Source of the DNA: Olsenella profusa
GTDB lineage: Bacteria; Actinomycetota; Coriobacteriia; Coriobacteriales; Atopobiaceae
NCBI RefSeq assembly: GCF_016900315.1
Contig: NZ_JACSNQ010000010.1
Span: forward strand, 1-64,000
DNA: 64,000 nucleotides
Reading direction: 5' to 3'
Below, piece by piece: positions 1 to 64,000 of this stretch. Both the position numbers and the translations under genes were made by a program. Each line of letters starts with the position of its first letter. Position 1 is the first letter of the stretch. The notes beneath the pieces were generated by a model. The model searched no databases. It saw only the letters and a program-made list of their open reading frames with translations, and had not been told where the DNA came from.

Positions 1-514
1 GGACCCGGCAGGCCCCGGCGCCCTCGGAGGCGAGGTCCTTCTCGCCGAGGTCCTTCTCGCCGGGCGCGGAGACGATCCCCGTAGCGCAGCGCCACGCGAG
101 CGAGCGCTCGAGGGCGGCGCAGGAGCGGTCGTAGAGGGCCTCGAGGTCGAGCCCCGAGCCCCAGACCTGCGCGGCGAGCTGGGTCACCTGCGCGATGGAG
201 AAGACCCGCTTGAGCGCGCAGACAAAGACGAGCGACGCCACGTGGCGGCGGGTGTAGCGCTTCTTGCGCGGCGCCGGGATCACGCCCTGCTTGACGTAGT
301 TGTTGACCATCGAGCCGGTGACGAGGGTCTCTCCGGGGACGGCCATGAACTCGAGCTCCTGGGAGACAAGCGTCAGCAGCTGGTCAAGGTAGAGCTCGAT
401 CCGCGGCAGCTCGTGGATGCGCGAGAGGTGCACCGCGGAGAGGCGCGCGGCGAGCGTGGCGCGGGCCTCGTCGGTTATGGGTCGGGCCTGGGGGGCACGG
501 TTCTTCTCGGCCAT
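1..514 (-). CDS. DUF1836 domain protein (3' end outside window)
   Basis: The gene reads leftwards and runs off the window edge, so its C-terminus is missing; 171 codons are visible. The ATG at 512-514 follows a clear AGGAGG ribosome site. The protein begins MAEKNRAPQ and contains the helix-turn-helix-like segment SMVNNYVKQGVIPAPRKK, followed by YTRRHVASLVFVCALKRVFS. This layout is typical of DUF1836 proteins, which look like MerR-type DNA-binding regulators of unknown target. Near the visible end the sequence GEKDL occurs twice in tandem (GEKDLGEKDL), encoded by two adjacent copies of the GGCGAGAAGGACCTC motif that recurs through the window. It is transcribed divergently from the DegV gene. 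Family assignment is from the motif pattern only. Confidence 0.75.
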   Translation of the reverse strand, partial: MAEKNRAPQARPITDEARATLAARLSAVHLSRIHELPRIELYLDQLLTLVSQELEFMAVPGETLVTGSMVNNYVKQGVIPAPRKKRYTRRHVASLVFVCALKRVFSIAQVTQLAAQVWGSGLDLEALYDRSCAALERSLAWRCATGIVSAPGEKDLGEKDLASEGAGACRV

Positions 515-724
515 GTTCCTCCTGTGAAGTCGGGCCGCCGCCGGGCTGCCCGGGTGCCGAATACCGAAATCCATGTAATCTAGTATTGAGAACTACATTT
601 AGCGGCTATAGTCATCTCACATGATACCGACCGGGACGCGGGACGTCACGTCAGGTCGGGGCGCCCGGGGCGCAGATCCGCCCGCCGTCACCGACGCCCG
701 CCCGCGCCCGCTGGAGGGAGACCC

Positions 725-1597
725 ATGAACGAACAGCGCATCGCCGTCATCACGGACACCGGGACCGACACGCCCGCCGACTTCGTCGCCGCCCACGACG
801 TGCGCGTGGTGCCGCTGCGCATCAACTACTCCGACGGGTCCACCTACGAGAGCGGCGTTGACATCACGCCCGGCGAGCTCGTGGCGCGCCTTGCCGACGA
901 GGTCCCGAGCACGTCTCTGCCCTCGCCGATGCGCATCCAGGAGACCTTCGAGGCCGCACGCCGGGACGGCTACGTGGGCGCGGTGTTCGTGGCCATCTCG
1001 TCGGGGCTCTCGGCCACGTACGAGACGGTGGGCATGGTGGCGCGGCAGATGGAGGCCGAGGGCTTCCCCGTCGTGGTGGTGGACACGCGCAGCATCGGCG
1101 TGGCTGCGGGCCTCGTGGTGATGGAGGCCGTGCGTCAGGTGGAGGCGGGCATGCCGCTCTCCTCGCTCGGCAGCGTGCTTGCGGCGGTGAGCGAGCGGAC
1201 GCACGTGTTCTTCTCTGTCCAGAACCTGGACTTCCTGCACAAGGGCGGCCGCATCACGGACGCGGCGTGGCGGCTGGGATCCATGCTCAACATCAAGCCG
1301 GTCTTCACCTGCGACGCGTCGGGGAAGTACGTGGTGGCGAAGAAGGCCCGCGGCTGGAAGCGCGCGCTCGACGAGGAGGTGCGCCTGGCCGTGGCGGCCG
1401 CGCGCGGGCAGGAGCGGGTGCGCCTGGCCGTCTGCAGCTACGACGACGAGGCCACGCTCGACCGCCTCGAGGAGCGGCTGCGCAGCGAGGTCGGCGCCGT
1501 GAGCGAGGTAGTCGAGGTGCTGCGCTCGGGGATCTCCGCGGACCTGCTGGTGCACACCGGGCCGAGCCTTGCCGGCGTGGCCGTGATGGGCTGCTAG
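725..1597 (+). CDS. DegV family fatty-acid-binding protein
   Basis: This 290-residue protein has the standard DegV layout: the N-terminal AVITDTGTDTP segment, the STSLPSPMRIQETFE loop, the SSGLSATYETV segment and the conserved FLHKGGRITDAAWRLGSML block with the KP of the following strand. Length matches the family (about 280-290). DegV proteins bind a single fatty acid and supply it to fatty acid kinase FakA in Firmicutes; no FakA gene is visible here, so the partner is unknown. The ATG follows GGAGGGAG at good spacing. The 210 bp before it separates it from the divergent DUF1836 gene and should hold both promoters. Confidence 0.92.
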   Translation: MNEQRIAVITDTGTDTPADFVAAHDVRVVPLRINYSDGSTYESGVDITPGELVARLADEVPSTSLPSPMRIQETFEAARRDGYVGAVFVAISSGLSATYETVGMVARQMEAEGFPVVVVDTRSIGVAAGLVVMEAVRQVEAGMPLSSLGSVLAAVSERTHVFFSVQNLDFLHKGGRITDAAWRLGSMLNIKPVFTCDASGKYVVAKKARGWKRALDEEVRLAVAAARGQERVRLAVCSYDDEATLDRLEERLRSEVGAVSEVVEVLRSGISADLLVHTGPSLAGVAVMGC

Positions 1598-1682
1598 GGG
1601 GCGGGCTTCTCGCCGGACGCGCGGGGCGGGGCGGTAGCGTGCCAGCGGCCCGCGTGACCGCCGCTGCGCTCCGGCCCCGCCG

Positions 1683-2384
1683 CTACAGCGTCTCCACCAT
1701 GCGGGCGACAATCTTGGCGCAGTGGTTGGCGGCGGCGCGCTCGAAGGTGGCGTAGTCGCCGGCCTGGCCCTCGGTGCCGGGCTTGTCGGAGATCGCGCGC
1801 ACGATGGCGAACGGCACGTCGTTGAGCACGGCCACCTGGGCGATCGCGGCGCCCTCCATCTCGCAGCAGAGCGCGCCGAAGCCCTCCACGATGCGCCGGC
1901 GCGTGGACTCGTGGCAGACGAACTGGTCGCCGGACGCCACGCGACCGGGCAGGGCCTTCACCTCGGGCGCCTCCGCCGCGGCCGCCGCGAGCGCCGCCTC
2001 GCGCATGTGCTCGTCGGCCACGAACTCCACCGTCTCGCGCCCCGGGATGAGGCCGGGCACGTACCCGAGCGCCTCCACCTCGAAGTCGTGCTGCACGCAG
2101 TCGGTGGCCACCACGAGGTCGCCGATGTCGAGGCGCGCCGCATCGAGTGAGCCCGCGATGCCGGTGTTGATGAGGTGCGTGACGCCGAAGCGGTCGGCCA
2201 GGGCCTGCGCGCAGACGGCGGCGTTCACCTTGCCGACGCCGCACTTGACCACCACCACGTCCTTCTCGCCAAGGCGGCCGGAGCAGAACTCCATGCCCGA
2301 CGCATGCGTGACCTGTGCGTCCGCGAGCTGCTCGCGGAGCAGCTCCACCTCGACGTCCATCGCGCCGATGATTCCGATCCTCAT
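1683..2384 (-). CDS. mtnN: 5'-methylthioadenosine/S-adenosylhomocysteine nucleosidase
   Basis: A 233-residue nucleosidase that hydrolyses S-adenosylhomocysteine to S-ribosylhomocysteine and adenine, and also cleaves methylthioadenosine. The N-terminal MRIGIIGAMDVEVELL, the KCGVGKVNAA motif, the NTGIAGSLD segment, the CEMEGAAIAQVA substrate-binding Met-Glu block and the catalytic aspartate in RAISDKPG are all present. The ATG at 2382-2384 is chosen because AAGGAGG lies just upstream; the longer upstream frame reads through hairpin repeats. Its product feeds LuxS, encoded next in the same direction about 350 bp away, so the two genes form the activated-methyl-cycle and AI-2 route. GEKD in the protein is encoded by a copy of the recurrent GGCGAGAAG motif. 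Confidence 0.95.
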   Translation of the reverse strand: MRIGIIGAMDVEVELLREQLADAQVTHASGMEFCSGRLGEKDVVVVKCGVGKVNAAVCAQALADRFGVTHLINTGIAGSLDAARLDIGDLVVATDCVQHDFEVEALGYVPGLIPGRETVEFVADEHMREAALAAAAAEAPEVKALPGRVASGDQFVCHESTRRRIVEGFGALCCEMEGAAIAQVAVLNDVPFAIVRAISDKPGTEGQAGDYATFERAAANHCAKIVARMVETL

Positions 2385-2411
2385 GTCTCCTCCTTGCCTC
2401 TGACTCCGGCC

Positions 2412-2706
2412 GCACCGTTCCTGGACGTTTCTGTCAGCCATTCCGTCCGGAAACGGTGTCCCGTTCCCGGCCCGCACCGTTCCCGGACGTTCCGACCGGA
2501 CAAACCGTCCTAAAACGGTACGCCTCCGCTCGTTGTACCGTTTCTGGACGTTCCGACCGTCTAAACCGTCCGAGAACAGTACCCCGTTCCTCGGTCGCAC
2601 CGTTCCTGGACGTTTCTGTCAGCCATTCCGTCCGGAAACGGTGTCCCGTTCCCGGCCCGCACCGTTCCCGGACGTTCTCGCGGCCCAAACCGTCCGAAAA
2701 CGGTAC
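2412..2706. repeat. Five tandem hairpin repeats between mtnN and luxS (family C)
   Basis: Five copies of an imperfect palindrome start at 2412, 2474, 2535, 2597 and 2659, a period of 61-62 bp. Each begins GCACCGTTCCTGGACG or a variant and ends with a complementary arm such as CCGTCCGGAAACGGTG (ends at 2458, 2521, 2582, 2643, 2706). Copies 1 and 4 are nearly identical and so are copies 2 and 5, which suggests duplication of a three-unit block. Several arm differences are matched on the other side (GCACCG with CGGTG, GTACCG with CAGTAC), so pairing seems kept. This fills the whole mtnN-luxS gap; no gene is seen in it. Confidence 0.85.
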
Positions 2707-2729
2707 GCCCGCCGCCCGCCAGGAACCCC

Positions 2730-3218
2730 CTACCCCTGCGGGTAGGCGAGGTGCGCCTCGTCGATGTCCGTCAGCGTGTCCGCCACGTAGCGACGCGCCC
2801 ACCAGCGCGCCATCGGGAGGTCGGAGTCGTGCCAGTTGCCGCAGTCGCGCGGCGCTGCGCCGGGGACCTCCCCCTCAAAGTCGCGGATGAACTCGAAGCA
2901 CGCGCGCACGAGCGGCGCCACCTCGGCAGACGTGCGCTCGCCCCAGAGCAGCAGGTAGAAGCCGGTGCGACAGCCCATCGGCCCGAAGTAGACCACCTGG
3001 TCGGCCCACTCCGCGCTGTTACGCAGGTAGGTCGCGCCCAGGTGCTCGATGGCGTGGACGGCCGCCGTGTCCATGACCGGCTCGCGGTTGGGCGCGGTGA
3101 GGCGCAGGTCAAAGGTGGTGACCGCGGCGCCGGTGGCCGGGTCCACGTCCACGCGGCTCACGTAGACGCCCGGCTCCAGGGCCAGGTGGTTGACGGTGAA
3201 GCTGGCAATCTTCTCCAT
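2730..3218 (-). CDS. luxS: S-ribosylhomocysteine lyase, AI-2 synthase
   Basis: LuxS cleaves S-ribosylhomocysteine to homocysteine and DPD, the precursor of autoinducer-2. The 162-residue protein is of normal length and carries the metal ligands: HAIEH (HxxxH) in the first half and the cysteine in DCGNWHD. The PMGCRTGFYLLLWG block is the LuxS signature, including the catalytic cysteine. The ATG at 3216-3218 follows GGAGG. It lies upstream of mtnN on the same strand, separated by five hairpin repeats, so the pair may share a transcript only partly. A TACACT -10 box lies at 3276-3281, with the GGCGAGAAGAAC motif directly after it in the leader. Confidence 0.95.
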   Translation of the reverse strand: MEKIASFTVNHLALEPGVYVSRVDVDPATGAAVTTFDLRLTAPNREPVMDTAAVHAIEHLGATYLRNSAEWADQVVYFGPMGCRTGFYLLLWGERTSAEVAPLVRACFEFIRDFEGEVPGAAPRDCGNWHDSDLPMARWWARRYVADTLTDIDEAHLAYPQG

Positions 3219-3263
3219 GGGACCTCCGAGGTCGAGGGCTTCGGCGGACCTGCCCGCCTGGTT

Positions 3264-3281
3264 CTTCTCGCCCCTAGTGTA
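3264..3281 (-). promoter_or_regulatory. luxS promoter -10 box followed by GGCGAGAAG motif
   Basis: On the minus strand TACACT (3276-3281) is followed after 3 nt by GGCGAGAAGAACC (core 3264-3272). The expected transcript would begin in or just before the motif. The same -10/motif arrangement is found at pcrA and at the HAD gene at 51429. No convincing -35 hexamer was found. Confidence 0.5.
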
Positions 3282-3360
3282 GCTTCGCACGACGGGAAGA
3301 ACTTGGGACAAACTGGAGGCAGCCCCGTGTTCTAGGTGAGGGCACAAGGTGGGAGGTGCG

Positions 3361-3876
3361 ATGACTCGGCGGGTGGTGAGGGACGACGCGTTCCTGCGGC
3401 GCGCGATGCGCGACCACGGGGCGACGGTGCTGCGGCTGGCGCTTGCGCAGACCGGCTCGCGGGCGGACGCCGAGGACGTCTACCAGGACGTCTTCGTGGC
3501 ACTCGCGTGCTGCGGGACGAGCTTTGCGGACGACGACCACCTGCGGGCCTGGCTGCTGCGCTCCACCACGAACCGCTGTCGTGACCTCGCGCGCTCCTGG
3601 TGGCACCGTCATGCGCAGCCTCTCGACGCGCTCCCGGCCGAGGCGGCGCAGCCCGCGACGGACGAGGGCGCGGCATCCGGCCCCACCTCGGTCGAGCTCT
3701 GGGCCGCTGTCCGGCGCCTGCCGGAGCGCTACCGCTCCGTCGTCCACCTGCGCTACGTGGAGCAGCTGCCGACGGACCAGATCGCCACGGCGTGCGGCAT
3801 CAGCGAGTCCGCCGTGCGCACGCGCCTCTCTCGCGCGACTCGGAAGCTGAGGACCTACCTGGGAGGAACAAGATGA
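3361..3876 (+). CDS. ECF-type RNA polymerase sigma factor
   Basis: A 171-residue sigma-70 family protein with only regions 2 and 4, the ECF layout. Region 2 includes AEDVYQDVFVALA and LRAWLLRSTTNRCRDLAR; region 4 includes LPERYRSVVHLRYVEQLP and the helix-turn-helix IATACGISESAVRTRLSRA. The ATG at 3361 has GGGAGG nine bases upstream; a GTG at 3349 in frame lacks this. Its stop overlaps the start of the next gene (ATGA), the usual coupling of an ECF sigma with its regulator. It should direct RNA polymerase to a small regulon, perhaps its own operon; the signal is not evident. Confidence 0.92.
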   Translation: MTRRVVRDDAFLRRAMRDHGATVLRLALAQTGSRADAEDVYQDVFVALACCGTSFADDDHLRAWLLRSTTNRCRDLARSWWHRHAQPLDALPAEAAQPATDEGAASGPTSVELWAAVRRLPERYRSVVHLRYVEQLPTDQIATACGISESAVRTRLSRATRKLRTYLGGTR

Positions 3877-5096
3877 GCGAGAAGAACCTGGAGCAGATGG
3901 GCCGCCTCTTCGAGGGAGTCGAGCCCACCGACGAGCTCAACGAGCAGGTCCTTGCCCGCGTGCACGAGCTCAGGGCCGCCGAGGCCGCCCGCGTCCACGA
4001 GCGGAGGCCGCACGTGACGCGCCGGGCCGCGCTCGCGGGCGCCGCGGGTTGTGCCGTGGTAGCCGGGTTGGCGCTGGGGCTGCCGGCACTTCTCGGCACG
4101 GCGGCGGGCGGCAACTCGTTCGGCCTTGCCATCGCGCAGGCGGCCGAGGGAACGGGGGTCACCGTGACCTCGGGCCCGGACGGCCTCATGCCCTACGAGA
4201 ACGACACGCGCGCCGCCTTCTCCCTCAAGCTCAACCTGAGCGCGGTCGGCGGGAACATCAGCTCGGTCACGTATCGCATCGAGGGAAGCCCAGTCCTGAC
4301 CAACGAAGGCCCAGACGCTCGGACGCACTCTGAGTACCCTGCGGTGAGCATGGCGCAGGGGAGCACGCACGCGGCCTCGGGGAGCGGCGTGGGAAATCCG
4401 GCCAACGTCATCGGCGAGGCGCGCCAGCAGCTCTCGATTGAGAGGTGCGACGCCGTCACCGTGGACTACGCGCAGCGCGAGGGCACGAGCGACTACCAGC
4501 CCACCGACGACGTCCTGAACTTCGTCAGCGTGTACGGCCGCGACGGCGTCTGGGAGGTCGACCCCACGCTCCGCCTCATGCGCGCGTGGCTTGACCTTGT
4601 CGTGCTCCCCATCCCCGGCACCGAGGACGGCCCGGCCGAGGGAGAGACTATCGAGGAGTTCCGTGAGCGCGCCCGCGAGCTCGCCGCCGAGGTCCTTCCC
4701 GAGCGCGAGGCCGCCCACCAGGCGTTTCTCGACTCCTTCAACGACATCGCCGCGGATGACGCCACGTTCTACGCATGGCTGCGCAACGTCTACGTGTCAG
4801 GGTTCGAGCTTGCGGCGGCTCAGCTCGCCGAGGCGCGCCTCGTGGCGGACGTGTCGTTTGACGACGGCTCAGAGGCCACGCGCTCCTACCGCGTCACGCT
4901 GGCGGACGGCCACGAGCAGACGCTCGCCGACCGCTTCGACGCGCTCTGCGAGCTCGACGGCAACGCGGGCGTGGAGCAGGCGCGCAGCCAGCAGGTCCCG
5001 TGGGTCAGCCTGCCCACCCCCACCGACGAGCAGGTGGCGGCGGACGCCCGCCTGTCCGCGCCGATATTCGTGATCGAGGACGTCACGGAGCCGTAG
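3873..5096 (+). CDS. Putative anti-sigma factor, single-pass membrane protein
   Basis: A 407-residue protein translationally coupled to the ECF sigma gene by a 4 bp overlap. Residues 1-50 are charged and helical (MSEKNLEQMGRLFEGVEP onward) and would lie in the cytosol, where an anti-sigma domain binds region 2/4. Residues about 53-72 (AALAGAAGCAVVAGLALGLP) form one membrane span, and the remaining 330 residues are predicted outside. I see no known enzyme motif there. The position and topology argue for an anti-sigma role, but sequence similarity to a named anti-sigma family was not recognised. The opening codons again carry a near copy of the recurrent motif (AGCGAGAAGAACCTG). Confidence 0.65.
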   Translation: MSEKNLEQMGRLFEGVEPTDELNEQVLARVHELRAAEAARVHERRPHVTRRAALAGAAGCAVVAGLALGLPALLGTAAGGNSFGLAIAQAAEGTGVTVTSGPDGLMPYENDTRAAFSLKLNLSAVGGNISSVTYRIEGSPVLTNEGPDARTHSEYPAVSMAQGSTHAASGSGVGNPANVIGEARQQLSIERCDAVTVDYAQREGTSDYQPTDDVLNFVSVYGRDGVWEVDPTLRLMRAWLDLVVLPIPGTEDGPAEGETIEEFRERARELAAEVLPEREAAHQAFLDSFNDIAADDATFYAWLRNVYVSGFELAAAQLAEARLVADVSFDDGSEATRSYRVTLADGHEQTLADRFDALCELDGNAGVEQARSQQVPWVSLPTPTDEQVAADARLSAPIFVIEDVTEP

Positions 5097-5240
5097 GCGC
5101 CAGGCGACGGTCCAGGACATGGAAGCGCCGTCTGGCTCCTACGCCTGCCCAGCCGACAGTCCGCAGCCCAAAAGTGACGCCTGGATCCTGTGGCAGCGCC
5201 CGCCCCCGGCGAGAAGAGCCACGAGCCCCGCGAGCCTCCC

Positions 5241-6008
5241 CTACAGCGCGCTCGCCAGCCAGCTCGCGCCGGAGAGCGCGCGGACCACCTTGTCCTGCGC
5301 CGTCGAGAAGACCACCTCGGGCAGTACGTGGATCTGGACCTCGCCCTGGACACCGTAGGCCGTAAACGACGTGAAGACCACGCCCGTCTCGAAGGCCGGG
5401 TCGAGCTCGCCGGCCAGCACGCGCGCCACCGTGGCGCGCACCTCGGCCGCCACGGCGTCGAGGTCCGCCCCCGGCACCACCGCCAGCGGCACCTTGCAGC
5501 AGCCGACCGTCCAGTCGATCTCGTGCGTGAGGGCGGTGGAGCTGAGGACGGAGTTGGGGATCACCTGCACGGAGCCGCCGCGCGTGCGCACCGTGGTGGA
5601 GCGCCAGTTGACGTCGGTCACCTCGCCGGTGACGCCCCCGACGGTCACCTGGTCGCCCGGCTGGACGGCCTTGCTCACCATGAGGCTGATGCCGCTGACG
5701 ATATTGGAGATCGTGTCCTGCATGCCAAGGGAGATGGCCAGGGAGACCACGCCGAGGGCGGTGACAAAGCCCGCCGGGTCCACGCCAAAGACGGGCTGCA
5801 GCACGCTGAGCAGCGCAAGCACCCAGATGAGCACGCGCACGATGTTGATGAAGATCGAGGCGCTCGGCAGGCTGGAGGCATCGAGCACCCGGTGCATGAG
5901 GCGCACCACCACGCGCTGAACCACCAGGGCCACCACCACGGCAACGGCAAGCATGACCGCCTTGCCCACGAGCGCGCCCGCGTTGATCTGCAGCCCAAAG
6001 AAGTCCAT
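5241..6008 (-). CDS. Small-conductance mechanosensitive channel (MscS family)
   Basis: This 255-residue protein has three N-terminal hydrophobic segments (residues about 12-35, 52-70, 80-100) followed by the MscS core: the pore-lining ALGVVSLAISLGMQDTISN helix, then SLMVSKAVQPGDQVTVGG and EVTDVNWRSTTVRTRGGS, then IPNSVLSS of the beta domain. It should open on membrane tension and release solutes after osmotic downshift. It is 9 bp downstream of pcrA on the same strand. Length is near that of E. coli MscS. The 145 bp between it and the convergent anti-sigma gene contain one copy of the GGCGAGAAG motif and no gene. Confidence 0.93.
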   Translation of the reverse strand: MDFFGLQINAGALVGKAVMLAVAVVVALVVQRVVVRLMHRVLDASSLPSASIFINIVRVLIWVLALLSVLQPVFGVDPAGFVTALGVVSLAISLGMQDTISNIVSGISLMVSKAVQPGDQVTVGGVTGEVTDVNWRSTTVRTRGGSVQVIPNSVLSSTALTHEIDWTVGCCKVPLAVVPGADLDAVAAEVRATVARVLAGELDPAFETGVVFTSFTAYGVQGEVQIHVLPEVVFSTAQDKVVRALSGASWLASAL

Positions 6009-6017
6009 GGCGTCCCC

Positions 6018-8573
6018 CTACCCCTCAATCTTCACGATGGGCGCAAAGCCCTTGAGCAGCTTCTTCGTCTTGCCCGTGCGCGTGAAGCGGACCTCGATGG
6101 TGTCGCCGGAGGCGGCGAGCACCACGCCCGGGCCGAAGGTCTTGTGGGAGACCTGGTCGCCGGGGGCAAAGCTCGCGGCAGCACGGGCGGCGTCCGGCTT
6201 GGGGCCGGCCGGGGCCTCCCGGCGCGGCGTCACGGGGCGAGAAGAACCTCCCGTCGAGCGCGTGCGCGACCCGAAGACGTTGCCGCCGTAGACCGCGGAC
6301 CCGCGCCCGCTCCCGAAGGTGCCGTGGCGGTCCCCGCGCTTCTCCCAGCCCACGCCGGTGAAGCCCGAGGACCCCACGCCCACGCGCTCCACGTCGGCGT
6401 CGGGGATCTCGTTCAGGAAGCGGCTCGGCGGGTTGGCCTGCACGGAGCCGTAGGTGCGCCGCGTGGTGGCGTGCGTGAGGTAGAGCTTCCTGCGGGCGCG
6501 CGTGATGGCCACGTAGGCCAGGCGCCGCTCCTCCTCCACGGCCGCCGGGTCGCCCTCGTAGGAGGTGTGCGGGAAGATCCCCTCCTCCATGCCGGCCACA
6601 AAGACCACCGGAAACTCCAGGCCCTTGGCCGAGTGGATCGTCATCATCGTCACCGCGTGGCTCTGCCCCGCCAGCGAGTCGAGGTCGCTTCGCAGCGCGA
6701 GCCACTCGATGAGCGCCGGCAGCTTCTCGGAGGCCACGGGCGGCCTGAGCGAGGCAGGCGCCGGGCCCCCGTCCCCAGCGGGCGAATCGCCTTGGCGAGC
6801 GAGCAAAGCGAGCGCTGAGCCCGCTGGGGACGGGGGCACGGTGCCGGACGGCTCAAGTGCCCCGGTAGCCGCTGCGCTAGCGGCGGACTCGCCGTCGAGC
6901 GCCCCCGCCGCCCGCAGCTGCGCCAGGCTCTCGAGCGTCTCCGCCGCGTCGTGCGTCTCGTCGAACTCGGCGGCCACGCCCATAAACTCCTTGATGTTCT
7001 CGATGCGCCCGTCGGCCTCCACGCTGTGCTCGGCCTCCAGCGCGCGCACCAGGCCCGAGCGGTCCACGATGGCGTCCACCACGTCGGCAAGCTCGCCGGT
7101 AAAGTGGCGCCCGGCCTCGATCACGCCGGTGAACTCCGCGAGCGCCGAGCGCACCTTGGCGCCCAGAAGGCCCGTCTCGGCCACCGCCATCTCGCATGCC
7201 GAGAAGAACGAGATCCCCTCGTCGGCCGCGAGCTGGCGGATCTTGTTGATCGAGGTGGTGCCCACGCCGCGCCGCGGGGTGTTGACCACGCGCAGCGCCG
7301 CCACGTCGTCGTCCGGGTTCACCACGAGCTTGAGGTAGGCCATGACGTCGCGGACCTCGGCGCGATCGAAGAAGCGCGTGCCGCCCACGATCTTGTAGGG
7401 CACGCCCGCGCGCAGGAACATGTCCTCGAGGATGCGCGACTGCGCGTTGGTGCGGTAGAAGACGGCCATGTCATCGTAGCTCGTGCCGCCGTCGTGGAGC
7501 CTCTCGATCTCCGAGCCGATCCAGCGGCCCTCGTCGCGCTCGTCGGAGGCCTGGAACACGTGGATCTTCTCGCCGTCCCCGGCGTCAGTGAACAGGCGCT
7601 TGGGCTTGCGCCGCGCGTTGTTGGCTACCACGGCGTTGGCCGCGTTAAGGATGTGGCCCGTGGAGCGGTAGTTCTGCTCGAGGCGCACCACGTGGGCGTC
7701 GGGATAGTCCTTCTCGAAGTCGAGGATGTTCTGGATGTCCGCGCCGCGCCAGCTGTAGATGGACTGGTCGTCGTCGCCCACCACCATGAGGTTGCGGTAG
7801 CGCGCGGCCAGGAGGTTGGTGATCGCGTACTGGACGTGGTTGGTGTCCTGGTACTCGTCCACGCTGATCTGGCGGAAGCGGTCCTGGTAGCGCGCGAGCA
7901 CGTCCTCGTGGCGGGAGAGCAGCTGGTAGGCCTTGACCAGCAGGTCGTCGAAGTCCAGCGCGTTGGCCTTGGCCAGGCGCGTCTCAAGCGCGCGGTAGAC
8001 CCGCCCCGCGGCACGGTCGGCCGGGTTCGACGAGCTCTCCAGCTCCTCGGGCCCCACCAGGGCGTTCTTGGCGGCGGAGATCTTGGCGCGGATGCCGTTC
8101 AGCGGGAACTGCTTGGCGTCGATGTCGAGGTCCGCCATGATCGACTTCACCAGGCGGCGCGAGTCGTCGTCGTCATAGATCGTGAAGTTGGGGCGGTACC
8201 CGGCGAGCTCCGGATCCTCCCGCAGCATCCGCACGCACATGGCGTGGAACGTGCAGACCCACATGCCACGCGTGCCGCCGGCCGGAAGCAGCGCCTCCAG
8301 GCGCTCGCGCATCTCCGCGGCGGCCTTGTTGGTGAACGTGATGGCCAGGACCTGCCACGGGCGGACGCCCTCGTCGGCCACCATGTGCGCGATGCGATAC
8401 GTGAGCACGCGCGTCTTGCCCGAGCCGGCGCCGGCAAGCACCAGCAGCGGCCCGCGCGTGCACTCCGCCGCCTCGCGCTGGGCGGGGTTGAGGCCGTCCA
8501 GGCTGATGACGGGCGCGGCCGGGGCCACGGGGGTGCTGGGAAACAGTGACGTCTGCTCAGGGCTCATCTGCAC
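6018..8573 (-). CDS. pcrA: ATP-dependent DNA helicase PcrA/UvrD
   Basis: An 851-residue superfamily 1 3'-5' helicase for nucleotide excision repair and removal of recombination proteins. Seen are motif Q/I (LNPAQREAA, AGAGSGKTRVLT), Ia (ITFTNKAAAEMRERL), II (VDEYQDTN), III (VVGDDDQSIYSWRGA), IV (LEQNYRS), V (TIHSAKGLEFPVVF) and VI (AYVAITRARRKLYL). A GTG at 8571-8573 is preferred over the ATG two codons later because GAGAGGAA lies at better spacing. Domain 2B carries an extra low-complexity stretch, encoded by a perfect 18-bp-arm palindrome at 6766-6836. The C-terminal DNA/RNA polymerase-binding segment (GDQVSHKTFGPGVV) is present. Confidence 0.95.
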   Translation of the reverse strand: MQMSPEQTSLFPSTPVAPAAPVISLDGLNPAQREAAECTRGPLLVLAGAGSGKTRVLTYRIAHMVADEGVRPWQVLAITFTNKAAAEMRERLEALLPAGGTRGMWVCTFHAMCVRMLREDPELAGYRPNFTIYDDDDSRRLVKSIMADLDIDAKQFPLNGIRAKISAAKNALVGPEELESSSNPADRAAGRVYRALETRLAKANALDFDDLLVKAYQLLSRHEDVLARYQDRFRQISVDEYQDTNHVQYAITNLLAARYRNLMVVGDDDQSIYSWRGADIQNILDFEKDYPDAHVVRLEQNYRSTGHILNAANAVVANNARRKPKRLFTDAGDGEKIHVFQASDERDEGRWIGSEIERLHDGGTSYDDMAVFYRTNAQSRILEDMFLRAGVPYKIVGGTRFFDRAEVRDVMAYLKLVVNPDDDVAALRVVNTPRRGVGTTSINKIRQLAADEGISFFSACEMAVAETGLLGAKVRSALAEFTGVIEAGRHFTGELADVVDAIVDRSGLVRALEAEHSVEADGRIENIKEFMGVAAEFDETHDAAETLESLAQLRAAGALDGESAASAAATGALEPSGTVPPSPAGSALALLARQGDSPAGDGGPAPASLRPPVASEKLPALIEWLALRSDLDSLAGQSHAVTMMTIHSAKGLEFPVVFVAGMEEGIFPHTSYEGDPAAVEEERRLAYVAITRARRKLYLTHATTRRTYGSVQANPPSRFLNEIPDADVERVGVGSSGFTGVGWEKRGDRHGTFGSGRGSAVYGGNVFGSRTRSTGGSSRPVTPRREAPAGPKPDAARAAASFAPGDQVSHKTFGPGVVLAASGDTIEVRFTRTGKTKKLLKGFAPIVKIEG
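6766..6836 (-). repeat. Palindromic element inside pcrA
   Basis: Perfect inverted arms of 18 bp (6766-6783 and 6819-6836, CCCCCGTCCCCAGCGGGC) enclose a 35 nt loop. The element is read in frame and encodes a Pro/Ser/Ala/Gly-rich insertion (PPSPAG ... SPAGDGG) in a surface region of the helicase before motif V. In the coding sense the loop starts GCTCAG then GCTTTGC, like the loops of the intergenic palindromes at 37897 and 47866. Confidence 0.75.
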
Positions 8574-8592
8574 GGGGTTCCTCTCGCTCGTT

Positions 8593-8612
8593 CTTCTCGC
8601 CCTACGAGTGTA
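8593..8612 (-). promoter_or_regulatory. pcrA promoter -10 box with downstream GGCGAGAAG motif
   Basis: TACACT (8607-8612, minus strand) is followed after 5 nt by GGCGAGAAGAAC (core 8593-8601), then the pcrA ribosome site. The arrangement matches that at luxS. Confidence 0.5.
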
Positions 8613-8689
8613 GCGGGAGGGGAGGACAAGAGTCCCCGCGCACAGGAAAACACGGCGAGAAGAACCTCGGGGAGCCCGCCGCCTCACGC

Positions 8690-8998
8690 GCTTAGAAAAC
8701 AGCGGCCGATGCGCGCCCGGTGCCCGACCTTGCTTTCAAAAGGAGGGCTGACGCACGCCGCAGGCAGACGGCCGCTTTAAAAACGAGGCCCGATGCACAC
8801 CGGACGCGCCCGCCGCTTACAAAATCACGGCTGACGTACTTCTCGCCCTGCAACGGTCACGACTTTGAAAGCACCTCGGTCACCGGACGCCGCACCGCCC
8901 CCAAATTCGTAAGCAGCACCGCGACGTCAGGCCACCTCGTCCCCAAATTCGTAAGCAGCACCGCGACGCCAGGCCACCTCTCCCGCGATTTTCCAAGC
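8690..8998. repeat. Dyad-symmetric repeat array, family B, about 42 bp period
   Basis: Four units in direct orientation start at 8690, 8732, 8774 and 8815 (GCTTAGAAAACAGCGGCC, GCTTTCAAAAGGAGGGCT, GCTTTAAAAACGAGGCCC, GCTTACAAAATCACGGCT). Four inverted units end at 8872, 8914, 8956 and 8998 (for example CCAAATTCGTAAGC). Steps are 42, 42, 41 and then 42, 42, 42 bp. About 20 bp of each unit is conserved and the rest varies. A GGCGAGAAG copy (reverse, 8839-8847) lies near the centre. The array fills the pcrA-MarR gap (8574-9027); no gene is seen in it. Confidence 0.85.
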
Positions 8999-9027
8999 AG
9001 GAGACAAGGAATGCCCCACGCCCGGCC

Positions 9028-9492
9028 CTACGAGCTCCGTGCCTTCTTGTCCTCGGCATCGCCGATGGAGATGTCGCGGTCGTAGGTAATGCTGTAGGCG
9101 AGCTCGAGGGCGCTGAGCAGCTCGCCGACGTCGTGGTCGCCGAGCTTGCTTAGGCTGTTGGCGAGGTTGGAGACGCCGTTGGAGCTGTGGTCGCGTGCGT
9201 AGGCGCGGCCCTGCTCGGTGCAGCTGGCAATCACGCGGCGGCGGTCGGCGGGATCGGGCTCGCGGACGATGAAACCCTTCTCCTCCAGGGAGTCAAGGAT
9301 ACGGGTCATGCGGGGACGGGAGTAACCGAGGGTCTTGGCGAGGTCGGAGGGGTTCATGCCCGCGTCCTGGCGCGAGAGGTACTCGAGGACGGGATCCTCC
9401 CCCATCGACATGCCATAGGCGGTGCCGATGGAGCCCTTGGCAATACCGCGGGAGTACATGATGAGCTTCTTGGCTGCGTCCTCGTAGTCCAT
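9028..9492 (-). CDS. MarR family transcriptional regulator
   Basis: A winged-helix regulator of about 154 residues. The recognition region AKTLGYSRPRMTRILDSLEEKG and the wing VREPDPADRRRVIASCTEQGRAYA are typical of MarR proteins, which act as dimers and release DNA on binding small phenolic ligands. The start is uncertain: the ATG at 9490-9492 begins MDYEDAAKKL, which fits the family, but its nearest Shine-Dalgarno (AAGGAGG) is rather far upstream. The frame stays open to a GTG at 9600 that overlaps the HAD stop codon. I prefer the shorter form because 9556-9590 is AT-rich and promoter-like. The element TTAATGGTAGCAATATT (9560-9576) resembles one before the PTS operon. Confidence 0.85.
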   Translation of the reverse strand: MDYEDAAKKLIMYSRGIAKGSIGTAYGMSMGEDPVLEYLSRQDAGMNPSDLAKTLGYSRPRMTRILDSLEEKGFIVREPDPADRRRVIASCTEQGRAYARDHSSNGVSNLANSLSKLGDHDVGELLSALELAYSITYDRDISIGDAEDKKARSS

Positions 9493-9559
9493 GCCCGAAC
9501 GACTCGCCTCCTTCGCCTGACGGGAGGCGGCCGTCGCCTCTACTCCAGCTTGTGATTTG

Positions 9560-9576
9560 TTAATGGTAGCAATATT
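9560..9576. promoter_or_regulatory. AT-rich element TTAATGGTAGCAATATT before MarR gene
   Basis: An AT-rich island in high-GC DNA. Its first 13 bases match TTAACGGTAGCAA at 14062-14074 (before the PTS operon) at 12 of 13 positions, and both are followed by TATT. This could be a shared operator, perhaps of the MarR protein. Confidence 0.35.
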
Positions 9577-9596
9577 TTCCCCCGTCAACAACACGC

Positions 9597-10454
9597 TCAC
9601 CTCCCCGAGAGCACCGAGAAGATGGTCTCCGCAAAGCCGTCGTGGTCGTTGTCGCAGGCGGTCACGTGCGCGGCGGCGTCCTTCACCTCGCCGGGCGCGT
9701 TGGACATCGCCCAGCTCTCGGGCACGGCGCGCAGCATGTCGATGTCGTTTCTGCCGTCGCCGATGGAGAGGGCGCCGGAGACGTCCACGCCGAGGTAGGT
9801 GCAGACGGCACGGATGCCCTCGGTCTTGCTCGCGCGGCCGTCCATGATCTCGCAGAGGATCGGCGAGGAGCGGACCACGGCTAGACTCGGGAAGGCGGCG
9901 CCCACCTCGCGCTCCGCACGCTCAATCGCGGCGGGCTCCCCCGCCAGGAGGAACTTGTGGAGGCCGCGCCCCGAGAAGTGCTCCTCGAGCGAGCCCTCGA
10001 CGGAGCTCACGCCCACGATGCGCTCCTCGCGCATCACGCGCGGGTCGGAGCGGTCGCTCACCACCCAGGTGTGGTAGCCGTAGGCCATGCAGGTCACGTC
10101 CGGCACGTCGCAGGCCACGAAGTCGCGCACCTCGAGGGCGCAGCCGAGCGCGATGGGACGGCTCAGGAGCTCGGCACCCGCGGCGTCGAGCACGTAGGCG
10201 CCGCTGTAGCAGACCACGGGGCCCGCGCTGCCGAGCCCGCGACGGATCTCGGAGAGGGCCTCGGGCATGCGGGCCGAGACGAGCACCAGCGGAATCCCCG
10301 CCTCGGAGAGGGCGCGGGCGGCCGCGGCGGTGCGCGGCGTCACGCGGTGCGCGGCGTCAAGGATGGTGCCGTCGACGTCGGAGAAGACCACCGACGGGCG
10401 CCAGGAGGGGGCGCCTGAGGCGACCGGCGCGCCGGGAACGTCAGGGGTGCTCAT
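9597..10454 (-). CDS. Cof-type HAD phosphatase
   Basis: A 285-residue haloacid dehalogenase superfamily hydrolase of the Cof/IIB type, probably a sugar-phosphate or cofactor phosphatase. The motifs are seen in order: FSDVDGTI (catalytic Asp), VLVSARMPE (motif II), KTEGIRAV (motif III Lys) and SIGDGRNDIDML (motif IV, Mg binding). The long cap between motifs II and III is type IIB. The start ATG overlaps the stop of the membrane-protein gene upstream by 4 bp, so the two are coupled. Two more Cof-like genes lie at 33228 and 51429. Substrate cannot be told from sequence. Confidence 0.9.
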   Translation of the reverse strand: MSTPDVPGAPVASGAPSWRPSVVFSDVDGTILDAAHRVTPRTAAAARALSEAGIPLVLVSARMPEALSEIRRGLGSAGPVVCYSGAYVLDAAGAELLSRPIALGCALEVRDFVACDVPDVTCMAYGYHTWVVSDRSDPRVMREERIVGVSSVEGSLEEHFSGRGLHKFLLAGEPAAIERAEREVGAAFPSLAVVRSSPILCEIMDGRASKTEGIRAVCTYLGVDVSGALSIGDGRNDIDMLRAVPESWAMSNAPGEVKDAAAHVTACDNDHDGFAETIFSVLSGR

Positions 10455-10924
10455 GAGCGCGTCGCCTCCTTAGAGGGGCCGGCGGCCACGGACGCGGCGG
10501 GGTCGCCGCCCTTCTTGCCGGGCACGTCCTTCTCGCCAGACGCGCCCTTCTTATCGGCCGCGGCCTTCTTGCCAGCGGCGGCCTTCTTACCGGTAGATGC
10601 CGCGGCCTTCGGCTTCTTGGTGATATCCACGCCCGCGGCCGCCATCAGGGCCTGGACGTTCTTCTTGGCGTTGGTGGTGCCCACCTTGAGCACCAGCGCC
10701 ACCACGGCCCCCACCACGAGCAGCACCACGCCGAGCACGCCAAAGCCGGTGCCGCCCCCGCCGTAGAAGCCCCAGTAGCCCACGATGAAGCCGGCGGCCA
10801 CGAGCGAGTAGCCCAGGCGCAGCCAGACGTTGAGGCGCTGGATAGCGTCGGTCTGGAGCTTGGCCTCGCGAATGAGGTCGTCGCGGGTCCATTTGGAGGT
10901 GTCGAGCGACTTGAGCGGTGTCAT
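10451..10924 (-). CDS. Two-span membrane protein with Lys/Ala-rich tail
   Basis: A 157-residue protein not assigned to a family. Residues about 37-55 (LGYSLVAAGFIVGYWGFYG) and 60-80 (FGVLGVVLLVVGAVVALVL) form two membrane spans joined by a glycine-rich turn. The last 60 residues are a low-complexity, lysine/alanine/glycine tail (GKKAAAGKKAAADKK) that looks like an actinobacterial histone-like tail and could bind nucleic acid or membrane phosphate. GEKDVPG in the tail is encoded by the recurrent GGCGAGAAGGAC motif. A TAAGGAG ribosome site precedes the ATG. It overlaps the downstream HAD gene by 4 bp. Function unknown. Confidence 0.75.
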   Translation of the reverse strand: MTPLKSLDTSKWTRDDLIREAKLQTDAIQRLNVWLRLGYSLVAAGFIVGYWGFYGGGGTGFGVLGVVLLVVGAVVALVLKVGTTNAKKNVQALMAAAGVDITKKPKAAASTGKKAAAGKKAAADKKGASGEKDVPGKKGGDPAASVAAGPSKEATRS

Positions 10925-10985
10925 GGCTGCTCCTTAGGTGGGTGAGGCGGAGGCGAGAAGAACCCGGGTGGATGTCTAGCGGAGC

Positions 10986-11019
10986 GCCCGGGCCGCGAAG
11001 GGGGATCCGCGACCCGGGC
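10986..11019 (-). terminator. Stem-loop after the PTS operon
   Basis: Arms 10986-10997 and 11008-11019 (GCCCGGGYCGCG) pair with one mismatch around a 10 nt loop, about 50 bp after the IID stop codon. There is no T-run, so intrinsic termination is uncertain. Confidence 0.4.
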
Positions 11020-11070
11020 AGGTACTACGTTGCCGTACGGGACGGCGGGCTGGTCAAGAGCTGGAAGCCC

Positions 11071-11922
11071 TTAGGCGGCCGTGGCGATCGTGGCGGCACC
11101 GAAGAAGCCGCACAGGGCGCCGAGGAAGGCGATCACGAGCAGGATGAGCATCGTGATGATCGGGCTGACCTTCTTCTTGGCCATGAGCCACCAGCAGAAG
11201 ATCGTGAAGATCAGGGGCAGCAGCTTCGGGTAGATGCCGTCAAGGGTGCCCTGGAGCGTGCCGCCGCCGGGCAGCGTCAGCGCCGTGGAGATGGAGACCC
11301 AGGTGGCGTCGACGGCGCCGATGACGATGGTGCCCACCATGACGATGGCCTCACGCAGGGCCTGGGCGTTGGGGCCGACGAGGGCCTCAACGGCGTCGCC
11401 GCCGAGCTTGTAGCCGCGGTAGTACGCAAGACGCATGCCGAAGTAGGCAAGGAGGTTCCAGACCACGATGTAGAAGATCGGGCCGAGCACGGAGCCGCCC
11501 TGGGACAGGCCCATGGCGATGCCGAGCAGAATCGGGATCAGCGTGCCGACGATGAGGGAGTCGCCGATGCCGGCGAGCGGGCCCATGAGGCCGGCGCGGA
11601 TGCCGTTGATCGTGTCGTCGTCAACGGGCTGGCCGTTGGCGCGAGCCTCCTCGAGGCCCACGGTGACGCCGACGATCATGGTGCCGATCTGCGGCTCGGT
11701 GTTGAAGAACGCCGAGTAGGTCTGGAGGGCCTTGGTCTGGTCCTCCTTGTTGTCATAGAGGTCCTCGACGATCGGGAGCATGGAGACCAAGTAGCCGAAG
11801 GTCTGCATGTGCTCCTGCGAGAAGCACGTGAGGTTGCCGTAGTACCAGTTGCGGAAGGACTTGGCGAGTGCCTTCTTGGAGACCTTGCGCTCGCCTCCCT
11901 GAGCGGCGGTGGTGTCAGCCAT
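11071..11922 (-). CDS. PTS mannose/fructose/sorbose family transporter subunit IID
   Basis: A 283-residue IID subunit that forms the sugar-transporting membrane channel together with IIC. It starts with the IID hallmark: KKALAKSFRNWYYGNLTCFS, then QTFGYLVSMLPIVEDLY, NTEPQIGTMIVGVTVGLEE and GLMGPLAGIGDSLIVGTLIP. Hydrophobic segments occupy the C-terminal half, ending with a span near the C-terminus. Its ATG overlaps the IIC stop codon (TAATG), so translation is coupled. It is the last gene of IIA-IIB-IIC-IID, all on the minus strand. Sugar specificity cannot be set from sequence; this family handles mannose, glucose, fructose, sorbose and hexosamines. Confidence 0.95.
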   Translation of the reverse strand: MADTTAAQGGERKVSKKALAKSFRNWYYGNLTCFSQEHMQTFGYLVSMLPIVEDLYDNKEDQTKALQTYSAFFNTEPQIGTMIVGVTVGLEEARANGQPVDDDTINGIRAGLMGPLAGIGDSLIVGTLIPILLGIAMGLSQGGSVLGPIFYIVVWNLLAYFGMRLAYYRGYKLGGDAVEALVGPNAQALREAIVMVGTIVIGAVDATWVSISTALTLPGGGTLQGTLDGIYPKLLPLIFTIFCWWLMAKKKVSPIITMLILLVIAFLGALCGFFGAATIATAA

Positions 11923-12785
11923 TAGATGTCCTCCTCTTCATCATCGTCGGAGGCCGCGGAGAGCGCGGGACCGGCAGCGGAGACCTTGTCGAGCTTCAGG
12001 CGGAGGCTCGTGATCTCATAGTTGATCAGGGCGAAGAAGCAGGCGATCGCGGACGCAGCGATGAGGTTGCAGCCCATGACCGCGGCCAGCGTGAAGCCGA
12101 AGAAGAACGGCAGGAAGTCGGTGGCCTTGGTGATGACCTGCTTCAGCAGGATGGCGATACCGACGCAGGGAAGCAGCGAGCCAACGGCGAAGAGGGTCTT
12201 CATGGGTACGCCGTCCATCGGCAGGCTGGCGAGCAGGTTGTTCACGGCGTCGCCGCCGAAGTAGACGAGCAGGAAGGTCGGGAGGAACGAGCAGATGATG
12301 TGGGAGATCCAGGGCAGGACCATGTCCACGAGGTAGAGCTTGTGGGTGTCGCCCTTCTCGAGCCACTTCCAGCCCATGGCCTGCCAGGCCAGGTTGATCG
12401 TGGCGGTGCCGTAGAACAGGATGGCGCCGAGGGTGCCGCAGGTGGCGCCGAGCGACGTGGCCAGGGCCGCGGCCTCAGTGCTGCCCGCGTCGAGGCCCTG
12501 GGCCTTGACGGCGATGAGGGCCAGCGGGATGCCGATGTAGCAGGCCGCGCGGACGTCAGCGGAGACGGTGCCGCCGGGGGTCACCAGCGCGATGTAGACG
12601 ACCTGGATGGCCATGCCGACGAGGATGCCGTCGGTGACGTCGCCCAGGATGATGCCCACCACCAGACCGGCGACGAGCGGGCGTCCGAGCGTGTAGTTGC
12701 CGATGGACGTGCCGCCCATGCCCGGCATCGAGGCCAGGCAGGCGAACAGTCCAAGCAACGCAGCCTGGAACATGTTGATTACCAT
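11922..12785 (-). CDS. PTS mannose/fructose/sorbose family transporter subunit IIC
   Basis: A 287-residue polytopic membrane protein. Recognisable blocks are the N-terminal QAALLGLFACLASMPGMGGT, LGRPLVAGLVVGIILGDVTDG and MAIQVVYIALVTPGGTVSAD, all typical of IIC of the mannose class, with six to eight hydrophobic segments. The ATG at 12783-12785 is preferred because AAAGGTGG lies five bases upstream; a GTG three codons earlier is possible. The C-terminus is unusually acidic (DDDEEED). It is separated from IIB by about 100 bp that include a GC-rich stem-loop. Confidence 0.94.
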   Translation of the reverse strand: MVINMFQAALLGLFACLASMPGMGGTSIGNYTLGRPLVAGLVVGIILGDVTDGILVGMAIQVVYIALVTPGGTVSADVRAACYIGIPLALIAVKAQGLDAGSTEAAALATSLGATCGTLGAILFYGTATINLAWQAMGWKWLEKGDTHKLYLVDMVLPWISHIICSFLPTFLLVYFGGDAVNNLLASLPMDGVPMKTLFAVGSLLPCVGIAILLKQVITKATDFLPFFFGFTLAAVMGCNLIAASAIACFFALINYEITSLRLKLDKVSAAGPALSAASDDDEEEDI

Positions 12786-12834
12786 ACGTACCACCTTTCC
12801 CGTGTCCGTGCCCCTCCCCCGAGGGGCTATCTCA

Positions 12835-12859
12835 CGCGCGCCCTCGGGTTGGGCGCGCG
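12835..12859 (-). terminator. Stem-loop between PTS IIB and IIC genes
   Basis: Nine-base arms CGCGCGCCC (12835-12843) and GGGCGCGCG (12851-12859) enclose a 7 nt loop, with no T-run. Such a stem may stabilise the IIA-IIB transcript or reduce read-through, giving more soluble than membrane subunit. Confidence 0.45.
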
Positions 12860-12881
12860 CTGAACGACTGAGTGCCGTGGA

Positions 12882-13385
12882 CTAGGCCGTGAAGCCAAAC
12901 TGGCCGCGGAACTTGTCCCAGGTGCCGGTCTCCTTGTCGGGGATCAGACGGAAGTCGACGGTGTAGCCCTTCTTGGAGATGGACTCGAGGGCCTCGGCCT
13001 CCTCCTGGGTGATCGACTGGTTGTTGCCGATCTTGGTGGTGCCGGGGCGGTCGTTGCAGGGCCCCACGATGACGGTCTTGACGTCATCAGGCACGAAGCC
13101 GAAGTTCACGAGGATCTCGGCCATGTCCACCGGGTTCTTGGTGATGAGGAAGTAGCGGGTCTTGGAGTCGCGGACGGTCTGGGCCTTCTCCTTGAAGTGC
13201 TCCATGGTCCAGACGAAGGTCTTCTTGTCCGGAGCGGCGCTCTTGTAGGCGCTCTTGAGCACCGGGTTGGACGCCGCGGCGTCGTTGACGGCGATGATGC
13301 CGTCGCAGGGATACTCGACCGCCCAGCGGGTGACGGTCTGGCCGTGGATCATGCGGTCGTCGATGCGAACGAACGAAACTGCCAT
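12882..13385 (-). CDS. PTS mannose/fructose/sorbose family subunit IIB
   Basis: A 167-residue cytosolic phosphocarrier. The phosphorylated histidine lies at residue 14 in RIDDRMIHGQ, the IIB signature of the mannose class, and the following AVEYPCDGIIAVNDAAA block is also typical. It receives phosphate from IIA (encoded immediately upstream) and passes it to the sugar entering through IIC/IID. Length is normal for the family. A GAAAGGAAA ribosome site precedes the ATG at 13383-13385. Confidence 0.95.
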   Translation of the reverse strand: MAVSFVRIDDRMIHGQTVTRWAVEYPCDGIIAVNDAAASNPVLKSAYKSAAPDKKTFVWTMEHFKEKAQTVRDSKTRYFLITKNPVDMAEILVNFGFVPDDVKTVIVGPCNDRPGTTKIGNNQSITQEEAEALESISKKGYTVDFRLIPDKETGTWDKFRGQFGFTA

Positions 13386-13481
13386 CTTGCGTTTCCTTTC
13401 TATCGTCTGCGGGGACCTTCCCCGCCCTACGTGCGTCGTCCTTCTCGGCCCTTGGGGCCTCTGGGCAGCGGGTGCCCGGAC

Positions 13482-13913
13482 TTAGAGGTCCTCGTCCTCG
13501 TCGTCGGAGGAGAGGTCAAGCTCCACGGCGCGCTGGGCCGCCTGGCCCTCGGAGACCATCGAGTCGCAGAGGCCGTCGAGGTCCTCGGACTGCAGGTCGA
13601 AGGCCGCGGTCAGGGCCATCGGGACGTTCATGCCGCCGAAGGCGCGCGTCTTGGCGAGAAGCCCGTGGGAGGCGAGGGTGTTAAGCGCGTTGGTGAGCGG
13701 CGAGCCACCGATGAGGTCGCCAAGGACGAGCACCTCGTCGTCGGCCGTGATCGGAGCGATGACCTGCTCGAGCTCGGAGACGTACTCCTCCGCGCCCTCG
13801 CCGTCGCGCAGGCTGCAGCTCAGGATGTCGTCGCGCTTACCCACCAGCATGTCGAGCACGCTGTGCAGCCCCGGCGCGAACGTACCGTGGCTGACCAAGA
13901 GCAGATACCTCAT
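13482..13913 (-). CDS. PTS mannose/fructose/sorbose family subunit IIA
   Basis: A 143-residue IIA domain protein. The N-terminus MRYLLLVSHGTFAPGL places the phosphorylated histidine at residue 9, and GDLIGGSPLTNALN is the second conserved block. It takes phosphate from HPr and gives it to IIB. The ATG at 13911-13913 has GAAGGAG at ideal spacing, better than more distal starts. It is the promoter-proximal gene of the four-gene PTS operon. The acidic C-terminal tail (SSDDEDEDL) resembles that of IIC. The AT-rich region at 14000-14090 directly upstream is the likely control region. Confidence 0.94.
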   Translation of the reverse strand: MRYLLLVSHGTFAPGLHSVLDMLVGKRDDILSCSLRDGEGAEEYVSELEQVIAPITADDEVLVLGDLIGGSPLTNALNTLASHGLLAKTRAFGGMNVPMALTAAFDLQSEDLDGLCDSMVSEGQAAQRAVELDLSSDDEDEDL

Positions 13914-14010
13914 GTGGTCTCCTTCCGTTGGGCCACCTGTCCCGCGCGGGCTGCGCGGGCTCTCATCCGCGCGGCGCACCGCACGGCTCGTTGGTTTTGA
14001 TTGTTGCTGT

Positions 14011-14087
14011 TAACTATTAACGACACAACAGAAATAGTTGTCAGCGGTAACTAATCATCGGTTAACGGTAGCAACTATTACCGCTGA
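14011..14087. promoter_or_regulatory. AT-rich control region of the PTS operon with inverted repeats
   Basis: An AT-rich island contains a perfect 10 bp inverted repeat, TCAGCGGTAA (14041-14050) with TTACCGCTGA (14078-14087), and the overlapping short repeats TAACTATTAAC and GGTTAACGG. The segment TTAACGGTAGCAA (14062-14074) is shared with the MarR gene upstream region. It lies about 100-175 bp before the IIA start and is the best candidate for promoter and operator. No LevR-type or sigma-54 -12/-24 element was recognised. Confidence 0.5.
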
Positions 14088-14206
14088 GCGGATTTGCGCT
14101 GGTTGCGAGGGGTGTGTTACGAACGTTCAATCGTAAAGTGACCGGCGCGTTACGGTCGGCTGCACGAGGCATGGTTGTGACGCCGCTGGCGGGGCACAGG
14201 GACGCC

Positions 14207-14438
14207 GTTGGGAATCCCGTTAGGAATCGCCGCACCTTAGCGCTCCGGCCGCCCCTCACGTTAGAAATCGCCGCGTCTTAGCGACTCGCTCATCCGTTCT
14301 GTTGGGAATCGCCGCATCTTAGCGCTTCACCCGCCCGTTACGTTAGGAATCTCCGCATCTTTGGTCCGCGCGGGCAAAAGGTGCCGCAATTCCTAACCGA
14401 ACAGGCACCCAACGACAAAAGGCACCGCAATTCCTAAC
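14207..14438. repeat. Dyad-symmetric repeat array, family A, 41 bp period
   Basis: Direct units start at 14219, 14260, 14301 and 14342, exactly 41 bp apart (consensus GTTAGGAATCGCCGCATCTT followed by AGCG), with a truncated unit at 14207. Two inverted units end at 14397 and 14438, again 41 bp apart. The innermost pair (14342-14397) can fold into a long hairpin around TTTGGTCCGCGCGGGCAAAA. About 24 bp is conserved per unit and about 17 bp varies. The array lies in the gap from 13914 to 14536; no gene is seen there. Confidence 0.88.
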
Positions 14439-14536
14439 AGCCACCCGCCAGGACACCGCGGCGCCACCAGGGCACCAAGCTCGCCCGGACACCGCGAAAA
14501 ACCAGGCGAGCAGAACCTCCCGCCCCGGCCCGCCTC

Positions 14537-15571
14537 CTACAGCCAGCGGCCCACGAACCCGAGCACGGCGTCCCAGTAGCGACCGGGATCGGCGAAGACC
14601 GCGCAGCAGTGGCCGGCGCCCGCAAAGCTCACGAGCTCGTGGCCGCCGCCCGCGGCGGCAAGCTCACGCGCCATGTACGGCGGCACCACGCGGTCGGCCT
14701 CCCCGTGGATCAGCAGCACCGGCACTCGCGTGCGCGCAAGCGCGTCGACGGGGCGGGCCAGCATGAGGTCGTAGCCGCCCGGCACGTGCATGAGACGTCG
14801 CCGAGCGAGGTCGATCATGGGATGGGCGGCCACGGCGGGCGTGCCGAGCGAGCCTGTCTCCACCACGTTCTCGGCGGCGCGCCAGAAGTCGGTGTAGGCG
14901 GAGTCGCTCACGCAGGCGCGGACCTGCTGCGGGAGGTCCTTCTCGCCGCAGGCCATGAGGCAGGAGGCCGCTCCCATGGAGATGCCCGCAAGCAGCACGC
15001 GGGCGCCGTCGCCCGCACGGCCCACCACCCAGCGCGCCCAGGCAACGAGGTCGCGGCGGTCGAGCCAGCCGCAGCCAACCCAGTCGCCGGCGCTCTCCCC
15101 GTGGGCGCGCAGGTCCACCAAGAGCAGGTTGAAGCCGGCCTCGGCGTAGCGGCGCGCGTAGGTGAGGCCGGCGCGCCAGCTGTCCGTGTAGCCGTGGACG
15201 AAGATCACCCAGCGCGGAGAGCCCGAGTTGCACGTCAACGCGCGGCCCACGAGGAGGGCGCCGTCGTCGGAGGTCACCTCCACGCGCTCGAAGCGGCCCT
15301 GCCCGCCGGCGCCGACGAGCCAGTGCCAGGTGCGGTCGGCCTCCTCGGCGCGGTCCCACTCAAGGACGCCGGCGGCCTCGCCGGAGAGCCCCGGCGACAT
15401 CTCGCGCACGCGCACGTCCCCGCCGCCGCCCAGGTACGGGCCAAGCTCCTCCTCGCCCGCGCGGCGCTGCGGGCCCAGGACCACCGGCAGCAGGCGCGGC
15501 ACCAGCACCGAGGCCGCAAGCCCCCGCGCCCACGAAAACGCGCCGCCGAGCGCGCCACCTCTTCTGCCCAT
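14537..15571 (-). CDS. Alpha/beta hydrolase, membrane-anchored or secreted
   Basis: A 344-residue serine hydrolase. The fold motifs are WVIFVHGYTDSW (oxyanion region), the nucleophile elbow GISMGAASC, the acid in IHGEADRVVPP and the histidine in GAGHCC. Residues about 14-32 are hydrophobic after an arginine-rich N-terminus, suggesting a membrane anchor or signal. It resembles cinnamoyl esterase/BAAT-like lipases, but the substrate is unknown. The ATG at 15569-15571 has GGGAGG at good spacing. A TATACT -10 box lies about 27-32 bp upstream. CGEKDLPQ contains a copy of the recurrent motif peptide. The catalytic triad is intact. Confidence 0.88.
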   Translation of the reverse strand: MGRRGGALGGAFSWARGLAASVLVPRLLPVVLGPQRRAGEEELGPYLGGGGDVRVREMSPGLSGEAAGVLEWDRAEEADRTWHWLVGAGGQGRFERVEVTSDDGALLVGRALTCNSGSPRWVIFVHGYTDSWRAGLTYARRYAEAGFNLLLVDLRAHGESAGDWVGCGWLDRRDLVAWARWVVGRAGDGARVLLAGISMGAASCLMACGEKDLPQQVRACVSDSAYTDFWRAAENVVETGSLGTPAVAAHPMIDLARRRLMHVPGGYDLMLARPVDALARTRVPVLLIHGEADRVVPPYMARELAAAGGGHELVSFAGAGHCCAVFADPGRYWDAVLGFVGRWL

Positions 15572-15597
15572 GCGCACCTCCCATGTCGACTGCCCCG

Positions 15598-15603
15598 AGT
15601 ATA
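15598..15603 (-). promoter_or_regulatory. -10 box of the alpha/beta hydrolase gene
   Basis: TATACT on the minus strand, 27 bp before the ATG. It is immediately preceded on that strand by CTTCTCGC, a partial copy of the recurrent motif in the opposite orientation to that at luxS and pcrA. Confidence 0.45.
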
Positions 15604-15644
15604 GCGAGAAGCCCGCGCGCCGCCCCGACCAACCCGCGCCCACA

Positions 15645-15791
15645 GGGTACGTACACCCGCCACCCAGGGTACGTACACCGCCGCAACCCCAGGGTTCTTC
15701 TCGCCAACTCGTCTACCTGCGGAAACGTCGGGCGGCCCGGCGAGAAGGACGTCGGGGAGTGTACGTACCCTAAAGCGGGGTGTACGTACCC
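15645..15791. repeat. Dyad-symmetric repeat array, family D, 21-22 bp period
   Basis: GGGTACGTACAC occurs at 15645-15656 and 15667-15678, and its inverse GTGTACGTACCC at 15759-15770 and 15780-15791. Steps are 22 and 21 bp. The space between the halves has the GGCGAGAAG motif once in each orientation (15697-15705 reverse, 15739-15747 forward), so the whole region is symmetric at two levels. The rest of 15572-15922 shows no gene. Confidence 0.85.
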
Positions 15792-15922
15792 TGCGGCGGG
15801 CGGGGCGGACGGGGCGGACGGAGGCGTACGGGCCCCGCGGCGGCCCGCCCGTGGCGGCGGCTCGGCCGTGGTCGCGGCCAGGCCAGACTGCGGCCGCCAG
15901 CCAACAACCGGGCCGGACCCGT

Positions 15923-16375
15923 CTACAGCGCGGCGAGCAGGGCCTCGCAGCCGGCCAGCACGTCCTGCCAGGTGGCCTCGAAGTCCCCGGTGTACCAGGG
16001 GTCGGCCACGTCACGGGGACGGTCGGTCCAGTCCAGCAGGCGGCTCACCTTGCCGTCCGGGTCCCCGTGCAGGATGCGCGAAAGGCCCCAAGCGTTCTCC
16101 GCGTCCATATATATGATGTGGTCCCAGTCCACGTACTCGTCGCGCCGGACACGGCGGGCGCGGTGGCTGCCCACGGGGAAGCCCTTCTCACGGAGCTTTG
16201 ACACGGTGCCCGGGTGCGGCGGGTTGCCGAGCTCCTCCGAGCTCGTGGCGGCGGAGTCGATCACGAACTCGTCCTCGCGGCCCGCCCGGCGCACGAGCTC
16301 CTCCATCACGAACTGCGCCATCGTCGAGCGGCAGATGTTGCCGTGGCAGACGAAGAGGATGCGGGTCCTGGGCAT
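15923..16375 (-). CDS. Low-molecular-weight protein tyrosine phosphatase
   Basis: A 150-residue phosphatase. The P-loop is FVCHGNICRS with nucleophile Cys10 and Arg16, and the catalytic acid lies in the DPWYTGDFEATW segment. These enzymes dephosphorylate tyrosine kinases and other targets, often those controlling exopolysaccharide or envelope functions. It is the last gene of uppP-dac-ptp, with 1 bp between the carboxypeptidase stop and its ATG, which suits an envelope role. No tyrosine kinase is visible nearby. Confidence 0.94.
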   Translation of the reverse strand: MPRTRILFVCHGNICRSTMAQFVMEELVRRAGREDEFVIDSAATSSEELGNPPHPGTVSKLREKGFPVGSHRARRVRRDEYVDWDHIIYMDAENAWGLSRILHGDPDGKVSRLLDWTDRPRDVADPWYTGDFEATWQDVLAGCEALLAAL

Positions 16376-16376
16376 G

Positions 16377-17894
16377 CTACCTCCTGCGCCGGCCGCGACC
16401 GCGCTGGTCGGGCATCTTGAGGTGCTGCGAGCCCACGCCGGGGCGCACCGGGCGGCGCTGGCCCACGGCCATGCGGTAGCGCTCGCGCTTGCGGCGGCGC
16501 GTCCGCCAGCTCGCCAGCAGGCCGATGGTCACGAACACCGCCACCGCCACGGCCACCGCGATCACCATGTGCACCGGGTCGGAGAGCCACCAGATCACGA
16601 AGGCCAGGATGGAGAGCTCCATCGCACGGGCCGCGACCACGTCCACGCTGCCGAGCTCGCGCCCGTCGAGCGAGAGCGCCACCGTCCCGAGCGCCTGACC
16701 CTGCTCAATCGGCGCCTGGAACGAGCTTGCGCCCTCCTCGGTGCCCTCCCACGCCGGCGTGGCCGTGAGGTCGGCAAGGGTGGTCCCGCGCGGGACCGTG
16801 GCCACCACGTCACCGGTGGCCAGCGCGTCCACGGCCTCGCCGTCGTCCGAGAGCGTCACCTCGGCGGAGGACACCACGTCTCCGGAGCTCACCACGGCAC
16901 CGGTCTGCCACGCGCCGAAGCCCCACTCGAGCATCGAGCGCATGTCGTAGAAGTTGGGAGTCACCCCAGAGGCGTCGGGGGCGTTCTCGGCGCCCAGCAC
17001 CACGCCCACGAGGTCCATGCCGTCCTTGCTCGCGGCCGCCACCAGGCAGCGCCCGGCGCGCTCGGTGTAGCCGGTCTTGGCGGCGGTGACCACGCCGTCG
17101 CCCAGGTAGACGGGCCCCTCGGGGTTCAGCATGAAGTCGGTGCTCCTCAGTGTGCGCGCGGGGTTTCCCGAGGTGGCGGGCAGATCCCACGTCTCGCTGC
17201 CGGCGATCTCCGTGAACTCCGGGTACTGCAGCGCCGCCTCCAGGATCAGCGAGAGGTCGCGTGCCGTGGTGTAGTGGTCGTCATCCGGCAGGCCGCACGG
17301 GTTGGCGAAGTGCGTGCCCGTGCAGCCCAGCTCGGCGGCCTTGTCGTTCATCATGCCCACGAAGCTCTGCCAGTCGCCGGCCACGGCGCGGGCCAGCACG
17401 TAGGACGCGTCGTTTCCGGAGGGCACGAGCAGGCAGGCGAGAAGGTCGCGCACGCTGAGCGTCTCCCCGGCCACGAGGCCCGCCACGGAGCTGTCGGAGG
17501 TGACCTCGTCGAAGTCGGAGGCCTCCACGGTGACCTGCTCGTTGAGGTCGGCGTTCTCCAGCACCACGAGGGCCGTCATGACCTTGGTGGTGGAGGCGGG
17601 CTCGCGGCGCTCGTCGGCGTTCTTCTCCAGCAGGACGGTGCCGGTGGTGCGGTCCACGAGCAGCGCCGAGGGCGAGGAGACCTCGGGCGGCTCGGCGGCG
17701 GAGTAGGTGGTCTGCTCGGCGGCGGCCTCCTCGGCGCGCGCCGGGGCGAGCGGCAGTGCCGTCAGCGTGAGCGCGCAGGCAAGGGCCAGGGCAAGGGTGG
17801 CCCAGAGCGGGCGCGCCTGGCGCGGGCGGAACGCGCGAAGGGTTCTTCTCGCCAGCTCGGGCGCCGAGGACGCCGCCGTGCTCACCGTACGCAT
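16377..17894 (-). CDS. D-alanyl-D-alanine carboxypeptidase (PBP5-like)
   Basis: A 505-residue serine peptidase that trims the terminal D-Ala from peptidoglycan stem peptides. A signal sequence (residues about 30-54, ending LPLAPARA) is followed by the penicillin-binding motifs STTK (Ser101, Lys104), SGND and KTGY. The C-terminal part has a PBP5-type beta domain, then a membrane span (HMVIAVAVAVAVFVTIGLL) and a basic cytosolic tail, so it is anchored rather than released. The ATG overlaps the uppP stop codon (TGATG). Position in an operon with undecaprenyl-diphosphatase supports a cell-wall role. Confidence 0.94.
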   Translation of the reverse strand: MRTVSTAASSAPELARRTLRAFRPRQARPLWATLALALACALTLTALPLAPARAEEAAAEQTTYSAAEPPEVSSPSALLVDRTTGTVLLEKNADERREPASTTKVMTALVVLENADLNEQVTVEASDFDEVTSDSSVAGLVAGETLSVRDLLACLLVPSGNDASYVLARAVAGDWQSFVGMMNDKAAELGCTGTHFANPCGLPDDDHYTTARDLSLILEAALQYPEFTEIAGSETWDLPATSGNPARTLRSTDFMLNPEGPVYLGDGVVTAAKTGYTERAGRCLVAAASKDGMDLVGVVLGAENAPDASGVTPNFYDMRSMLEWGFGAWQTGAVVSSGDVVSSAEVTLSDDGEAVDALATGDVVATVPRGTTLADLTATPAWEGTEEGASSFQAPIEQGQALGTVALSLDGRELGSVDVVAARAMELSILAFVIWWLSDPVHMVIAVAVAVAVFVTIGLLASWRTRRRKRERYRMAVGQRRPVRPGVGSQHLKMPDQRGRGRRRR

Positions 17895-18850
17895 CACGCC
17901 TCGCCCCCGACCAGCGCGAACCAGGCTATGACGGCCACGCCGAGCACGATTCGGTACCAGCCGAACGGCTTGAAGTCGTGCCGGCGGACGAAGCCCATGA
18001 GGAAGCGGATGGCCAGCAGCGAGACCACGAAGGCCACCACGCAGCCCACGACGAGGACGGCGGCCTCCATGCCCGTGGGCACGTTGCCCGCGAGGAAGTA
18101 CTTGACGAGGCGCAGGCCGCTCGCGCCGAACATCACGGGGATGGCGAGGAAGAAGGTGAACTCGGCCACCGCGGTGCGCGAGCAGCCGAGGATGAGGCCG
18201 CCGATAATCGTGGAGCCGGAGCGCGAGGTGCCGGGCACGATGGAGAGCACCTGGAAGACGCCAATGCCGATGGCGGTCTTCCAGTCGAGCTCCTCGAGGG
18301 TCTTGACGCGGGCGTCGGAGTCGGCGAGCTCGGAGAGGGTGGGAGGCGTGGCCGGGGCGGGCGCGGCAAAGTGGCGGCCGCCCCGGCGGGGCCTACCGGC
18401 AGGGGCGGCCTCGGCGAGAAGGGCCTCGGCCCGACGCTCGCGCACGGTCTCGATGATGATGAACGCGATGCCGTAGACGATGAGCGCCGCGGCGATGATG
18501 AAGGGGCTACCGAGGTGCTCCTCCATCCAGTCGTTGAGCGGGATGCCGATCACGGCCGCGGGCAGGCACGCCACGATCGTCTTGGCCCACAGCGTCCAGG
18601 TCTGCCGCCTCTCGACGGCGGTCTTGCTGGGCGAGAAGGGGTTCAGACGGTGGAAGAAGACCACGCACACGGCGAGGATCGCGCCCAGCTGGATGACCAC
18701 GAGGAACATGTTCCAGAAGTCCTCGGAGACGTCCATGGTCAGGAACTGGTCAAGCAGCAGCATGTGGCCCGTCGACGAGATGGGCAGCCACTCGGTGATG
18801 CCCTCGACGACACCGAAGACCGCCGCCTTCACGAGCTCGATTACGTCCAC
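17894..18850 (-). CDS. uppP: Undecaprenyl-diphosphatase
   Basis: A 318-residue BacA/UppP family membrane enzyme that recycles undecaprenyl diphosphate to the lipid carrier for peptidoglycan synthesis. The conserved [17 protein letters not shown] segment and the second repeat [19 protein letters not shown] contain the catalytic Glu, Ser and Arg residues. A cytosolic loop of about 45 residues ([10 protein letters not shown] to LEELDW) is longer and more Pro/Ala-rich than usual. The GTG at 18848-18850 is chosen because GAGGAGGG lies just upstream; the longer frame has no such site. It is first in the uppP-dac-ptp operon. Confidence 0.95.
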
Positions 18851-19099
18851 GATTCCCTCCTCGTCCCGCGTGGCGCCCCTCTGGGGGGCGTGCCCGGCAC
18901 GCGGCAACAGCAAACCTTCAGACAGCCGTCCCATCATCGCGCGCCCGGGAGGCGCGGCCGACCGGTAACCATGCCCGCCACCGAAAAACTATGCCGTTCG
19001 GCGAGAAAAGACTCAACTTCGCACACGGGAGGGCACGTTGGGGCATAAGGGAGCCAGGACGCGAGCGCGTCCACGGAACCAGACGTGAAGGGAGCTCCC

Positions 19100-19561
19100 A
19101 TGGCCGACACAACCACCACCTACCAAGACCTCGGCTACGACAAGATCTTCGTCTCCCTGGACGGCTCGGATGAGCAGGACAAGGTGCTCGACCGCGCCAT
19201 CGTCATGGCCGCAAACGACAACGCCGAGCTCTACATCGGGCACGTCATCGACTCCACGGCGCTCGAGGCGGCCGGGACCTTCCCGGTGGACATCGTGCCC
19301 ACGCTGGAGAAGAGCTTCCGGGAGTCCATCGAGGGCAAGGTCGCCGAGGCGCAGGCCAACCCGGACATCAAGAAGGTCGAGGTCATCGTTCGCTCGGGCC
19401 GCATCCGTGAGACCCTCAAGGACGAGATGCTCGACGTCATCCAGCCCGACCTCGTGATCTGCGGGGCGCGCGGGCTCTCCTCGATCAAGTACGCGATCCT
19501 GGGCTCCATCTCCACGTTCCTCACCCGCAACACGGACTGCGACACGCTGATCATCAAGTAG
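19100..19561 (+). CDS. Universal stress protein (UspA family)
   Basis: A 153-residue single-domain Usp protein. YDKIFVSLDGSDEQDKVLDRA at the N-terminus and the CGARGLSSIKYAILGSISTFL ATP-binding loop at the C-terminus are typical of the family (G-2x-G-9x-GS). The last strand is DCDTLIIK. The ATG at 19100 has AAGGGAG upstream. Usp proteins bind ATP or AMP and aid survival in growth arrest. Neighbours give no further clue; it is divergent from uppP. Confidence 0.93.
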   Translation: MADTTTTYQDLGYDKIFVSLDGSDEQDKVLDRAIVMAANDNAELYIGHVIDSTALEAAGTFPVDIVPTLEKSFRESIEGKVAEAQANPDIKKVEVIVRSGRIRETLKDEMLDVIQPDLVICGARGLSSIKYAILGSISTFLTRNTDCDTLIIK

Positions 19562-19882
19562 CGCGGCGGGCGCGCGGGCGGCGCGACGGGGGGCGGCGCG
19601 ACCCCTCGGCAGGCGGCGCGGCGGGCCCAGACACGTGACAGGGACTCCCCCAGGCGGCGGCCCCGGCGTAGACGCGCCAGGGGCCGTCGCCGTTGCGTAC
19701 CGGGGCGAGCTCCACGGCGAGCTCGGCCGAGACATCGCGAGCTCGGCCGCCGCTGCACATCCGCTCGGCCTCCGCCGCACGTCCGCACTCATGGAGGAAA
19801 CGTGAGCTTACGCTAAGCACGGTAGAATAATTAAATCTGTAGAAACCGCACCGCCCGGTGCGAACGAACGCCCGCCTCGTTG
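19562..19882. other. Non-coding gap before the secreted coiled-coil gene
   Basis: GC-rich sequence without a supportable gene or array. A possible -10 box TAGAAT lies at 19823-19828, about 55 bp before the next start. Minus-strand frames here have no ribosome site. Confidence 0.4.
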
Positions 19883-21076
19883 GTGCGGGACCACACGACC
19901 GTGGAGGCCCTCATAGCTACGTCAGACACACGCTCCCCCTGGTGCGCCCGCGGAGCAGGCATCGTCGCCGCAGCGCTGGTCGCGGCCCTCGGGCTGGGGA
20001 TGTCCGCACCGGTAGCAGCGCTTGCGGACGAGCAGGGCGGCAGCTCGGACTCGAGCTCGAGCTCTGCCGAGCTCGACCAGGCTCAGAGCAAGATCAACGA
20101 CGTCAACGCCGCCTACGAGGACGCCGTAGCCCGCGTCGAGGAGCTCCAGGGCCAGATTGACGCCAACGAGCAGCGAATCTCAGATCTTGAGGGACAGCTC
20201 CCCTCGGCTCGCGGCCGTGCCGCGGAGTCCATGCGCACCCTCTATAAGATGCAGCAGAGCAGCGGCGGGCTCGTGGAGCTCATCCTCTCCGCCGGCAACT
20301 TCTACGACCTGCTCTCCACGGTCCAGTACCTCGACGTCATCCAGTCCCACAGCACCGACGCGGTGAACGAGCTCGCGTCGATCTCTCAGGAGCTCGAGCA
20401 GACGCGCGCCTCGCTGGACGCCCAGATGCAGGAGGCCGAGGATGAGCGCGCCAAGGCCGAGGAGGCCCTGGCCGAGGCCGTGGCGGCACGCCAGCAGCTC
20501 GAGGCGGAGATCGCCGCGCAGGCCGCCGCCGAGGAGGCCGAGCGCCAGGCGGCCATCGAGCAGGCTCGCGCCGAGCTCGAGGCCGCGCAGGCCGCCGCCG
20601 AGCAGAACAGCTCGGAGGGCGGCGGGGAGCCCACCTTCGTCACCGAGTCCGGCAACCAGGCGGAGGTCGAGGTGCCGGCGAGCCCGGACCCCGGGACCGT
20701 CGACTGGGACATGGGACGTGACGACTTCATCGCCACCTGGACGGCACGCATCGACGCCTACCTGGCAGGCTCGCCGCTCGCGGGGCAGGGGGCAACGTTC
20801 GCGGAGGCCGCCTGGGAGTACGGCTGCGACCCGCGCTTCTCGCCGGCCATCGCCATGGTCGAGAGCTCGCTCGGACGCTACTGCTTCCTCCCCTACAACG
20901 CCTGGGGCTGGGGAAGCTCCAGCTGGAGCAACTGGGAGGATGCCATCTGGGACCACGTGGCCGGGCTCGCCTCCATCTACGGCGGCCACCTCACCTACGC
21001 GGGCGCGCAGATGTACTGCCCGCCCAACGCCGCGCAGTGGTACTCGAGCGTGCTGGCAAACATGGAGCGCATCTAA
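19883..21076 (+). CDS. Secreted coiled-coil protein with C-terminal lysozyme-like domain
   Basis: About 397 residues. An N-terminal signal (GIVAAALVAALGLGMSAPVAALA) is followed by a long coiled coil (residues about 60-240, Glu/Ala/Gln-rich, PcsB/CwlO-like). After a Ser/Pro linker, the C-terminal domain ATFAEAAWEYGCDPRFSPAIAMVESSLGR resembles the catalytic-Glu region of lysozyme-like and glucosaminidase folds. The likely role is peptidoglycan remodelling at division or separation. The start is unclear because no good ribosome site is seen: GTG at 19883, TTG at 19880 or a later codon are possible. This architecture is common in Coriobacteriia. Confidence 0.8.
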   Translation: MRDHTTVEALIATSDTRSPWCARGAGIVAAALVAALGLGMSAPVAALADEQGGSSDSSSSSAELDQAQSKINDVNAAYEDAVARVEELQGQIDANEQRISDLEGQLPSARGRAAESMRTLYKMQQSSGGLVELILSAGNFYDLLSTVQYLDVIQSHSTDAVNELASISQELEQTRASLDAQMQEAEDERAKAEEALAEAVAARQQLEAEIAAQAAAEEAERQAAIEQARAELEAAQAAAEQNSSEGGGEPTFVTESGNQAEVEVPASPDPGTVDWDMGRDDFIATWTARIDAYLAGSPLAGQGATFAEAAWEYGCDPRFSPAIAMVESSLGRYCFLPYNAWGWGSSSWSNWEDAIWDHVAGLASIYGGHLTYAGAQMYCPPNAAQWYSSVLANMERI

Positions 21077-21116
21077 CGGGGCTCCGTCGCGGCCGCGGGC
21101 TCCGTTCGTCACAGCC

Positions 21117-21344
21117 AACCTCACAGGTAGTCTGAGTTTTCTGAAAAAAGCTCCTCGTCAATTGGGCAAACGCTCACCTCGCCCTGGAAAAGAGAGACTA
21201 CCTGTGAGGTTCTCTCCCTGTGAGGTTCTCTCCCTGTGAGGTTCTCTCCCTGTGAGGTTCTCTCCCTGTGAGGTTCTCTCCCTGTGAGGTTCTCTCCCTG
21301 TGAGGTTCTCTCCCTGTGAGGTTCTCTCCCTGTGAGGTTTTCTT
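21117..21344. repeat. Nine 16 bp tandem repeats with a distal inverted copy (family E)
   Basis: CCTGTGAGGTTCTCTC is repeated nine times from 21201 to 21344 with a strict 16 bp period; the last copy has drifted. The first copy is extended on its left to AGACTACCTGTGAGGTT (21195-21211), whose perfect 17 bp inverse AACCTCACAGGTAGTCT lies at 21117-21133 with about 60 nt between. The array sits just after the stop of the secreted coiled-coil gene. Open frames across it encode only repetitive peptide and lack ribosome sites. Confidence 0.9.
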
Positions 21345-21354
21345 CCGCGAGGTC

Positions 21355-21373
21355 CTTCTCGCCGGGCGAGAAG
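21355..21373. repeat. Inverted pair of the GGCGAGAAG motif
   Basis: CTTCTCGCC (21355-21363) and GGCGAGAAG (21365-21373) form a 9 bp palindrome around one base, extended on both sides (GGTCC before, GGACC after). This is the tightest inverted pair of the motif in the window and could work as a hairpin. Confidence 0.75.
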
Positions 21374-21385
21374 GACCCTTGTTCT

Positions 21386-21559
21386 GTTAGAAATCCCCGT
21401 ACCTTTGGCTCGTGCGGGCAAAAGGTACGCCAGTTTCTAACCAAACAGGGTCCCAGCGGCAAAAGGTGTCGCGATTCCTAACGGCGCCTCAGAGCGGCCG
21501 CCCAGATTGACAGCCAGGGCGGACGGCGCTCGGACCAGCCGCCCAGATTGGCAGCCAGG
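21386..21559. repeat. Repeat arrays with 41 bp period (family A, plus a second unit type)
   Basis: One direct family A unit (21386-21408, GTTAGAAATCCCCGTACCTT) is followed by two inverted units ending at 21441 and 21482, 41 bp apart. The first two pair around TTTGGCTCGTGCGGGCAAAA, nearly the same centre as in the 14.2 kb array. A different unit, GCCGCCCAGATTGACAGCCA, follows at 21497 and again at 21538, also exactly 41 bp apart. No gene is seen between 21077 and 21654. Confidence 0.85.
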
Positions 21560-21654
21560 ACGCCCCAATCGTTGCCGGCCCCGGCCCGACCGCCCCCAGG
21601 TCCTTTCTCGCCCAGCGGGGCTAGGTGATGAGAAGGTCCCTCTCGCCTGACGGG

Positions 21655-22614
21655 CTAGGCGGTGAGGTAGACCATCGCGATGATTAGCACGAACCCCACG
21701 ATCTCGGCCGGGGAGAACGCCGTGCCCAGCCACACCACCGTGGCGAGCGTCGCCGTGACCGGCTCGATCGTGCCGAGCAGGCTCGCGCGCATGGAGCCGG
21801 CGTCCTTCACGCCCTGCAGGTAGAGCGCGTAGGCGCCGAAGGTCCCCAGCACCACGCAGCCCACGAGCACCGCCACCGCCACGCCGTCGAGCGCCGGCAT
21901 GTGCTCCCAGGGCCGGTAGACAGCCGAGAGAATGACGCCCGAGACGAGGAAGGCCAGGCCGTTCACCGTGAAGTTGCCCCAGCGCGCCATCGGGGCGGCC
22001 GGAAGGATCGAGAGGCATGCGGCGGCCGCGGCGCAGGCGAGCCCCCACGCAAGGCCTGCGACAGGAAGGTTCAGCTGCGCCGGGTTGCCGCCCGTTGCCA
22101 CCAGGTAGGTCCCCGCCAGCGCGAGCACCACGCCGAGCGCCTCTCGGCGGCGCGGCCGGCGGCGCATCTTCAGGCAGACGTAGCCGAGCACGAGCACCAT
22201 GCCCAGGCTCTGCATGATCGTCGCGGTGGCCGAGTTGGTCCAGCTGATCGCCTCGAGATAGGCCACCTGCGAGAAGAGGATCGCCCCCAGGCTCACGCCC
22301 AGGATGGCGAGAAGGTCGCGCGGGCTGTGGAGCACGCCGGAAAGCTGCGCGCGGCCGCGCGCCGTGAGCGCCGCGGCAATCAGGAAGAGCCAGCACGCGG
22401 CGAGCTCGCGCACGCACACGAGCCACAGCGGGTCGATGGCGTAGGCGTCCATGAGCCACTTGGAGACCGTCCCGTTGAGGCCCCAGAGCGTGCCGCCCAC
22501 GAGCGTGGCCACGATGCCGCGCCGGATGCGTCGCCTCCGCTCAAGGTCCTTCTCGCCGGGATGGCGGCTTTCTTTCTGCTGGCTGTCGGCTGCCTGCAAG
22601 GTCTCCTCGGCCAC
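21655..22614 (-). CDS. EamA/DMT superfamily transporter
   Basis: A 319-residue inner-membrane protein with two EamA domains and ten hydrophobic segments. GTLWGLNGTVSKWLMD opens the first domain, and the segment ending ATIMQSLGMVLVLGYVCLK is typical of DMT transporters; the second domain runs from GLAWGLACAAAAACLSI to the C-terminus. These proteins export amino acids or other metabolites; the substrate is unknown. The GTG start at 22614 follows GGAGGAGGG. The hydrophilic N-terminus has PGEKDLERR, encoded by a copy of the recurrent motif. Confidence 0.92.
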   Translation of the reverse strand: MAEETLQAADSQQKESRHPGEKDLERRRRIRRGIVATLVGGTLWGLNGTVSKWLMDAYAIDPLWLVCVRELAACWLFLIAAALTARGRAQLSGVLHSPRDLLAILGVSLGAILFSQVAYLEAISWTNSATATIMQSLGMVLVLGYVCLKMRRRPRRREALGVVLALAGTYLVATGGNPAQLNLPVAGLAWGLACAAAAACLSILPAAPMARWGNFTVNGLAFLVSGVILSAVYRPWEHMPALDGVAVAVLVGCVVLGTFGAYALYLQGVKDAGSMRASLLGTIEPVTATLATVVWLGTAFSPAEIVGFVLIIAMVYLTA

Positions 22615-23011
22615 GCGTCCCCCTCCTCCGGAATGTGCCCGCGATAGCCTAGCACGTCGCCCGCCGGCGTGGAGGGGTCGTCCGGGCAGGCGCGGGGCGG
22701 GCAGGTGTGAGGTAGGCAGGCGCAGGACCGGCGAGGTGAGGGGGCTGCCGCACGTCTGAGGTCACGTCTGTGCACAGGCTGCCGGCACCCCCGCTCCACA
22801 ATTGCGCATCTGTGGTGGCGAGAAGAACCCTCCGCTCGAAAATCGCGCCTCCTGTGCGCTCAGATGGCGCTCAAACCGGACAAATCCCGCTCAGGACCAC
22901 ACAGTTCGCCTTCTGTGCAACGCCGATGCACGGCGCGCGGCGTCTTCCGCGCGCCGGCCCCGCGACCGTGGGGTATCCTCGACTCTGTGAACACGAACCC
23001 GGGAGGTCCCC
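22615..23011. other. Non-coding gap before the M16C protease gene
   Basis: No gene or regular array. It contains one GGCGAGAAG copy (22817-22825) and several scattered CTGTGCG/TGAGCG repeats near 22840-22920. A TATCCT -10-like box lies at about 22975, roughly 35 bp before the protease start. Confidence 0.4.
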
Positions 23012-26000
23012 ATGCCTGACGTCACCACAACCGCAACGTCCACAGACGCAACGCCCGCAGCCGACGGCCGCTTCGCCGCGCCCGATCCCGCGCTCGCCGT
23101 CGGCACGCGCCACGCCGGCTTCACCGTCGAGCGCGTCGAGCCCGTGCGCGAGCTCTCCGGCCAGGCCTACCTCATGCGCCACGACGCCACCGGCGCCCGC
23201 GCGCTGTGGCTGGCCTGCGCCGACACCAACCGCGCCTTCGCCATCAGCTTCAAGACCCCGCCTGCCGACGACACCGGCGTCTTCCACATCCTCGAGCACT
23301 CGGTGCTGTGCGGCTCGCGGCGCTACCCGGTGAAGGAGCCCTTCGTCAACCTGCTCAAGACGAGCATGCAGACCTTCCTCAACGCCATGACCTTCCCGGA
23401 CAAGACCATGTACCCGGTGGCGTCCACCAACGTGACCGACCTCGAGAATCTCATGGGCGTCTACCTGGACGCGGTGCTGCACCCCGCGATCTACGTGCGC
23501 CCGCGCATCTTCGAGCAGGAGGGCTGGCACCTGGAGGCCGACGAGGCGGGCGACCTCAGCTACAACGGCGTGGTCTTCAACGAGATGAAGGGCGCCCTCT
23601 CCGACCCTGACGACGTGCTCTACCAGGAGCTCAGCCGATCGCTCTTCCCGGACACCGCCTACGGCCACGAGTCCGGCGGCAACCCGCGCGCCATCCCCAC
23701 CCTCACCTACGAGGCCTTCCTCGACTCCCACGCGCGCCACTACGCGCTCCCCAACAGCTACGTGGTGCTCTACGGAGACCTGGACGTGGACCGCGAGCTC
23801 GCCCTCATCGACGAGCGCTTCCGCGAGGCGGCGGAGGTCGCCGGCGAGAAGGACCACGCGGCCACGACCCCCGCGCCCACCGTCGGCGCGCCCAACCCGC
23901 TCGACCTCCAGGCGCCCGTGCGAGCCGCCCGCCGCGAGGTCCGCATGGCGACGGCCCCCTCGAACTCCGAGATCGGCCTCTCCTACGTGCTCGGCACCGC
24001 TGCCGACCGCACGCGGGTGCTCGCCGTGGACGTTCTTCTCGACGCGCTCTGCGGCTCCAACGAGGCCCCGCTCAAGCGGCGCGTGCTCGACGCGGGCCTG
24101 GCCGACGACTTCTCCGCGACGCTCGTGGACGGCGTGCTCCAGCCGCAGGCGATGTTCGTGCTGCGCGGCCTCAGGCCCGGGGCGGGCGAGAAGTTCCGCG
24201 CGCTCGTGGAGCAGGCCTGCGCCGAGCTCGCCGAGGGCAGCATCGGGCGCGACAAGCTCGAGGCCGCGCTCTCCCAGGCGGAGTTCAACCTGCGCGAGGG
24301 CGACTGGGGCGGCTACCCCGACGGTGTGGCGCTGGCCATCACGGCGATGTCGAGCTGGCTCTACGACGACGAGCGCCCGCTCGACTACCTGCGCTACGAG
24401 GACGCCCTGGCCGAGCTCAAGGCGGGGCTTGACGAGGGGCTCTTCGAGCGTCTCCTGCGCGAGCTCGTCTGCGAGAGCGCGCACTGCGCAGAGGTGGAGA
24501 TCGTGCCCGTCGAGGAGGGAAGCTCTGCCGAGGAGGCAGCCGAGCTTGCGGAGATCCGCTCGCGGATGGACGAGAGGGACCTCGAGGCCGTGCGGGCCGA
24601 GGTGGCAGCCCTGCGCGCCGAGCAGGAGGCCCCGGACGCGCCGGAGGCCCTGGCCACGCTCCCGCAGCTCACGGTGGCCGACGTGGAGGACCCGGCGCCC
24701 GAGCCCGCGCCGGCGGACGCGGAGGCGCCGCTTCCCTGCATAGCCCACGAGCTCAACACCCACGGGATCGACTACGTCTACCACTACTTCGACCTGCGCC
24801 GCCTGGACTTTGCCGACCTGCCCTACGTGGGCGTGCTCTGCGACCTGCTCGGGCGGCTGGATACGGCGCGCCACACGGCCTCCGAGCTCGACACCGCCAT
24901 CGAGACCAACCTCGGCAGCCTGGACTTCTTCTGCGAGACCTACTCCCGCGACGACGACCTCTCCTACGCCGCGCCCACGCTCGTGGTGGGGGGCTCGGCG
25001 CTCGGCGAGAAGGTCGACGCGCTCGCCACGCTGCCCGCCGAGGTCTGGGGCACCACGCGCTTCGACGACCTCGACCGCGTCAGAGACGTCCTCACCCAGC
25101 GAAAGGTTGCCCTCGAGCAGTACTTCGTGAGCTCGGGTCACACCGCGGCGGCCACGCGGGCCAACACGTACTTCTCGTCCGCGGCGGTGGCGGCAGGCGC
25201 CATGAGCGGACTGGACTACTACCTCTTCCTGCGCGAGCTTCTCGGCAGCTGGGAGGAGCGGTCGGGCGCGCTGCCGGCGCGCCTGGGCGAGCTCGCGCGG
25301 CGCGTCTTCACGGCCGACGAGGTCACGGTGAGCTTCACCGGTTCTGCCGCCGACCGCGCGCGCTTCTGGGAGGCGGGCGGCTCGCTCGGGCTCGTCGCGA
25401 CGGGCGAGGCGGCCCACCGGCTCGCCGTGCCGGCGCCCACGCCGAGAAACGAGGCCTTTATCATCCCCTCCGACGTGAGCTACGTGGTGCGCGCGCTCGG
25501 CCCGAGCGCGGCCGACGCCGGGACGCTCGGCTGCTGGCAGGTTGCCTCGCGCGCGCTCTCCTACGACTACCTCTGGAACGAGGTCCGCGTGAAGGGCGGC
25601 GCCTACGGCTGCGGCTTCCGCCACACGCGCGAGGGGCTGAGCGCCCTGTGGTCCTACCGTGACCCGTCCGTTGACGACACGCTCGCCCGCTACGACGGCG
25701 CGGCGGCCTGGCTTGCCGACTGGCAGCCGGGCCAGGCCGAGTTCGAGGGCTACGTGGTCTCCACGGTGGCGGCCCACGACGCGCCGGTCAAGCCCCGGCA
25801 GCTGGCGCGCCGCCAGGACGTGGCCCGCTTCGGCGGCCGTGCGGCGGGGTGGCGAGACGAGCTGCGCGCGCAGGAGCTCGCGGCCACGCCGGCGCAGGTG
25901 CGCGCGCTTGCGGCGGCGCTCGGCGACCCCGCGGCCACGCGCTGCGTCTGCGTCTTCGGCGGCCGCGACGCCATCGAGGCGAGCGGCGCAGGCTTCGACA

Positions 26001-26023
26001 GCGTGACAGAGCTCATCCGATGA
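23012..26023 (+). CDS. Insulinase-like zinc metalloprotease, M16C (PreP-type)
   Basis: A 1003-residue protease of the presequence-protease subfamily. The inverted zinc motif HILEH (residues 92-96) has both His ligands and the catalytic Glu; the following KEPFVNLLKTSMQTFLNAMTF is a strong M16C signature. The second half ends with the catalytically inactive domain, which has a conserved Arg/Tyr region (GGAYGCGF). Length of about 1000 matches PreP. No signal peptide is seen, so it likely degrades peptides in the cytosol. The ATG follows GGGAGG. Its stop overlaps the ATG of the sensor kinase gene (ATGA). Confidence 0.94.
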   Translation: MPDVTTTATSTDATPAADGRFAAPDPALAVGTRHAGFTVERVEPVRELSGQAYLMRHDATGARALWLACADTNRAFAISFKTPPADDTGVFHILEHSVLCGSRRYPVKEPFVNLLKTSMQTFLNAMTFPDKTMYPVASTNVTDLENLMGVYLDAVLHPAIYVRPRIFEQEGWHLEADEAGDLSYNGVVFNEMKGALSDPDDVLYQELSRSLFPDTAYGHESGGNPRAIPTLTYEAFLDSHARHYALPNSYVVLYGDLDVDRELALIDERFREAAEVAGEKDHAATTPAPTVGAPNPLDLQAPVRAARREVRMATAPSNSEIGLSYVLGTAADRTRVLAVDVLLDALCGSNEAPLKRRVLDAGLADDFSATLVDGVLQPQAMFVLRGLRPGAGEKFRALVEQACAELAEGSIGRDKLEAALSQAEFNLREGDWGGYPDGVALAITAMSSWLYDDERPLDYLRYEDALAELKAGLDEGLFERLLRELVCESAHCAEVEIVPVEEGSSAEEAAELAEIRSRMDERDLEAVRAEVAALRAEQEAPDAPEALATLPQLTVADVEDPAPEPAPADAEAPLPCIAHELNTHGIDYVYHYFDLRRLDFADLPYVGVLCDLLGRLDTARHTASELDTAIETNLGSLDFFCETYSRDDDLSYAAPTLVVGGSALGEKVDALATLPAEVWGTTRFDDLDRVRDVLTQRKVALEQYFVSSGHTAAATRANTYFSSAAVAAGAMSGLDYYLFLRELLGSWEERSGALPARLGELARRVFTADEVTVSFTGSAADRARFWEAGGSLGLVATGEAAHRLAVPAPTPRNEAFIIPSDVSYVVRALGPSAADAGTLGCWQVASRALSYDYLWNEVRVKGGAYGCGFRHTREGLSALWSYRDPSVDDTLARYDGAAAWLADWQPGQAEFEGYVVSTVAAHDAPVKPRQLARRQDVARFGGRAAGWRDELRAQELAATPAQVRALAAALGDPAATRCVCVFGGRDAIEASGAGFDSVTELIR

Positions 26024-27525
26024 GGGGGCACAGGGCGCTCCTCTCCCTCCTTGCCACCGCGGGAATCCTTGGCATAGCCACCCTCGCGGGCATGCTCCTG
26101 CGGGCAGCCCACCTACAGCAGGCAACGATCGTCATGGTCTACGTGCTCGCCGTGATCGGCGTGGCCCTCGCCACGCCGGGAGGCGCGTGGTGCCTCGTCG
26201 CGTCGGCCCTCTCCGTCCTTGCGTTCAACTTCTTCTTCGCGGCGCCGACCCTGTCGCTCACCGCGCTCGACCCGGCCATGCCGGGCACCTTCGCGGTCAT
26301 GTTCGTGGTCGCGCTCGTCGCCGGGCGCCTCGCCGACCACCTCAGGACGCAGGCGAGTGAGGCGGAGGCCGCACGGGCGCGAACCCAGGCGCTGCTCGAA
26401 CTCAGCGGCGACCTCCAGGACCGCACCTCGTCCGACGGGGTCGTGGCCGCCCTGGCGCAGGGGACCGCCCGCATCCTCGGACGCTCCCTCGTGTGGTACC
26501 CGTGCACGGGCCCCTCCCTCGGCGACGCCACGCCCTTTCCGCTCTCCCCGGGCACGTCCGTGGTCGAGGAGCGCCCCGCCGCGCTGCGCGCGCTCGCCAA
26601 CAGGGGGCCCGTCGGGGCGACCACCGAGCTCTTCGGCTCCGCGTCGGGGCTCTACCTCCCCGTCGGCCCCACCGAGGCGCCCTACGGCGTCGCCGGCATC
26701 GTGCCCGCAGGTGACCTGTCCCCGGAGGCCGTCGAGCTCTGGCGCACGAGCTGCCGCCTCGCCGCCCTCGCCCTCGAGCGGGTGGACGCCGTCGCGGCGC
26801 GCGAGGAGGCGTCGGTCCGGGCGCGAGACGAGCGCACGCGCGCAGACCTCCTCCGCTCCATCTCGCACGACCTCCGCACCCCGCTGACCTCCATCTCGGG
26901 AAGCGCCGACGTCCTTCTCGCCGTGGGGGACTCGCTGCCCGACGAGCGCCGGCGGGCCATCCTCCTCTCCGTCAGGGACGACGCGGAGTGGCTTCGGCGG
27001 ACGGTCGAGAACCTCCTCACGGTGACGCGGCTCGAGGACGGGGGCGTCCGTCCCCAGGCAGACTGCGAGCTCGTCGACGACCTCGTCGAGGAGGCGTTGC
27101 GCCACGTCTCGGCTGACGACGGGCACGCCGTCTCGTTCGAGCGCCCCACGGAGACGCTCCTCGTGAGGGCCGACCCCTCCCTCGTCGTCCAGGCCCTCGT
27201 CAACCTCGTCAACAACGCCCTCGCCCATACCCCGTCGGGCACGAGCGTCACCATCTCCGCCGCTCGCTCGGAGGATGGGGTCGACATCGTCGTGGCCGAC
27301 GACGGGCCGGGCATCCCGGACGGCGAGAAGGACCGGGTCTTCGAGGCCTTCCACACCTCCGGTGGCTCGCTGCCTGACGGCACTCGGAGCGTCGGGCTCG
27401 GCCTCTCCGTCTGCAGGGCCGTCGCCCGCGCGCACGGCGGAGCCATCTCCGTCCGCGACCGTTCTCCGCACGGCTGCGCCTTCACGCTCACGCTCCCTCC
27501 CGAGGAGGTACCCGATGTCCACTAG
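26020..27525 (+). CDS. KdpD-like sensor histidine kinase lacking the N-terminal Kdp domain
   Basis: A 501-residue membrane kinase. It begins directly with four membrane spans of the DUF4118 type (residues about 8-25, 35-52, 58-78 and 85-102), followed by a GAF-like region, the HisKA box LLRSISHDLRTPLTSISG, the N box NLVNNALAHTP, and the G boxes DDGPGIP and GLGLSVC. The cytosolic KdpD sensor domain and Usp-like domain of E. coli KdpD (about 400 residues) are absent. It is coupled to the protease gene upstream and overlaps the kdpE-like gene by 11 bp. It probably senses potassium or ionic state and controls the pump genes that follow. Confidence 0.9.
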   Translation: MRGHRALLSLLATAGILGIATLAGMLLRAAHLQQATIVMVYVLAVIGVALATPGGAWCLVASALSVLAFNFFFAAPTLSLTALDPAMPGTFAVMFVVALVAGRLADHLRTQASEAEAARARTQALLELSGDLQDRTSSDGVVAALAQGTARILGRSLVWYPCTGPSLGDATPFPLSPGTSVVEERPAALRALANRGPVGATTELFGSASGLYLPVGPTEAPYGVAGIVPAGDLSPEAVELWRTSCRLAALALERVDAVAAREEASVRARDERTRADLLRSISHDLRTPLTSISGSADVLLAVGDSLPDERRRAILLSVRDDAEWLRRTVENLLTVTRLEDGGVRPQADCELVDDLVEEALRHVSADDGHAVSFERPTETLLVRADPSLVVQALVNLVNNALAHTPSGTSVTISAARSEDGVDIVVADDGPGIPDGEKDRVFEAFHTSGGSLPDGTRSVGLGLSVCRAVARAHGGAISVRDRSPHGCAFTLTLPPEEVPDVH

Positions 27526-28273
27526 CCACCCGTCCCCGCTTGTCCTCGTCGTCGAGGACGACCCCGCCATCTCAAGCCTCGTGTCGACGGCCCTCGAGGC
27601 CCAGGGGTGGTCCCCGGTCGTCGCCCGTGACGGGCGGGAGGCGCTCACCGCGGCGGCCGAGCGCGACCCAGCCGTCATCCTGCTCGACCTCGGCCTCCCC
27701 GACATGGACGGCGTCGAGGTCGTACGACGTGTGAGGTCATGGTCGGAGAGCCTGCCGATCATCGTCGTCTCTGCGCGCTCCGAGGACGCCGACAAGATAG
27801 GCGCGCTCGACGCGGGGGCCGACGACTACCTCGTCAAGCCGTTCTCCGTGGCGGAGCTCCTCGCGCGCGTGCGCGTGGCGCTCCGCCGCTCCGCCCACGG
27901 CGAGGGGCCCTCGCCGTCCGCCCCCGTCTTCGTGAACGGCCCGCTCGAGGTCGACTTTGCGGCGGGCCTCGCTCGGCTCGACGGGGAGGAGCTCCACCTC
28001 ACGCCGATCGAGTGGCGCCTGCTCGTCCTTCTCTCCCGCAACGCGGACAAGGTCCTCACCCACCAGTACCTCCTGAGCCACGCCTGGGGCGAGGGGCAGA
28101 CGGGGGATCTCGCCTCGCTGCGCGTAATCATGGCCTCCCTGCGCAAGAAGGTCGAGCGCGGGGGCGCGGGGGCGCGCTGCATCCAGACCCACGTCGGCGT
28201 CGGCTATCGGATGCTGCGCCTGGACCCCACGGCGCCCCACGGCGCCGACCCCGCCCACGACCAGCGGTCTTAA
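27515..28273 (+). CDS. KdpE-like response regulator (OmpR family)
   Basis: A 252-residue regulator. The receiver domain has the acidic pair at residues 15-16, phospho-acceptor Asp58 in LLDLGLPDMDG and Lys108 in DDYLVKPF. The C-terminal winged helix contains LTPIEWRLLVLLSRNADKVL and SLRVIMASLRKKVE, the KdpE type. It overlaps the kinase gene, so they are co-translated. Probable targets are the P-type ATPase and trkA genes immediately downstream; a direct repeat at 28279-28322 may be its site. Confidence 0.93.
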   Translation: MSTSHPSPLVLVVEDDPAISSLVSTALEAQGWSPVVARDGREALTAAAERDPAVILLDLGLPDMDGVEVVRRVRSWSESLPIIVVSARSEDADKIGALDAGADDYLVKPFSVAELLARVRVALRRSAHGEGPSPSAPVFVNGPLEVDFAAGLARLDGEELHLTPIEWRLLVLLSRNADKVLTHQYLLSHAWGEGQTGDLASLRVIMASLRKKVERGGAGARCIQTHVGVGYRMLRLDPTAPHGADPAHDQRS

Positions 28274-28278
28274 TGTCC

Positions 28279-28322
28279 TCTTTATCTTGCGTTTCCCCAG
28301 CTTAACGGCATCTTTATGCTTG
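28279..28322. promoter_or_regulatory. Direct repeat TCTTTATSTTG before the P-type ATPase gene
   Basis: TCTTTATCTTG (28279-28289) and TCTTTATGCTTG (28311-28322) are 32 bp apart, three helical turns, in an AT-richer segment just after the kdpE-like gene. OmpR-family regulators bind direct repeats on one helix face, so this is a candidate operator; the spacing is larger than usual. Confidence 0.35.
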
Positions 28323-28444
28323 GGCCGTGTCATTGCGGCCGCGTCGCAGAAAGACGCGCGCGCGTTCCGGCGGCGGCACTAGTCTCTCCTCACGTAAGGC
28401 CGCGTGACCCGCGCGGCGAGGATTCAAGAGAGAGGGGGCCCACG

Positions 28445-31291
28445 TTGGAGGAGACGACCGGCTCCGCGCCCGTCGCGGTACGGCAGCTCACCGCCGACAT
28501 GGTCTTCTCGGCCCTCGGCACGTCACCCGCCGGCCTCACCCAGGCCGAGGCGGAGACGCGCCAGGCCAGGCAGGGGAAGAACCTCATTGAGAGCGAGAAG
28601 GGACGCTCGCCCATCCTGGCGTTCCTTTCGAACTTCACGCACCTCATGGCAGTGCTGCTCTGGGTCGCCGGCATCATCGCCTTCGTGGCGGGGATGCCCG
28701 AGCTCGGGGTAGCCGTGTGGCTCGTCAACGTCATCAACGGGTGCTTCAGCTTCTGGCAGGAGTACCGTGCGGGCAAGGCCACCGACGCCCTGAAGAAGAT
28801 GCTCCCGTCCTACGTCAACGTCATACGCGACGGCCAGGAGCAGAAGATCCTCGCAGAGGACCTCGTCCCGGGCGACGTGATGTCGCTCGCGGAGGGAGAT
28901 AAGATCTCAGCCGACGCGCGCGTGGTACGCGCGTCTGACCTGCAGGTAAACCAGTCAACGCTCACGGGCGAGTCAAACCCGGTCCGCAAGACCGCCGACG
29001 CCGTGCTCGAGGAGGACCTCACGCAGGCCGAGACCCCCAACCTCATCTTTGCGGGCACGTCCGTCTCGGAGGGCAACGGCCGCGCGGTGGTGACGCGCAT
29101 AGGCATGGACACGGAGTTCGGCAAGATCGCCCACCTCACCCAGAGCATGGAGGAGTCCGAGAGCCCGCTGCAGCTGCAGCTCAACCGGACGACCAAGCAG
29201 ATAACCGTGTTCGCAAGCTGCATGGGCATCCTGTTCCTCCTGCTCGACACCTTCTTCGTGGGCAGCGGGTTCGCCCCGGCGTTCATCTTTGCGCTCGGCA
29301 TGGTGGTAGCCTTCATCCCGGAGGGCCTGCTCCCCACGGTGACGCTGTCGCTCGCCATGGCGGTCCAGCGCATGAGCAAGCGAAACGCCCTCGTCAAGAA
29401 GCTCAACTCCGTCGAGACCCTCGGATCCACCTCGGTCATCTGCACGGACAAGACGGGGACCCTCACCCAGAACGAGATGACGGTAAACCACCTCTGGACC
29501 GTCTCCCACGAGTACGAGGTGACTGGGGTCGGGTACGCCCCCAAGGGGGAGGTGCTCTGCGACGGGAGGCGCGTCGAGGCCGCGGATGACGACGACCTGC
29601 TCCTGCTCGTCTCCGGCGGGGCCCTGTGCTCCAACGCCCGCCTGCTCGAGCCCGAGGAGGAGGGCGGGCGCTACACCGTGCTCGGCGACCCCACCGAGGC
29701 ATGCCTCCTCGTGTCTGCGCGCAAGGCGGGGATCGAGCCGACCGAGCAGGAGCGCTCGTGGCCGCGAGTCCGCGAGCTGCCCTTCGAGAGCCGCCGCAAG
29801 CGCATGACGACGATCCACCAGCTTTCCGAGCCCCTCGACGGCGCAAGCCGCGTGGCCTTCGTCAAGGGCGCCCCCAACGAGATCGTCCGCCTCTCGACGC
29901 GGGCGCGCGTGAACGGCGAGTCCGTCGAGATGGCCGACGACCTGCGCGAGAAAATCATGGCGGCCAACGACGCCTACGCTGCGGACGGCCTGCGCGTCCT
30001 CGCCGTGGCCTATCGCCCCCTGCTCCCCACGGACGAGAGCATCCCGTCATCGCCGAGCGAGTACGATCCCGACAGCATCGAGCGCAACCTCACCTTCGTT
30101 GGCCTCGAGGTCATGCAGGATCCCCCGCGGCCCGAGGTGGCCGAGGCGGTGGCCCAGTGCCACCGAGCGGGCATCCGCGTCATAATGATCACCGGTGACT
30201 ACGGCCTCACCGCCGTCTCGATTGCCCGCAAGATTGGAATCGTCCAAGGGGAGCGGCCGCGCGTCTTCTCGGGCGTCGAGCTCGAGAAGACGAGTGACGA
30301 GGAGCTGCGCGAGGCGCTCAAGGGCGAGGTCGTCTTCGCCCGCATGGCGCCCGAGCAGAAGCTGCGCGTGGTCGAGAACCTCCAGCAGATGGGCGAGGTC
30401 GTGGCCGTCACCGGCGACGGCGTCAACGACTCCCCCGCCCTCAAGAAGGCCGACATCGGGGTCGCCATGGGAATCACGGGCACCGACGTCGCCAAGGAGG
30501 CCGCCGACATGGTCCTCACCGACGACAACTTCGCCTCGATCGTCCACGCGATCGAGGAGGGGCGCGCCGTCTACGCCAACATCCGCAAGTTCATGCTCTA
30601 CATCCTCAACTCCAACGTGCCTGAGGCGGTCCCGAGCGCGGTGTACCTGCTCTCCGGGGGTGCGGTCCCCCTCCCGCTCACCACGATGCAGATCCTCACC
30701 ATCGACCTCGGCACCGACATGCTCCCCGCGCTTGGCCTCGGCTGCGAGGCCCCTGAGGCCGACGTCATGGACCGACCGCCGCGCAATCCCAAGGAGCCGC
30801 TGCTCAACGGCACCGTCATGCGCAAGGCGTTCCTCTGGTACGGGATCATGGGGAGCCTTGCCTCCGTGGCGGCGTTCCTCTTCGCCCAGATTGAGGGCGG
30901 CTGGCTCCCCGGGCTGACCATGTTCGGCGTCGGCGCCGACCTCGACCCGGTCTACGTCCACGCGACCACCATGTGCCTCGCCGCCATCGTGTTCACGCAG
31001 ATCGGCCAGGTCCTCAACTGCCGCACCGAGACCGCGTCAGTCTTCTCGCGCGGGATTTTCTCGAACCGTCAAATCAACATAGGCATCGTGTTCGAGGTGT
31101 GCCTGATCGTGTTCATCACCCTGTTCCCGCCGTTCCAGGCCATCTTCCACACCGGGCCGCTCGGGCTCACCGACTATATCTTCCTCTGCTGCCTGCCGCC
31201 CATCGTGCTCGCGGTCGAGGAAGCTCGCAAGGCCCTGTTCCGTCACGTCAGGAGGCGTCGCGCCGAGCGCGCGGGCGCCGAGGAGAGGTAG
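28445..31291 (+). CDS. P-type cation-transporting ATPase, Na,K-ATPase-like (P2)
   Basis: A 948-residue P2 ATPase. TLTGES (residues 172-177) is the actuator loop, ICTDKTGTL contains the phosphorylated Asp335, and TGDGVNDSPALKKADIG is the hinge. Cation-site positions match animal Na,K-ATPase: PEGLLPTVT (Glu293, M4), NVPEAVP (M5 Glu), TIDLGTDMLPALGL (both M6 Asp), FTQIGQV (M8 Gln) and VFEVCLIV (M9 Glu). The C-terminus, with TETASVFSRGIFSNRQINIG and VEEARKALFRHVRRR, also aligns with the alpha subunit. The TTG at 28445 follows GAGGG; an earlier start in frame is possible. No beta subunit gene is seen. It is followed by two RCK genes. Confidence 0.9.
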   Translation: MEETTGSAPVAVRQLTADMVFSALGTSPAGLTQAEAETRQARQGKNLIESEKGRSPILAFLSNFTHLMAVLLWVAGIIAFVAGMPELGVAVWLVNVINGCFSFWQEYRAGKATDALKKMLPSYVNVIRDGQEQKILAEDLVPGDVMSLAEGDKISADARVVRASDLQVNQSTLTGESNPVRKTADAVLEEDLTQAETPNLIFAGTSVSEGNGRAVVTRIGMDTEFGKIAHLTQSMEESESPLQLQLNRTTKQITVFASCMGILFLLLDTFFVGSGFAPAFIFALGMVVAFIPEGLLPTVTLSLAMAVQRMSKRNALVKKLNSVETLGSTSVICTDKTGTLTQNEMTVNHLWTVSHEYEVTGVGYAPKGEVLCDGRRVEAADDDDLLLLVSGGALCSNARLLEPEEEGGRYTVLGDPTEACLLVSARKAGIEPTEQERSWPRVRELPFESRRKRMTTIHQLSEPLDGASRVAFVKGAPNEIVRLSTRARVNGESVEMADDLREKIMAANDAYAADGLRVLAVAYRPLLPTDESIPSSPSEYDPDSIERNLTFVGLEVMQDPPRPEVAEAVAQCHRAGIRVIMITGDYGLTAVSIARKIGIVQGERPRVFSGVELEKTSDEELREALKGEVVFARMAPEQKLRVVENLQQMGEVVAVTGDGVNDSPALKKADIGVAMGITGTDVAKEAADMVLTDDNFASIVHAIEEGRAVYANIRKFMLYILNSNVPEAVPSAVYLLSGGAVPLPLTTMQILTIDLGTDMLPALGLGCEAPEADVMDRPPRNPKEPLLNGTVMRKAFLWYGIMGSLASVAAFLFAQIEGGWLPGLTMFGVGADLDPVYVHATTMCLAAIVFTQIGQVLNCRTETASVFSRGIFSNRQINIGIVFEVCLIVFITLFPPFQAIFHTGPLGLTDYIFLCCLPPIVLAVEEARKALFRHVRRRRAERAGAEER

Positions 31292-31297
31292 GTATCC

Positions 31298-31951
31298 ATG
31301 AACGTAATCGTAGTGGGCGCGGGCCACATGGGTAGGGGGCTCGCAGAGAGGCTCTGCCGACAGGGGCACAACGTTACCGTCATCGACCGTGACGTCGAGG
31401 AGCTTGACGAGCTCAGCGAGGGCTTCCGCGGTGAGCGCGTCGTGGGCGTGGGGTTCGACCGCGAGGTGCTCGCACGGGCCGGGGTCGAGCGCGCCAGCGC
31501 CGTCATCGCCTGCACGTCCTCCGACGAGGCCAACATCGTCATTGCCCGCGTCGCGCGCGGCACCTATCGCGTCCCCCGCGTGATCGCGCGGCTGTACGAC
31601 ATCTCCAAGGCGGAGGCGTACCGACGCCTGGGCATCCAGACCATCTCGACCACGGACTGGGGCATCCGTCACGCGTGCGAGCTGCTCACCTACCAGGAGA
31701 TGGACACGGTACTCGAGGTGGGGTCCGGGGACGTGCAGCTTGTGCGCACCGACGTGCCCGCGCTGCTCGAGGGTAGGCCGGTGCGGGAGCTCAGCGTCCT
31801 CGGCGAGATCCAGGTCGTCGCCATCTCGCGAAACAACGAGACCTTCCTGCCGACGCTTGGGACGGTTCTCGAGCACGGTGACGTCGTCTACGCCGCCGTC
31901 GCGTCGAGCGCCTCCTCGAAGTTCGCTCACATTCTCGGCCGGATCGGATAG
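31298..31951 (+). CDS. TrkA/RCK family potassium-channel regulatory protein (1)
   Basis: A 217-residue RCK protein. The N-terminal Rossmann domain starts MNVIVVGAGHMGRGLAERL (GxGxxG) with the acidic residue that binds the ribose of NAD in VIDRD. A C-terminal RCK-C domain occupies residues about 140-217. Such proteins gate TrkH/KtrB channels in response to NAD(H), ATP or c-di-AMP. Here the gene starts 6 bp after the P-type ATPase gene and no TrkH/KtrB gene lies in the window, so it may act on a channel encoded elsewhere or on the pump. Confidence 0.9.
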   Translation: MNVIVVGAGHMGRGLAERLCRQGHNVTVIDRDVEELDELSEGFRGERVVGVGFDREVLARAGVERASAVIACTSSDEANIVIARVARGTYRVPRVIARLYDISKAEAYRRLGIQTISTTDWGIRHACELLTYQEMDTVLEVGSGDVQLVRTDVPALLEGRPVRELSVLGEIQVVAISRNNETFLPTLGTVLEHGDVVYAAVASSASSKFAHILGRIG

Positions 31952-31959
31952 GGGGAGCC

Positions 31960-32619
31960 ATGAAGATCATCATTGTCGGCGGGGGCAAGACGGGCACCTA
32001 CCTCGCGTCACTGCTCGCCGAGGACGGGCACGACATCAGCGTCATCGAGTCGGACAAGCGTCTCGCCGCACGGCTGCGCGGGCACGGGGTGGCGTCGAGC
32101 GTCATCCTCGGCAACGGCGCCGACCCCTTCACCCTTGAGCGCGCCGGCGTCATGAAGGCCGACGTGGTCGTGGCCGCGACCGGCTCAGACGAGGTCAACC
32201 TCGTTGTCTCGACGCTTGCCAAGATGGAGTACGGGGTCGGCCGCGTGGTCGGCCGCGTGAACAACCCGGCCAACGACTGGATGTTCGACGAGAGCATGGG
32301 CGTCGACGTGGGAATCAACCAGGCCGAGATCCTCGCCCGCTCCGCCCAGGAGGGGCTCGACCTCAAGGACGTGTTCACGATCCAGAAGCTCGGCAAGGAC
32401 GGCCACGCCGTGGTGCGCGTGGAGGTCCGCCCCTCCTCAAAGGTGGTCGGGACGGCCCTGCGCGACGTCGACCTCCCCGGCAAGACCATCCTCATCGCCG
32501 TCGAGCGCGGCGACAGCATCATCGTCCCCAAGGGAGACACGCGCTTCGAGGCCGGCGACAGGATCATAGCCTTCACCGACAGCGAGGGCCGCGCGCGGCT
32601 CCATCGCTCGTTCCAGTAG
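31960..32619 (+). CDS. TrkA/RCK family potassium-channel regulatory protein (2)
   Basis: A 219-residue RCK protein, clearly different from its neighbour. It begins MKIIIVGGGKTGTYLASLL (GxGxxG), has VIESD for nucleotide binding, and ends with an RCK-C domain (PGKTILIAVERGDSIIVPKG). Eight bases separate it from the first trkA-like gene and a GGGGGAG ribosome site precedes the ATG. Paired RCK proteins can form mixed octameric rings. A strong two-way hairpin terminator follows. Confidence 0.9.
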   Translation: MKIIIVGGGKTGTYLASLLAEDGHDISVIESDKRLAARLRGHGVASSVILGNGADPFTLERAGVMKADVVVAATGSDEVNLVVSTLAKMEYGVGRVVGRVNNPANDWMFDESMGVDVGINQAEILARSAQEGLDLKDVFTIQKLGKDGHAVVRVEVRPSSKVVGTALRDVDLPGKTILIAVERGDSIIVPKGDTRFEAGDRIIAFTDSEGRARLHRSFQ

Positions 32620-32622
32620 TCC

Positions 32623-32660
32623 CCTCCTCGCCTAGGGGTGCCCGCCCCTAGGCGAGGAGG
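32623..32660. terminator. Bidirectional hairpin terminator
   Basis: Perfect 16 bp arms CCTCCTCGCCTAGGGG (32623-32638) and its inverse (32645-32660) enclose a 6 nt loop. It lies between the convergent trkA and nitroreductase genes, and the nitroreductase stop codon (32648-32650) is inside the stem. T-runs are weak on both sides. Confidence 0.7.
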
Positions 32661-33226
32661 TCTTCCAGCCCCAGCTTGGGGACGCAGTGGGTCCCGTCAG
32701 GCTCCCGCCAGTACGCGAGGCCGTGGTCGGTGTCCGCCCCCTCGAGGCGGACGCGCTCCCCCCTTGCCCCAACGGCGAGCACGAGCGCGGGAACGAGGCC
32801 CTCGGGAAGCCCGAGCTCCCCCGCGAGGCCGTCGTCGAAGCTGCGGAGCATGCAGCAACCCAGCCCGCGGGCGCAGGCGGCAAGGGCCATGGTCTGGGCG
32901 GCGATCCCCACGTCGATGAGCCGGACCGGGTTGGACGAGAGGCTGTCGGGGAGGCAGGCCACCACGTAGCCGCGAGGCTGCTCGTCCCCGACGGGGCCGT
33001 CCCAGTCTCGCAGGAGCGCCGCCCACCTCAGGTGGTCGAGGACCGCCTCGCACGCCTCCCTCCCGGAGACCACCTTGAAGCGGACGGTCTGCATGTTGTT
33101 ACCGCAAGGGGCAAGACGGGCGGCGTCTACGAGCGCCTTCAGCTCGCCCGCGCCCAGCCAGTCGCCCGAGAAGCGCCGGTAGCTCCTCGAGGCAGCCACC
33201 AGCCCCTGGAAGTCGGCTCTGTCCAT
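32648..33226 (-). CDS. Nitroreductase family protein
   Basis: A 192-residue FMN-dependent oxidoreductase. The N-terminal SRRSYRRF-like block (ASRSYRRFSG), the FMN-contacting APCGNNMQTVRFKVV and the GIAAQTMALAACARGLGCCML segment fit the family. Substrates of such enzymes range from quinones to nitroaromatics; none can be named. The ATG at 33224-33226 follows GGGAG. The gene is 1 bp downstream of a Cof-type HAD gene, so both are probably in one transcript. Its stop codon lies in the shared terminator stem. Confidence 0.88.
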   Translation of the reverse strand: MDRADFQGLVAASRSYRRFSGDWLGAGELKALVDAARLAPCGNNMQTVRFKVVSGREACEAVLDHLRWAALLRDWDGPVGDEQPRGYVVACLPDSLSSNPVRLIDVGIAAQTMALAACARGLGCCMLRSFDDGLAGELGLPEGLVPALVLAVGARGERVRLEGADTDHGLAYWREPDGTHCVPKLGLEDLLA

Positions 33227-33227
33227 C

Positions 33228-34082
33228 TCAGTCTCCCTCCCCGCGCTCGGCCCACAGTGGGCCGTCGATAAGGCCAAGGCGCACGCAGGCGTTCCAGAGC
33301 CCGTCGGCGTCCACGTGGTCGGTCACGTAGGTCGCGGCCGCGCGGGCCGCCTCGCCGCCGTTGCCCATGGCCACCGACGTGCCCACCACGCCGAACATGT
33401 CCACGTCGTTGCCGCCGTCGCCGAAGGCCACGCACTCGCGAGGGTCCAGCCCCAGCTCGTCCATCATGATCTTGACGCCCACGTCCTTGCCGCCGTCGCG
33501 CGGGATCACGTCCACGAAGAGGTCGCTCCAGCGCGTGGTCTTGCAGTGGCTCGTGGCGTCCAGCAGCACCTGCTCCTCGCCGGGGGCGAGAAACGCGTTC
33601 AGCTGGTAGACGTCGTGCGTGAGCGCGCGGGTGATGTCGCGCGCCTCGTAGTGGTTGTGCGCGATCTCCGCAAGCGCCCGTACGCGCTCGTCGACCTTGT
33701 TCACGTACATGCCATCGCGCTCCATGAAGAGGCAGGTGTAGAGACCGTCTTGGACCTGGCGCACCGTGGAGGCCACGTCGTCGGGGTCAAGCGGGTTGGA
33801 GTGGACCACGCGGCCCTCGTACTCCACGAGCTGCCCGTTGAAGGTGACGAACCCCGCAAACCCCGTGAGGTCCACCAGGTCGAGCAGGTAGCTCGTGCGG
33901 CCGGTGGCCAGCACCGGCAGGATGCCCGCCGCGCGCAGGCGCCGCACCGCCTCGCGGGTGGACTCCGGCTCCACGCCGCGCGCGTTGCTGAGCATCGTGC
34001 CGTCCACGTCCAGAAACACCGCGCGAACCGGCGCAGGGGTCCCCCACGAGCCCGGCGTCACCTCAAGGTTCTTCTCGCCCAT
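33228..34082 (-). CDS. Cof-type HAD phosphatase
   Basis: A 284-residue HAD IIB hydrolase. Motifs are VFLDVDGTML (catalytic Asp), VLATGRTSY, the Lys in GVKIMMDELG and FGDGGNDVDMF. The substrate is unknown. The ATG at 34080-34082 follows CAGGAGGG, and the first codons, MGEKNLEV, are a full copy of the recurrent GGCGAGAAGAACCTT motif, so the motif overlaps the translation start. It precedes the nitroreductase gene with 1 bp between them. Confidence 0.92.
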   Translation of the reverse strand: MGEKNLEVTPGSWGTPAPVRAVFLDVDGTMLSNARGVEPESTREAVRRLRAAGILPVLATGRTSYLLDLVDLTGFAGFVTFNGQLVEYEGRVVHSNPLDPDDVASTVRQVQDGLYTCLFMERDGMYVNKVDERVRALAEIAHNHYEARDITRALTHDVYQLNAFLAPGEEQVLLDATSHCKTTRWSDLFVDVIPRDGGKDVGVKIMMDELGLDPRECVAFGDGGNDVDMFGVVGTSVAMGNGGEAARAAATYVTDHVDADGLWNACVRLGLIDGPLWAERGEGD

Positions 34083-34125
34083 GCACCCTCCTGAGAAAGA
34101 CACGACAGACCGTCCGGCCGAATCG

Positions 34126-35286
34126 TCACATGCCGGCCGCGGCGATGGCGTCGACGGCCTCGCGCAGCCGCTCGGGCGGCATCACGAGCGCCATGCGGAC
34201 GTAGCCCTCGCCGGACGGGCCGAAGCTCGCGCCCGGCGTCACGATCACGCCGGAGCGCTCCATGAGCTCCAGCGCAAAGGCCGTCGAGTCCTGCCGGCCG
34301 CCCGGGATGCGCGCCCAGACGAACATCGAGCCGTGCGCGTTGGGGCGCTCCCAGCCGATGGCCTCCAGGCCGTCGCAGAGGGCGTCGCGGCGCTCCTGGT
34401 AGAGCAGGCGCTGACGCTCCACGGAGTCGCGCGGGCCGGTGAGCGCGGCGATGGCGGCGTCCTGCTCGGGGTAGAACATGCCGAAGTCGATCTGGCCGCG
34501 AAGCTTCCTCGCGGCGGCCACCACGTCCGGGCGGCCCACCAGGAAGGACAGGCGCGCGCCCGTGACGTTGAAGGACTTGGAGAGCGAGAGGAACTCGACG
34601 CCCACCTCGAGCGCGCCGGGATATGACAGGAAGCTGCCGCCAGCCGGCCCGTCGAAGACGATGTCGGAGTAGGCGTTGTCGTGGATCACGATGAGGTCGT
34701 GCTCGAGCGCGAAGGCGATGACCTCCTCGTAGACCTCCGGCGTGCCCACCGAGCCCACGGGGTTGGCCGGCAGCGAGACGATGAGGTAGCGCGCCGCGTC
34801 GGCCACCTCCTCCGGAACGTCGGCCAGGTGCGGCAGGAAGCCGTGCTCGGCCGTGAGGCGGTAGTAGGCGGGGCGCGCGCCGGCGAGCAGCGTGGCGTTC
34901 TGGAACACGGGGTAGCACGGGTCCGGCACCAGCGCCACGTCACCGGGGTTCACGAGCGCGGCGCACACGTGGACGAGGCCCTCCTGCGTGCCGCGGCAGC
35001 TCATCACCATGTCGGGCATGATGCCGTCCACGCCGTAGCGGTCCTTGTAGTAGGCGCAGACGGCCGCGAGGAGCTCGTCCTTGTCATGCAGGGAGTAGCG
35101 CCAGTTGGCCGGGTCGGCCGCGGAGGCGAGAAGGGCCTGGACCACATGGGCCGGCGGCTCGAAGTCGGGCGTGCCCACCGAGAGGTCGTACACGCGGCGG
35201 CCGGCCGCCTCCAGCTCGCGACGGCGCGCGTTGAGCGCGGCGAACACCTCGTCGCCAAACAGGTCAAGACGCTGAGAGAACTCCAT
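34126..35286 (-). CDS. PLP-dependent aminotransferase, class I/II
   Basis: A 386-residue fold-type I aminotransferase. LSVGTPDFEPPAHVV at the N-terminus, LVPDPCYPVFQNATLLAGA, SLPANPVGSVGTPEVYEEV, IHDNAYSDIVFDG and the PLP lysine in SLSKSFNVTGARLSFLVG follow the LL-diaminopimelate/alanine aminotransferase pattern. The final block RMALVMPPERLREAVDAI holds the carboxylate-binding Arg. The exact substrate is uncertain; LL-DAP, alanine or aromatic amino acids are possible. The 43 bp gap to the HAD gene may allow co-transcription. Confidence 0.88.
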   Translation of the reverse strand: MEFSQRLDLFGDEVFAALNARRRELEAAGRRVYDLSVGTPDFEPPAHVVQALLASAADPANWRYSLHDKDELLAAVCAYYKDRYGVDGIMPDMVMSCRGTQEGLVHVCAALVNPGDVALVPDPCYPVFQNATLLAGARPAYYRLTAEHGFLPHLADVPEEVADAARYLIVSLPANPVGSVGTPEVYEEVIAFALEHDLIVIHDNAYSDIVFDGPAGGSFLSYPGALEVGVEFLSLSKSFNVTGARLSFLVGRPDVVAAARKLRGQIDFGMFYPEQDAAIAALTGPRDSVERQRLLYQERRDALCDGLEAIGWERPNAHGSMFVWARIPGGRQDSTAFALELMERSGVIVTPGASFGPSGEGYVRMALVMPPERLREAVDAIAAAGM

Positions 35287-35452
35287 GGCACCCCTCCGAC
35301 GTTTCGGGACTTACGCGGCGCGGGGCCCGCCCGCACACGCACCTCACACTCTATCCCAACCGCCGCGCCGACGCGGCGGGAGGAGTCGCGCAATGAAGGC
35401 GGTGCCCGCCCGCCGACGCGCCTGCCGTTCGTCGGGCCGTTCGCGGAGCCTC

Positions 35453-35493
35453 TACAATTTTTTGAGGAAATGCTTTTTGGAGAAGCATTTTCC
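35453..35493 (+). promoter_or_regulatory. Candidate nrdD promoter and AT-rich hairpin
   Basis: A consensus-like -10 box TACAAT (35453-35458) is followed by an imperfect hairpin GGAAATGCTT (35466-35475) / AAGCATTTTCC (35483-35493). It lies about 200 bp before nrdD, so the leader would be long and contain the NrdR and DnaA-like boxes. A second promoter closer to nrdD is possible. Confidence 0.45.
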
Positions 35494-35510
35494 CTACCTG
35501 CGCCGATATG

Positions 35511-35543
35511 GGTTATCGACAACATTCAGCAGGTTATCAACAA
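35511..35543 (+). promoter_or_regulatory. Two DnaA-box-like direct repeats
   Basis: GGTTATCGACAA (35511-35522) and GGTTATCAACAA (35532-35543) are 21 bp apart, two helical turns. Each contains a 9-mer one base from the DnaA box TTATCCACA. DnaA is known to control ribonucleotide reductase genes in other bacteria. They overlap the first NrdR box. Confidence 0.5.
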
Positions 35544-35585
35544 TATATTGTGCTAATGGGGGCGTCCGACCACTACTAGTTGTGT
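35538..35585 (+). promoter_or_regulatory. Paired NrdR boxes upstream of nrdD
   Basis: Box 1, CAACAATATATTGTGC (35538-35553), and box 2, CCACTACTAGTTGTGT (35570-35585), match the 16 bp NrdR consensus (ACACWATATNNWGTGT) well and partly, respectively. They are separated by 16 bp, as in known NrdR pairs. NrdR represses ribonucleotide reductase genes when ATP/dATP is high. They lie about 80-130 bp before the nrdD start. Confidence 0.75.
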
Positions 35586-35666
35586 CATAGTAGAGCGCAG
35601 CACCAATCCGTCAACCCGGGCGCGCCTGAGCGGGCGCGCCTCTTCATCGAGATCGAGAGGCCAGCC

Positions 35667-37889
35667 ATGAAGATCATCAAGCGCAACGGCTCAGAGGTCA
35701 CCTTCGACATCTCCAAGATCGAGAACGCCATCCGCGCGGCCAACGCCGAGGTCCCCGAGAGCGAGCGCCTCACCGAGCGCGAGGTCAAGTTCGCCTCCCT
35801 GAACGTCACCGACGAGTGCATGGAGGCCGGTCACACCGTGACCGTCGAGGAGGTCCAGGACCTCGTCGAGGACCAGCTCATGGCGCTCGACCACTTCGAG
35901 GTGGCCCGCAAGTACATCATCTACCGCTACGTGCAGAACCAGAAGCGCCACAAGAACACCACCGACGACAAGATCCTCGCGCTCATCGAGTGCAACAACG
36001 AGGAGGTCAAGCAGGAGAACTCCAACAAGAACCCCACGGTGGTCTCCGTCCAGCGCGACTACATGGCCGGCGAGGTCTCCAAGGACCTCACGATGCGCGA
36101 GCTGCTCCCCGCGGACATCGTCGAGGCCCACAACGAGGGCATCATCCACTTCCACGACGCCGACTACTTCGCGCAGCACATGCACAACTGCGACCTCATC
36201 AACCTCGAGGACATGCTGCAGAACGGCACCGTGATCTCCGGCACCATGATCGAGAAGCCCCACAGCTTCTCCACTGCCTGCAACATCGCCACGCAGATCA
36301 TCGCCCAGGTGGCCTCCTGCCAGTACGGCGGCCAGTCCATCAGCCTCGCGCACCTCGCGCCCTTCGTGGACGTCTCCCGCCAGAAGATCCGCCGTCAGGT
36401 GGAGGCCGAGATGGAGGTCATCGACGCCCACCCCAGCTCCGACAAGATTGACCAGATCGTCGAGCGCCGTCTGCGCGAGGAGGTCGCCCGCGGCGTCCAG
36501 ACCATCCAGTACCAGGTGGTCACCCTCATGACCACCAACGGCCAGGCGCCGTTCATCACGGTCTTCATGTACCTCAACGAGGCCAAGAACGAGCAGGAGA
36601 AGGCCGACCTGGCCCTCTGCATCGAGGAGATGCTCAAGCAGCGCTACCAGGGCGTCAAGAACGAGGCGGGCGTCTGGATCACGCCGGCCTTCCCGAAGCT
36701 CATCTACGTGCTCGAGGAGGACAACGTCCGCGAGGGCACCCCGTACTTCTACCTCACCAAGCTCGCCGCCAAGTGCACGGCCAAGCGCATGGTGCCGGAC
36801 TACATCTCCGAGAAGAAGATGAAGGAGTACAAGCTCTCCAAGGGCGAGACCGAGGGCAACGGGGACTGCTACACCTGCATGGGCTGCCGCTCCTTCCTCA
36901 CGCCTGACCGCTCGGGCAACGGCTTTGACAACGTGGCCAAGGCCAAGAACTACGAGCCCGGCAAGCCCAAGTACTACGGCCGCTTCAACCAGGGCGTCGT
37001 GACCATCAACCTCGTGGACGTGGCGCTCTCCGCCCACCAGGACATGGACGAGTTCTGGAAGATCTTCGACGAGCGCCTGGAGCTCTGCCACCGTGCGCTG
37101 CGCTGCCGTCACGAGCGCCTGCTCGGCACCACCTCGGACGCTGCGCCGATCCTGTGGCAATACGGCGCCCTGGCGCGCCTCGACAAGGGCGAGAAGATCG
37201 ACAAGCTCCTCTACGGCGGCTACTCCACGATCAGCCTTGGCTACGCGGGCCTCTACGAGTGCGTCAAGGCCATGACCGGCCACAGCCACACCGACAAGGA
37301 GGCCACACCGTTCGCCCTGGCCGTCATGCAGCACATGAACGACAAGTGCGCCGAGTGGAAGGCCGCCGAGGACATCGACTACTCCCTCTACGGCACCCCG
37401 CTCGAGTCCACCACCTACAAGTTCGCCAAGTGCCTGCAGCGCCGCTTCGGCATCATCCCGGGCATCACGGACAAGGGCTACATCACCAACAGCTACCACG
37501 TCCACGTGACCGAGGAGATCGACGCCTTCACCAAGCTCAAGTTCGAGTCCGAGTTCCAGCGCCTCTCCCCCGGCGGCGCCATCTCCTACGTCGAGGTGCC
37601 CAACATGCAGGACAACCTCGAGGCCGTCATCTCCGTCATGCAGTACATCTACGACCACATCATGTACGCCGAGCTCAACACCAAGAGCGACTACTGCCAG
37701 GTCTGCGGCTACGACGGCGAGATCAAGATCGTGGAGGACGACGGCAAGCTCGTGTGGGAGTGCCCGCACTGCGGCAACCGCGACCAGTCCAAGATGAACG
37801 TGGCCCGGCGCACCTGCGGCTACATCGGCACCCAGTTCTGGAACCAGGGCCGCACCGAGGAGATTCGCGACCGCGTGCTGCACCTGTAG
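35667..37889 (+). CDS. nrdD: Anaerobic ribonucleoside-triphosphate reductase
   Basis: A 740-residue class III ribonucleotide reductase that makes deoxynucleotides without oxygen. It starts with an ATP-cone (MKIIKRNGSEVTFDISKIEN, about 95 residues) for allosteric control. The middle has HFHDADYF and a CYTCMGCRSF segment around residues 400-406. The C-terminal zinc site is CQVCGYDG with CPHCGN, and the glycyl radical loop is RRTCGYIGTQFW, Gly near 717. The ATG at 35667 follows GAGAGG. nrdG lies 530 bp downstream with a small ACT gene between. Paired NrdR boxes precede it. Confidence 0.97.
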   Translation: MKIIKRNGSEVTFDISKIENAIRAANAEVPESERLTEREVKFASLNVTDECMEAGHTVTVEEVQDLVEDQLMALDHFEVARKYIIYRYVQNQKRHKNTTDDKILALIECNNEEVKQENSNKNPTVVSVQRDYMAGEVSKDLTMRELLPADIVEAHNEGIIHFHDADYFAQHMHNCDLINLEDMLQNGTVISGTMIEKPHSFSTACNIATQIIAQVASCQYGGQSISLAHLAPFVDVSRQKIRRQVEAEMEVIDAHPSSDKIDQIVERRLREEVARGVQTIQYQVVTLMTTNGQAPFITVFMYLNEAKNEQEKADLALCIEEMLKQRYQGVKNEAGVWITPAFPKLIYVLEEDNVREGTPYFYLTKLAAKCTAKRMVPDYISEKKMKEYKLSKGETEGNGDCYTCMGCRSFLTPDRSGNGFDNVAKAKNYEPGKPKYYGRFNQGVVTINLVDVALSAHQDMDEFWKIFDERLELCHRALRCRHERLLGTTSDAAPILWQYGALARLDKGEKIDKLLYGGYSTISLGYAGLYECVKAMTGHSHTDKEATPFALAVMQHMNDKCAEWKAAEDIDYSLYGTPLESTTYKFAKCLQRRFGIIPGITDKGYITNSYHVHVTEEIDAFTKLKFESEFQRLSPGGAISYVEVPNMQDNLEAVISVMQYIYDHIMYAELNTKSDYCQVCGYDGEIKIVEDDGKLVWECPHCGNRDQSKMNVARRTCGYIGTQFWNQGRTEEIRDRVLHL

Positions 37890-37896
37890 GCTTTCC

Positions 37897-37989
37897 GCGG
37901 GCCCTGGGAACAAGGTCCGGCGCTCAGACAGCTTCGCCGCGCTGCGCGCGGCTGCAGAACTCGCGGCGGACCTTGTTCCCAGGGCCCGC
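37897..37989 (+). repeat. Long palindrome after nrdD with conserved loop
   Basis: Perfect 23 bp arms (37897-37919, 37967-37989; GCGGGCCCTGGGAACAAGGT then CCG) enclose a 47 nt loop that begins GCGCTCAGACAGCTT and ends GCAGAACTCGCGG, with a small inner stem CCGCGC/GCGCGG. It starts 8 bp after the nrdD stop and could end transcription or protect the 3' end, but there is no T-run. The loop is shared with the element after leuB (46101-46186) although the arms differ. Confidence 0.85.
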
Positions 37990-38060
37990 CGCGAGTCTTT
38001 CTGTGCAGCGCACGGGCGCGCCTGTCGCGGCCCGCACGTTCTTCTCGGTTGTTCTAGTCT

Positions 38061-38112
38061 GGTTGTCCTTCTTGGTTGTCCTTCTTGGTTGTCCTTCTTG
38101 GTTGTCCTTCTT
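38061..38112. repeat. Four 13 bp tandem repeats
   Basis: GGTTGTCCTTCTT occurs four times without a gap at 38061, 38074, 38087 and 38100; a fifth degenerate copy may precede them. It ends 14 bp before the start of the ACT-domain gene, so repeat-number change could alter its leader. A frame reads through the repeats but the ribosome site supports the later GTG. Confidence 0.85.
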
Positions 38113-38126
38113 TGTGGGAGGGTGCT

Positions 38127-38405
38127 GTGGAGCTTGAGGTCATCGACTGTCCGCTCTCCGTGTGCAAGGTGGCGGACTATGCCGGCGTGAGGCTGGAGGA
38201 GCCGTTCACGTTCACGGGGCGCACGGATGCGGAGCGCTCGCTCGTGTGCCCCACGGGGTCCGTGCCCGCAGGCACGCTCGCCGAGGCGCGCGTGGGCATC
38301 TTTGCCGTCTCCACCTTCGACACCGACTACGTGCTCGTGAAGGAGAGGGACCTCGAGCGCGCGACCTGCGTCCTTATGGGCGCCGGCTACGTCGTGCTAC
38401 GGTAG
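38127..38405 (+). CDS. ACT domain-containing protein, short
   Basis: A 92-residue protein. The end, GIFAVSTFDTDYVLVKERDL followed by ERATCVLMGAGY, matches the ACT_7/CASTOR-type ACT domain, and the start (ELEVIDCPLSVCKVADY) matches the N-terminal part of the same small proteins. The middle segment normally present (about 30 residues) is missing, so it is shorter than usual. The GTG at 38127 is chosen because GGGAGGG lies just upstream. ACT domains bind amino acids or nucleotides. Placement between nrdD and nrdG suggests a link to nucleotide reduction, or chance insertion. Confidence 0.75.
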   Translation: MELEVIDCPLSVCKVADYAGVRLEEPFTFTGRTDAERSLVCPTGSVPAGTLAEARVGIFAVSTFDTDYVLVKERDLERATCVLMGAGYVVLR

Positions 38406-38418
38406 GGCGGGAGGCCAG

Positions 38419-38979
38419 ATGAACTACGCGAACATCAAGTACTGCGACATCGCCAACGGGGTGGGCGTGCGGACTACGCTCTTCGTCTCGGGCTGTCGCC
38501 TGCGCTGCCCGGGCTGCTTCAACTACGAGGCGTGGGACTTCGACGCCGGCGAGCCGTTCACCGACGAGGTTGCGGAGCACGTCATGGACTCGCTCGACGC
38601 ACCCTACGTCGACGGGCTCACGATCCTCGGCGGCGAGCCGATGGAGCCCGAAAACCAAGAGGGGCTCGTCGGCTTTCTCGAGGCCGTGCGGGAGCGCTTC
38701 GGGCACGCCAAGAGCATCTGGCTCTTCTCGGGCCACACGTGGGAGCAGCTGCGCCCGGGCGGGGCGTGGAACCTCGGGGACGTGACCGACCGGCTGCTGG
38801 ACACGCTCGACGTGCTGGTGGACGGGCCCTTCGTCCAGGACCTGCACGACATCACGCTGCGCTTCCGCGGCTCCTCAAACCAGCGGCTCATCGACGTGCC
38901 GGCCACGCTGACCTCGCCGGGGGACGACGTGGTGTGGTGGCACGACGACCCGGTCTTCTCCACGCACACGATGGACTAG
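38419..38979 (+). CDS. nrdG: Anaerobic ribonucleotide reductase-activating protein
   Basis: A 186-residue radical SAM enzyme that places the glycyl radical on NrdD. MNYANIKYCDIANGVGVRTTLFVSGCRLRCPGCFN contains the CxxxCxx(C) cluster-binding cysteines, here CRLRCPGC, and GLTILGGEPM is the SAM-binding GGE motif. The WLFSGHTWEQL and VDGPF segments are typical of NrdG. The ATG at 38419 has GGGAGG upstream, 13 bp after the ACT gene. Length is normal. Confidence 0.96.
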   Translation: MNYANIKYCDIANGVGVRTTLFVSGCRLRCPGCFNYEAWDFDAGEPFTDEVAEHVMDSLDAPYVDGLTILGGEPMEPENQEGLVGFLEAVRERFGHAKSIWLFSGHTWEQLRPGGAWNLGDVTDRLLDTLDVLVDGPFVQDLHDITLRFRGSSNQRLIDVPATLTSPGDDVVWWHDDPVFSTHTMD

Positions 38980-39231
38980 CCGGGAGCCCGCTAACGGAGC
39001 GTACGAACCCGCTGGGGAGGCGGACGCACGACGTGGCAAGCGTATCCCAGCAGGCGGGCGGTATCAGCAGCCGCCAGGCGGCCCCAAGACACCGCCCGCA
39101 GACACATTCTGAAACCTTCACAAGGCTGCGACTCGCCGAGCTGCGTCGTCAGCCAGCGGCAAGCCATCCGCACGGCAGCCGTTCCCGCCTGCTGATACCC
39201 TCCTTCGAACCCGAGCGAAGGAGGAGACGCC
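38980..39231. other. Gap between nrdG and hypothetical gene
   Basis: No gene is seen. An 11 bp inverted pair GGTATCAGCAG (about 39059) and CTGCTGATACC (about 39190) spans the gap, and the second copy overlaps a possible -10 region of the following gene. Confidence 0.35.
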
Positions 39232-40002
39232 ATGACCACGAGGCAATACGGCGAGAAGGACATGCCGCTGTTCACCGTTCCTTACTCACACATGGACGAG
39301 CGCGACGAGGCCCTCTATTACGGCACGCTCGACGAGCTGCTCACCTACGCCAACCAGGCTCTTGGCATCCTCGACGAGCCGTCGGTGTCCCTGCATGGTG
39401 ACGACGAGAGGCTCCTTGGGTACGGCGCGGTGGTGAGCGAGGAGCTCTGGCGGCATCGCTGGGTCATCGATGACTTCGTGGGAACAAACCCGCTCGGGGT
39501 GACGCGCGAGCATCTGGAGGTGGCTCGGCTCTGGCGTCATGCGGTGCACGACATCTTCACCTGCATCGACGCAAACGCGGACTATGCGCTCTACATGAAC
39601 GGTCGTCGAGTCTTTGCCGTCGGCGCGATGCGGGGGGACGCCGATAGCCACGTCCATGCCATCCCCTCGCTCATGCTGCTCACGCTGCTGCCCTTTCGGG
39701 GCGGAATCGTCACGGACAGCAAGACGTTCCACCTGAGCAGCGAGCCCGCCCCCGGCGCTCTTCCGCTCATCGCCCGGCAGGCGAGCGAGCTCATGGGCGC
39801 AGGCGTCGTGTCGACGGCGGCGCAGCTCGTTGCCTACGAGCGGGCCCATCGCGGCGAGAGCCAGATCTCCCGCTCGTGCCAGCGAGCCATAGACGCCCAT
39901 CTGGCACAGCTGCGGCACCTCGGGGAGCCGTCCGGGACGGACCAACATGACGAAGGCCGGGCAGCGGCCCGGCCTTCACGTAACGACACCTTGGGCTCCT
40001 GA
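39232..40002 (+). CDS. Hypothetical protein
   Basis: A 256-residue soluble protein that I do not recognise. It has a strong ribosome site (GAAGGAGGAG) and good coding character. The middle contains HRWVIDDFVGTNPLGVTREH, RLWRHAVHDIFTCIDANADY and a SHVHAIPSLMLLTLLPF segment with two histidines; no clear catalytic motif or membrane span is seen. The N-terminus has QYGEKDMP, encoded by a copy of the recurrent motif. The last 18 codons run through a GC-rich 11 bp stem-loop (39952-39977), which suggests that the stop codon was lost or moved. It is convergent with the carboxymuconolactone decarboxylase gene. Confidence 0.75.
   Translation: MTTRQYGEKDMPLFTVPYSHMDERDEALYYGTLDELLTYANQALGILDEPSVSLHGDDERLLGYGAVVSEELWRHRWVIDDFVGTNPLGVTREHLEVARLWRHAVHDIFTCIDANADYALYMNGRRVFAVGAMRGDADSHVHAIPSLMLLTLLPFRGGIVTDSKTFHLSSEPAPGALPLIARQASELMGAGVVSTAAQLVAYERAHRGESQISRSCQRAIDAHLAQLRHLGEPSGTDQHDEGRAAARPSRNDTLGS
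39952..39977. terminator. Stem-loop between convergent genes
   Basis: Arms GAAGGCCGGGC (39952-39962) and its inverse (39967-39977) with a 4 nt loop. It lies inside the last codons of the hypothetical gene and 60 bp beyond the stop of the convergent gene. There is no clear T-run. Confidence 0.55.
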
Positions 40003-40036
40003 CGCGCCGAGGGGCCACCCTATGATGGCCAAAGAG

Positions 40037-40825
40037 CTACCTCGCGGACTCCGCAAGCTGCTCGGCGGCCTTGTCCACGCAGGTCAGGGCGTTGAGACTC
40101 CTCGGGTAGCCGATGTAGGGCACCAGCTGCGAGACCACGCGGTAGAGGAAGTCGCGATCGTTGCCGAGGCTCATGTTGCCCGTGGCGTGGGCGGTGGCCT
40201 GCGGCTCGCAGCCGCCCTGCGCCACGATGAAGCAGAAGGTGATGAGCTCGCGGTCCTTGTCGCCAAGGCCGCCGCGGGTGTACCAGTCACCGAAGCAGTG
40301 ACCGGCAAGCCAGCGGTTCACGTGCGCGCGCTCGGCCGGGCCGGACTTCCAGCTCTCGCGCATCCCCTCGCCGAAGTAGCGCACCTGGACCTCGTTGCCG
40401 GCCGCGACGCGCGTCTCGGCGGTCGTGGTGGCCTGCGGCTCCAGCGGCAGCTCCACCCCGCGGGCGAGAAGGACCTCGTTGGTCGCGCGCAGGAACGGCA
40501 GGACACGCCCGATGCCGAGGTAGGCGCTCGCCTGGTAGACGACCTCCCTGAGCTCCACGGGCGTGACGCCGGCGTTGAGGGCAGCCTCGGCCATGAGGGT
40601 AAACTCGTCCACGCCCTGGCAGCCGAGCAGCGCGGCCAGGATGGCCAGGAAGCGCTCACGGTCCGGCAACTGGGCGGCCGGCTCGTTCACCACCTCGTCG
40701 AAGGCGAAGTTCTCGAAGCGCTCCACGAACTCCGGGTCGGTCTCGGCGAGCTCGGGGGTGCGCCCGGGCAGGATGTGCTCGCGGTAGGCCAGCGCGGCCT
40801 CGCTGATCTTGGGCTCGTACGCCAT
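40037..40825 (-). CDS. Carboxymuconolactone decarboxylase family protein (two domains)
   Basis: A 262-residue protein with two CMD/AhpD-like domains. The first contains ALNAGVTPVELREVVYQASAYLG, the second RELITFCFIVAQGGCEPQATAHATGN and YRVVSQLVPYIGYPRSLNAL. In the second domain a Cys and a His lie in the usual region, but the paired CxxC of AhpD peroxidases is not seen, so decarboxylase or another role is more likely. It is the last gene of a run of flavodoxin, alcohol dehydrogenase, cupin and CMD genes. Start at the ATG at 40823-40825 with GAGAGGAG upstream. Confidence 0.88.
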   Translation of the reverse strand: MAYEPKISEAALAYREHILPGRTPELAETDPEFVERFENFAFDEVVNEPAAQLPDRERFLAILAALLGCQGVDEFTLMAEAALNAGVTPVELREVVYQASAYLGIGRVLPFLRATNEVLLARGVELPLEPQATTTAETRVAAGNEVQVRYFGEGMRESWKSGPAERAHVNRWLAGHCFGDWYTRGGLGDKDRELITFCFIVAQGGCEPQATAHATGNMSLGNDRDFLYRVVSQLVPYIGYPRSLNALTCVDKAAEQLAESAR

Positions 40826-40874
40826 GTCTTCTCCTCTCTCAACAGGGGGCGGAGGCGCGACGCCCCCGCCGCGG

Positions 40875-41294
40875 CTACGCCAGCTGGCCGTAGACCTCGT
40901 CGTCCACGGGCTCGAGCCACTCGGCGCTCGCGCCCTCCGCCGGCACCGCAAGCGCGATGTGCTGGAACCAGCTGTCGCGCGCCGCACCGTGCCAGTGCTT
41001 GACCTCGGGTGGGATGCTCACCACGTCGCCGGGGTGCAGCTCCTGGGCCTCCTTGCCCCACTCCTGGTACCAGCCGCGGCCGGCCACGCAGATGAGCACC
41101 TGGCCGCCCTTGTGGTGGACGTGCCAGTTGTTGCGGCAGCCCGGCTCAAAGGTCACGTTGCTCGCGCCGAGCTGGGGGTCGCCGAGCGGCGCCAGGTAGC
41201 TCTGGCCGATGAAGTAGGCCGCATAGGCGTCGTTGGGGTCGCCCTTCGGGAAGATCGGGCTCAGCTCGGACTCGGTGATGTTGTCAGTTGCCAT
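40875..41294 (-). CDS. Cupin domain protein
   Basis: A 139-residue single cupin. The first motif is NNWHVHHKGGQVLICVAGRG (HxH metal ligands and the Gln/Glu), the second is PGDVVSIPPEVKHWHGA (final His). The opening SPIFPKGDPNDAYAAYFIGQSYLAPL is typical of small cupins found beside CMD proteins in anaerobes. It could be an isomerase or dioxygenase-like enzyme; activity is not known. It lies 49 bp from both neighbours in the cluster. Confidence 0.9.
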   Translation of the reverse strand: MATDNITESELSPIFPKGDPNDAYAAYFIGQSYLAPLGDPQLGASNVTFEPGCRNNWHVHHKGGQVLICVAGRGWYQEWGKEAQELHPGDVVSIPPEVKHWHGAARDSWFQHIALAVPAEGASAEWLEPVDDEVYGQLA

Positions 41295-41342
41295 GGTCTT
41301 GCTCCTCTCCCGCCCTGCCGGACGGTCACTTCCTGAACGTCC

Positions 41343-42530
41343 CTATCGATACGAGCGCTCGTAGATGCCGGCGATGTCCTCGTCGGTGGTCTCGCCGGGG
41401 TCGCACGCAAACAGCGCGCCCATCGTGGCCCGCGCACACCGCGCGAGCTCGAGGGCCTCCTCGTGCGTGCCCGTGAATCCGTAGTCGCTCATCTTGAGGT
41501 CGGCCACGCCGCAGGCCTCCTGCAGGGCGCGCAGGGCGTCGAGGAAGTCCTCGGGCTTCTCGGCGTCCGTCTTGCCCAGGGCGCGCGCCATCTCCACGAA
41601 GCGCTCGTCGCACACGTGGTGCCCAATCCAGAACCTGAAGTACTCCAGGGAGATCATCGTGAGGCCCGCGCCGTGCGGCAGCTCCGGGTGGTACGCGCTC
41701 ATCGCGTGCTCCATCGAGTGCTCGGACGTGCACGCCGAGAAGTCCATCGAGTAGCCGCTCATCGTGTTGGCAAAGGCCACGGCCGTGCGCGCCTCGAGGT
41801 TCCCGCCGTCGGACACGGCAGTCGGCAGCCAGCGGCCGATGTTCTCAATGGCGGCCATCTGCACCATGTCGGCCATCGGGTTGGTGGCGTTGGAGATGTG
41901 ACCCTCAAGGCTGTGAAAGAGCGCGTCGAAGCCCTGGTAGGCGGTGAAGGTGGGCGGCACGGAGAGCATGAGCTCCGGGTCCACGATGGCCAGCGTCGCA
42001 AAGAGGTTTGCCGAGCCCACGCCGATCTTCTCGTGCGTTTCCACGTTGGAGATCACGCCGGCGGAGTCCACCTCGGAGCCGGTGCCGGCCGTGGTGGTGA
42101 TGGCCACCCACGGCAGCTCGGGGTTCACAAGCGGCAGGCCCTTGCCCGTGGTGCCGCCCGCGTAGTCCCAGAGGTCGTCGGAGGGCTGCGGGGCGAACAT
42201 CGCCATCACCTTGGCGGAGTCCATGACCGAGCCGCCGCCGAGCGCCACCACGAAGTCCACGCCCTGCTCGCGCGCGAAGAAGGCGCCCTCCTCGGTGACC
42301 TGCTTGGTGGGGTTGGCGCCCACCTTGTCAAAGACCACGGTCTCCACGCCGGCGGCGTGCAGCTCGTCCAGGGTGCGGTCCAGGTAGCCGTTGGCGCGGG
42401 TGGACCTGCCGTTGGAGATGACCACCATCGCCTTCTTGCCCGGCAGCGCCTGCTCGTGCAGGTGGTTCAGCTGACCCGGCCCAAAGAGCACACGAGTGGG
42501 TGCGTAGGCGTTAAACGTGTTGCGTGCCAT
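41343..42530 (-). CDS. Iron-containing alcohol dehydrogenase
   Basis: A 395-residue type III alcohol dehydrogenase. The NAD(P) site is VVALGGGSVMDSAKVMA, then TTAGTGSEVDSAGVIS, and the metal ligands lie in DPELMLSVPP, GFDALFHSLEGHI and AYHPELPHGAGL. It probably reduces aldehydes or ketones with NAD(P)H, similar to butanol or lactaldehyde dehydrogenases. Start at the ATG at 42528-42530 (MARNTFNAY) with GGGAAGAGAC upstream. It sits between flavodoxin and cupin genes. Confidence 0.93.
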   Translation of the reverse strand: MARNTFNAYAPTRVLFGPGQLNHLHEQALPGKKAMVVISNGRSTRANGYLDRTLDELHAAGVETVVFDKVGANPTKQVTEEGAFFAREQGVDFVVALGGGSVMDSAKVMAMFAPQPSDDLWDYAGGTTGKGLPLVNPELPWVAITTTAGTGSEVDSAGVISNVETHEKIGVGSANLFATLAIVDPELMLSVPPTFTAYQGFDALFHSLEGHISNATNPMADMVQMAAIENIGRWLPTAVSDGGNLEARTAVAFANTMSGYSMDFSACTSEHSMEHAMSAYHPELPHGAGLTMISLEYFRFWIGHHVCDERFVEMARALGKTDAEKPEDFLDALRALQEACGVADLKMSDYGFTGTHEEALELARCARATMGALFACDPGETTDEDIAGIYERSYR

Positions 42531-42610
42531 GTCTCTTCCCTTCTCACAAAGATCGGAATGTCTTGTTTCCGGCTGCCCCCCGCGGGGTGTCCCGTCTTTC
42601 ACCGCCCCGT

Positions 42611-43129
42611 CTAGGACACGACGCGCTGGGCCCAGGCCACGGCCCGCCCGGTGGAGGCGGCTGCGTCGTGCCCGGCGATTGCCAGCCCCTCGGCGACGGT
42701 CGCCTGCGGGTAAGCGCGCCTGAGGTCCGTGACGGAGCTGCCCATGCCGCTCCCCTCGTTGGTGCAGAGCGGCGCGATGACCTTGCCCGCAAGGTCGCAG
42801 GCGTCGAGGAAGGTGCGCACCGCCATCGGGCAGGTGCCCCACCAGTTGGGGTAGCCCAGGATGATGACGTCGTAGTCCTCCAGGCTCGGAGGCGCCGCGG
42901 CAAGCTCCGGGCGCGCCCCCTCGACGAGCTCGCGCTTGGCCACGTCCGTGCAGGCGTAGTAGTCCTCCGGGTACGCGACGGCCGGCTCGATGCGGTAGGT
43001 GTCCGCCCCCAGCGCGTCGGCGATCGCCTCGGCCAGCACCTCGGTGTTGCCGCGCGGCAGGCCCACGATGCCACCCGACACGTAGTTCTGCCCCGGCCTC
43101 GAGAAGTACGCCACCAGCGTCTTTCCCAT
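42611..43129 (-). CDS. Flavodoxin
   Basis: A 172-residue flavodoxin-like protein. It opens MGKTLVAYFSRPGQNYVSG with an FMN phosphate loop longer than in classical flavodoxins (includes VGLPRGNTE), and has YDVIILGYPNWWGTCPMAVRTFL, the second FMN loop, and APLCTNEGSGMGSS. This is the type often encoded beside LysR regulators and alcohol dehydrogenases in gut bacteria. It should shuttle electrons to an unknown partner. The ATG at 43127-43129 has GAGAGGAG upstream. Confidence 0.92.
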   Translation of the reverse strand: MGKTLVAYFSRPGQNYVSGGIVGLPRGNTEVLAEAIADALGADTYRIEPAVAYPEDYYACTDVAKRELVEGARPELAAAPPSLEDYDVIILGYPNWWGTCPMAVRTFLDACDLAGKVIAPLCTNEGSGMGSSVTDLRRAYPQATVAEGLAIAGHDAAASTGRAVAWAQRVVS

Positions 43130-43228
43130 GCTCGCTCCTCTCTCGGGTTTTCCAACCCTCTCTAGGAGCAGCATAGAATCATCTATTCTTATGAGCAATT
43201 CCGATTTATCGGGTTTTGATAAGCAAAA

Positions 43229-44242
43229 CTAATCGTTTAGTGGCGCCCCGTCATCAAGTGAACGAGACCCGGAGTCGGCCCCGTCCCCCGGCGAGAAGGG
43301 CGCTGCTGAGGCCCCGCCGCCTGGCGAGAAGGACGTGGAGGCAGCGCTGTCGCCCTCCGAGAAGAGGTCCTGCAGGATCTGCCCAAGCTCCTCGACGGCC
43401 GGCGTTGAGCGCTCGCGCAGCCAGAAGGCGTAGTACTCGTGCCGCAGGTGCGCCCCGTCGGCGCCGTAAAGCGGAATCCGCCGGATGACGGAGCCCGTGC
43501 GCCCCTCGCGCCGACGCGCCTCCACGGGCAGGAAGGCGCGCCCGCCCGCCACCGTCATTCTCGCCTCGTCGAGCGTCCGGGCAAAGACAACGTCGCAGTG
43601 GAAGCCCATCGTGTCCTGGAAGTAGGCACGCTCGACCTCCTCCTGGTCCGGCGCGGCAATGAGCACGCAGGTCCCGCCGGCGAGGTCGGCCGTGGTCACG
43701 TGGTCGCGCCAGGCGAGCGGGCTCGCCTCGGAGACCTCCACGTAGTCGTAGCCCACAAAGAGAGGCAGGTTCACCGCCTCGGGGTAGAGCGTCCGCCGCC
43801 GGTCGGAGAAGGTGATGTCCACCTGGCCGGAGCCCAGCAGGTCGCGCAGGGTGTCGTGGCTGCCCGCCACGCTCTCCACCGTCATGCGCGGGTGGCGCCG
43901 CACAAAGGCCGCCACCGCGCCGGCCACCTCCCAGCCCTCGTAGCGGTTGAGGTAGCCCAGGCGCAGCACGCTCGCCTCTCCGCTCGCGAGGTCGGCCGTC
44001 TCCCGACGCAGCGCGTCGACCTCGTCTAGGATGGCCGAGGCGCGCCGGAAGAAGTGCTCGCCGGCGGGGGTGAGCGTGAACGAGCGCCCCTCGCGGTGCA
44101 GAAGCTCCGCACCGAGGTCGCGCTCGAGGGCGCTCACCTGCTGCGACACCGCGGACTGGGAGACGAAGCTCTCCTCAGCGGCGCGCGTGAAGCTGCCCGC
44201 GCGCACCACGGCGCAGAAGTAGCGCATCTGCCTGAGCAGCAT
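43229..44242 (-). CDS. LysR family transcriptional regulator
   Basis: A 337-residue regulator. The HTH is MRYFCAVVRAGSFTRAAEES followed by FVSQSAVSQQVSALERDLG; the rest is a substrate-binding domain that would sense a small effector. The C-terminal 40 residues are an added Ser/Pro/Gly-rich tail (SFSPGGG, FSPGDGA) encoded in part by two reverse copies of the recurrent GGCGAGAAGG motif at 43290 and 43323. It lies 100 bp upstream of the flavodoxin gene on the same strand, and likely controls that cluster. The ATG at 44240-44242 has GGGAGGGAA upstream. Confidence 0.93.
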   Translation of the reverse strand: MLLRQMRYFCAVVRAGSFTRAAEESFVSQSAVSQQVSALERDLGAELLHREGRSFTLTPAGEHFFRRASAILDEVDALRRETADLASGEASVLRLGYLNRYEGWEVAGAVAAFVRRHPRMTVESVAGSHDTLRDLLGSGQVDITFSDRRRTLYPEAVNLPLFVGYDYVEVSEASPLAWRDHVTTADLAGGTCVLIAAPDQEEVERAYFQDTMGFHCDVVFARTLDEARMTVAGGRAFLPVEARRREGRTGSVIRRIPLYGADGAHLRHEYYAFWLRERSTPAVEELGQILQDLFSEGDSAASTSFSPGGGASAAPFSPGDGADSGSRSLDDGAPLND

Positions 44243-44363
44243 CTCTTCCCTCCCCCGGCGTTCTTCTCGACGGTCTCTCGCGCTCTTTGACGTTCCCCTG
44301 GCCGCTCCTTCGACGTTCTTCTCGCCGCGCAGGCCGCTCACGTAGGACGCCCGCGGCCTCCCG

Positions 44364-45572
44364 CTACGCGCCGAAGACGTGCTCCTCCAGCCGCCCGAAC
44401 GCCTCCTGGACGCGAGAGAGCGGCAGCGCAAGGTTCATGCGGATGTGGCACGGGCCGTGGAAGGCGCGCCCATCCTGCCAGTCCACGCCCACGCGCCAGC
44501 CGGCGCGCAGCAGCTCGTCGATCGAGCGCCCGTGCTCGGCGCACCAGGCGGTGCAGTCGAGGAAGAGCATGTAGGTGCCCTCGGGCCGCGCGCAGCTCAC
44601 GCCGGGCAGGCGCTGCTCGATGAAGTCGCACGCCCAGTCCACGTTGCCGGCGATGACCTGGTTGAGCTCGTCGGCCCACGCCTGGCCCTCGGGCCCGTAG
44701 GCGCCGATGAGGGCGTGCTGGGAGAGCACGTTCATGCTGTTGTAGTGGGTCTTTGTGCCCTTTGACTCCACGCGGTCGCGCAGGTAGTCGCTGTAGATCA
44801 CGTGGTAGCTGCCGATGAGGCCCGCCAGGTTGAAGGTCTTGGACGGCGCGTAGAGGGCAATCGTGCGCATCCGCGCGTCCTCGGAGACGGTCTGGGTGGG
44901 GACGTGCGTGACGCCGGGGCGCACGATGTCGGACCAGATCTCGTCGGAGATGACCACGCAGTCGTGCGCGCGGAAGAGCTCCATCGCGCGCTCGACCTCC
45001 CAGCGCTCCCAGACGCGGCCGCAGGGGTTGTGCGGCGAGCAGAAGATAGCCACGTGGATGTGCTCCTCGGCGAGGCGGCGCTCCATGTCCTCGAAGTCCA
45101 TCCGCCAGACGCCCGCCTCGTCGCGCACGAGCGGCGAGTGGACGATGCGCAGGCCGTTGTCCTCCAGCGCGTGCGTGAAGCCCACGTAGGTGGGGCTGTG
45201 CACGAGCACCGGGTCGCCCGGGGCCGCAAACGAGGTCACCGCCGAGACCACGCCGCCCAGCACGCCGTTCTCATAGCCGATGTGCTTGGGCTCGAGGTCA
45301 CCCACGCCCTTGCGGATGCGGTGCCAGTCAATGATGGCCTGGTAGTAGGCATCGCTCGGCGAGAAGTACCCGAAGGTGGGGTACTTCAGGCGCTCCTCGA
45401 CGGCGCGCGTGATCGAGGGCGCCACGGGGAAGTTCATGTCTGCCACCCACATGGGGATGGCGTCGAAGCCCTCGTCCGGCGCCGGGTAGGCCGAGCCCGC
45501 CGCGCCGATGGCGTCCACGGCGAGCGCGTCGTGCCCGCGGCGGTCGAGGATCGAGGTGAAGTCGTAGGTCAT
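44364..45572 (-). CDS. MalY/PatB-type PLP enzyme, putative cystathionine beta-lyase
   Basis: A 402-residue fold-type I PLP enzyme. IPMWVADMNFPVAPSITRAV and FGYFSPSDAYYQAIIDWH are typical of the MalY/PatB family; CSPHNPCGRVWERWEVERA binds PLP, and the Schiff-base lysine is in YAPSKTFNLAGLIGSYHVI. Such enzymes cleave cystathionine to homocysteine, pyruvate and ammonia and can produce H2S from cysteine. Here homocysteine metabolism links loosely to the mtnN/luxS genes. The ATG at 45570-45572 is preceded by a TATCCT -10-like box about 40 bp upstream. Confidence 0.91.
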   Translation of the reverse strand: MTYDFTSILDRRGHDALAVDAIGAAGSAYPAPDEGFDAIPMWVADMNFPVAPSITRAVEERLKYPTFGYFSPSDAYYQAIIDWHRIRKGVGDLEPKHIGYENGVLGGVVSAVTSFAAPGDPVLVHSPTYVGFTHALEDNGLRIVHSPLVRDEAGVWRMDFEDMERRLAEEHIHVAIFCSPHNPCGRVWERWEVERAMELFRAHDCVVISDEIWSDIVRPGVTHVPTQTVSEDARMRTIALYAPSKTFNLAGLIGSYHVIYSDYLRDRVESKGTKTHYNSMNVLSQHALIGAYGPEGQAWADELNQVIAGNVDWACDFIEQRLPGVSCARPEGTYMLFLDCTAWCAEHGRSIDELLRAGWRVGVDWQDGRAFHGPCHIRMNLALPLSRVQEAFGRLEEHVFGA

Positions 45573-45725
45573 GAGGGGCCCTCTCGTCGTGGTTTTCCTC
45601 TGCTAGGATACCCTCATTCACGACGCCTGGCCCCCAGAGGACGCCGTGGCATGTGGCTTGTCTTCTTCTCGCCATGCGGCGGCCTCTCCAGGAGGGGCGG
45701 CCTGCTACGTTACGATGTGGCGTGC

Positions 45726-46027
45726 GTTAGAAATCGGGGTACGTTGTGCTCGCCGGCTGCGTCGACGTTAGGAATCTGGGCGTGCTGCGCCTAGAGACGG
45801 ATGGCCCGTTAGGAATCTTGGCATGTTGCATTCGCCGGTCACGCCAGCGTTAGGAATTGCAGCAAGTTATGCCCGGAGAGGGACAATTCGTTAGGAACCC
45901 GGGCATGTTTTGGTCATGCGACCATAACATACGGCGATTCCTAACCCGTCGCGCCGCCGCAGCCACAACATGCGGCGATTCCTAACGCGTCAGAACGCCA
46001 CGGCTACAACACGCCAAAATTCCTAAC
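45726..46027. repeat. Dyad-symmetric repeat array, family A, exact 41 bp period
   Basis: Five direct units start at 45726, 45767, 45808, 45849 and 45890; three inverted units end at 45945, 45986 and 46027. Every step is exactly 41 bp. The conserved part is 23 bp (GTTAGGAATCNNGGCATGTT then GTG or similar), leaving 18 bp that differ between units. The orientation flips at about 45917. Spacers do not look related to each other. The array occupies the gap from 45573 to 46100; no gene is seen. Confidence 0.92.
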
Positions 46028-46100
46028 GGCCCCGCGCTCGGCCCCGCGCCCTGCCAGCCCCGCGCACCCTCGGTGCACCTGCCGGATAGACGCCACCGGA

Positions 46101-46186
46101 CGGGCGGCCGAGAAGGTCCGCCGCGAGTTCCTGCCGAGCGCCCTTCTCGGCAAGCTACCTGAGCGCCGGACCTTCTCGGCCGCCCG
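46101..46186 (-). repeat. Long palindrome after leuB with conserved loop
   Basis: Perfect 20 bp arms (46101-46120 and 46167-46186, CGGGCGGCCGAGAAGGTCCG) enclose a 46 nt loop with inner stem TGCCGAG/CTCGGCA. Read in the leu direction, the loop begins GCGCTCAGGTAGCTT and ends GAACTCGCGG, matching the loop after nrdD although the arms differ. It starts 16 bp after the leuB stop codon. Confidence 0.85.
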
Positions 46187-46201
46187 CCAACCCCGGAGCC
46201 T

Positions 46202-47332
46202 CTAGCCCAGGGCCTCCACGATCTTGTCGCCCATCGCGGCGGTGCCGAGCACCTGCTCTGCGGGCGTGACGTCGTCGGCGATGTCGGCCGTGCGCCAGCC
46301 CTCGTCGAGCACGCGCGTGACCGCGGCGGCCAGCTCGTCGGCGGCCTCGTCCATGCCGAAGCTGTAGCGCAGCATGAGCTCCACCGAGAGGATCTGCGCG
46401 ATGGGGTTGGCGATCCCCTGCCCGGCGATGTCGGGCGCCGAGCCGTGGCTCGGCTCGTAGAGGGCCGTGCCGTCGCCGAGGCTCGCGGAGGCGAGCATGC
46501 CGAGCGAGCCCGTGAGCATCGAGGCCTCGTCGGAGAGGATGTCGCCAAAGGTGTTCTCGGTCACGAGCACGTCGAACTGCCGCGGGTTGGCCACGAGCTG
46601 CATCGCCGCGTTGTCCACATACATGTCTTCCAGGCGCACGTCCGGGTACTCGCCCGCGATGCGGTGCGCCACCTCGCGCCACATGCGGGAGGTGTCGAGC
46701 ACGTTGGCCTTGTCCACCGAGTGCACCACGCCCCGGCGACGGCGCGCCGCGTCGAAGGCCCAGCGCACCACGCGGTCGACCTCGTACTCGGAGTACTCCA
46801 GGATGTCGCGCGCGTACTCGCCGCGGGTGCCGCCCACGCCGGCGCCCTCGACGCCCATCGTGCGTTCGTGCCCGCCGAAGTAGAGGCCGCCCGTGAGCTC
46901 GCGGACGATGATGAGGTCCACGCCGGTGAGCACCTCGGGCTTGAGCGTGGAGGCGCCGATCAGCGCGTCGAACATGCGCACCGGGCGCAGGTTCAGGTAG
47001 AGCCCGAGCTCCTTGCGGATGGCCAGGAGCCCCTGCTCCGGGCGGACGGAGCCCACCTGGGTGTCGGTCCACTTGGGCCCTCCCACCGCGGCGAGAAGAA
47101 CCGCGTCGGAGGCACGGGCTGCCTCGAGCGTGGCGGGCGGCAGCGCGGAGACGGGACCGCCGGCCTCGGTGGTGGCGTCGATGGCCGCGCCGCCGATGAG
47201 CTGGTCCTCGCAGACGAACTCGACGTCGTGGCGCGCCCCGATGGCGGCGAGGACCTTCTTGGCCTCGGCGATGATCTCAGGCCCGATGCCGTCACCGGGC
47301 AGGGTGCAGATGCGGTAGGTCTTGGATGCCAT
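46202..47332 (-). CDS. leuB: 3-isopropylmalate dehydrogenase
   Basis: A 376-residue NAD-dependent enzyme that oxidises and decarboxylates 3-isopropylmalate in leucine synthesis. LPGDGIGPEIIAEA at the N-terminus, the RELTGGLYFGG and YVDNAAMQLV segments, the Mg/substrate region TFGDILSDEASML and the NAD-binding GSAPDIAGQGIANPI are all present. It is the last gene of leuA-C-D-B, starting 2 bp after the leuD stop. Length is normal. A palindromic element follows its stop codon. Confidence 0.96.
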   Translation of the reverse strand: MASKTYRICTLPGDGIGPEIIAEAKKVLAAIGARHDVEFVCEDQLIGGAAIDATTEAGGPVSALPPATLEAARASDAVLLAAVGGPKWTDTQVGSVRPEQGLLAIRKELGLYLNLRPVRMFDALIGASTLKPEVLTGVDLIIVRELTGGLYFGGHERTMGVEGAGVGGTRGEYARDILEYSEYEVDRVVRWAFDAARRRRGVVHSVDKANVLDTSRMWREVAHRIAGEYPDVRLEDMYVDNAAMQLVANPRQFDVLVTENTFGDILSDEASMLTGSLGMLASASLGDGTALYEPSHGSAPDIAGQGIANPIAQILSVELMLRYSFGMDEAADELAAAVTRVLDEGWRTADIADDVTPAEQVLGTAAMGDKIVEALG

Positions 47333-47334
47333 CG

Positions 47335-47841
47335 CTAGTTCCTGCCCTTCTCGGCCATCACGCGCTTGGTGCGCGCGACGAGTCCGCCGTCGTTGATAAT
47401 CTCCTGGATGAAGGGCGGGAACGGCTGCGCCTGGAACGTGGCGCCCGTGGTCTCGTCCGTGATGGTGCCGGTGTCGGCGTCCACGGAGACGACGTCGCCC
47501 TCGGAGATGGCGTCGGCGGCCTCCGGGCACTCCAGGATGGGCAGGCCCATGTTGATCGAGTTGCGGTAGAAGATGCGCGCGAAGCTCTTGGCGATCACGC
47601 AGGAGACGCCGGCCGCCTTGATGGCAACGGGCGCGTGCTCGCGGGAGGAGCCGCAGCCGAAGTTCTCGTCGGCCACCACGATGTCACCGGGCTTGACGCG
47701 CGTGGTGAACGTGGTGTCGAGGTCCTCGAAGCAGTGCTTCGCGAGCTCGGCCGGGTCCGACGTGTTGAGGTAGCGCGCCGGAATGATGACGTCGGTGTCG
47801 ATGTCACGTCCGTAACGGAAGACCGTTCCTCTGAACTGCAT
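47335..47841 (-). CDS. leuD: 3-isopropylmalate dehydratase small subunit
   Basis: A 168-residue swivel subunit of isopropylmalate isomerase. [18 protein letters not shown] and [20 protein letters not shown] are signature blocks; [17 protein letters not shown] follows. It is the short, archaeal/actinobacterial-anaerobe type of about 165-170 residues, and pairs with LeuC encoded upstream. A 272 bp gap with two palindromes separates it from leuC. The ATG at 47839-47841 has AGAAAGGAA upstream. Confidence 0.96.
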
Positions 47842-47865
47842 GGTGTTCCTTTCTGTGAGGCGCCC

Positions 47866-47938
47866 GGGTCGTGGGACATGTCCCGTGCTCAGACAGCTTG
47901 CTGCGCAAGGACTGCGCGCGGGGCATGTCCCACGACCC
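47866..47938. repeat. Palindrome between leuC and leuD
   Basis: Arms 47866-47885 and 47919-47938 (GGGTCGTGGGACATGTCCCG and partner, one G-T pair) enclose a 33 nt loop that on the plus strand begins TGCTCAGACAGCTTGCTGCG. The start of the loop resembles those after nrdD and leuB, but the element points against the leu transcript. It lies 25 bp before the leuD start. Confidence 0.75.
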
Positions 47939-48040
47939 CGCGAAGACGTGCAGAAAACCAAGACGGTAAGAGGGCACGCCGAGCCGGACCGCCGTCGCGG
48001 GCCGCCTCGCCCTGCCCCGCCGCCGCTACGGGGCCGGCGA

Positions 48041-48099
48041 CCGGGGCCCTTCTCGCCCAGCGACTTTTGCGAAGCAATGAGCTGGCGAGAAGGGCCCGG
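48041..48099. repeat. Hairpin after leuC built from an inverted GGCGAGAAG pair
   Basis: Arms 48041-48061 and 48081-48099 pair nearly perfectly (GCTGGCGAGAAGGGCCCGG and inverse with two single-base bulges). Both arms contain GGCGAGAAGGG. The 19 nt loop is GACTTTTGCGAAGCAATGA. It begins 15 bp after the leuC stop codon, where a terminator would be, but has no T-run. Confidence 0.75.
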
Positions 48100-48113
48100 T
48101 CGCCCGACCCTCG

Positions 48114-49376
48114 TTACAGGTCGCTCGGCAGGGCGATGTGGCCGGCGACGGCCGAGGCGGCCGCGACGGCGGGGCTCGCCAGGTAGACCTCGGAGGTGGG
48201 GTCTCCCATGCGGCCGACGAAGTTGCGGTTGGTGGTGGACACGCACTTCTCGCCCGCCGCGAGGATGCCCATGTAGCCGCCCAGGCACGGGCCGCACGTG
48301 GGCGTGGAGACCACGCAGTGCGCGTTGATGAAGATGTCCATGAGGCCCTCGTGCACGCACTCGAGCCAGACGCCCTGCGTGGCCGGGATCACGATGCAGC
48401 GCACGCCGTCGGCCACGGTGCGGCCGCAGAGCACCTCGGCGGCGGCGCGCATGTCCTCGATGCGGCCGTTGGTGCAGCTGCCGATGACCACCTGGTCGAT
48501 CTTGACGTCGCGGCTCTCGGCCACCGGGTGGGTGTTGGAGGGCAGGTGCGGCCAGGCCACCATCGGCACGATGTCGGCGGCGTCGATGTGGATGACCTGC
48601 TTGTACTGGGCGTCCTCATCCGGGTGGTACTCGACGAAGGCGCGCTGGGTGCGACGGCTCACGTACTCGCGGCAGGTGTCGTCCACCTCGAAGAGGCCCG
48701 CCTTGCCGCCGGCCTCGATGGCCATGTTGGCGATCGTGAGGCGGCCCTCCACGCTGAGCGCCTCGATCGTTGAGCCTGCGAACTCCATCGCGCAGTAGAG
48801 CGCGCCGTCGACGCCGATCAGGCCGATCACGTAGAGGATGATGTCCTTGGCGGAGGCGCCGGCGGGCAGCTCGCCGTCGACGACGATGCGGATGGTCTCG
48901 GGCACCTTGAACCAGGCGCGCCCGGTGGCCATGCCCACGCCGGCGTCGGTGGAGCCCACACCGGTGGAGAAGGCGCCGATGCCGCCGTAGGTGCAGGTGT
49001 GGGAGTCGGCGCCGATCACGAGGTCGCCGGGCACCACGATGCCGCGCTCGGGCAGGAGGGCGTGCTCGATGCCCATGCAGCCCTGCTCGAAGTAGTGGGT
49101 GATGCCCATCTCGTGGGCGAAGTCGCGCGTGACCTTGGTCTGCTCGGCGCTCTTGATGTCCTTGTTCGGCGCGTAGTGGTCCGGCACGAGGCAGATCTTG
49201 TCTCGGTCGAAGACGCCGGCGCCGATCTCGCGCACCGTCTTGATGGCGATGGGGGCGGTGATGTCGTTGGCGAGCACGAGGTCCAGGCCGCACTCGACGA
49301 GCTGCCCCGGGACCACCTCCTCGAGGCCGGCGTGCGCCGCCAGGATCTTCTCGCCCATGGTCATGGGACGTGCCAT
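48114..49376 (-). CDS. leuC: 3-isopropylmalate dehydratase large subunit
   Basis: A 420-residue aconitase-family subunit. Cluster cysteines are in [12 protein letters not shown] and [13 protein letters not shown], and [20 protein letters not shown] is the substrate block. Length (420) is the short type that partners the short LeuD. It catalyses isomerisation of 2- to 3-isopropylmalate with a 4Fe-4S cluster. It lies 24 bp downstream of leuA. The recurrent motif falls in MGEKIL near the start and GEKCVS near the end. Confidence 0.96.
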
Positions 49377-49400
49377 GTCTCTCCTTCCGTAGACCGGCGG

Positions 49401-50936
49401 TTACTTGCCCGCCTTGGAGCGGGTGGTCTGGATCATGCGGTTGATGGCGTTGACGTAGGCCTTGGCGCTCGAGACGATGATGTCGTTGTCCGCGCCGCGG
49501 CCGGTGTAGACGCGCCCGTCGTCGGCCGTGATGCGCACCGTGACCTCGCCGATGGCGTCGATGCCGCGCGTGACGGCCTTGACCGCGAACTCCGCGAGGT
49601 CGCCGTGGACCGCCACGACCTTGTCGATGGCCTGGTAGGCGGCATCGACGGGGCCGGCGCCGGTAGCGCAGACCACGTGGGAGACGCCCACCTCGTCAGT
49701 GATGGTGGCCGTGGCCGTGGGGATCAGCGGGTCGCCGCAGGAGACCTGCAGGGCGTCCAGGGTGTAGACCGCAGCCACGTCGCGCTGGCGCTCCTGGACC
49801 ATCGACTCGAGGTCCTCGTCGTAGACCTCCTTCTTCTGGTCAGCGATCTCGAGGAAGCGCTGGTAGATCTCGTCGAACTCGTCGTCCGGGAAGGTGTAGC
49901 CCAGCTCGCCGAGGCGGTGACGCAGCGCCGCGTGGCCGGAGCGCGCCGAGAGGATGATCTCGGAGCCGGCGGCGCCCACGTCGGCCGGGTCGATGATCTC
50001 GTAGGTGTCGCGTGCCTTGAGGACACCGTCCTGGTGGATGCCGGAGCTGTGCGCGAAGGCGTTGGCGCCCACGATGGCCTTGTTGGCCTGCACGTTCATG
50101 CCCGTGATGCGGCTGACGAGGTGGCTTGCGCGCGTGAGCTCGGTGGTCACGATGTCGGTGTGGGCGTCGAGCTCGTCCCCGTGCATCCTGATGGCCATGA
50201 CGACCTCCTCGAGCGCGGTGTTGCCGGCGCGCTCGCCCAGGCCGTTGATCGTGCACTCCACCTGGCGCGCGCCGTTCTTGACGCCCTGGAGCGCCAGCGC
50301 CGTGGCCATGCCGAGGTCGTTGTGGGTGTGCACCGAGACGATCACGTTCTCGATGCCGATGACGTTGTCGCAGAGGCTCTTGATGCGCGCGCCGAAGTCC
50401 TCGGGCAGCTGGTAGCCCGTGGTGTCGGGGATGTTGACGACGGTGGCGCCGGCGTTGACGGCGGCCTGGATCACGCGGATCAGGAAGTCCTGGTCGGCGC
50501 GGCCCGCGTCCTCGGCGTAGAACTCGACGTCGTCAACGTACTTCTTGGCGTAGGAGACGCAGTGCGCGGCCCGCTCGATGCACTCCTCCTCGGTGATGCG
50601 CAGCTTCTCCTTGAGGTGGCTCGGGGAGACGCCGAGTCCCGTGTGGATGCGCGGGCGCTTGGCGCACTTGAGGGCCTCCGCCGCGCGGTCGATGTCCTTG
50701 TCCACGGCGCGCGTGAGACCGCAGACCACGCAGGAGTCCCCGGCAAGACGGCCGATCTCCTGCACGGAGCGGAAGTCGCCCGGGCTGGAGATGGGGAAGC
50801 CCGCCTCGATCACGTCCACGCCCATGCGGATGAGCTCCTGGGCAATGACGAGCTTCTCCTCGGTGTTCATCGACGCGCCCGGGCTCTGCTCGCCGTCGCG
50901 CAGCGTGGTGTCAAAGATATGGATCTTCCTGGTCAT
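49401..50936 (-). CDS. leuA: 2-isopropylmalate synthase
   Basis: A 511-residue LeuA that condenses acetyl-CoA with 2-oxoisovalerate, the first committed step to leucine. [17 protein letters not shown] is the catalytic metal-binding start; [15 protein letters not shown] and [13 protein letters not shown] (HxH ligands) follow; the C-terminal regulatory domain (residues about 390-511) ends with [20 protein letters not shown] and should bind leucine for feedback inhibition. First gene of leuA-C-D-B, preceded by a leucine-rich leader peptide and terminator. Confidence 0.96.
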
Positions 50937-51002
50937 GGCTCAAGCCTTTCTCTTGGCGCCCTTCGGGTGGCCCGTGCCGGGCAGGCTGTGGCTGCGAGGT
51001 GC

Positions 51003-51041
51003 AAAAAGAAGTGCCCCGTCTCCCGCGGGAGGCGGCGGCAC
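51003..51041 (-). terminator. leu attenuator terminator
   Basis: On the minus strand a hairpin with GTGCC/GGGCAC outer and CTCCCGCGGGAG inner pairing (51011-51041) is followed by TTCTTTTT (51003-51010), the best T-run in the region. It lies 30 bp after the leader-peptide stop codon and about 65 bp before leuA. An alternative stem between the two AGCGCGCGC copies (51045-51053, 51073-51081) would form just before it. Confidence 0.75.
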
Positions 51042-51070
51042 GGCAGCGCGCGCTGGGGGGGTGCGTGACC

Positions 51071-51193
51071 CTAGCGCGCGCAGGCTAGCGTAAGTCGGTC
51101 GGTCCCGGCCAGAAGCAGGCTCCGGCTGTCGAGAAGGGCGAGCGCGAACGCGCACTCGCAGACTCGAACGTCAGCAGCCTCATGCCGTGCCAT
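51071..51193 (-). CDS. leu operon leader peptide
   Basis: A 40-codon frame with its own ribosome site (GGGAGG, 7 bp before the ATG at 51191-51193). Eight codons are leucine (CTC, CTT, CTC, CTG, CTT, CTG, CTT, CTA), clustered in ALALL, SLLLAG and RLTL in the second half. It ends at the first AGCGCGCGC stem, followed by a terminator hairpin. This is the layout of a transcription attenuator: ribosome stalling at Leu codons when leucine is short would prevent the terminator. A second ATG at 51181-51183 opens another frame with few leucines and is not favoured. Confidence 0.7.
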   Translation of the reverse strand: MARHEAADVRVCECAFALALLDSRSLLLAGTDRLTLACAR

Positions 51194-51340
51194 GCTGGGA
51201 CCTCCCTCGCTCTCGCACGCCCCCTCCGGGCGTGGTTGGTGCGCACTATCGCACAGTTGACGTCGCGCGCGAGAAACGGTTTTGTAACGGTAACAATCTG
51301 GTCCGCGGGCGGTCGGCAGCGCGGGCTGGGCGGCGGCGCG

Positions 51341-51365
51341 AGACGAAGGGACAGTCCCTTCGTCT
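51341..51365. repeat. 25 bp palindrome
   Basis: AGACGAAGGGAC / GTCCCTTCGTCT with a single central A, a perfect 12 bp inverted repeat. It lies about 30 bp before the -10 box of the HAD gene and may be an operator or a terminator stem for transcription from the leu side. Confidence 0.6.
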
Positions 51366-51392
51366 CATTCTGCGCCGGGAACCCTCGCACGC

Positions 51393-51410
51393 TACAATGA
51401 CGGCGAGAAG
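51393..51410 (+). promoter_or_regulatory. HAD gene promoter -10 box with downstream GGCGAGAAG motif
   Basis: TACAAT (51393-51398) is followed after 3 nt by GGCGAGAAGAACCTC (core 51402-51410) and then the ribosome site GGAGGGAG. It is the third promoter in the window with this arrangement. Confidence 0.55.
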
Positions 51411-51428
51411 AACCTCGGAGGGAGCGCC

Positions 51429-52256
51429 ATGATCCGCCTCATTGCCAGCGACCTTGACGAGACCCTGCTTGACGACACGCACCACGTGCCCGAGCGGGTG
51501 CGTCGCGCGGTGGCAGCAGCCCGCGAGCGCGGCGCGCGCTTCGTGCCCGCCACCGGCCGGCCGTTCGGCTCCGTCGACGTCACCCTGAGCGAGCTGGGGC
51601 TGCTTGGGACACCGGGCGAGTACGTGCTCTCCTTCAACGGCGGCGTGATCACGGAGAACGCGGAGCGCCGGCCGCTCACCAGCTGCAGCCTGCCGCGAGA
51701 CCGGGCCGAGGCGCTCTACGAGTTCGGCGTGGCACACGAGCTCTGCATGCACGTGAACACGCTCGACCCCGTCTACCTCTACCACTACGTGCCCGAGGAG
51801 CGCGCCTACATCGAGGGGCGCATGAACATCGTGGAGACCCACGAGCCAACCCTCGACTTCCTCTACGCCGCGGGACACGTAGTGGTCAAGCTCATCTACA
51901 TGAGCCTCGACATGGGCTACCTGCGCCACGTCCGGGACGAGCTGGACGCCGCCGGGCTCACGCGCGGCCTCGACGTCTACTACTCCGGCAACCGCTACCT
52001 AGAGTGCAACGCGCCGGGCGTCAACAAGGGCGCCGGGCTCATGGAGCTCGCGCGGCGGCTGGGCGTGGCGCGCGAGGAGGTCATGGCCATCGGCGACAAC
52101 TCCAACGACGTGTCCATGATTCGCGAGGCGGGCGTGGGCGTCGCGGTGGCAAACGCGACCGAGGAGGCCAAGGCAGCGGCGGACTACGTCTGCCAGGCAG
52201 ACAACAACGCTGGCGGCGTGGCCGAGGCCATCGAGAAGTTCGTGCTGGAGGCGTAA
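51429..52256 (+). CDS. Cof-type HAD phosphatase
   Basis: A 275-residue HAD IIB hydrolase. IASDLDETLLDD (catalytic Asp), VPATGRPFGSV, GVNKGAGLMELA (motif III Lys) and IGDNSNDVSMI are intact. The substrate is unknown, as for the related genes at 9597 and 33228. Its short leader holds the GGCGAGAAGAACCTC motif between the -10 box and the ribosome site. Confidence 0.93.
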   Translation: MIRLIASDLDETLLDDTHHVPERVRRAVAAARERGARFVPATGRPFGSVDVTLSELGLLGTPGEYVLSFNGGVITENAERRPLTSCSLPRDRAEALYEFGVAHELCMHVNTLDPVYLYHYVPEERAYIEGRMNIVETHEPTLDFLYAAGHVVVKLIYMSLDMGYLRHVRDELDAAGLTRGLDVYYSGNRYLECNAPGVNKGAGLMELARRLGVAREEVMAIGDNSNDVSMIREAGVGVAVANATEEAKAAADYVCQADNNAGGVAEAIEKFVLEA

Positions 52257-52373
52257 GGGCGCGGGGGCCGGCCGCGTCGGCCGCCGGTCCTTCTCGCCGT
52301 GCCAGCCGTCGCCTGCCGTGCCGCACGTCGCCTTCCGGCCGTCGCCATCCGCCCTTCGGCCTTCGGCCTCCGA

Positions 52374-52502
52374 GGGTACGTACACAATTGTAAATTTGAT
52401 TAATCCCCCAACAACCTCTCTAGCTGGGGTTTCTTTGAACGAGCCTCAAAATGCGGCCCGAAATTGTGTACGTACCCTCCCGGCGGGCTTGTGTACGTAC
52501 CC
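52374..52502. repeat. Repeat array, family D, with AT-rich insert
   Basis: GGGTACGTACAC (52374-52385) is followed by two inverted copies, GTGTACGTACCC, at 52466-52477 and 52491-52502. The outer pair extends to 16 bp by ACAATT/AATTGT. Between them lies an 80 bp AT-richer segment with CCCC...GGGGTTTCTTT, a weak terminator-like stem. It is the second family D locus in the window. Confidence 0.75.
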
Positions 52503-52560
52503 TTCCGGCAGGTCCGCTCAACCGCAGGGTTCAGCGACGGCACCGAGGAAGGCCGTTCGG

Positions 52561-52604
52561 CCGACCGCTCGACCGACCGCTCGACCGACCGCTCGACCGA
52601 GAGG
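52561..52604. repeat. 12 bp tandem repeat
   Basis: CCGACCGCTCGA is repeated about 3.5 times without a gap at 52561-52604. It lies before the small membrane protein gene. The frame of that gene reads through it, but this looks like leader rather than coding sequence. Confidence 0.75.
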
Positions 52605-52682
52605 GGCCGTGCCACGCCCCCGCGGGGAACACTTTCCTCACGGTCTGAGCGGACGATCGGAGCGAGCGAGGCGGTGATCCCC

Positions 52683-53024
52683 ATGCAGGGAGGCGTTGCG
52701 CGGCAGGTGGGTGCGGACTTCCTTGGGACGGCAGCCTCGCTGGCCGCTGCCGTCGTTTTGGGGACGAGGGCCCCTGGGGGCCTTGGCGTCATCGTCGTCC
52801 CGCTACTCGGGACGGCGCTCATGTACTGCTTTCGCCGCTTCGTGGCCGGACAGGGGGCGACGCTGCACGGCGCGCTGGCCCAGAGCCTCCTCGGCTTCTA
52901 CCTCGTGCACGTGACGAGCAGCCTCGCGGGCGCTCCGGCCTCCCTCCTTGCGGGTGCCCTCTTCTGCCTGGGCGTCGCCGCCTTCCGGGCGTGGGCAAGA
53001 CGGCCGCCGCGCGAGCGGCCCTGA
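52683..53024 (+). CDS. Small membrane protein, unknown
   Basis: A 113-residue protein with three to four hydrophobic segments (residues about 9-27, 31-48, 60-80, 83-103) and an arginine-rich end. No family was recognised; the layout is reminiscent of small ATP synthase-associated or holin-like proteins, but this is only topology. The ATG at 52683 has GAGGCGG about 9 bp upstream; an in-frame GTG lies three codons earlier. It is convergent with nudC, with 5 bp between the stops. Confidence 0.6.
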   Translation: MQGGVARQVGADFLGTAASLAAAVVLGTRAPGGLGVIVVPLLGTALMYCFRRFVAGQGATLHGALAQSLLGFYLVHVTSSLAGAPASLLAGALFCLGVAAFRAWARRPPRERP

Positions 53025-53029
53025 CGGCC

Positions 53030-53929
53030 TTATGCCCAGGCGGCTCGGCCCATCGTGCGGAAGCGCTCAATCATCTCCCCCGTGAGGCTCGCGCGGTCGC
53101 CCACGCGCTCGAGCGGCATCTCCGCGCGCGTGAACCAGCGGGCCTCCTTGAGCTCGAGGTGGTCCACGGCCAGCTCGGAGGCGCCGTCGACCTCGCACCA
53201 GAAGCCGGCGAGCAGCGTGTCCGTGAAGCCCCACGGCTGGCTCTTGTAGAAGCGCAGGTTGCGCACAGAGAGTCCGACCTCCTCCCTGACCTCGCGGCGC
53301 ACGGTGTCCTCGAGCGGCTCGCCGATCTCGGTGAAGCCGGCAACGAGCGCCCAGAGCGCGGTGGTGCGCCCGGCGTAGCGCGTGAGCACGATGGCGTCGT
53401 CGGCCGGGTCCGCGGCCTGCCGCACCACGGCCACGATCACGCCCGGGCAGATCTTGGGGTAGACGATCTGCGCGCAGCTCGGGCACACGATCTCGCGGCT
53501 CGACGGGGCGAGCTCGGTGGCGTGCCCACAGCGCCCGCAGAAGCGGTTGGCGCGGTACCAGCGGTTTAGCTGGGACGCCGTGGCCGCGGCAAAGAGCAGG
53601 TGCTGAGGCTCGGCGCGGCGCAGCCAGTTCACGGATTCGTAGGCAAAGCCCGCCGGCGCGGCCACGCGGTCGTCAAGCGCCAGGAAGAAGCGGGCGGCGC
53701 CCAGCGAGAAGAGGTAGGTCACGCGACGGGGCCGACGGCGGTAGTCACGCGCGCGGGGCAGGTCGAAGACCTCCCCGGAGTCGCCGGCGTCGGCGTCCGC
53801 CGCGCCCACGTGCGTCACGCGTGCCAGGCACGCGCCGTCCGAGAAGTGCAGCAGGTAGTCCTCCGGGCGCGCCTCGTGCGGCTCGAAGTGGTTGTCCAGC
53901 GCGTAGGTGGCGTCAAGCTCGTGAATCAC
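53030..53929 (-). CDS. nudC: NADH pyrophosphatase
   Basis: A 299-residue Nudix hydrolase of the NudC type. The zinc ribbon is FCGRCGHATEL ... CPSCAQIVYPKICP (four Cys), followed by the Nudix box GFTEIGEPLEDTVRREVREE then VG, and SQPWGFTDTLLAGF containing the SQPWPF-like signature of NADH pyrophosphatases (here SQPWGF). It cleaves NAD(H) to NMN(H) and AMP, and can remove NAD caps from RNA. The GTG at 53929 follows GAGGGGAGAA. Length is somewhat above the E. coli protein because of a longer N-terminal domain. Confidence 0.92.
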   Translation of the reverse strand: MIHELDATYALDNHFEPHEARPEDYLLHFSDGACLARVTHVGAADADAGDSGEVFDLPRARDYRRRPRRVTYLFSLGAARFFLALDDRVAAPAGFAYESVNWLRRAEPQHLLFAAATASQLNRWYRANRFCGRCGHATELAPSSREIVCPSCAQIVYPKICPGVIVAVVRQAADPADDAIVLTRYAGRTTALWALVAGFTEIGEPLEDTVRREVREEVGLSVRNLRFYKSQPWGFTDTLLAGFWCEVDGASELAVDHLELKEARWFTRAEMPLERVGDRASLTGEMIERFRTMGRAAWA

Positions 53930-54104
53930 GGGTTCTCCCCTCAGACAAGGCGGGGCGCCTGAGGCGCCTCCGTTGGCACAGGTCCCGAAGCGCAGGGCAG
54001 CCCGCGGGCCGTCCTGGAGCCATCATAGGCAAAGCCCGTCCGCAAGAGCACGGTCGCCCTCAGGCAGCCGCCCTGTCCCGGGCGCAGATTCACGTCAGTT
54101 CGTC

Positions 54105-54192
54105 CTTCTCGCCACGTCGTTTTGCCGTAAACTTAAGAACGGGCTGGCCCGTCGGGCCGCACCCGAGCTCTGTCCGGCCTGAGGGGCCGGAC
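54105..54192 (+). promoter_or_regulatory. Leader of the Fe-S scaffold operon
   Basis: A TAAACT -10-like box (54128-54133) lies 14 bp after a reverse copy of the recurrent motif (54105-54113), near the -35 position. A hairpin GTCCGGCC (54172-54179) / GGCCGGAC (54185-54192) follows in the leader. The region before it (53930-54104) shows no gene. Confidence 0.4.
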
Positions 54193-54247
54193 TCACACGC
54201 GTCGGCGCACGGGGCGTCGGCGAGGGAGTTCAGGAGAGGAGCATTAC

Positions 54248-54982
54248 ATGCAGTATTCCGCAGAAGTCGAGAATATGTGCCCCGTCGCCAAGGGCGCATA
54301 TCACGGCCCCGCGCCCATCCCCGAGGAGGGCAAGTGGGTCCAGGCCATGGAGATCAAGGACATCTCCGGCTACACCCACGGTGTGGGCTGGTGCGCGCCG
54401 CAGCAGGGCGCGTGCAAGCTGAGCCTCAACGTCAAGGACGGCGTCATCGAGGAGGCCCTCGTTGAGACCATCGGCTGCTCGGGCATGACCCACTCCGCCG
54501 CCATGGCCGCCGAGATCCTGCCCGGCAAGACCATCCTCGAGGCCCTCAACACCGACCTCGTCTGCGACGCCATCAACGTCGCCATGCGCGAGCTCTTCCT
54601 CCAGATCGTCTACGGCCGCACCCAGACCGCCTTCTCCGAGGGCGGCCTGCCCGTCGGCACCGGCCTCGACGACCTCGGCAAGGGCCTGCGCTCCATGGTG
54701 GGCACCACCTACGGCACCAAGGCCAAGGGCGCCCGCTACCTCGAGCTCACCCAGGGCTACGTCACCCGCCTCGCGCTCAACGACAAGAACGAGATCATCG
54801 CGTTCGAGTTCCTGAACCTTGGCAAGTTCACCGACGCCCTGAAGGCCGGCAAGTCCCCCGAGGACGCCATCCAGGGCGCCATGGGTCACTACGGCCAGTG
54901 GGACAACGCCGTCAAGTACATCGACCCGCGTACTGACGAGGAGACCCACACCGTCGAGTCCACGTTCCCCGTTCACGAGTAG
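54248..54982 (+). CDS. NifU/IscU-like iron-sulfur cluster scaffold protein
   Basis: A 244-residue protein. HGVGWCAPQQGACKLSLNVKD and IEEALVETIGCSGMTHSAAM place three cysteines as in NifU N-terminal scaffolds, and the remainder is an extension shared with proteins found beside GGGtGRT proteins. It probably assembles Fe-S clusters for a dedicated target. Codon use is strongly biased, suggesting high expression. RBS AGGAGAGGAG precedes the ATG. 18 bp separate it from the GGGtGRT gene, and both end at one strong terminator. Confidence 0.85.
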   Translation: MQYSAEVENMCPVAKGAYHGPAPIPEEGKWVQAMEIKDISGYTHGVGWCAPQQGACKLSLNVKDGVIEEALVETIGCSGMTHSAAMAAEILPGKTILEALNTDLVCDAINVAMRELFLQIVYGRTQTAFSEGGLPVGTGLDDLGKGLRSMVGTTYGTKAKGARYLELTQGYVTRLALNDKNEIIAFEFLNLGKFTDALKAGKSPEDAIQGAMGHYGQWDNAVKYIDPRTDEETHTVESTFPVHE

Positions 54983-55000
54983 AAAGGGAGGGATAACCTA

Positions 55001-56005
55001 ATGGCTGTTACGTTTGAGGGCTACGAGCGCCGCATCGACAAGATCAACAAGTGCCTCGCTGAGAACGGCATCTCCTCCCTCGAGGATGCCCTGCAGCTCT
55101 GCCAGGACAAGGGCATCGATCCCCGCGAGATCGTCGCCAACACCCAGTCCATCGCCTTCGAGAACGCCAAGTGGGCCTACACCCTTGGCTGCGCGCTCGC
55201 CATCAAGAAGGGCGCCAAGAGCGCCTCTGAGGCCGCCTCGATCATCGGCGAGGGCCTGCAGGCCTTCTGCGTCCCCGGCTCCGTGGCCGAGGAGCGCAAG
55301 GTGGGCCTGGGCCACGGCAACCTGGGCGCCATGCTGCTCGGTGAGGACACTGAGTGCTTCGCGTTCCTGGCCGGCCACGAGTCCTTCGCTGCCGCGGAGG
55401 GCGCCATCGGCATCGCGATGAACGCCAACAAGGCCCGCAAGAAGCCGCTCCGCGTCATCCTGAACGGCCTCGGCAAGGACGCCGCCCAGATCATCGCCCG
55501 CATCAACGGCTTCACCTACGTGAAGACCAAGTTCGACTACTTCACGAGCGAGCTGCACGTCGTGGAGACCATCCCGTACTCCGACGGCCCGCGCGCTGAG
55601 GTCAACTGCTACGGCGCCGACGACGTCCGCGAGGGCGTTGCCATCATGTGGCACGAGAACGTCGACATCTCCATCACCGGCAACTCCACCAACCCGACGC
55701 GCTTCCAGCACCCCGTGGCTGGCACCTACAAGAAGGAGCGCCTCGAGGCTGGCAAGAAGTACTTCTCCGTGGCCTCCGGCGGCGGCACCGGCCGTACGCT
55801 GCACCCGGACAACATGGCTGCCGGCCCCGCCTCCTACGGCATGACCGACACCATGGGCCGCATGCACTCCGACGCCCAGTTCGCCGGCTCCTCCTCGGTG
55901 CCCGCGCACGTCGACATGATGGGCCTCATCGGCATGGGCAACAACCCCATGGTCGGTGCCACCGTCGCCTGCGCCGTCGCCGTGAACGCCGCGCTGAACG
56001 AGTAG
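55001..56005 (+). CDS. GGGtGRT protein
   Basis: A 334-residue protein of the family named for its motif, here SVASGGGTGRTLHPDN near residue 270. Other conserved blocks are VTFEGYERRIDKINKCLAEN, VGLGHGNLGAMLLGEDTECF, FLAGHESFAAAEGAIGIAMN and MTDTMGRMHSDAQFAGSSSV. The family is found in anaerobic bacteria and archaea, usually next to a NifU-like scaffold as here; no biochemical role is known to me. Codon bias indicates high expression. A strong intrinsic terminator follows the stop codon. Confidence 0.92.
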   Translation: MAVTFEGYERRIDKINKCLAENGISSLEDALQLCQDKGIDPREIVANTQSIAFENAKWAYTLGCALAIKKGAKSASEAASIIGEGLQAFCVPGSVAEERKVGLGHGNLGAMLLGEDTECFAFLAGHESFAAAEGAIGIAMNANKARKKPLRVILNGLGKDAAQIIARINGFTYVKTKFDYFTSELHVVETIPYSDGPRAEVNCYGADDVREGVAIMWHENVDISITGNSTNPTRFQHPVAGTYKKERLEAGKKYFSVASGGGTGRTLHPDNMAAGPASYGMTDTMGRMHSDAQFAGSSSVPAHVDMMGLIGMGNNPMVGATVACAVAVNAALNE

Positions 56006-56042
56006 CACGCGCGCTGCTGACCGACGGGCTCCGTCGGTTTCC

Positions 56043-56077
56043 GGCCCCCGTGGCACCTTGCCGCGGGGGCCTTTTTT
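56043..56077 (+). terminator. Intrinsic terminator of the scaffold/GGGtGRT operon
   Basis: Arms GGCCCCCG (56043-56050) and CGGGGGCC (56064-56071) with a 13 nt loop, followed by TTTTTT (56072-56077). A textbook rho-independent terminator. Confidence 0.92.
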
Positions 56078-56120
56078 GCCGCGCTTGTAGCACGTCTCAG
56101 GGCCGCCATCGGCTGGGCCT

Positions 56121-56439
56121 GCTTTGAGAATCGCGGCCGTTGCGCCCCTGGGCACGCCGGGTGCTTTCAAAATGGCGACTGTTGCGTCTACGACCCCTCC
56201 GGGCGCTTACGAATTCACGCCCGTTGCGGCATCCGGGGGCCGCCAGGCCGCAACAGCCTATGTTTTCAAAACGCGCAGGCCCCTCAAACTCGTAACAGCT
56301 ACGCTTCTCTAAGCACCGCCCTAGCCCAAAGCTGCAACGGCCGGACTTTCCTAAGCACCACCCAAGCCCTAAGCCGCAACGGGTGAACTTCTCTAAGCAA
56401 CAACGGCGTCTATGCTGCAACGCCCGCCACATCCAAAGC
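56121..56439. repeat. Dyad-symmetric repeat array, family B, about 42 bp period
   Basis: Direct units start at 56121, 56163 and 56205 (GCTTTGAGAATCGCGGCCGT, GCTTTCAAAATGGCGACTGT, GCTTACGAATTCACGCCCGT), 42 bp apart, with a possible partial unit at 56083. Inverted units end at 56274, 56314, 56356, 56398 and 56439, steps 40, 42, 42 and 41. GTTGCG or its inverse CGCAAC/TGCAAC is the second conserved block. It is the same family as the array at 8.7-9.0 kb. The gap 56078-56636 shows no gene. Confidence 0.85.
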
Positions 56440-56636
56440 ACCCTCACCGCCCCACACCCCGCATCAGGCGAGAAGAACCTCCCGCTCTCCCTCGTCAACC
56501 GCCAACGGTAGGAGATGCTCGGTGAACGGTATGTGTATATGAACGTATGTGTTCTTTTATCGCAGTCTCGCCTTCAGGCGATGTGCTAGGCTTCACCCCG
56601 GTTTGGGTTTGCCCATTGTCAGGGAGGATTGCCACC

Positions 56637-57089
56637 ATGTCAGCCTGCTCCGCCATGACCTCTTCCGCCGCCGACCTCGAGCTCGCCCGCGCGCTGCTCA
56701 TCGCCCACAAGGAGGCGACCTGCGTTGCCGTGCGCGGCGACGAGATTCACATCATCACGGAGCGCGGCGTGAAGCCCCTGCTCAAGATGGTCTCCGAGGG
56801 CTGCAACCTCAAGGGCTTCTCCGTGGCCGACAAGGTCGTGGGCAAGGCCCCGGCGCTCCTCTACGCGGTGCTCGGCCCGAGCGCCGTCTTCTCCCCCGTC
56901 ATGTCTTGGACCGGCCGCGCCGTCCTGCTCTGCGCCGGCATCGCCACAAGCTATGATCAGCTCGTCCCCCACATCCAGAACCGCGCCAACACCGGCCAGT
57001 GCCCGATGGACTCCTCCGTCGAGGACGTCTTCGACCCGTACGAGGCGGTCGACGTCCTCAAGAGCCGCGCCCAGCAGCTCGCACTCTAG
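56637..57089 (+). CDS. DUF1893 domain protein
   Basis: A 150-residue protein. The segment ELARALLIAHKEATCVAVRG, then GVKPLLKMVSEG, GFSVADKVVGKAPALLYAVL and the cysteine in GQCPMDSSVED match DUF1893 proteins, a family of unknown function distantly like cytidine-deaminase folds. The ATG at 56637 follows GGGAGG; an earlier in-frame start at 56547 is less likely. A GGCGAGAAGAACCTC motif copy lies between the stop codon and a strong hairpin terminator. Confidence 0.8.
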   Translation: MSACSAMTSSAADLELARALLIAHKEATCVAVRGDEIHIITERGVKPLLKMVSEGCNLKGFSVADKVVGKAPALLYAVLGPSAVFSPVMSWTGRAVLLCAGIATSYDQLVPHIQNRANTGQCPMDSSVEDVFDPYEAVDVLKSRAQQLAL

Positions 57090-57121
57090 CGCCCGGCGAG
57101 AAGAACCTCACGCATACGACG

Positions 57122-57155
57122 CCGCCCCCGGCAAGCACGTGCTTGCCGGGGGCGG
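57122..57155 (+). terminator. Hairpin terminator after the DUF1893 gene
   Basis: Perfect 17 bp arms CCGCCCCCGGCAAGCAC (57122-57138) and inverse (57139-57155) with no unpaired loop bases, followed by TCCTTTGTGT. It may also serve the convergent opp side. Confidence 0.75.
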
Positions 57156-57205
57156 TCCTTTGTGTCTCAGCCATCCGGGACGAGGGCGAGCCGACCGGCT
57201 CCGTC

Positions 57206-57487
57206 CTACCCGCCCCAGACCGCAAGCAGCACCAAGACCACGACGGCGAGAAACACTACGTAGATCATGCTCACCGCACAGCCGGCCTTGAGAGCACCGA
57301 GCGCCATCCAGATGCGCTGCTTGACCGTGAGCTCGGCCCAGACCTTGCGCTCGGGCTTTTTGCGCTCAGCCCCGGTCCCCACGAGCCGATGCATGTGCCC
57401 AAGGAGCGACGGCCGCTCAACGCCGCTCATGTCGGCGATGACGCGGCCGTCGTCCTCAGGGTCTTCTTCGAGGCGCCTGCGTGACAA
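57206..57487 (-). CDS. Small single-span membrane protein at the end of the opp operon
   Basis: A protein of up to 93 residues with a charged N-terminal part and one hydrophobic segment at the C-terminus (GCAVSMIYVVFLAVVVLVLL). No family was recognised. A TTG at 57487 with GGGGAC upstream is 8 bp after the oppF stop, which would put it in the opp operon; an ATG at 57430 (MSGVERPSLL) is an alternative. It could be a small accessory subunit of the transporter, but that is only from position. Confidence 0.55.
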   Translation of the reverse strand: MSRRRLEEDPEDDGRVIADMSGVERPSLLGHMHRLVGTGAERKKPERKVWAELTVKQRIWMALGALKAGCAVSMIYVVFLAVVVLVLLAVWGG

Positions 57488-57495
57488 GACGTCCC

Positions 57496-58530
57496 CTACT
57501 CGTCGTAGAGGTGGCAGGAGACGAAGTGGCCCGGCTCCAGCTCCTTCTGCTCAGGAGCCACCTCGCGGCAGCAGTCCTTGGCAAACGGGCAGCGCGTGTG
57601 GAACTTGCAGCCCTTGGGCGGGTTCGCCGGCGAGGGAATGGAGCCCTCGAGCACGATGCGGTTCTGCTTGGCCTTGGGGTCCGGGATGGGGATGGCCGAG
57701 AAGAGCGCCTTGGTGTAGGGGTGCAGCGGGTTGCGGAAGATGTCCTCCGTGAAGCCGTACTCCACCATACCGCCGAGGTACATGACGCCCACGGCGTCGG
57801 AGATGTGCTCGACGACGGAGAGGTCGTGGCTGATGAAGAGGTAGGTGAGCCCACGCTCCTCCTGCAGGTCGTGCAGGAGGTTGATGATCTGGGCCTGGAT
57901 GGAGACGTCGAGGGCCGAGACGGGCTCGTCGCAGACGATGAACTCGGGGTTGAGCGCGAGCGCGCGGGCGATGCAGATGCGCTGGCGCTGGCCGCCGGAG
58001 AACTCGTGCGGGTAGCGCATCTTGTGGTACGGCTGCAGGCCGCACTCCTCCATCACGTGGTCGATGTAGCCGTCGAGCTCGTTTTTGGGCACGAGGTTGT
58101 GCTCGCGCACGGCCTCGCCGACGATCTCTGAGATCGGCAGGCGCGGGCTGAGGCTCGAGTACGGGTCCTGGAAGATGATCTGCATCTTGGTGCGCAGCTC
58201 GTGCATCTCCTTGTGGCTGAGGTCATAGACCTCGCGCCCGTTGAAGAGCACCTGACCGCCGGTCTTCTCGCCGGCGAGGCGAAGGATCGTGCGGCCGGTG
58301 GTGGACTTGCCGCAGCCGGACTCGCCGACGAGGCCCATCGTGTGGCCACGGCGAAGCTTGAAGGAGACGCCGTCGACGGCCTTGACGAAGCCCTGCACGC
58401 GGTTGAGCATGCCGCCCTTGATGGGGAAGTACTTCTTGAGATCGTTGACCTCGAGAATGATGTCGTCGGAAGCGGGGGTGGCGCTCGCCTTGGCGGCCTG
58501 GGCCTCCGCAGTGGTGTTCGTGGAAGTCAT
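57496..58530 (-). CDS. oppF: Oligopeptide ABC transporter ATP-binding protein
   Basis: A 344-residue ATPase. Walker A is [16 protein letters not shown], the signature is [15 protein letters not shown] and Walker B is [12 protein letters not shown]. The C-terminal oligopeptide-transporter domain contains [18 protein letters not shown] with cysteines that bind an Fe-S cluster in related OppF/DppF proteins. It is 2 bp after oppD. With OppD it powers peptide uptake. Confidence 0.95.
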
Positions 58531-58532
58531 GG

Positions 58533-59759
58533 CTACTTGCCCTCCCCCTCGTTCTCGCCGCTCGCGATGAGCTCGTCGAGCACGGCCGCGGTCTCGTTTG
58601 CGGCGTCGGCCGTCGCGTTGTCATAGTAGCGGTAGCAGCTCACCTCGTGCGTCGGGGAGAGCCTCACCATGTGCGGGTACTCGCCCTCGCAGGCGTGCAC
58701 GCACAGCTCGCAGCGGTCCTTGAAGTAGCAGTAGTTGGGCATGTCGACCGGGTTGGGGACCTTGCCCGGGATGGAGTAGAGGCGCTCGACCTTCTTGCCC
58801 ACGACGGGCTTGGAGGCCATGAGGCCGATGGTGTAGGGGTGCGCCGGGTGGTCGAAGATCTCCTCGGCGGTACCCTTCTCCACGATGCGGCCGGCGTACA
58901 TGACCACCACGAAGTCGGCCATCTCGGCCACGACGCCCAGGTCGTGGGTGACGAGGATGATCGAGGAGTTGATCTTGTCCTTGAGGGAGCGCAGGAGGTC
59001 GAGGATCTGCGCCTGGATGGTCACGTCGAGGGCCGTGGTAGGCTCGTCCGCGATGATGATGCGCGGGTTGCAGGCGAGCGCGATGGCGATCATGATGCGC
59101 TGGCGCATGCCGCCGGAGAGCTCGTGCGGGTACATCCCGTAGACGCCCTCGGAGTTGGCGATGCCCACGGTCTCGATCATCTCGATGGCGCGCGCACGGA
59201 TCTGCTCCTTGGACCAGTCCTTGCCGTCGTGGAGGGCGATGACCTCCTCGATCTGCTCGCCAACCTTGAAGACGGGGTTGAGGGAGGTCATGGGCTCCTG
59301 GAAGATCATCGAGACCTCGGAGCCGCGGATCTTCTGCATGGCCTCCTCGGGGGCTTTGGTCACGTCGATGGCGTGGTCGCCGAGGTTGAGGCGGATCGAG
59401 CCGCCGGTGACCTGACCCTGCGGGCGCTGCAGGAGCTGGATGAGCGAGAGGCACGTGACGGACTTGCCGCAGCCCGACTCGCCCACCACGCCCACGGTCT
59501 TGCCGACCGGCACGTCGTAGGTCACGCCGTCAACGGACTTGACCACACCCGTGTCGGTGAAGAAGTAGGTGTGGACGTCGTCGAACTCGACGGCGTTGGC
59601 CGGGTCGCGCATCTCGCAAGCGTACTCGGACGGTTCCACGTTCTTGCGCTTGCGCTGCTTCTCGTAGCCCTGCGTGATCCGGCGGTTCTCCTTGGTGATC
59701 TTGCGGGACTCGCTGGCGGAAAGGTAGCCCGCTTCGTCCTTCTTCTTGCTTCCAAACAT
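58533..59759 (-). CDS. oppD: Oligopeptide ABC transporter ATP-binding protein
   Basis: A 408-residue ATPase. Walker A is [16 protein letters not shown], the signature [15 protein letters not shown] and Walker [13 protein letters not shown]. It has an N-terminal extension of about 55 charged residues before the domain and a C-terminal cysteine-rich block ([18 protein letters not shown]) like OppF. The last 30 residues are Glu/Ala-rich. It lies between oppC and oppF in a tight operon. Confidence 0.95.
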
Positions 59760-59778
59760 GTGGCTGCTCCTCTCTGCC

Positions 59779-61440
59779 CTAGCGGTTCATCTTCGGGTCG
59801 AAGGCGTCGCGCAGGCCGTCGCCGACGAAGTTGAAGCCGAGAACCGCGAGCAGCAGGCAGATGCCGGCGGGAATCCAGATGAACCAGTAGTTGGTCATGA
59901 CGTAGGCGTTGTTGACGTCGGAGATGATGTTGCCCCAGGAGGCGAACGGGAACTTGACGCCCAGGCCGAGGAACGAGAGCGTGGCCTCGGTGATGATCGT
60001 GGAGCCGAGGCTCATGGTGCAGGACACGATCAGCTGCGGCATGACGTTGGGGATGAGGTGACGGATGATGCGGTGCGGGACCGAGATGCCCGTGGCCTCG
60101 GTGGCGAGCATGAACTCCTGCTCGCGCAGCGAGAGGATCTGGCCGCGCACGAGACGCGCGATCGAGGGCCACGACAGGAAGCCGAGCACGAGCATCAGGT
60201 AGATCATGCGCGTCCAGGAGTCCAGGCGCAGCGAGTCCATCGCGGAGCCGAGGATGATGATGATCGGCATCGAGGGCAGGCAGTAGAACACGTCGACGAT
60301 GCGCATGATGAGGTTGTCGACCCAGCCGCCGAAGTAGCCGGAGATGCCGCCCATGATGACGCCCAGGCCGGCGGCGATAAAGACGACGATGAAGCCGATG
60401 ATCAGCGAGACGCGGCCGCCGTACATGAGGCGCGTGAGCATGTCCATGCCGTTGCCGTCGGTGCCGAGCCAGTGCTCGGCGGACGGGCTCGCGTAGCGGT
60501 CGTAGACCGTGTTGGTGGTGGTCTCGGTCACGTTGTAGACGGAGCTGTAGGCATCGTAGGAGATGCTGTAGGTGTGCTCGGAGCCGTCCTCGGCGGTGTA
60601 GGTGACCTCGGAGGCGTCGGTCTCGACGGCGGCGAGAAGCGCGGCGCGCAGGTCGTCGGGAATCTGCGTGTTGCCGTCGGCGGAGGAGATGGCGAACGGG
60701 CTCACGGCGGCCACGACGGTACCGGAGGCGTCGGTCACGTCTCCGACCTCGTTGACCGAGTAGCTCTGGCCACCGTACTCGAAGGTGCCGAGCGTGTCGA
60801 TCTGGGTCTGGTCGGCGTCGACGGTCTCACCCTCGGCCGGTGCCTCCTCGCCGCTCGCGGCGTCGCCCTCGGCAGCCGTGGCGTCCGCGGCGTGGCTGGT
60901 GACCTCGGCGACGGCGGTCACCGCGGCGAGCTGGAAGTCGAACGAGGGGGTCTCGGCGCCGCTCGGGACGCTTACGAGGTTGGTGGAGGCGTAGGCCACG
61001 ACCTCACCGCCCGTGCTGAAGGTGTAGACGCCCTCGACAGGCTGGTCGATCGTGTAGGTGACGCCGTCGCGCTCGAAGCTCGACGCGCCCTCGGCGATGG
61101 CGCTGTTGGCGCTCGACTGCACGAGCGCGCCGAAGTCGGCGTCGGGGGCAGCGACATAGCGGCGCGAGGTGGTCTCGGTGATGCCGGCGTACTGCGTGTT
61201 GAGCTGCGTGGTGGTGTTGAACGTCTCGTCCTGGCCGTAGGGGCTCACGAGGCCACCGACGAACGAGAAGAGGAACATCACCACGAGGATGACGAGGCCG
61301 ACCACGGCCAGGCGGTTACGGAAGAAGCGCTTGGCGATAAGGGCGCCGGGGGACAGGACCCTGACGCGGCGGTCATCGTTGAGGGAGTACTCCTGCTCGT
61401 TGCTCTTCTCGGCGGGCATGCCGTTCTTGTTGTCACTCAT
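59779..61440 (-). CDS. oppC: Oligopeptide ABC transporter permease with large external insertion
   Basis: A 553-residue permease, far longer than the usual 290-320. Residues about 45-68 form the first membrane span. The final 210 residues contain the normal permease core: HWLGTDGNGMDMLTRLMYGG, five spans and the EAA loop (ATEATGISVPHRIIRHLIPN). Between them lie about 265 residues outside the membrane, some 200 more than normal, acidic and Thr/Ser/Ala-rich, with three or more YTI/YTF/YSV beta-like repeats (VTYTIDQPVEGVYTF, QSYSVNEVGDV). The extra domain may help bind or present peptides. Confidence 0.92.
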   Translation of the reverse strand: MSDNKNGMPAEKSNEQEYSLNDDRRVRVLSPGALIAKRFFRNRLAVVGLVILVVMFLFSFVGGLVSPYGQDETFNTTTQLNTQYAGITETTSRRYVAAPDADFGALVQSSANSAIAEGASSFERDGVTYTIDQPVEGVYTFSTGGEVVAYASTNLVSVPSGAETPSFDFQLAAVTAVAEVTSHAADATAAEGDAASGEEAPAEGETVDADQTQIDTLGTFEYGGQSYSVNEVGDVTDASGTVVAAVSPFAISSADGNTQIPDDLRAALLAAVETDASEVTYTAEDGSEHTYSISYDAYSSVYNVTETTTNTVYDRYASPSAEHWLGTDGNGMDMLTRLMYGGRVSLIIGFIVVFIAAGLGVIMGGISGYFGGWVDNLIMRIVDVFYCLPSMPIIIILGSAMDSLRLDSWTRMIYLMLVLGFLSWPSIARLVRGQILSLREQEFMLATEATGISVPHRIIRHLIPNVMPQLIVSCTMSLGSTIITEATLSFLGLGVKFPFASWGNIISDVNNAYVMTNYWFIWIPAGICLLLAVLGFNFVGDGLRDAFDPKMNR

Positions 61441-61457
61441 GAGTTACACCCGCCTTC

Positions 61458-62444
61458 CTAGGAGATGCGCACGCGGGGGTCGACCACCGCGTACAGGATG
61501 TCGGTCAGGAGGTTGGAGAGAAGCGTGATGATGGCGATGAACGTGAGGAAGAACATCGTGTAGGGGATGTCTCCGGCCGTCATCGACTGGTAGGAGGTGT
61601 AGCCCGTTCCCGGGATCATGAAGAGGGTCTCGGTGATCAGCGCGCCGGAGAAGAGGCCGGGCAGCGAGCCGCCGATGATGGTCACGAGCGGGATGAGGGT
61701 GTTGCGGAAGGCGTGCTTGTAGATGACCTTGCTCTCGGGCAGGCCCTTGGTGCGCGCCGTGCGGATGTAGTCGGCGTTGAGGACCTCGAGCATGTTGGTG
61801 CGGGTGTAGCGCATGAGCGAGCCGATCTGGATGACCGTGAGGGTCACGCACGGCATGATCATGTGGTTCACGATGTCGAGCGCCTGGCCGACGGCGTCAA
61901 GCTGGTTGAAGTCTCGACCCATGAGGCCGTAGAGATCGAACCACCCGAGGTTGACCGAGAAGATCAGCTTAAGCAGGGTGGCGAAGAAGAACGTGGGCAG
62001 CGAGATGCCCGCGAGCGCCACGGCGGAGATGATGTAGTCGGACTTGGAGTACTGGTGCGTGGCGGCGAAGATGCCAAGCGGCACGGCGATGATGGTGGAG
62101 GCCACGAAGGCGATGCCACCCATGACGAAGGAGATGCCGATGGTGTTCTGGAACTCGGTCAGCACCGGCACGTTCCACTTCCAGGAGTCGCCGAAGTTGC
62201 CCGTCATGAAGTCGGCGAGCCAGGTGACGTAGCCCGTGAAGATGTCCTTGTCGAGGCCGTACTGAGCGTTGAGCTGGGTCATCCACTCGTCGAACGACTT
62301 GGCTCCGGGCGCCTGGGAAAGCTGCATGGCCATCGTCTCAACGAACGAAGACGGCAGCGAGCGCATAAGGCCGTAGATGATGAAGGTCACGCAGAACAGG
62401 ATGATCACCGAGATGCCAACGCGCTTGGCGATGTAGGTCCTCAC
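61458..62444 (-). CDS. oppB: Oligopeptide ABC transporter permease
   Basis: A 328-residue permease with six spans. The N-terminal YIAKRVGISVIILFCVTFII is typical of OppB/DppB, and the EAA loop is in DYIRTARTKGLPESKVIYKH followed by AFRNTLIP. It pairs with OppC. The GTG at 62444 follows GTGAGGGGG. 17 bp separate it from oppC. A stem-loop in the oppA-oppB gap probably gives lower expression of the membrane genes than of oppA. Confidence 0.94.
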   Translation of the reverse strand: MRTYIAKRVGISVIILFCVTFIIYGLMRSLPSSFVETMAMQLSQAPGAKSFDEWMTQLNAQYGLDKDIFTGYVTWLADFMTGNFGDSWKWNVPVLTEFQNTIGISFVMGGIAFVASTIIAVPLGIFAATHQYSKSDYIISAVALAGISLPTFFFATLLKLIFSVNLGWFDLYGLMGRDFNQLDAVGQALDIVNHMIMPCVTLTVIQIGSLMRYTRTNMLEVLNADYIRTARTKGLPESKVIYKHAFRNTLIPLVTIIGGSLPGLFSGALITETLFMIPGTGYTSYQSMTAGDIPYTMFFLTFIAIITLLSNLLTDILYAVVDPRVRIS

Positions 62445-62612
62445 GCCCCCTCACTCCTCTCACTCTGCCCGCCCCTCGGGGCGAGACGTCAAAGACCTCT
62501 TTCCTGCGCAGGGAGCGCAGGTCCATCCCCCAACACGGGAAGAAGGTCTCTGAAGCTGACATGTCGAACCGCAAAAGCCGAACCGTAAAAAAATACCACG
62601 ATTCAAACCGCC

Positions 62613-62641
62613 GGGAGCGGCAGCGCGCGGCTGCCGCTCCC
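62613..62641 (-). terminator. Stem-loop between oppA and oppB
   Basis: Arms GGGAGCGGCAG (62613-62623) and its inverse (62631-62641) with a 7 nt loop, 26 bp after the oppA stop codon. A T-run (TTTTTTT) lies a further 25 bp on, too far for simple termination. It may stabilise the oppA message or reduce read-through. Confidence 0.65.
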
Positions 62642-62667
62642 AACACGGTCAAATTGGGACAGAAAAA

Positions 62668-64000
62668 CTACTTGAGCTCGAGCTTCTCGATCTCGTCCTT
62701 CCAGCCCCAGTACGGGGTCTGGTCCTTGACGACGGAGTCGATGTTGACACGCTCGGTCGAGAAGATCGTGCACTCGGAGCGCTGGTACACCGGAAGCTCG
62801 ACGCCCCAGTCGAGGATGATGTCCATGGCCTCCTTGTAGATGGTCTTGCGGCTCTCGGTGTCGAGGCTCTGGCGGCCGGCCTCGATGAGCTCGTCGAGGT
62901 CAGCGTCGTCGATCATGTAGTAGTTCGTGGAGCCGTTGCTGTGGTAGAGCTGGTACATGTCCGGGTCGGCCGTGGACTGCCAGGCGGCGCACCACAGCTC
63001 GGCCTGGTTGGACTGGTAGGAGGCGAAGAGGTCAGACGCGTTGGCGATGTCGTTGACCGTGAAGGTGATGCCGATCTGCGCGAAGGCGTCGGCGGCCTCC
63101 TGGAGGATCATGAACGTCGGGTGGTCGCCCTGGCCACCGGCACCGACGTTGCACTGGTACTCGAGCTTGGCGCCAGCCGGGGCGGCGGTGACCTGACCGT
63201 CAGCCACGGTGAAGCCGGCGGCCTCGAACCAGGTGAGGGCACCCTCGAGGGCGGCGGCGTACTTGTCGTCGTCGCTCATGCCGTCGGTGTAGAGCGGGTT
63301 GCCGGAGGCGTCGGTTGAGTAGCAGACCTGGTAGCCCGGGTCGGTGACGTTCGGGGACGCCCAGGACGACGTGGAGATCGGGTAGTTGAGAACCGAGGCG
63401 GTGTCACCGTAGTAGGAGGCGATGCCGGAGTCACGGTAGGCCGCGATGACGGTGAAGAGGGCCTTGCGCAGGGCCTTGGAGGCGTCGGAGCCGGGCTCGT
63501 TGTTGACGCACACCTTGTTGGCGGCGGCGGCAACGTAGCCGTAGCCGCGGTAGTCGTGCAGGAAGGTGGAGATGACGGAGCCGGTGACGCCCTCGCCGCC
63601 GTTGATCTCGGTGATCTGGTCGGCGACCTCCATGGAGTAGGACGGGGCGGCAACGTCGAGCGTGCCGGCCTGGACGCCGGTGATTAGGTCGGCCTCCTGG
63701 GACTCCACGACGTTGAGGTTGGAGACCTTCGGGGCGCCCTTGTAGTAGTCGGCGTTGGCGGAGAGGTGCACGGTGCCGTTGGTGTAGTCGTCGAACTTGA
63801 AGGCGCCGGAGCCCATCGGGGAGCCGTTGTGGCTGCGGGCAATGGAGAGGTCGCCCTTCGGGAAGCCGAAGGAGTTGTTCTCGTAGTCGTAGAGGTCGGG
63901 GTCGCCGTAGTAGCTCTTGCAGCACGGCGCGAGGGAGAGCTGGTAGATCATCGTGGCGTCGATGCCGTTGGTGGTGATCGTCATCGAGTAGTCGTCGTTG
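62668..64000 (-). CDS. oppA: Oligopeptide ABC transporter substrate-binding protein (N-terminus outside window)
   Basis: The last 444 codons of an SBP family 5 protein; the start and signal peptide lie beyond 64000. [20 protein letters not shown] and [30 protein letters not shown] contain the family signature G(S/T)GPF-type block, and the C-terminal part, with [20 protein letters not shown] then [16 protein letters not shown], is typical of OppA/DppA. It binds peptides outside the membrane and delivers them to OppBC. First gene of the visible opp operon. Confidence 0.95.

Follow-up and report, generated by a model that had tools for sequence, protein, structure and literature searches.

Centre-facing, helically phased repeat arrays of Olsenella profusa and their pairing with a family of nuclease-like proteins

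Introduction

Upstream of the pcrA promoter in Olsenella profusa, eight short repeat units are laid out about a centre, four in direct and then four in inverted orientation. What is this array, and what could have produced and kept it? A first-pass annotation had described the units by a 9-mer and judged their symmetric four-plus-four layout not to be expected from replication slippage. We analysed the array within its window, that is, the whole stretch of 64,000 nucleotides at the start of contig NZ_JACSNQ010000010.1, together with further loci of the same genome and of related genomes.

Results

Anatomy of the array

The eight units were found exactly where the first-pass annotation had placed them (starts at 8690, 8732, 8774 and 8815, ends at 8872, 8914, 8956 and 8998). 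The proposed step of 41–42 bp held in both halves, with 42, 42 and 41 bp between direct units and 42, 42 and 42 bp between inverted units. The true unit, a 24-bp site plus a linker of 17–18 bp, was longer than the 9-mer. The sites define what we call family B, with the consensus GCTT[A/T][C/G]RAA..CGCGGCYGTTGCR, and the two innermost ones face each other in a palindromic core. The locus reads as follows:

6018..8567, minus strand: pcrA/uvrD-type helicase gene, with the array upstream of its promoter
8690..8713, plus strand: direct site 1, family B, 24 bp, matrix score 29.0 bits
8732..8755, plus strand: direct site 2, family B, 25.5 bits
8774..8797, plus strand: direct site 3, family B, 23.2 bits
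8815..8838, plus strand: direct site 4, family B, left half of the core, 28.4 bits
8815..8872, no strand: palindromic core of 58 bp, the two innermost sites facing; includes ACTTCTCGCC (GGCGAGAAGT on the minus strand)
8849..8872, minus strand: inverted site 1, family B, right half of the core, 27.0 bits
8891..8914, minus strand: inverted site 2, family B, 25.1 bits
8933..8956, minus strand: inverted site 3, family B, 18.7 bits
8975..8998, minus strand: inverted site 4, family B, 14.1 bits
9028..9492, minus strand: marR-like regulator gene, with the array just beyond its 3' end

Over the eight units, mean pairwise identity was 63% for the 24-bp sites and 32% for the linkers, the random expectation being 28%. 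A family B matrix gave all eight units scores of 14–29 bits and found 0 sites in 64 kb of shuffled sequence. TRF reported 95% matches at 8899–8984, within the outer units. A CRISPR array was considered and rejected, since the sites vary and half of them are inverted.

The first-pass annotation had also pointed to a GGCGAGAAG motif near the centre. This motif does lie in the core here, on the minus strand at 8839–8847, but a GGCGAGAAG-like centre occurred in only about half of the family B cores, and further copies stood beyond the array at 8593 and 8654. We noticed that GGCGAGAAG is strongly over-represented in the window (54 copies per 64 kb, both strands) and that the longer GGTTCTTCTCGCC/GGCGAGAAGAACC turned up repeatedly near promoters and start sites as well as in linkers and the cores of arrays (in the window and at loci L210 and L239).

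Direct-then-inverted arrays throughout the genome

The layout was not peculiar to this locus. In the same genome, the paired pattern occurred 39 + 36 times, as against 0 + 0 for a reversed control pattern. The site matrix found 28 family B arrays, and 27 were in order after regrouping (208 kb of fetched loci). A second family, A, with GTTAGGAATCGCCGCATCTTAG sites, gave 30 arrays by matrix in the same 208 kb, about 25 of them ordered, and the genome holds further array families besides these two. The direct units preceded the inverted ones in 26 of 28 B arrays and 25 of 30 A arrays; the remainder were halves split by the grouping, or mixed neighbours, so that ordered arrays followed the rule without exception. 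In the window, the other members were:

14219..14438, no strand: family A array, GTTAGGAATCGCCGCATCTTAG, step 41 bp, core of 56 bp
15640..15800, no strand: family C element, AGGGTACGTACACC sites, step 21–22 bp, one of about 24 dispersed copies
21386..21482, no strand: family A array
45726..46027, no strand: family A array, 5 direct and 3 inverted units
52372..52512, no strand: family C sites around an unrelated core
56121..56439, no strand: second family B array of the window, 3 direct and 5 inverted units

Other repeats of the window stood apart from these. At 2406–2704 lies an array of imperfect palindromes (GGACGTT..AAACCGTCC) with a 62-bp step and a different architecture; 61-bp arrays resembling it are present in genomes G003, G115 and G069, and comparison of the flanks of gene loci found no cognate gene for this family. 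A nearly perfect 16-bp tandem repeat, CCTGTGAGGTTCTCTC, of about 9 copies (21201–21343) adjoins a family A array, and an intergenic 13-bp tandem repeat, CTTCTTGGTTGTC, has about 5 copies (38041–38112). The CCGCTCGAAAATCGCGCCTCCTGTGC-like units at about 22780–22930 may be akin to the family that flanks the paralogue on contig C13 (L318).

The equality of the two sides at 8690–8998 turned out to be nothing special, as 8 of 27 B arrays had equal sides when 5.7 were expected (P 0.17). The verdict on slippage survived in part. The direct-then-inverted layout about a centre recurs throughout the genome and in sister species, which exceeds what slippage would produce. Yet slippage does contribute, because neighbouring outer units can have common linkers and other arrays hold exact or near-exact duplicate units. 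Could these be ordinary minisatellites, the product of slippage and template switching, without any protein partner? The common linkers do indicate recent tandem duplication of some neighbouring units. However, slippage leaves unexplained the sites shared genome-wide amid unrelated linkers, the single orientation, and the helical steps and gene pairing described below, and we regard this as the least probable explanation of all.

Helical phasing

The geometry of the arrays was constrained. Family A steps were mostly 41 bp, and A cores were good palindromes, 56 bp long in 25 of 28 measured. Family B steps were 42 or 41 bp, with cores of 58 or 67–69 bp and a few at 78, 88–89, 109–110 and 131 bp. 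These B core lengths form a ladder of one helical turn (R 0.89 at 10.5; P 0.00015 on distinct values). Over all species and families, the steps took values about 10.4 bp apart (31, 41, 52, 62). Indeed, among 58 intergenic repeats whose step was at least 28 bp, taken from the window and from 20-kb stretches of 12 congeners, steps clustered at 31, 40–42, 52–53, 61–63 and about 80–82 bp. The best period was 10.25 (R 0.65, 58 arrays), while the maximum R in 3000 uniform or jittered nulls was 0.43. The sites of an array therefore share one face of the helix, and the fact that motifs differ between families while the phase is common points to proteins lying on one face of B-DNA.

The genes flanking the arrays showed every orientation (++ 17, -- 11, +- 12, -+ 7), and on this ground a regulon or terminator role was rejected. 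The same evidence bears on the idea that the arrays act as RNA, whether as terminators, hairpins or small RNAs. Inverted halves could pair, and the A cores are good palindromes. Nevertheless, the predicted fold of the 8640–9010 transcript was no better than that of shuffles (z +0.68), Rfam covariance models gave 0 matches across the 64-kb window, the steps match the period of B-DNA (about 10.4 bp), whereas A-form RNA would call for 11 bp, and convergent, divergent and tandem gene contexts all occur. An RNA role thus seems very improbable.

Phasing is also what a chromosome-organising or regulatory nucleoprotein system would display. DNA-binding paralogues, perhaps with an inactive nuclease fold, would each assemble on their phased arrays and so insulate genes or shape the nucleoid, and the arrays would be kept by selection rather than by their own spread. 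Strict helical phasing, fixed core geometry, intergenic position in all gene orientations, and conserved sites with variable linkers all argue for such a system, to which we return below.

Each tested array family pairs with one paralogue

Which protein might read these sites? On contig C8 of the same genome, a gene at 18.7–19.8 kb sits between two family A arrays. Six further paralogues bring the genome to 7 copies, and the arrays adjoining these six fall into different families. A profile built from the paralogues found 7–17 members in each of six congeners. Of 149 genomes sampled in the order, 121 had homologues, with up to 16 in a single genome (gene calls beyond the window were made with a simple codon-usage finder written for the analysis).

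Repeat units common to both flanks were found for 28 of 37 family genes, compared with 5 of 42 genes from outside the family (Fisher P 6e-9). We then ran site matrices over all 37 gene loci. For A and B, the training arrays came from outside contig C8; the sites for C came from the window. Single stray matches aside, the A matrix recognized only L319 (6 + 6 sites), the B matrix only L336 (7 + 10) and the B-like L326 (1 + 5), and the C matrix L320 and L330 alone, apart from a trace at L337. Each tested array family is thus paired with one nuclease-like paralogue, whose gene is located between arrays of its own family.

Motif sharing followed protein identity: motifs were shared in 7 of 7 protein pairs at 70% identity or more, in 1 of 11 at 55–70% and in 1 of 447 below that (2 of 458 under 70%). 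Several of the pairs at 70% or more are orthologous loci, and part of the motif sharing is therefore common descent. The family genes appear to keep to stable, syntenic positions rather than to move. At one such locus they have evolved much faster than their neighbours. At this syntenic locus, that of L319 (own genome, G000), L326 (G003), L328 (G078) and L331 (G055), neighbouring DNA was 81–88% identical, whereas the proteins were just 51–58% identical and the flanking motifs differed.

Not all members were alike. A diverged seventh paralogue, L323 (C31:60598–61407), had no clear multi-unit array, and its 3' flank carried a single palindrome, GGGAAATTAATCCACATTT..AAATGTGGATTAATTTCCC. Four congener paralogues (L337, L339, L343 and L346) each carried a single in-frame stop within the matched stretch; some of these genes may be decaying, or the matched stretch may overrun the start or end of the gene.

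Family B offered a view of the history of such a locus. Its gene is L336 of the sister genome G128, located between two B arrays. In the own genome, a solo B array (C8:5631–6111) has the same flanking genes as L336, with 91% identity on both sides, and both a profile search and a search with the sister's protein found the B gene absent from the own assembly (93% complete). Three histories would fit: recombination between the two arrays removed the gene here, G128 acquired it, or the gene falls within a gap of the assembly. Recombination between flanking arrays, deleting the gene and leaving a solo array, would explain why B arrays occur here without a B gene.

Nuclease-like features of the paired proteins

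The paired proteins have about 320–375 residues. Their E184 (in SPxE), D228 (in PD), Y246, H251 and D260 are invariant or nearly so, the E, D and H being invariant and D260 near-invariant. The order SPxE, PD, EY, H, D would fit nucleases of the Vsr/DUF559 type, though matches were weak. Pfam MTES_1575 matched 5 of 32 members (best 1e-6) and DUF559 1 of 32; members from the own genome stayed under the curated Pfam cut-offs (best 20.7 bits against 38.2 for MTES_1575, and 14.2 against 20.6 for DUF559). The sole PDB profile match, to the mobile intron protein 3r3p, which we take to be I-Bth0305I, was not significant (E 0.92), and hhalign gave E. coli Vsr an E of 0.031 with low probability. No transposase match was found in Pfam, NCBIfam, PADLOC or PHROGs. 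In the open-access literature, we found no paper linking Vsr-like or DUF559 proteins to repeat arrays.

A family of nuclease-like proteins, with several diverged members in each genome, could also serve defence or competition: the nuclease would attack invading DNA or rival elements, and its arrays would function as decoys, boundaries or a self mark. The divergence of same-locus orthologues against conserved neighbouring DNA, as in an arms race, would agree with this. However, the paired proteins had no PADLOC match and no meaningful PHROG match, and array number is far above what decoys would need. No similar arrays were found in phage and plasmid collections either, and 3 exact pattern matches in viral contigs were plausibly due to chance given the size of the set. 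We consider a defensive role improbable. A phage or plasmid origin of the arrays was likewise rejected, as no similar DNA was found in those collections.

Turnover of the arrays and copying of family C

The first-pass annotation had looked to relatives for conserved symmetry and for gain or loss of unit pairs. At the 8690–8998 locus itself, nothing could be matched: no array whatever stood upstream of pcrA in the sister G128, whose PcrA is 95% identical, nor in G003. Other congeners carried arrays of other families at that position, likewise direct-then-inverted. At orthologous array loci of the own genome and G128, some arrays aligned unit by unit and some were fully turned over; orientation and phase were kept, but unit numbers differed and centres were not kept. 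For the first-pass proposal, the outcome of this comparison is therefore mixed. One pair of loci had another history. Between L165 (C42:96455–96641) of the own genome and L220 of G128, the right half and its flank were about 96% identical, and the left half and left flank were unrelated; this mismatch is a rearrangement breakpoint, a synteny break inside the array centre.

Family C provided direct evidence of copying. It comprises about 24 copies of an element of about 150 bp, 74–95% identical through the core, with unrelated flanks. Its minimal form has one site per side of the core, and outer sites are added in varying number. Family C was thus recently dispersed, and near-identical copies at unrelated loci, a MITE-like trait, were seen in this family alone. 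A and B arrays at different loci had no common linkers, and recent whole-array copying is therefore established for family C alone. A within-genome DNA similarity search for family B returned short pieces only; the B arrays are therefore not recent copies of one another.

These data weigh on the nucleoprotein system considered above. The conserved loci of the genes would favour it. In contrast, turnover is fast, to the point that the 8690–8998 array is missing from the closest sister and from G003, family C consists of recently dispersed copies, and the residues retained in the proteins are of catalytic type. Moreover, the motif differs between sister species even where the genes are orthologous, and therefore no particular array is conserved. 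We regard a structural or regulatory role as unlikely, albeit the most serious of the alternatives.

Discussion

What, then, is the array upstream of pcrA? We propose that it is probably a non-autonomous intergenic element of family B, bound, spread or maintained via a cognate nuclease-like protein, in a logic akin to that of REPINs and RAYTs with an unrelated enzyme. The best-supported part of the mechanism, as read from the sequence, is binding. The 24-bp sites are the predicted binding sites of one specific member of the nuclease-like family. Two protomers would face each other on the palindromic core (56–69 bp), and further protomers would bind outward on the same DNA face, every four helical turns, to make a phased assembly centred on the core. 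The protein may then cut or nick at or near the core, and repair or recombination may place copies of arrays, and occasionally of the gene, in further intergenic regions. Slippage would add and remove outer units, and recombination between flanking arrays would at times delete the gene and leave a solo array. Against this reading weigh the faint homology to Vsr and EDxHD proteins, the absence of a B gene from the own assembly, the seemingly fixed position of the genes, the common descent behind some of the high-identity protein pairs, and the finding of recent whole-array copying in family C alone.

A broader proposal, to which we would give an even chance, is that a new class of self-spreading element exists in this order: families of phased arrays, every family being copied and maintained through a nuclease of its own, of the Vsr/EDxHD type, encoded at a fixed locus between two of these arrays, with enzyme and site co-evolving so fast that sister species differ in motif at the same locus. 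Sequence alone does not discriminate between a selfish, a structural and a defensive role.

The weak profile matches to DUF559 (PF04480) and REase_MTES_1575 (PF18741) cover the nuclease-like part and come with the shared order SPxE, PD, EY, H, D, although our proteins fall under the curated Pfam cut-offs. To our knowledge, neither family has a known association with repeats. BOX elements are modular and intergenic and vary in the number of their internal units; here, by contrast, there is a cognate gene family, and the units point towards a centre and keep helical phase. With EDxHD homing endonucleases of the I-Bth0305I type, the paired proteins may share a Vsr-like nuclease fold. According to a review, I-Bth0305I forms a dimer on its target, which measures nearly 60 bp (PMC3943268), and by analogy a target of that length would suit cores of 56–58 bp. 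However, the genes described here lie outside introns, and their sites flank the gene in arrays and occur in dozens of dispersed copies.

The closest comparison is with REPINs, which are doublets of REP sequences with a cognate REP-associated tyrosine transposase, the RAYT (PMC3116915). Both systems have a kept gene family of which each member is paired with its own dispersed, intergenic, non-autonomous repeats, and both show inverted pairs, genes near repeats and repeat divergence between relatives. They differ in that the proteins here gave no match to tyrosine transposases (Y1, HUH), with a weak likeness to Vsr/DUF559 instead, and in that asymmetric 24-mers in phased multi-unit arrays stand in place of short hairpin-forming palindromes. 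We place our system outside REPIN/RAYT because the enzyme differs and the array RNA does not behave as a hairpin.

The arrays and the nuclease-like family look like a new gene-plus-dispersed-repeat system. If this is true, it would be a second, independent invention of the REPIN/RAYT-like arrangement, with another enzyme and another DNA architecture. Since same-locus orthologues go with different motifs, the system offers natural protein–site pairs of changing specificity, in which co-evolution is directly testable. It would also account for many long intergenic regions of these gut bacteria, which would otherwise be taken for unexplained minisatellites.
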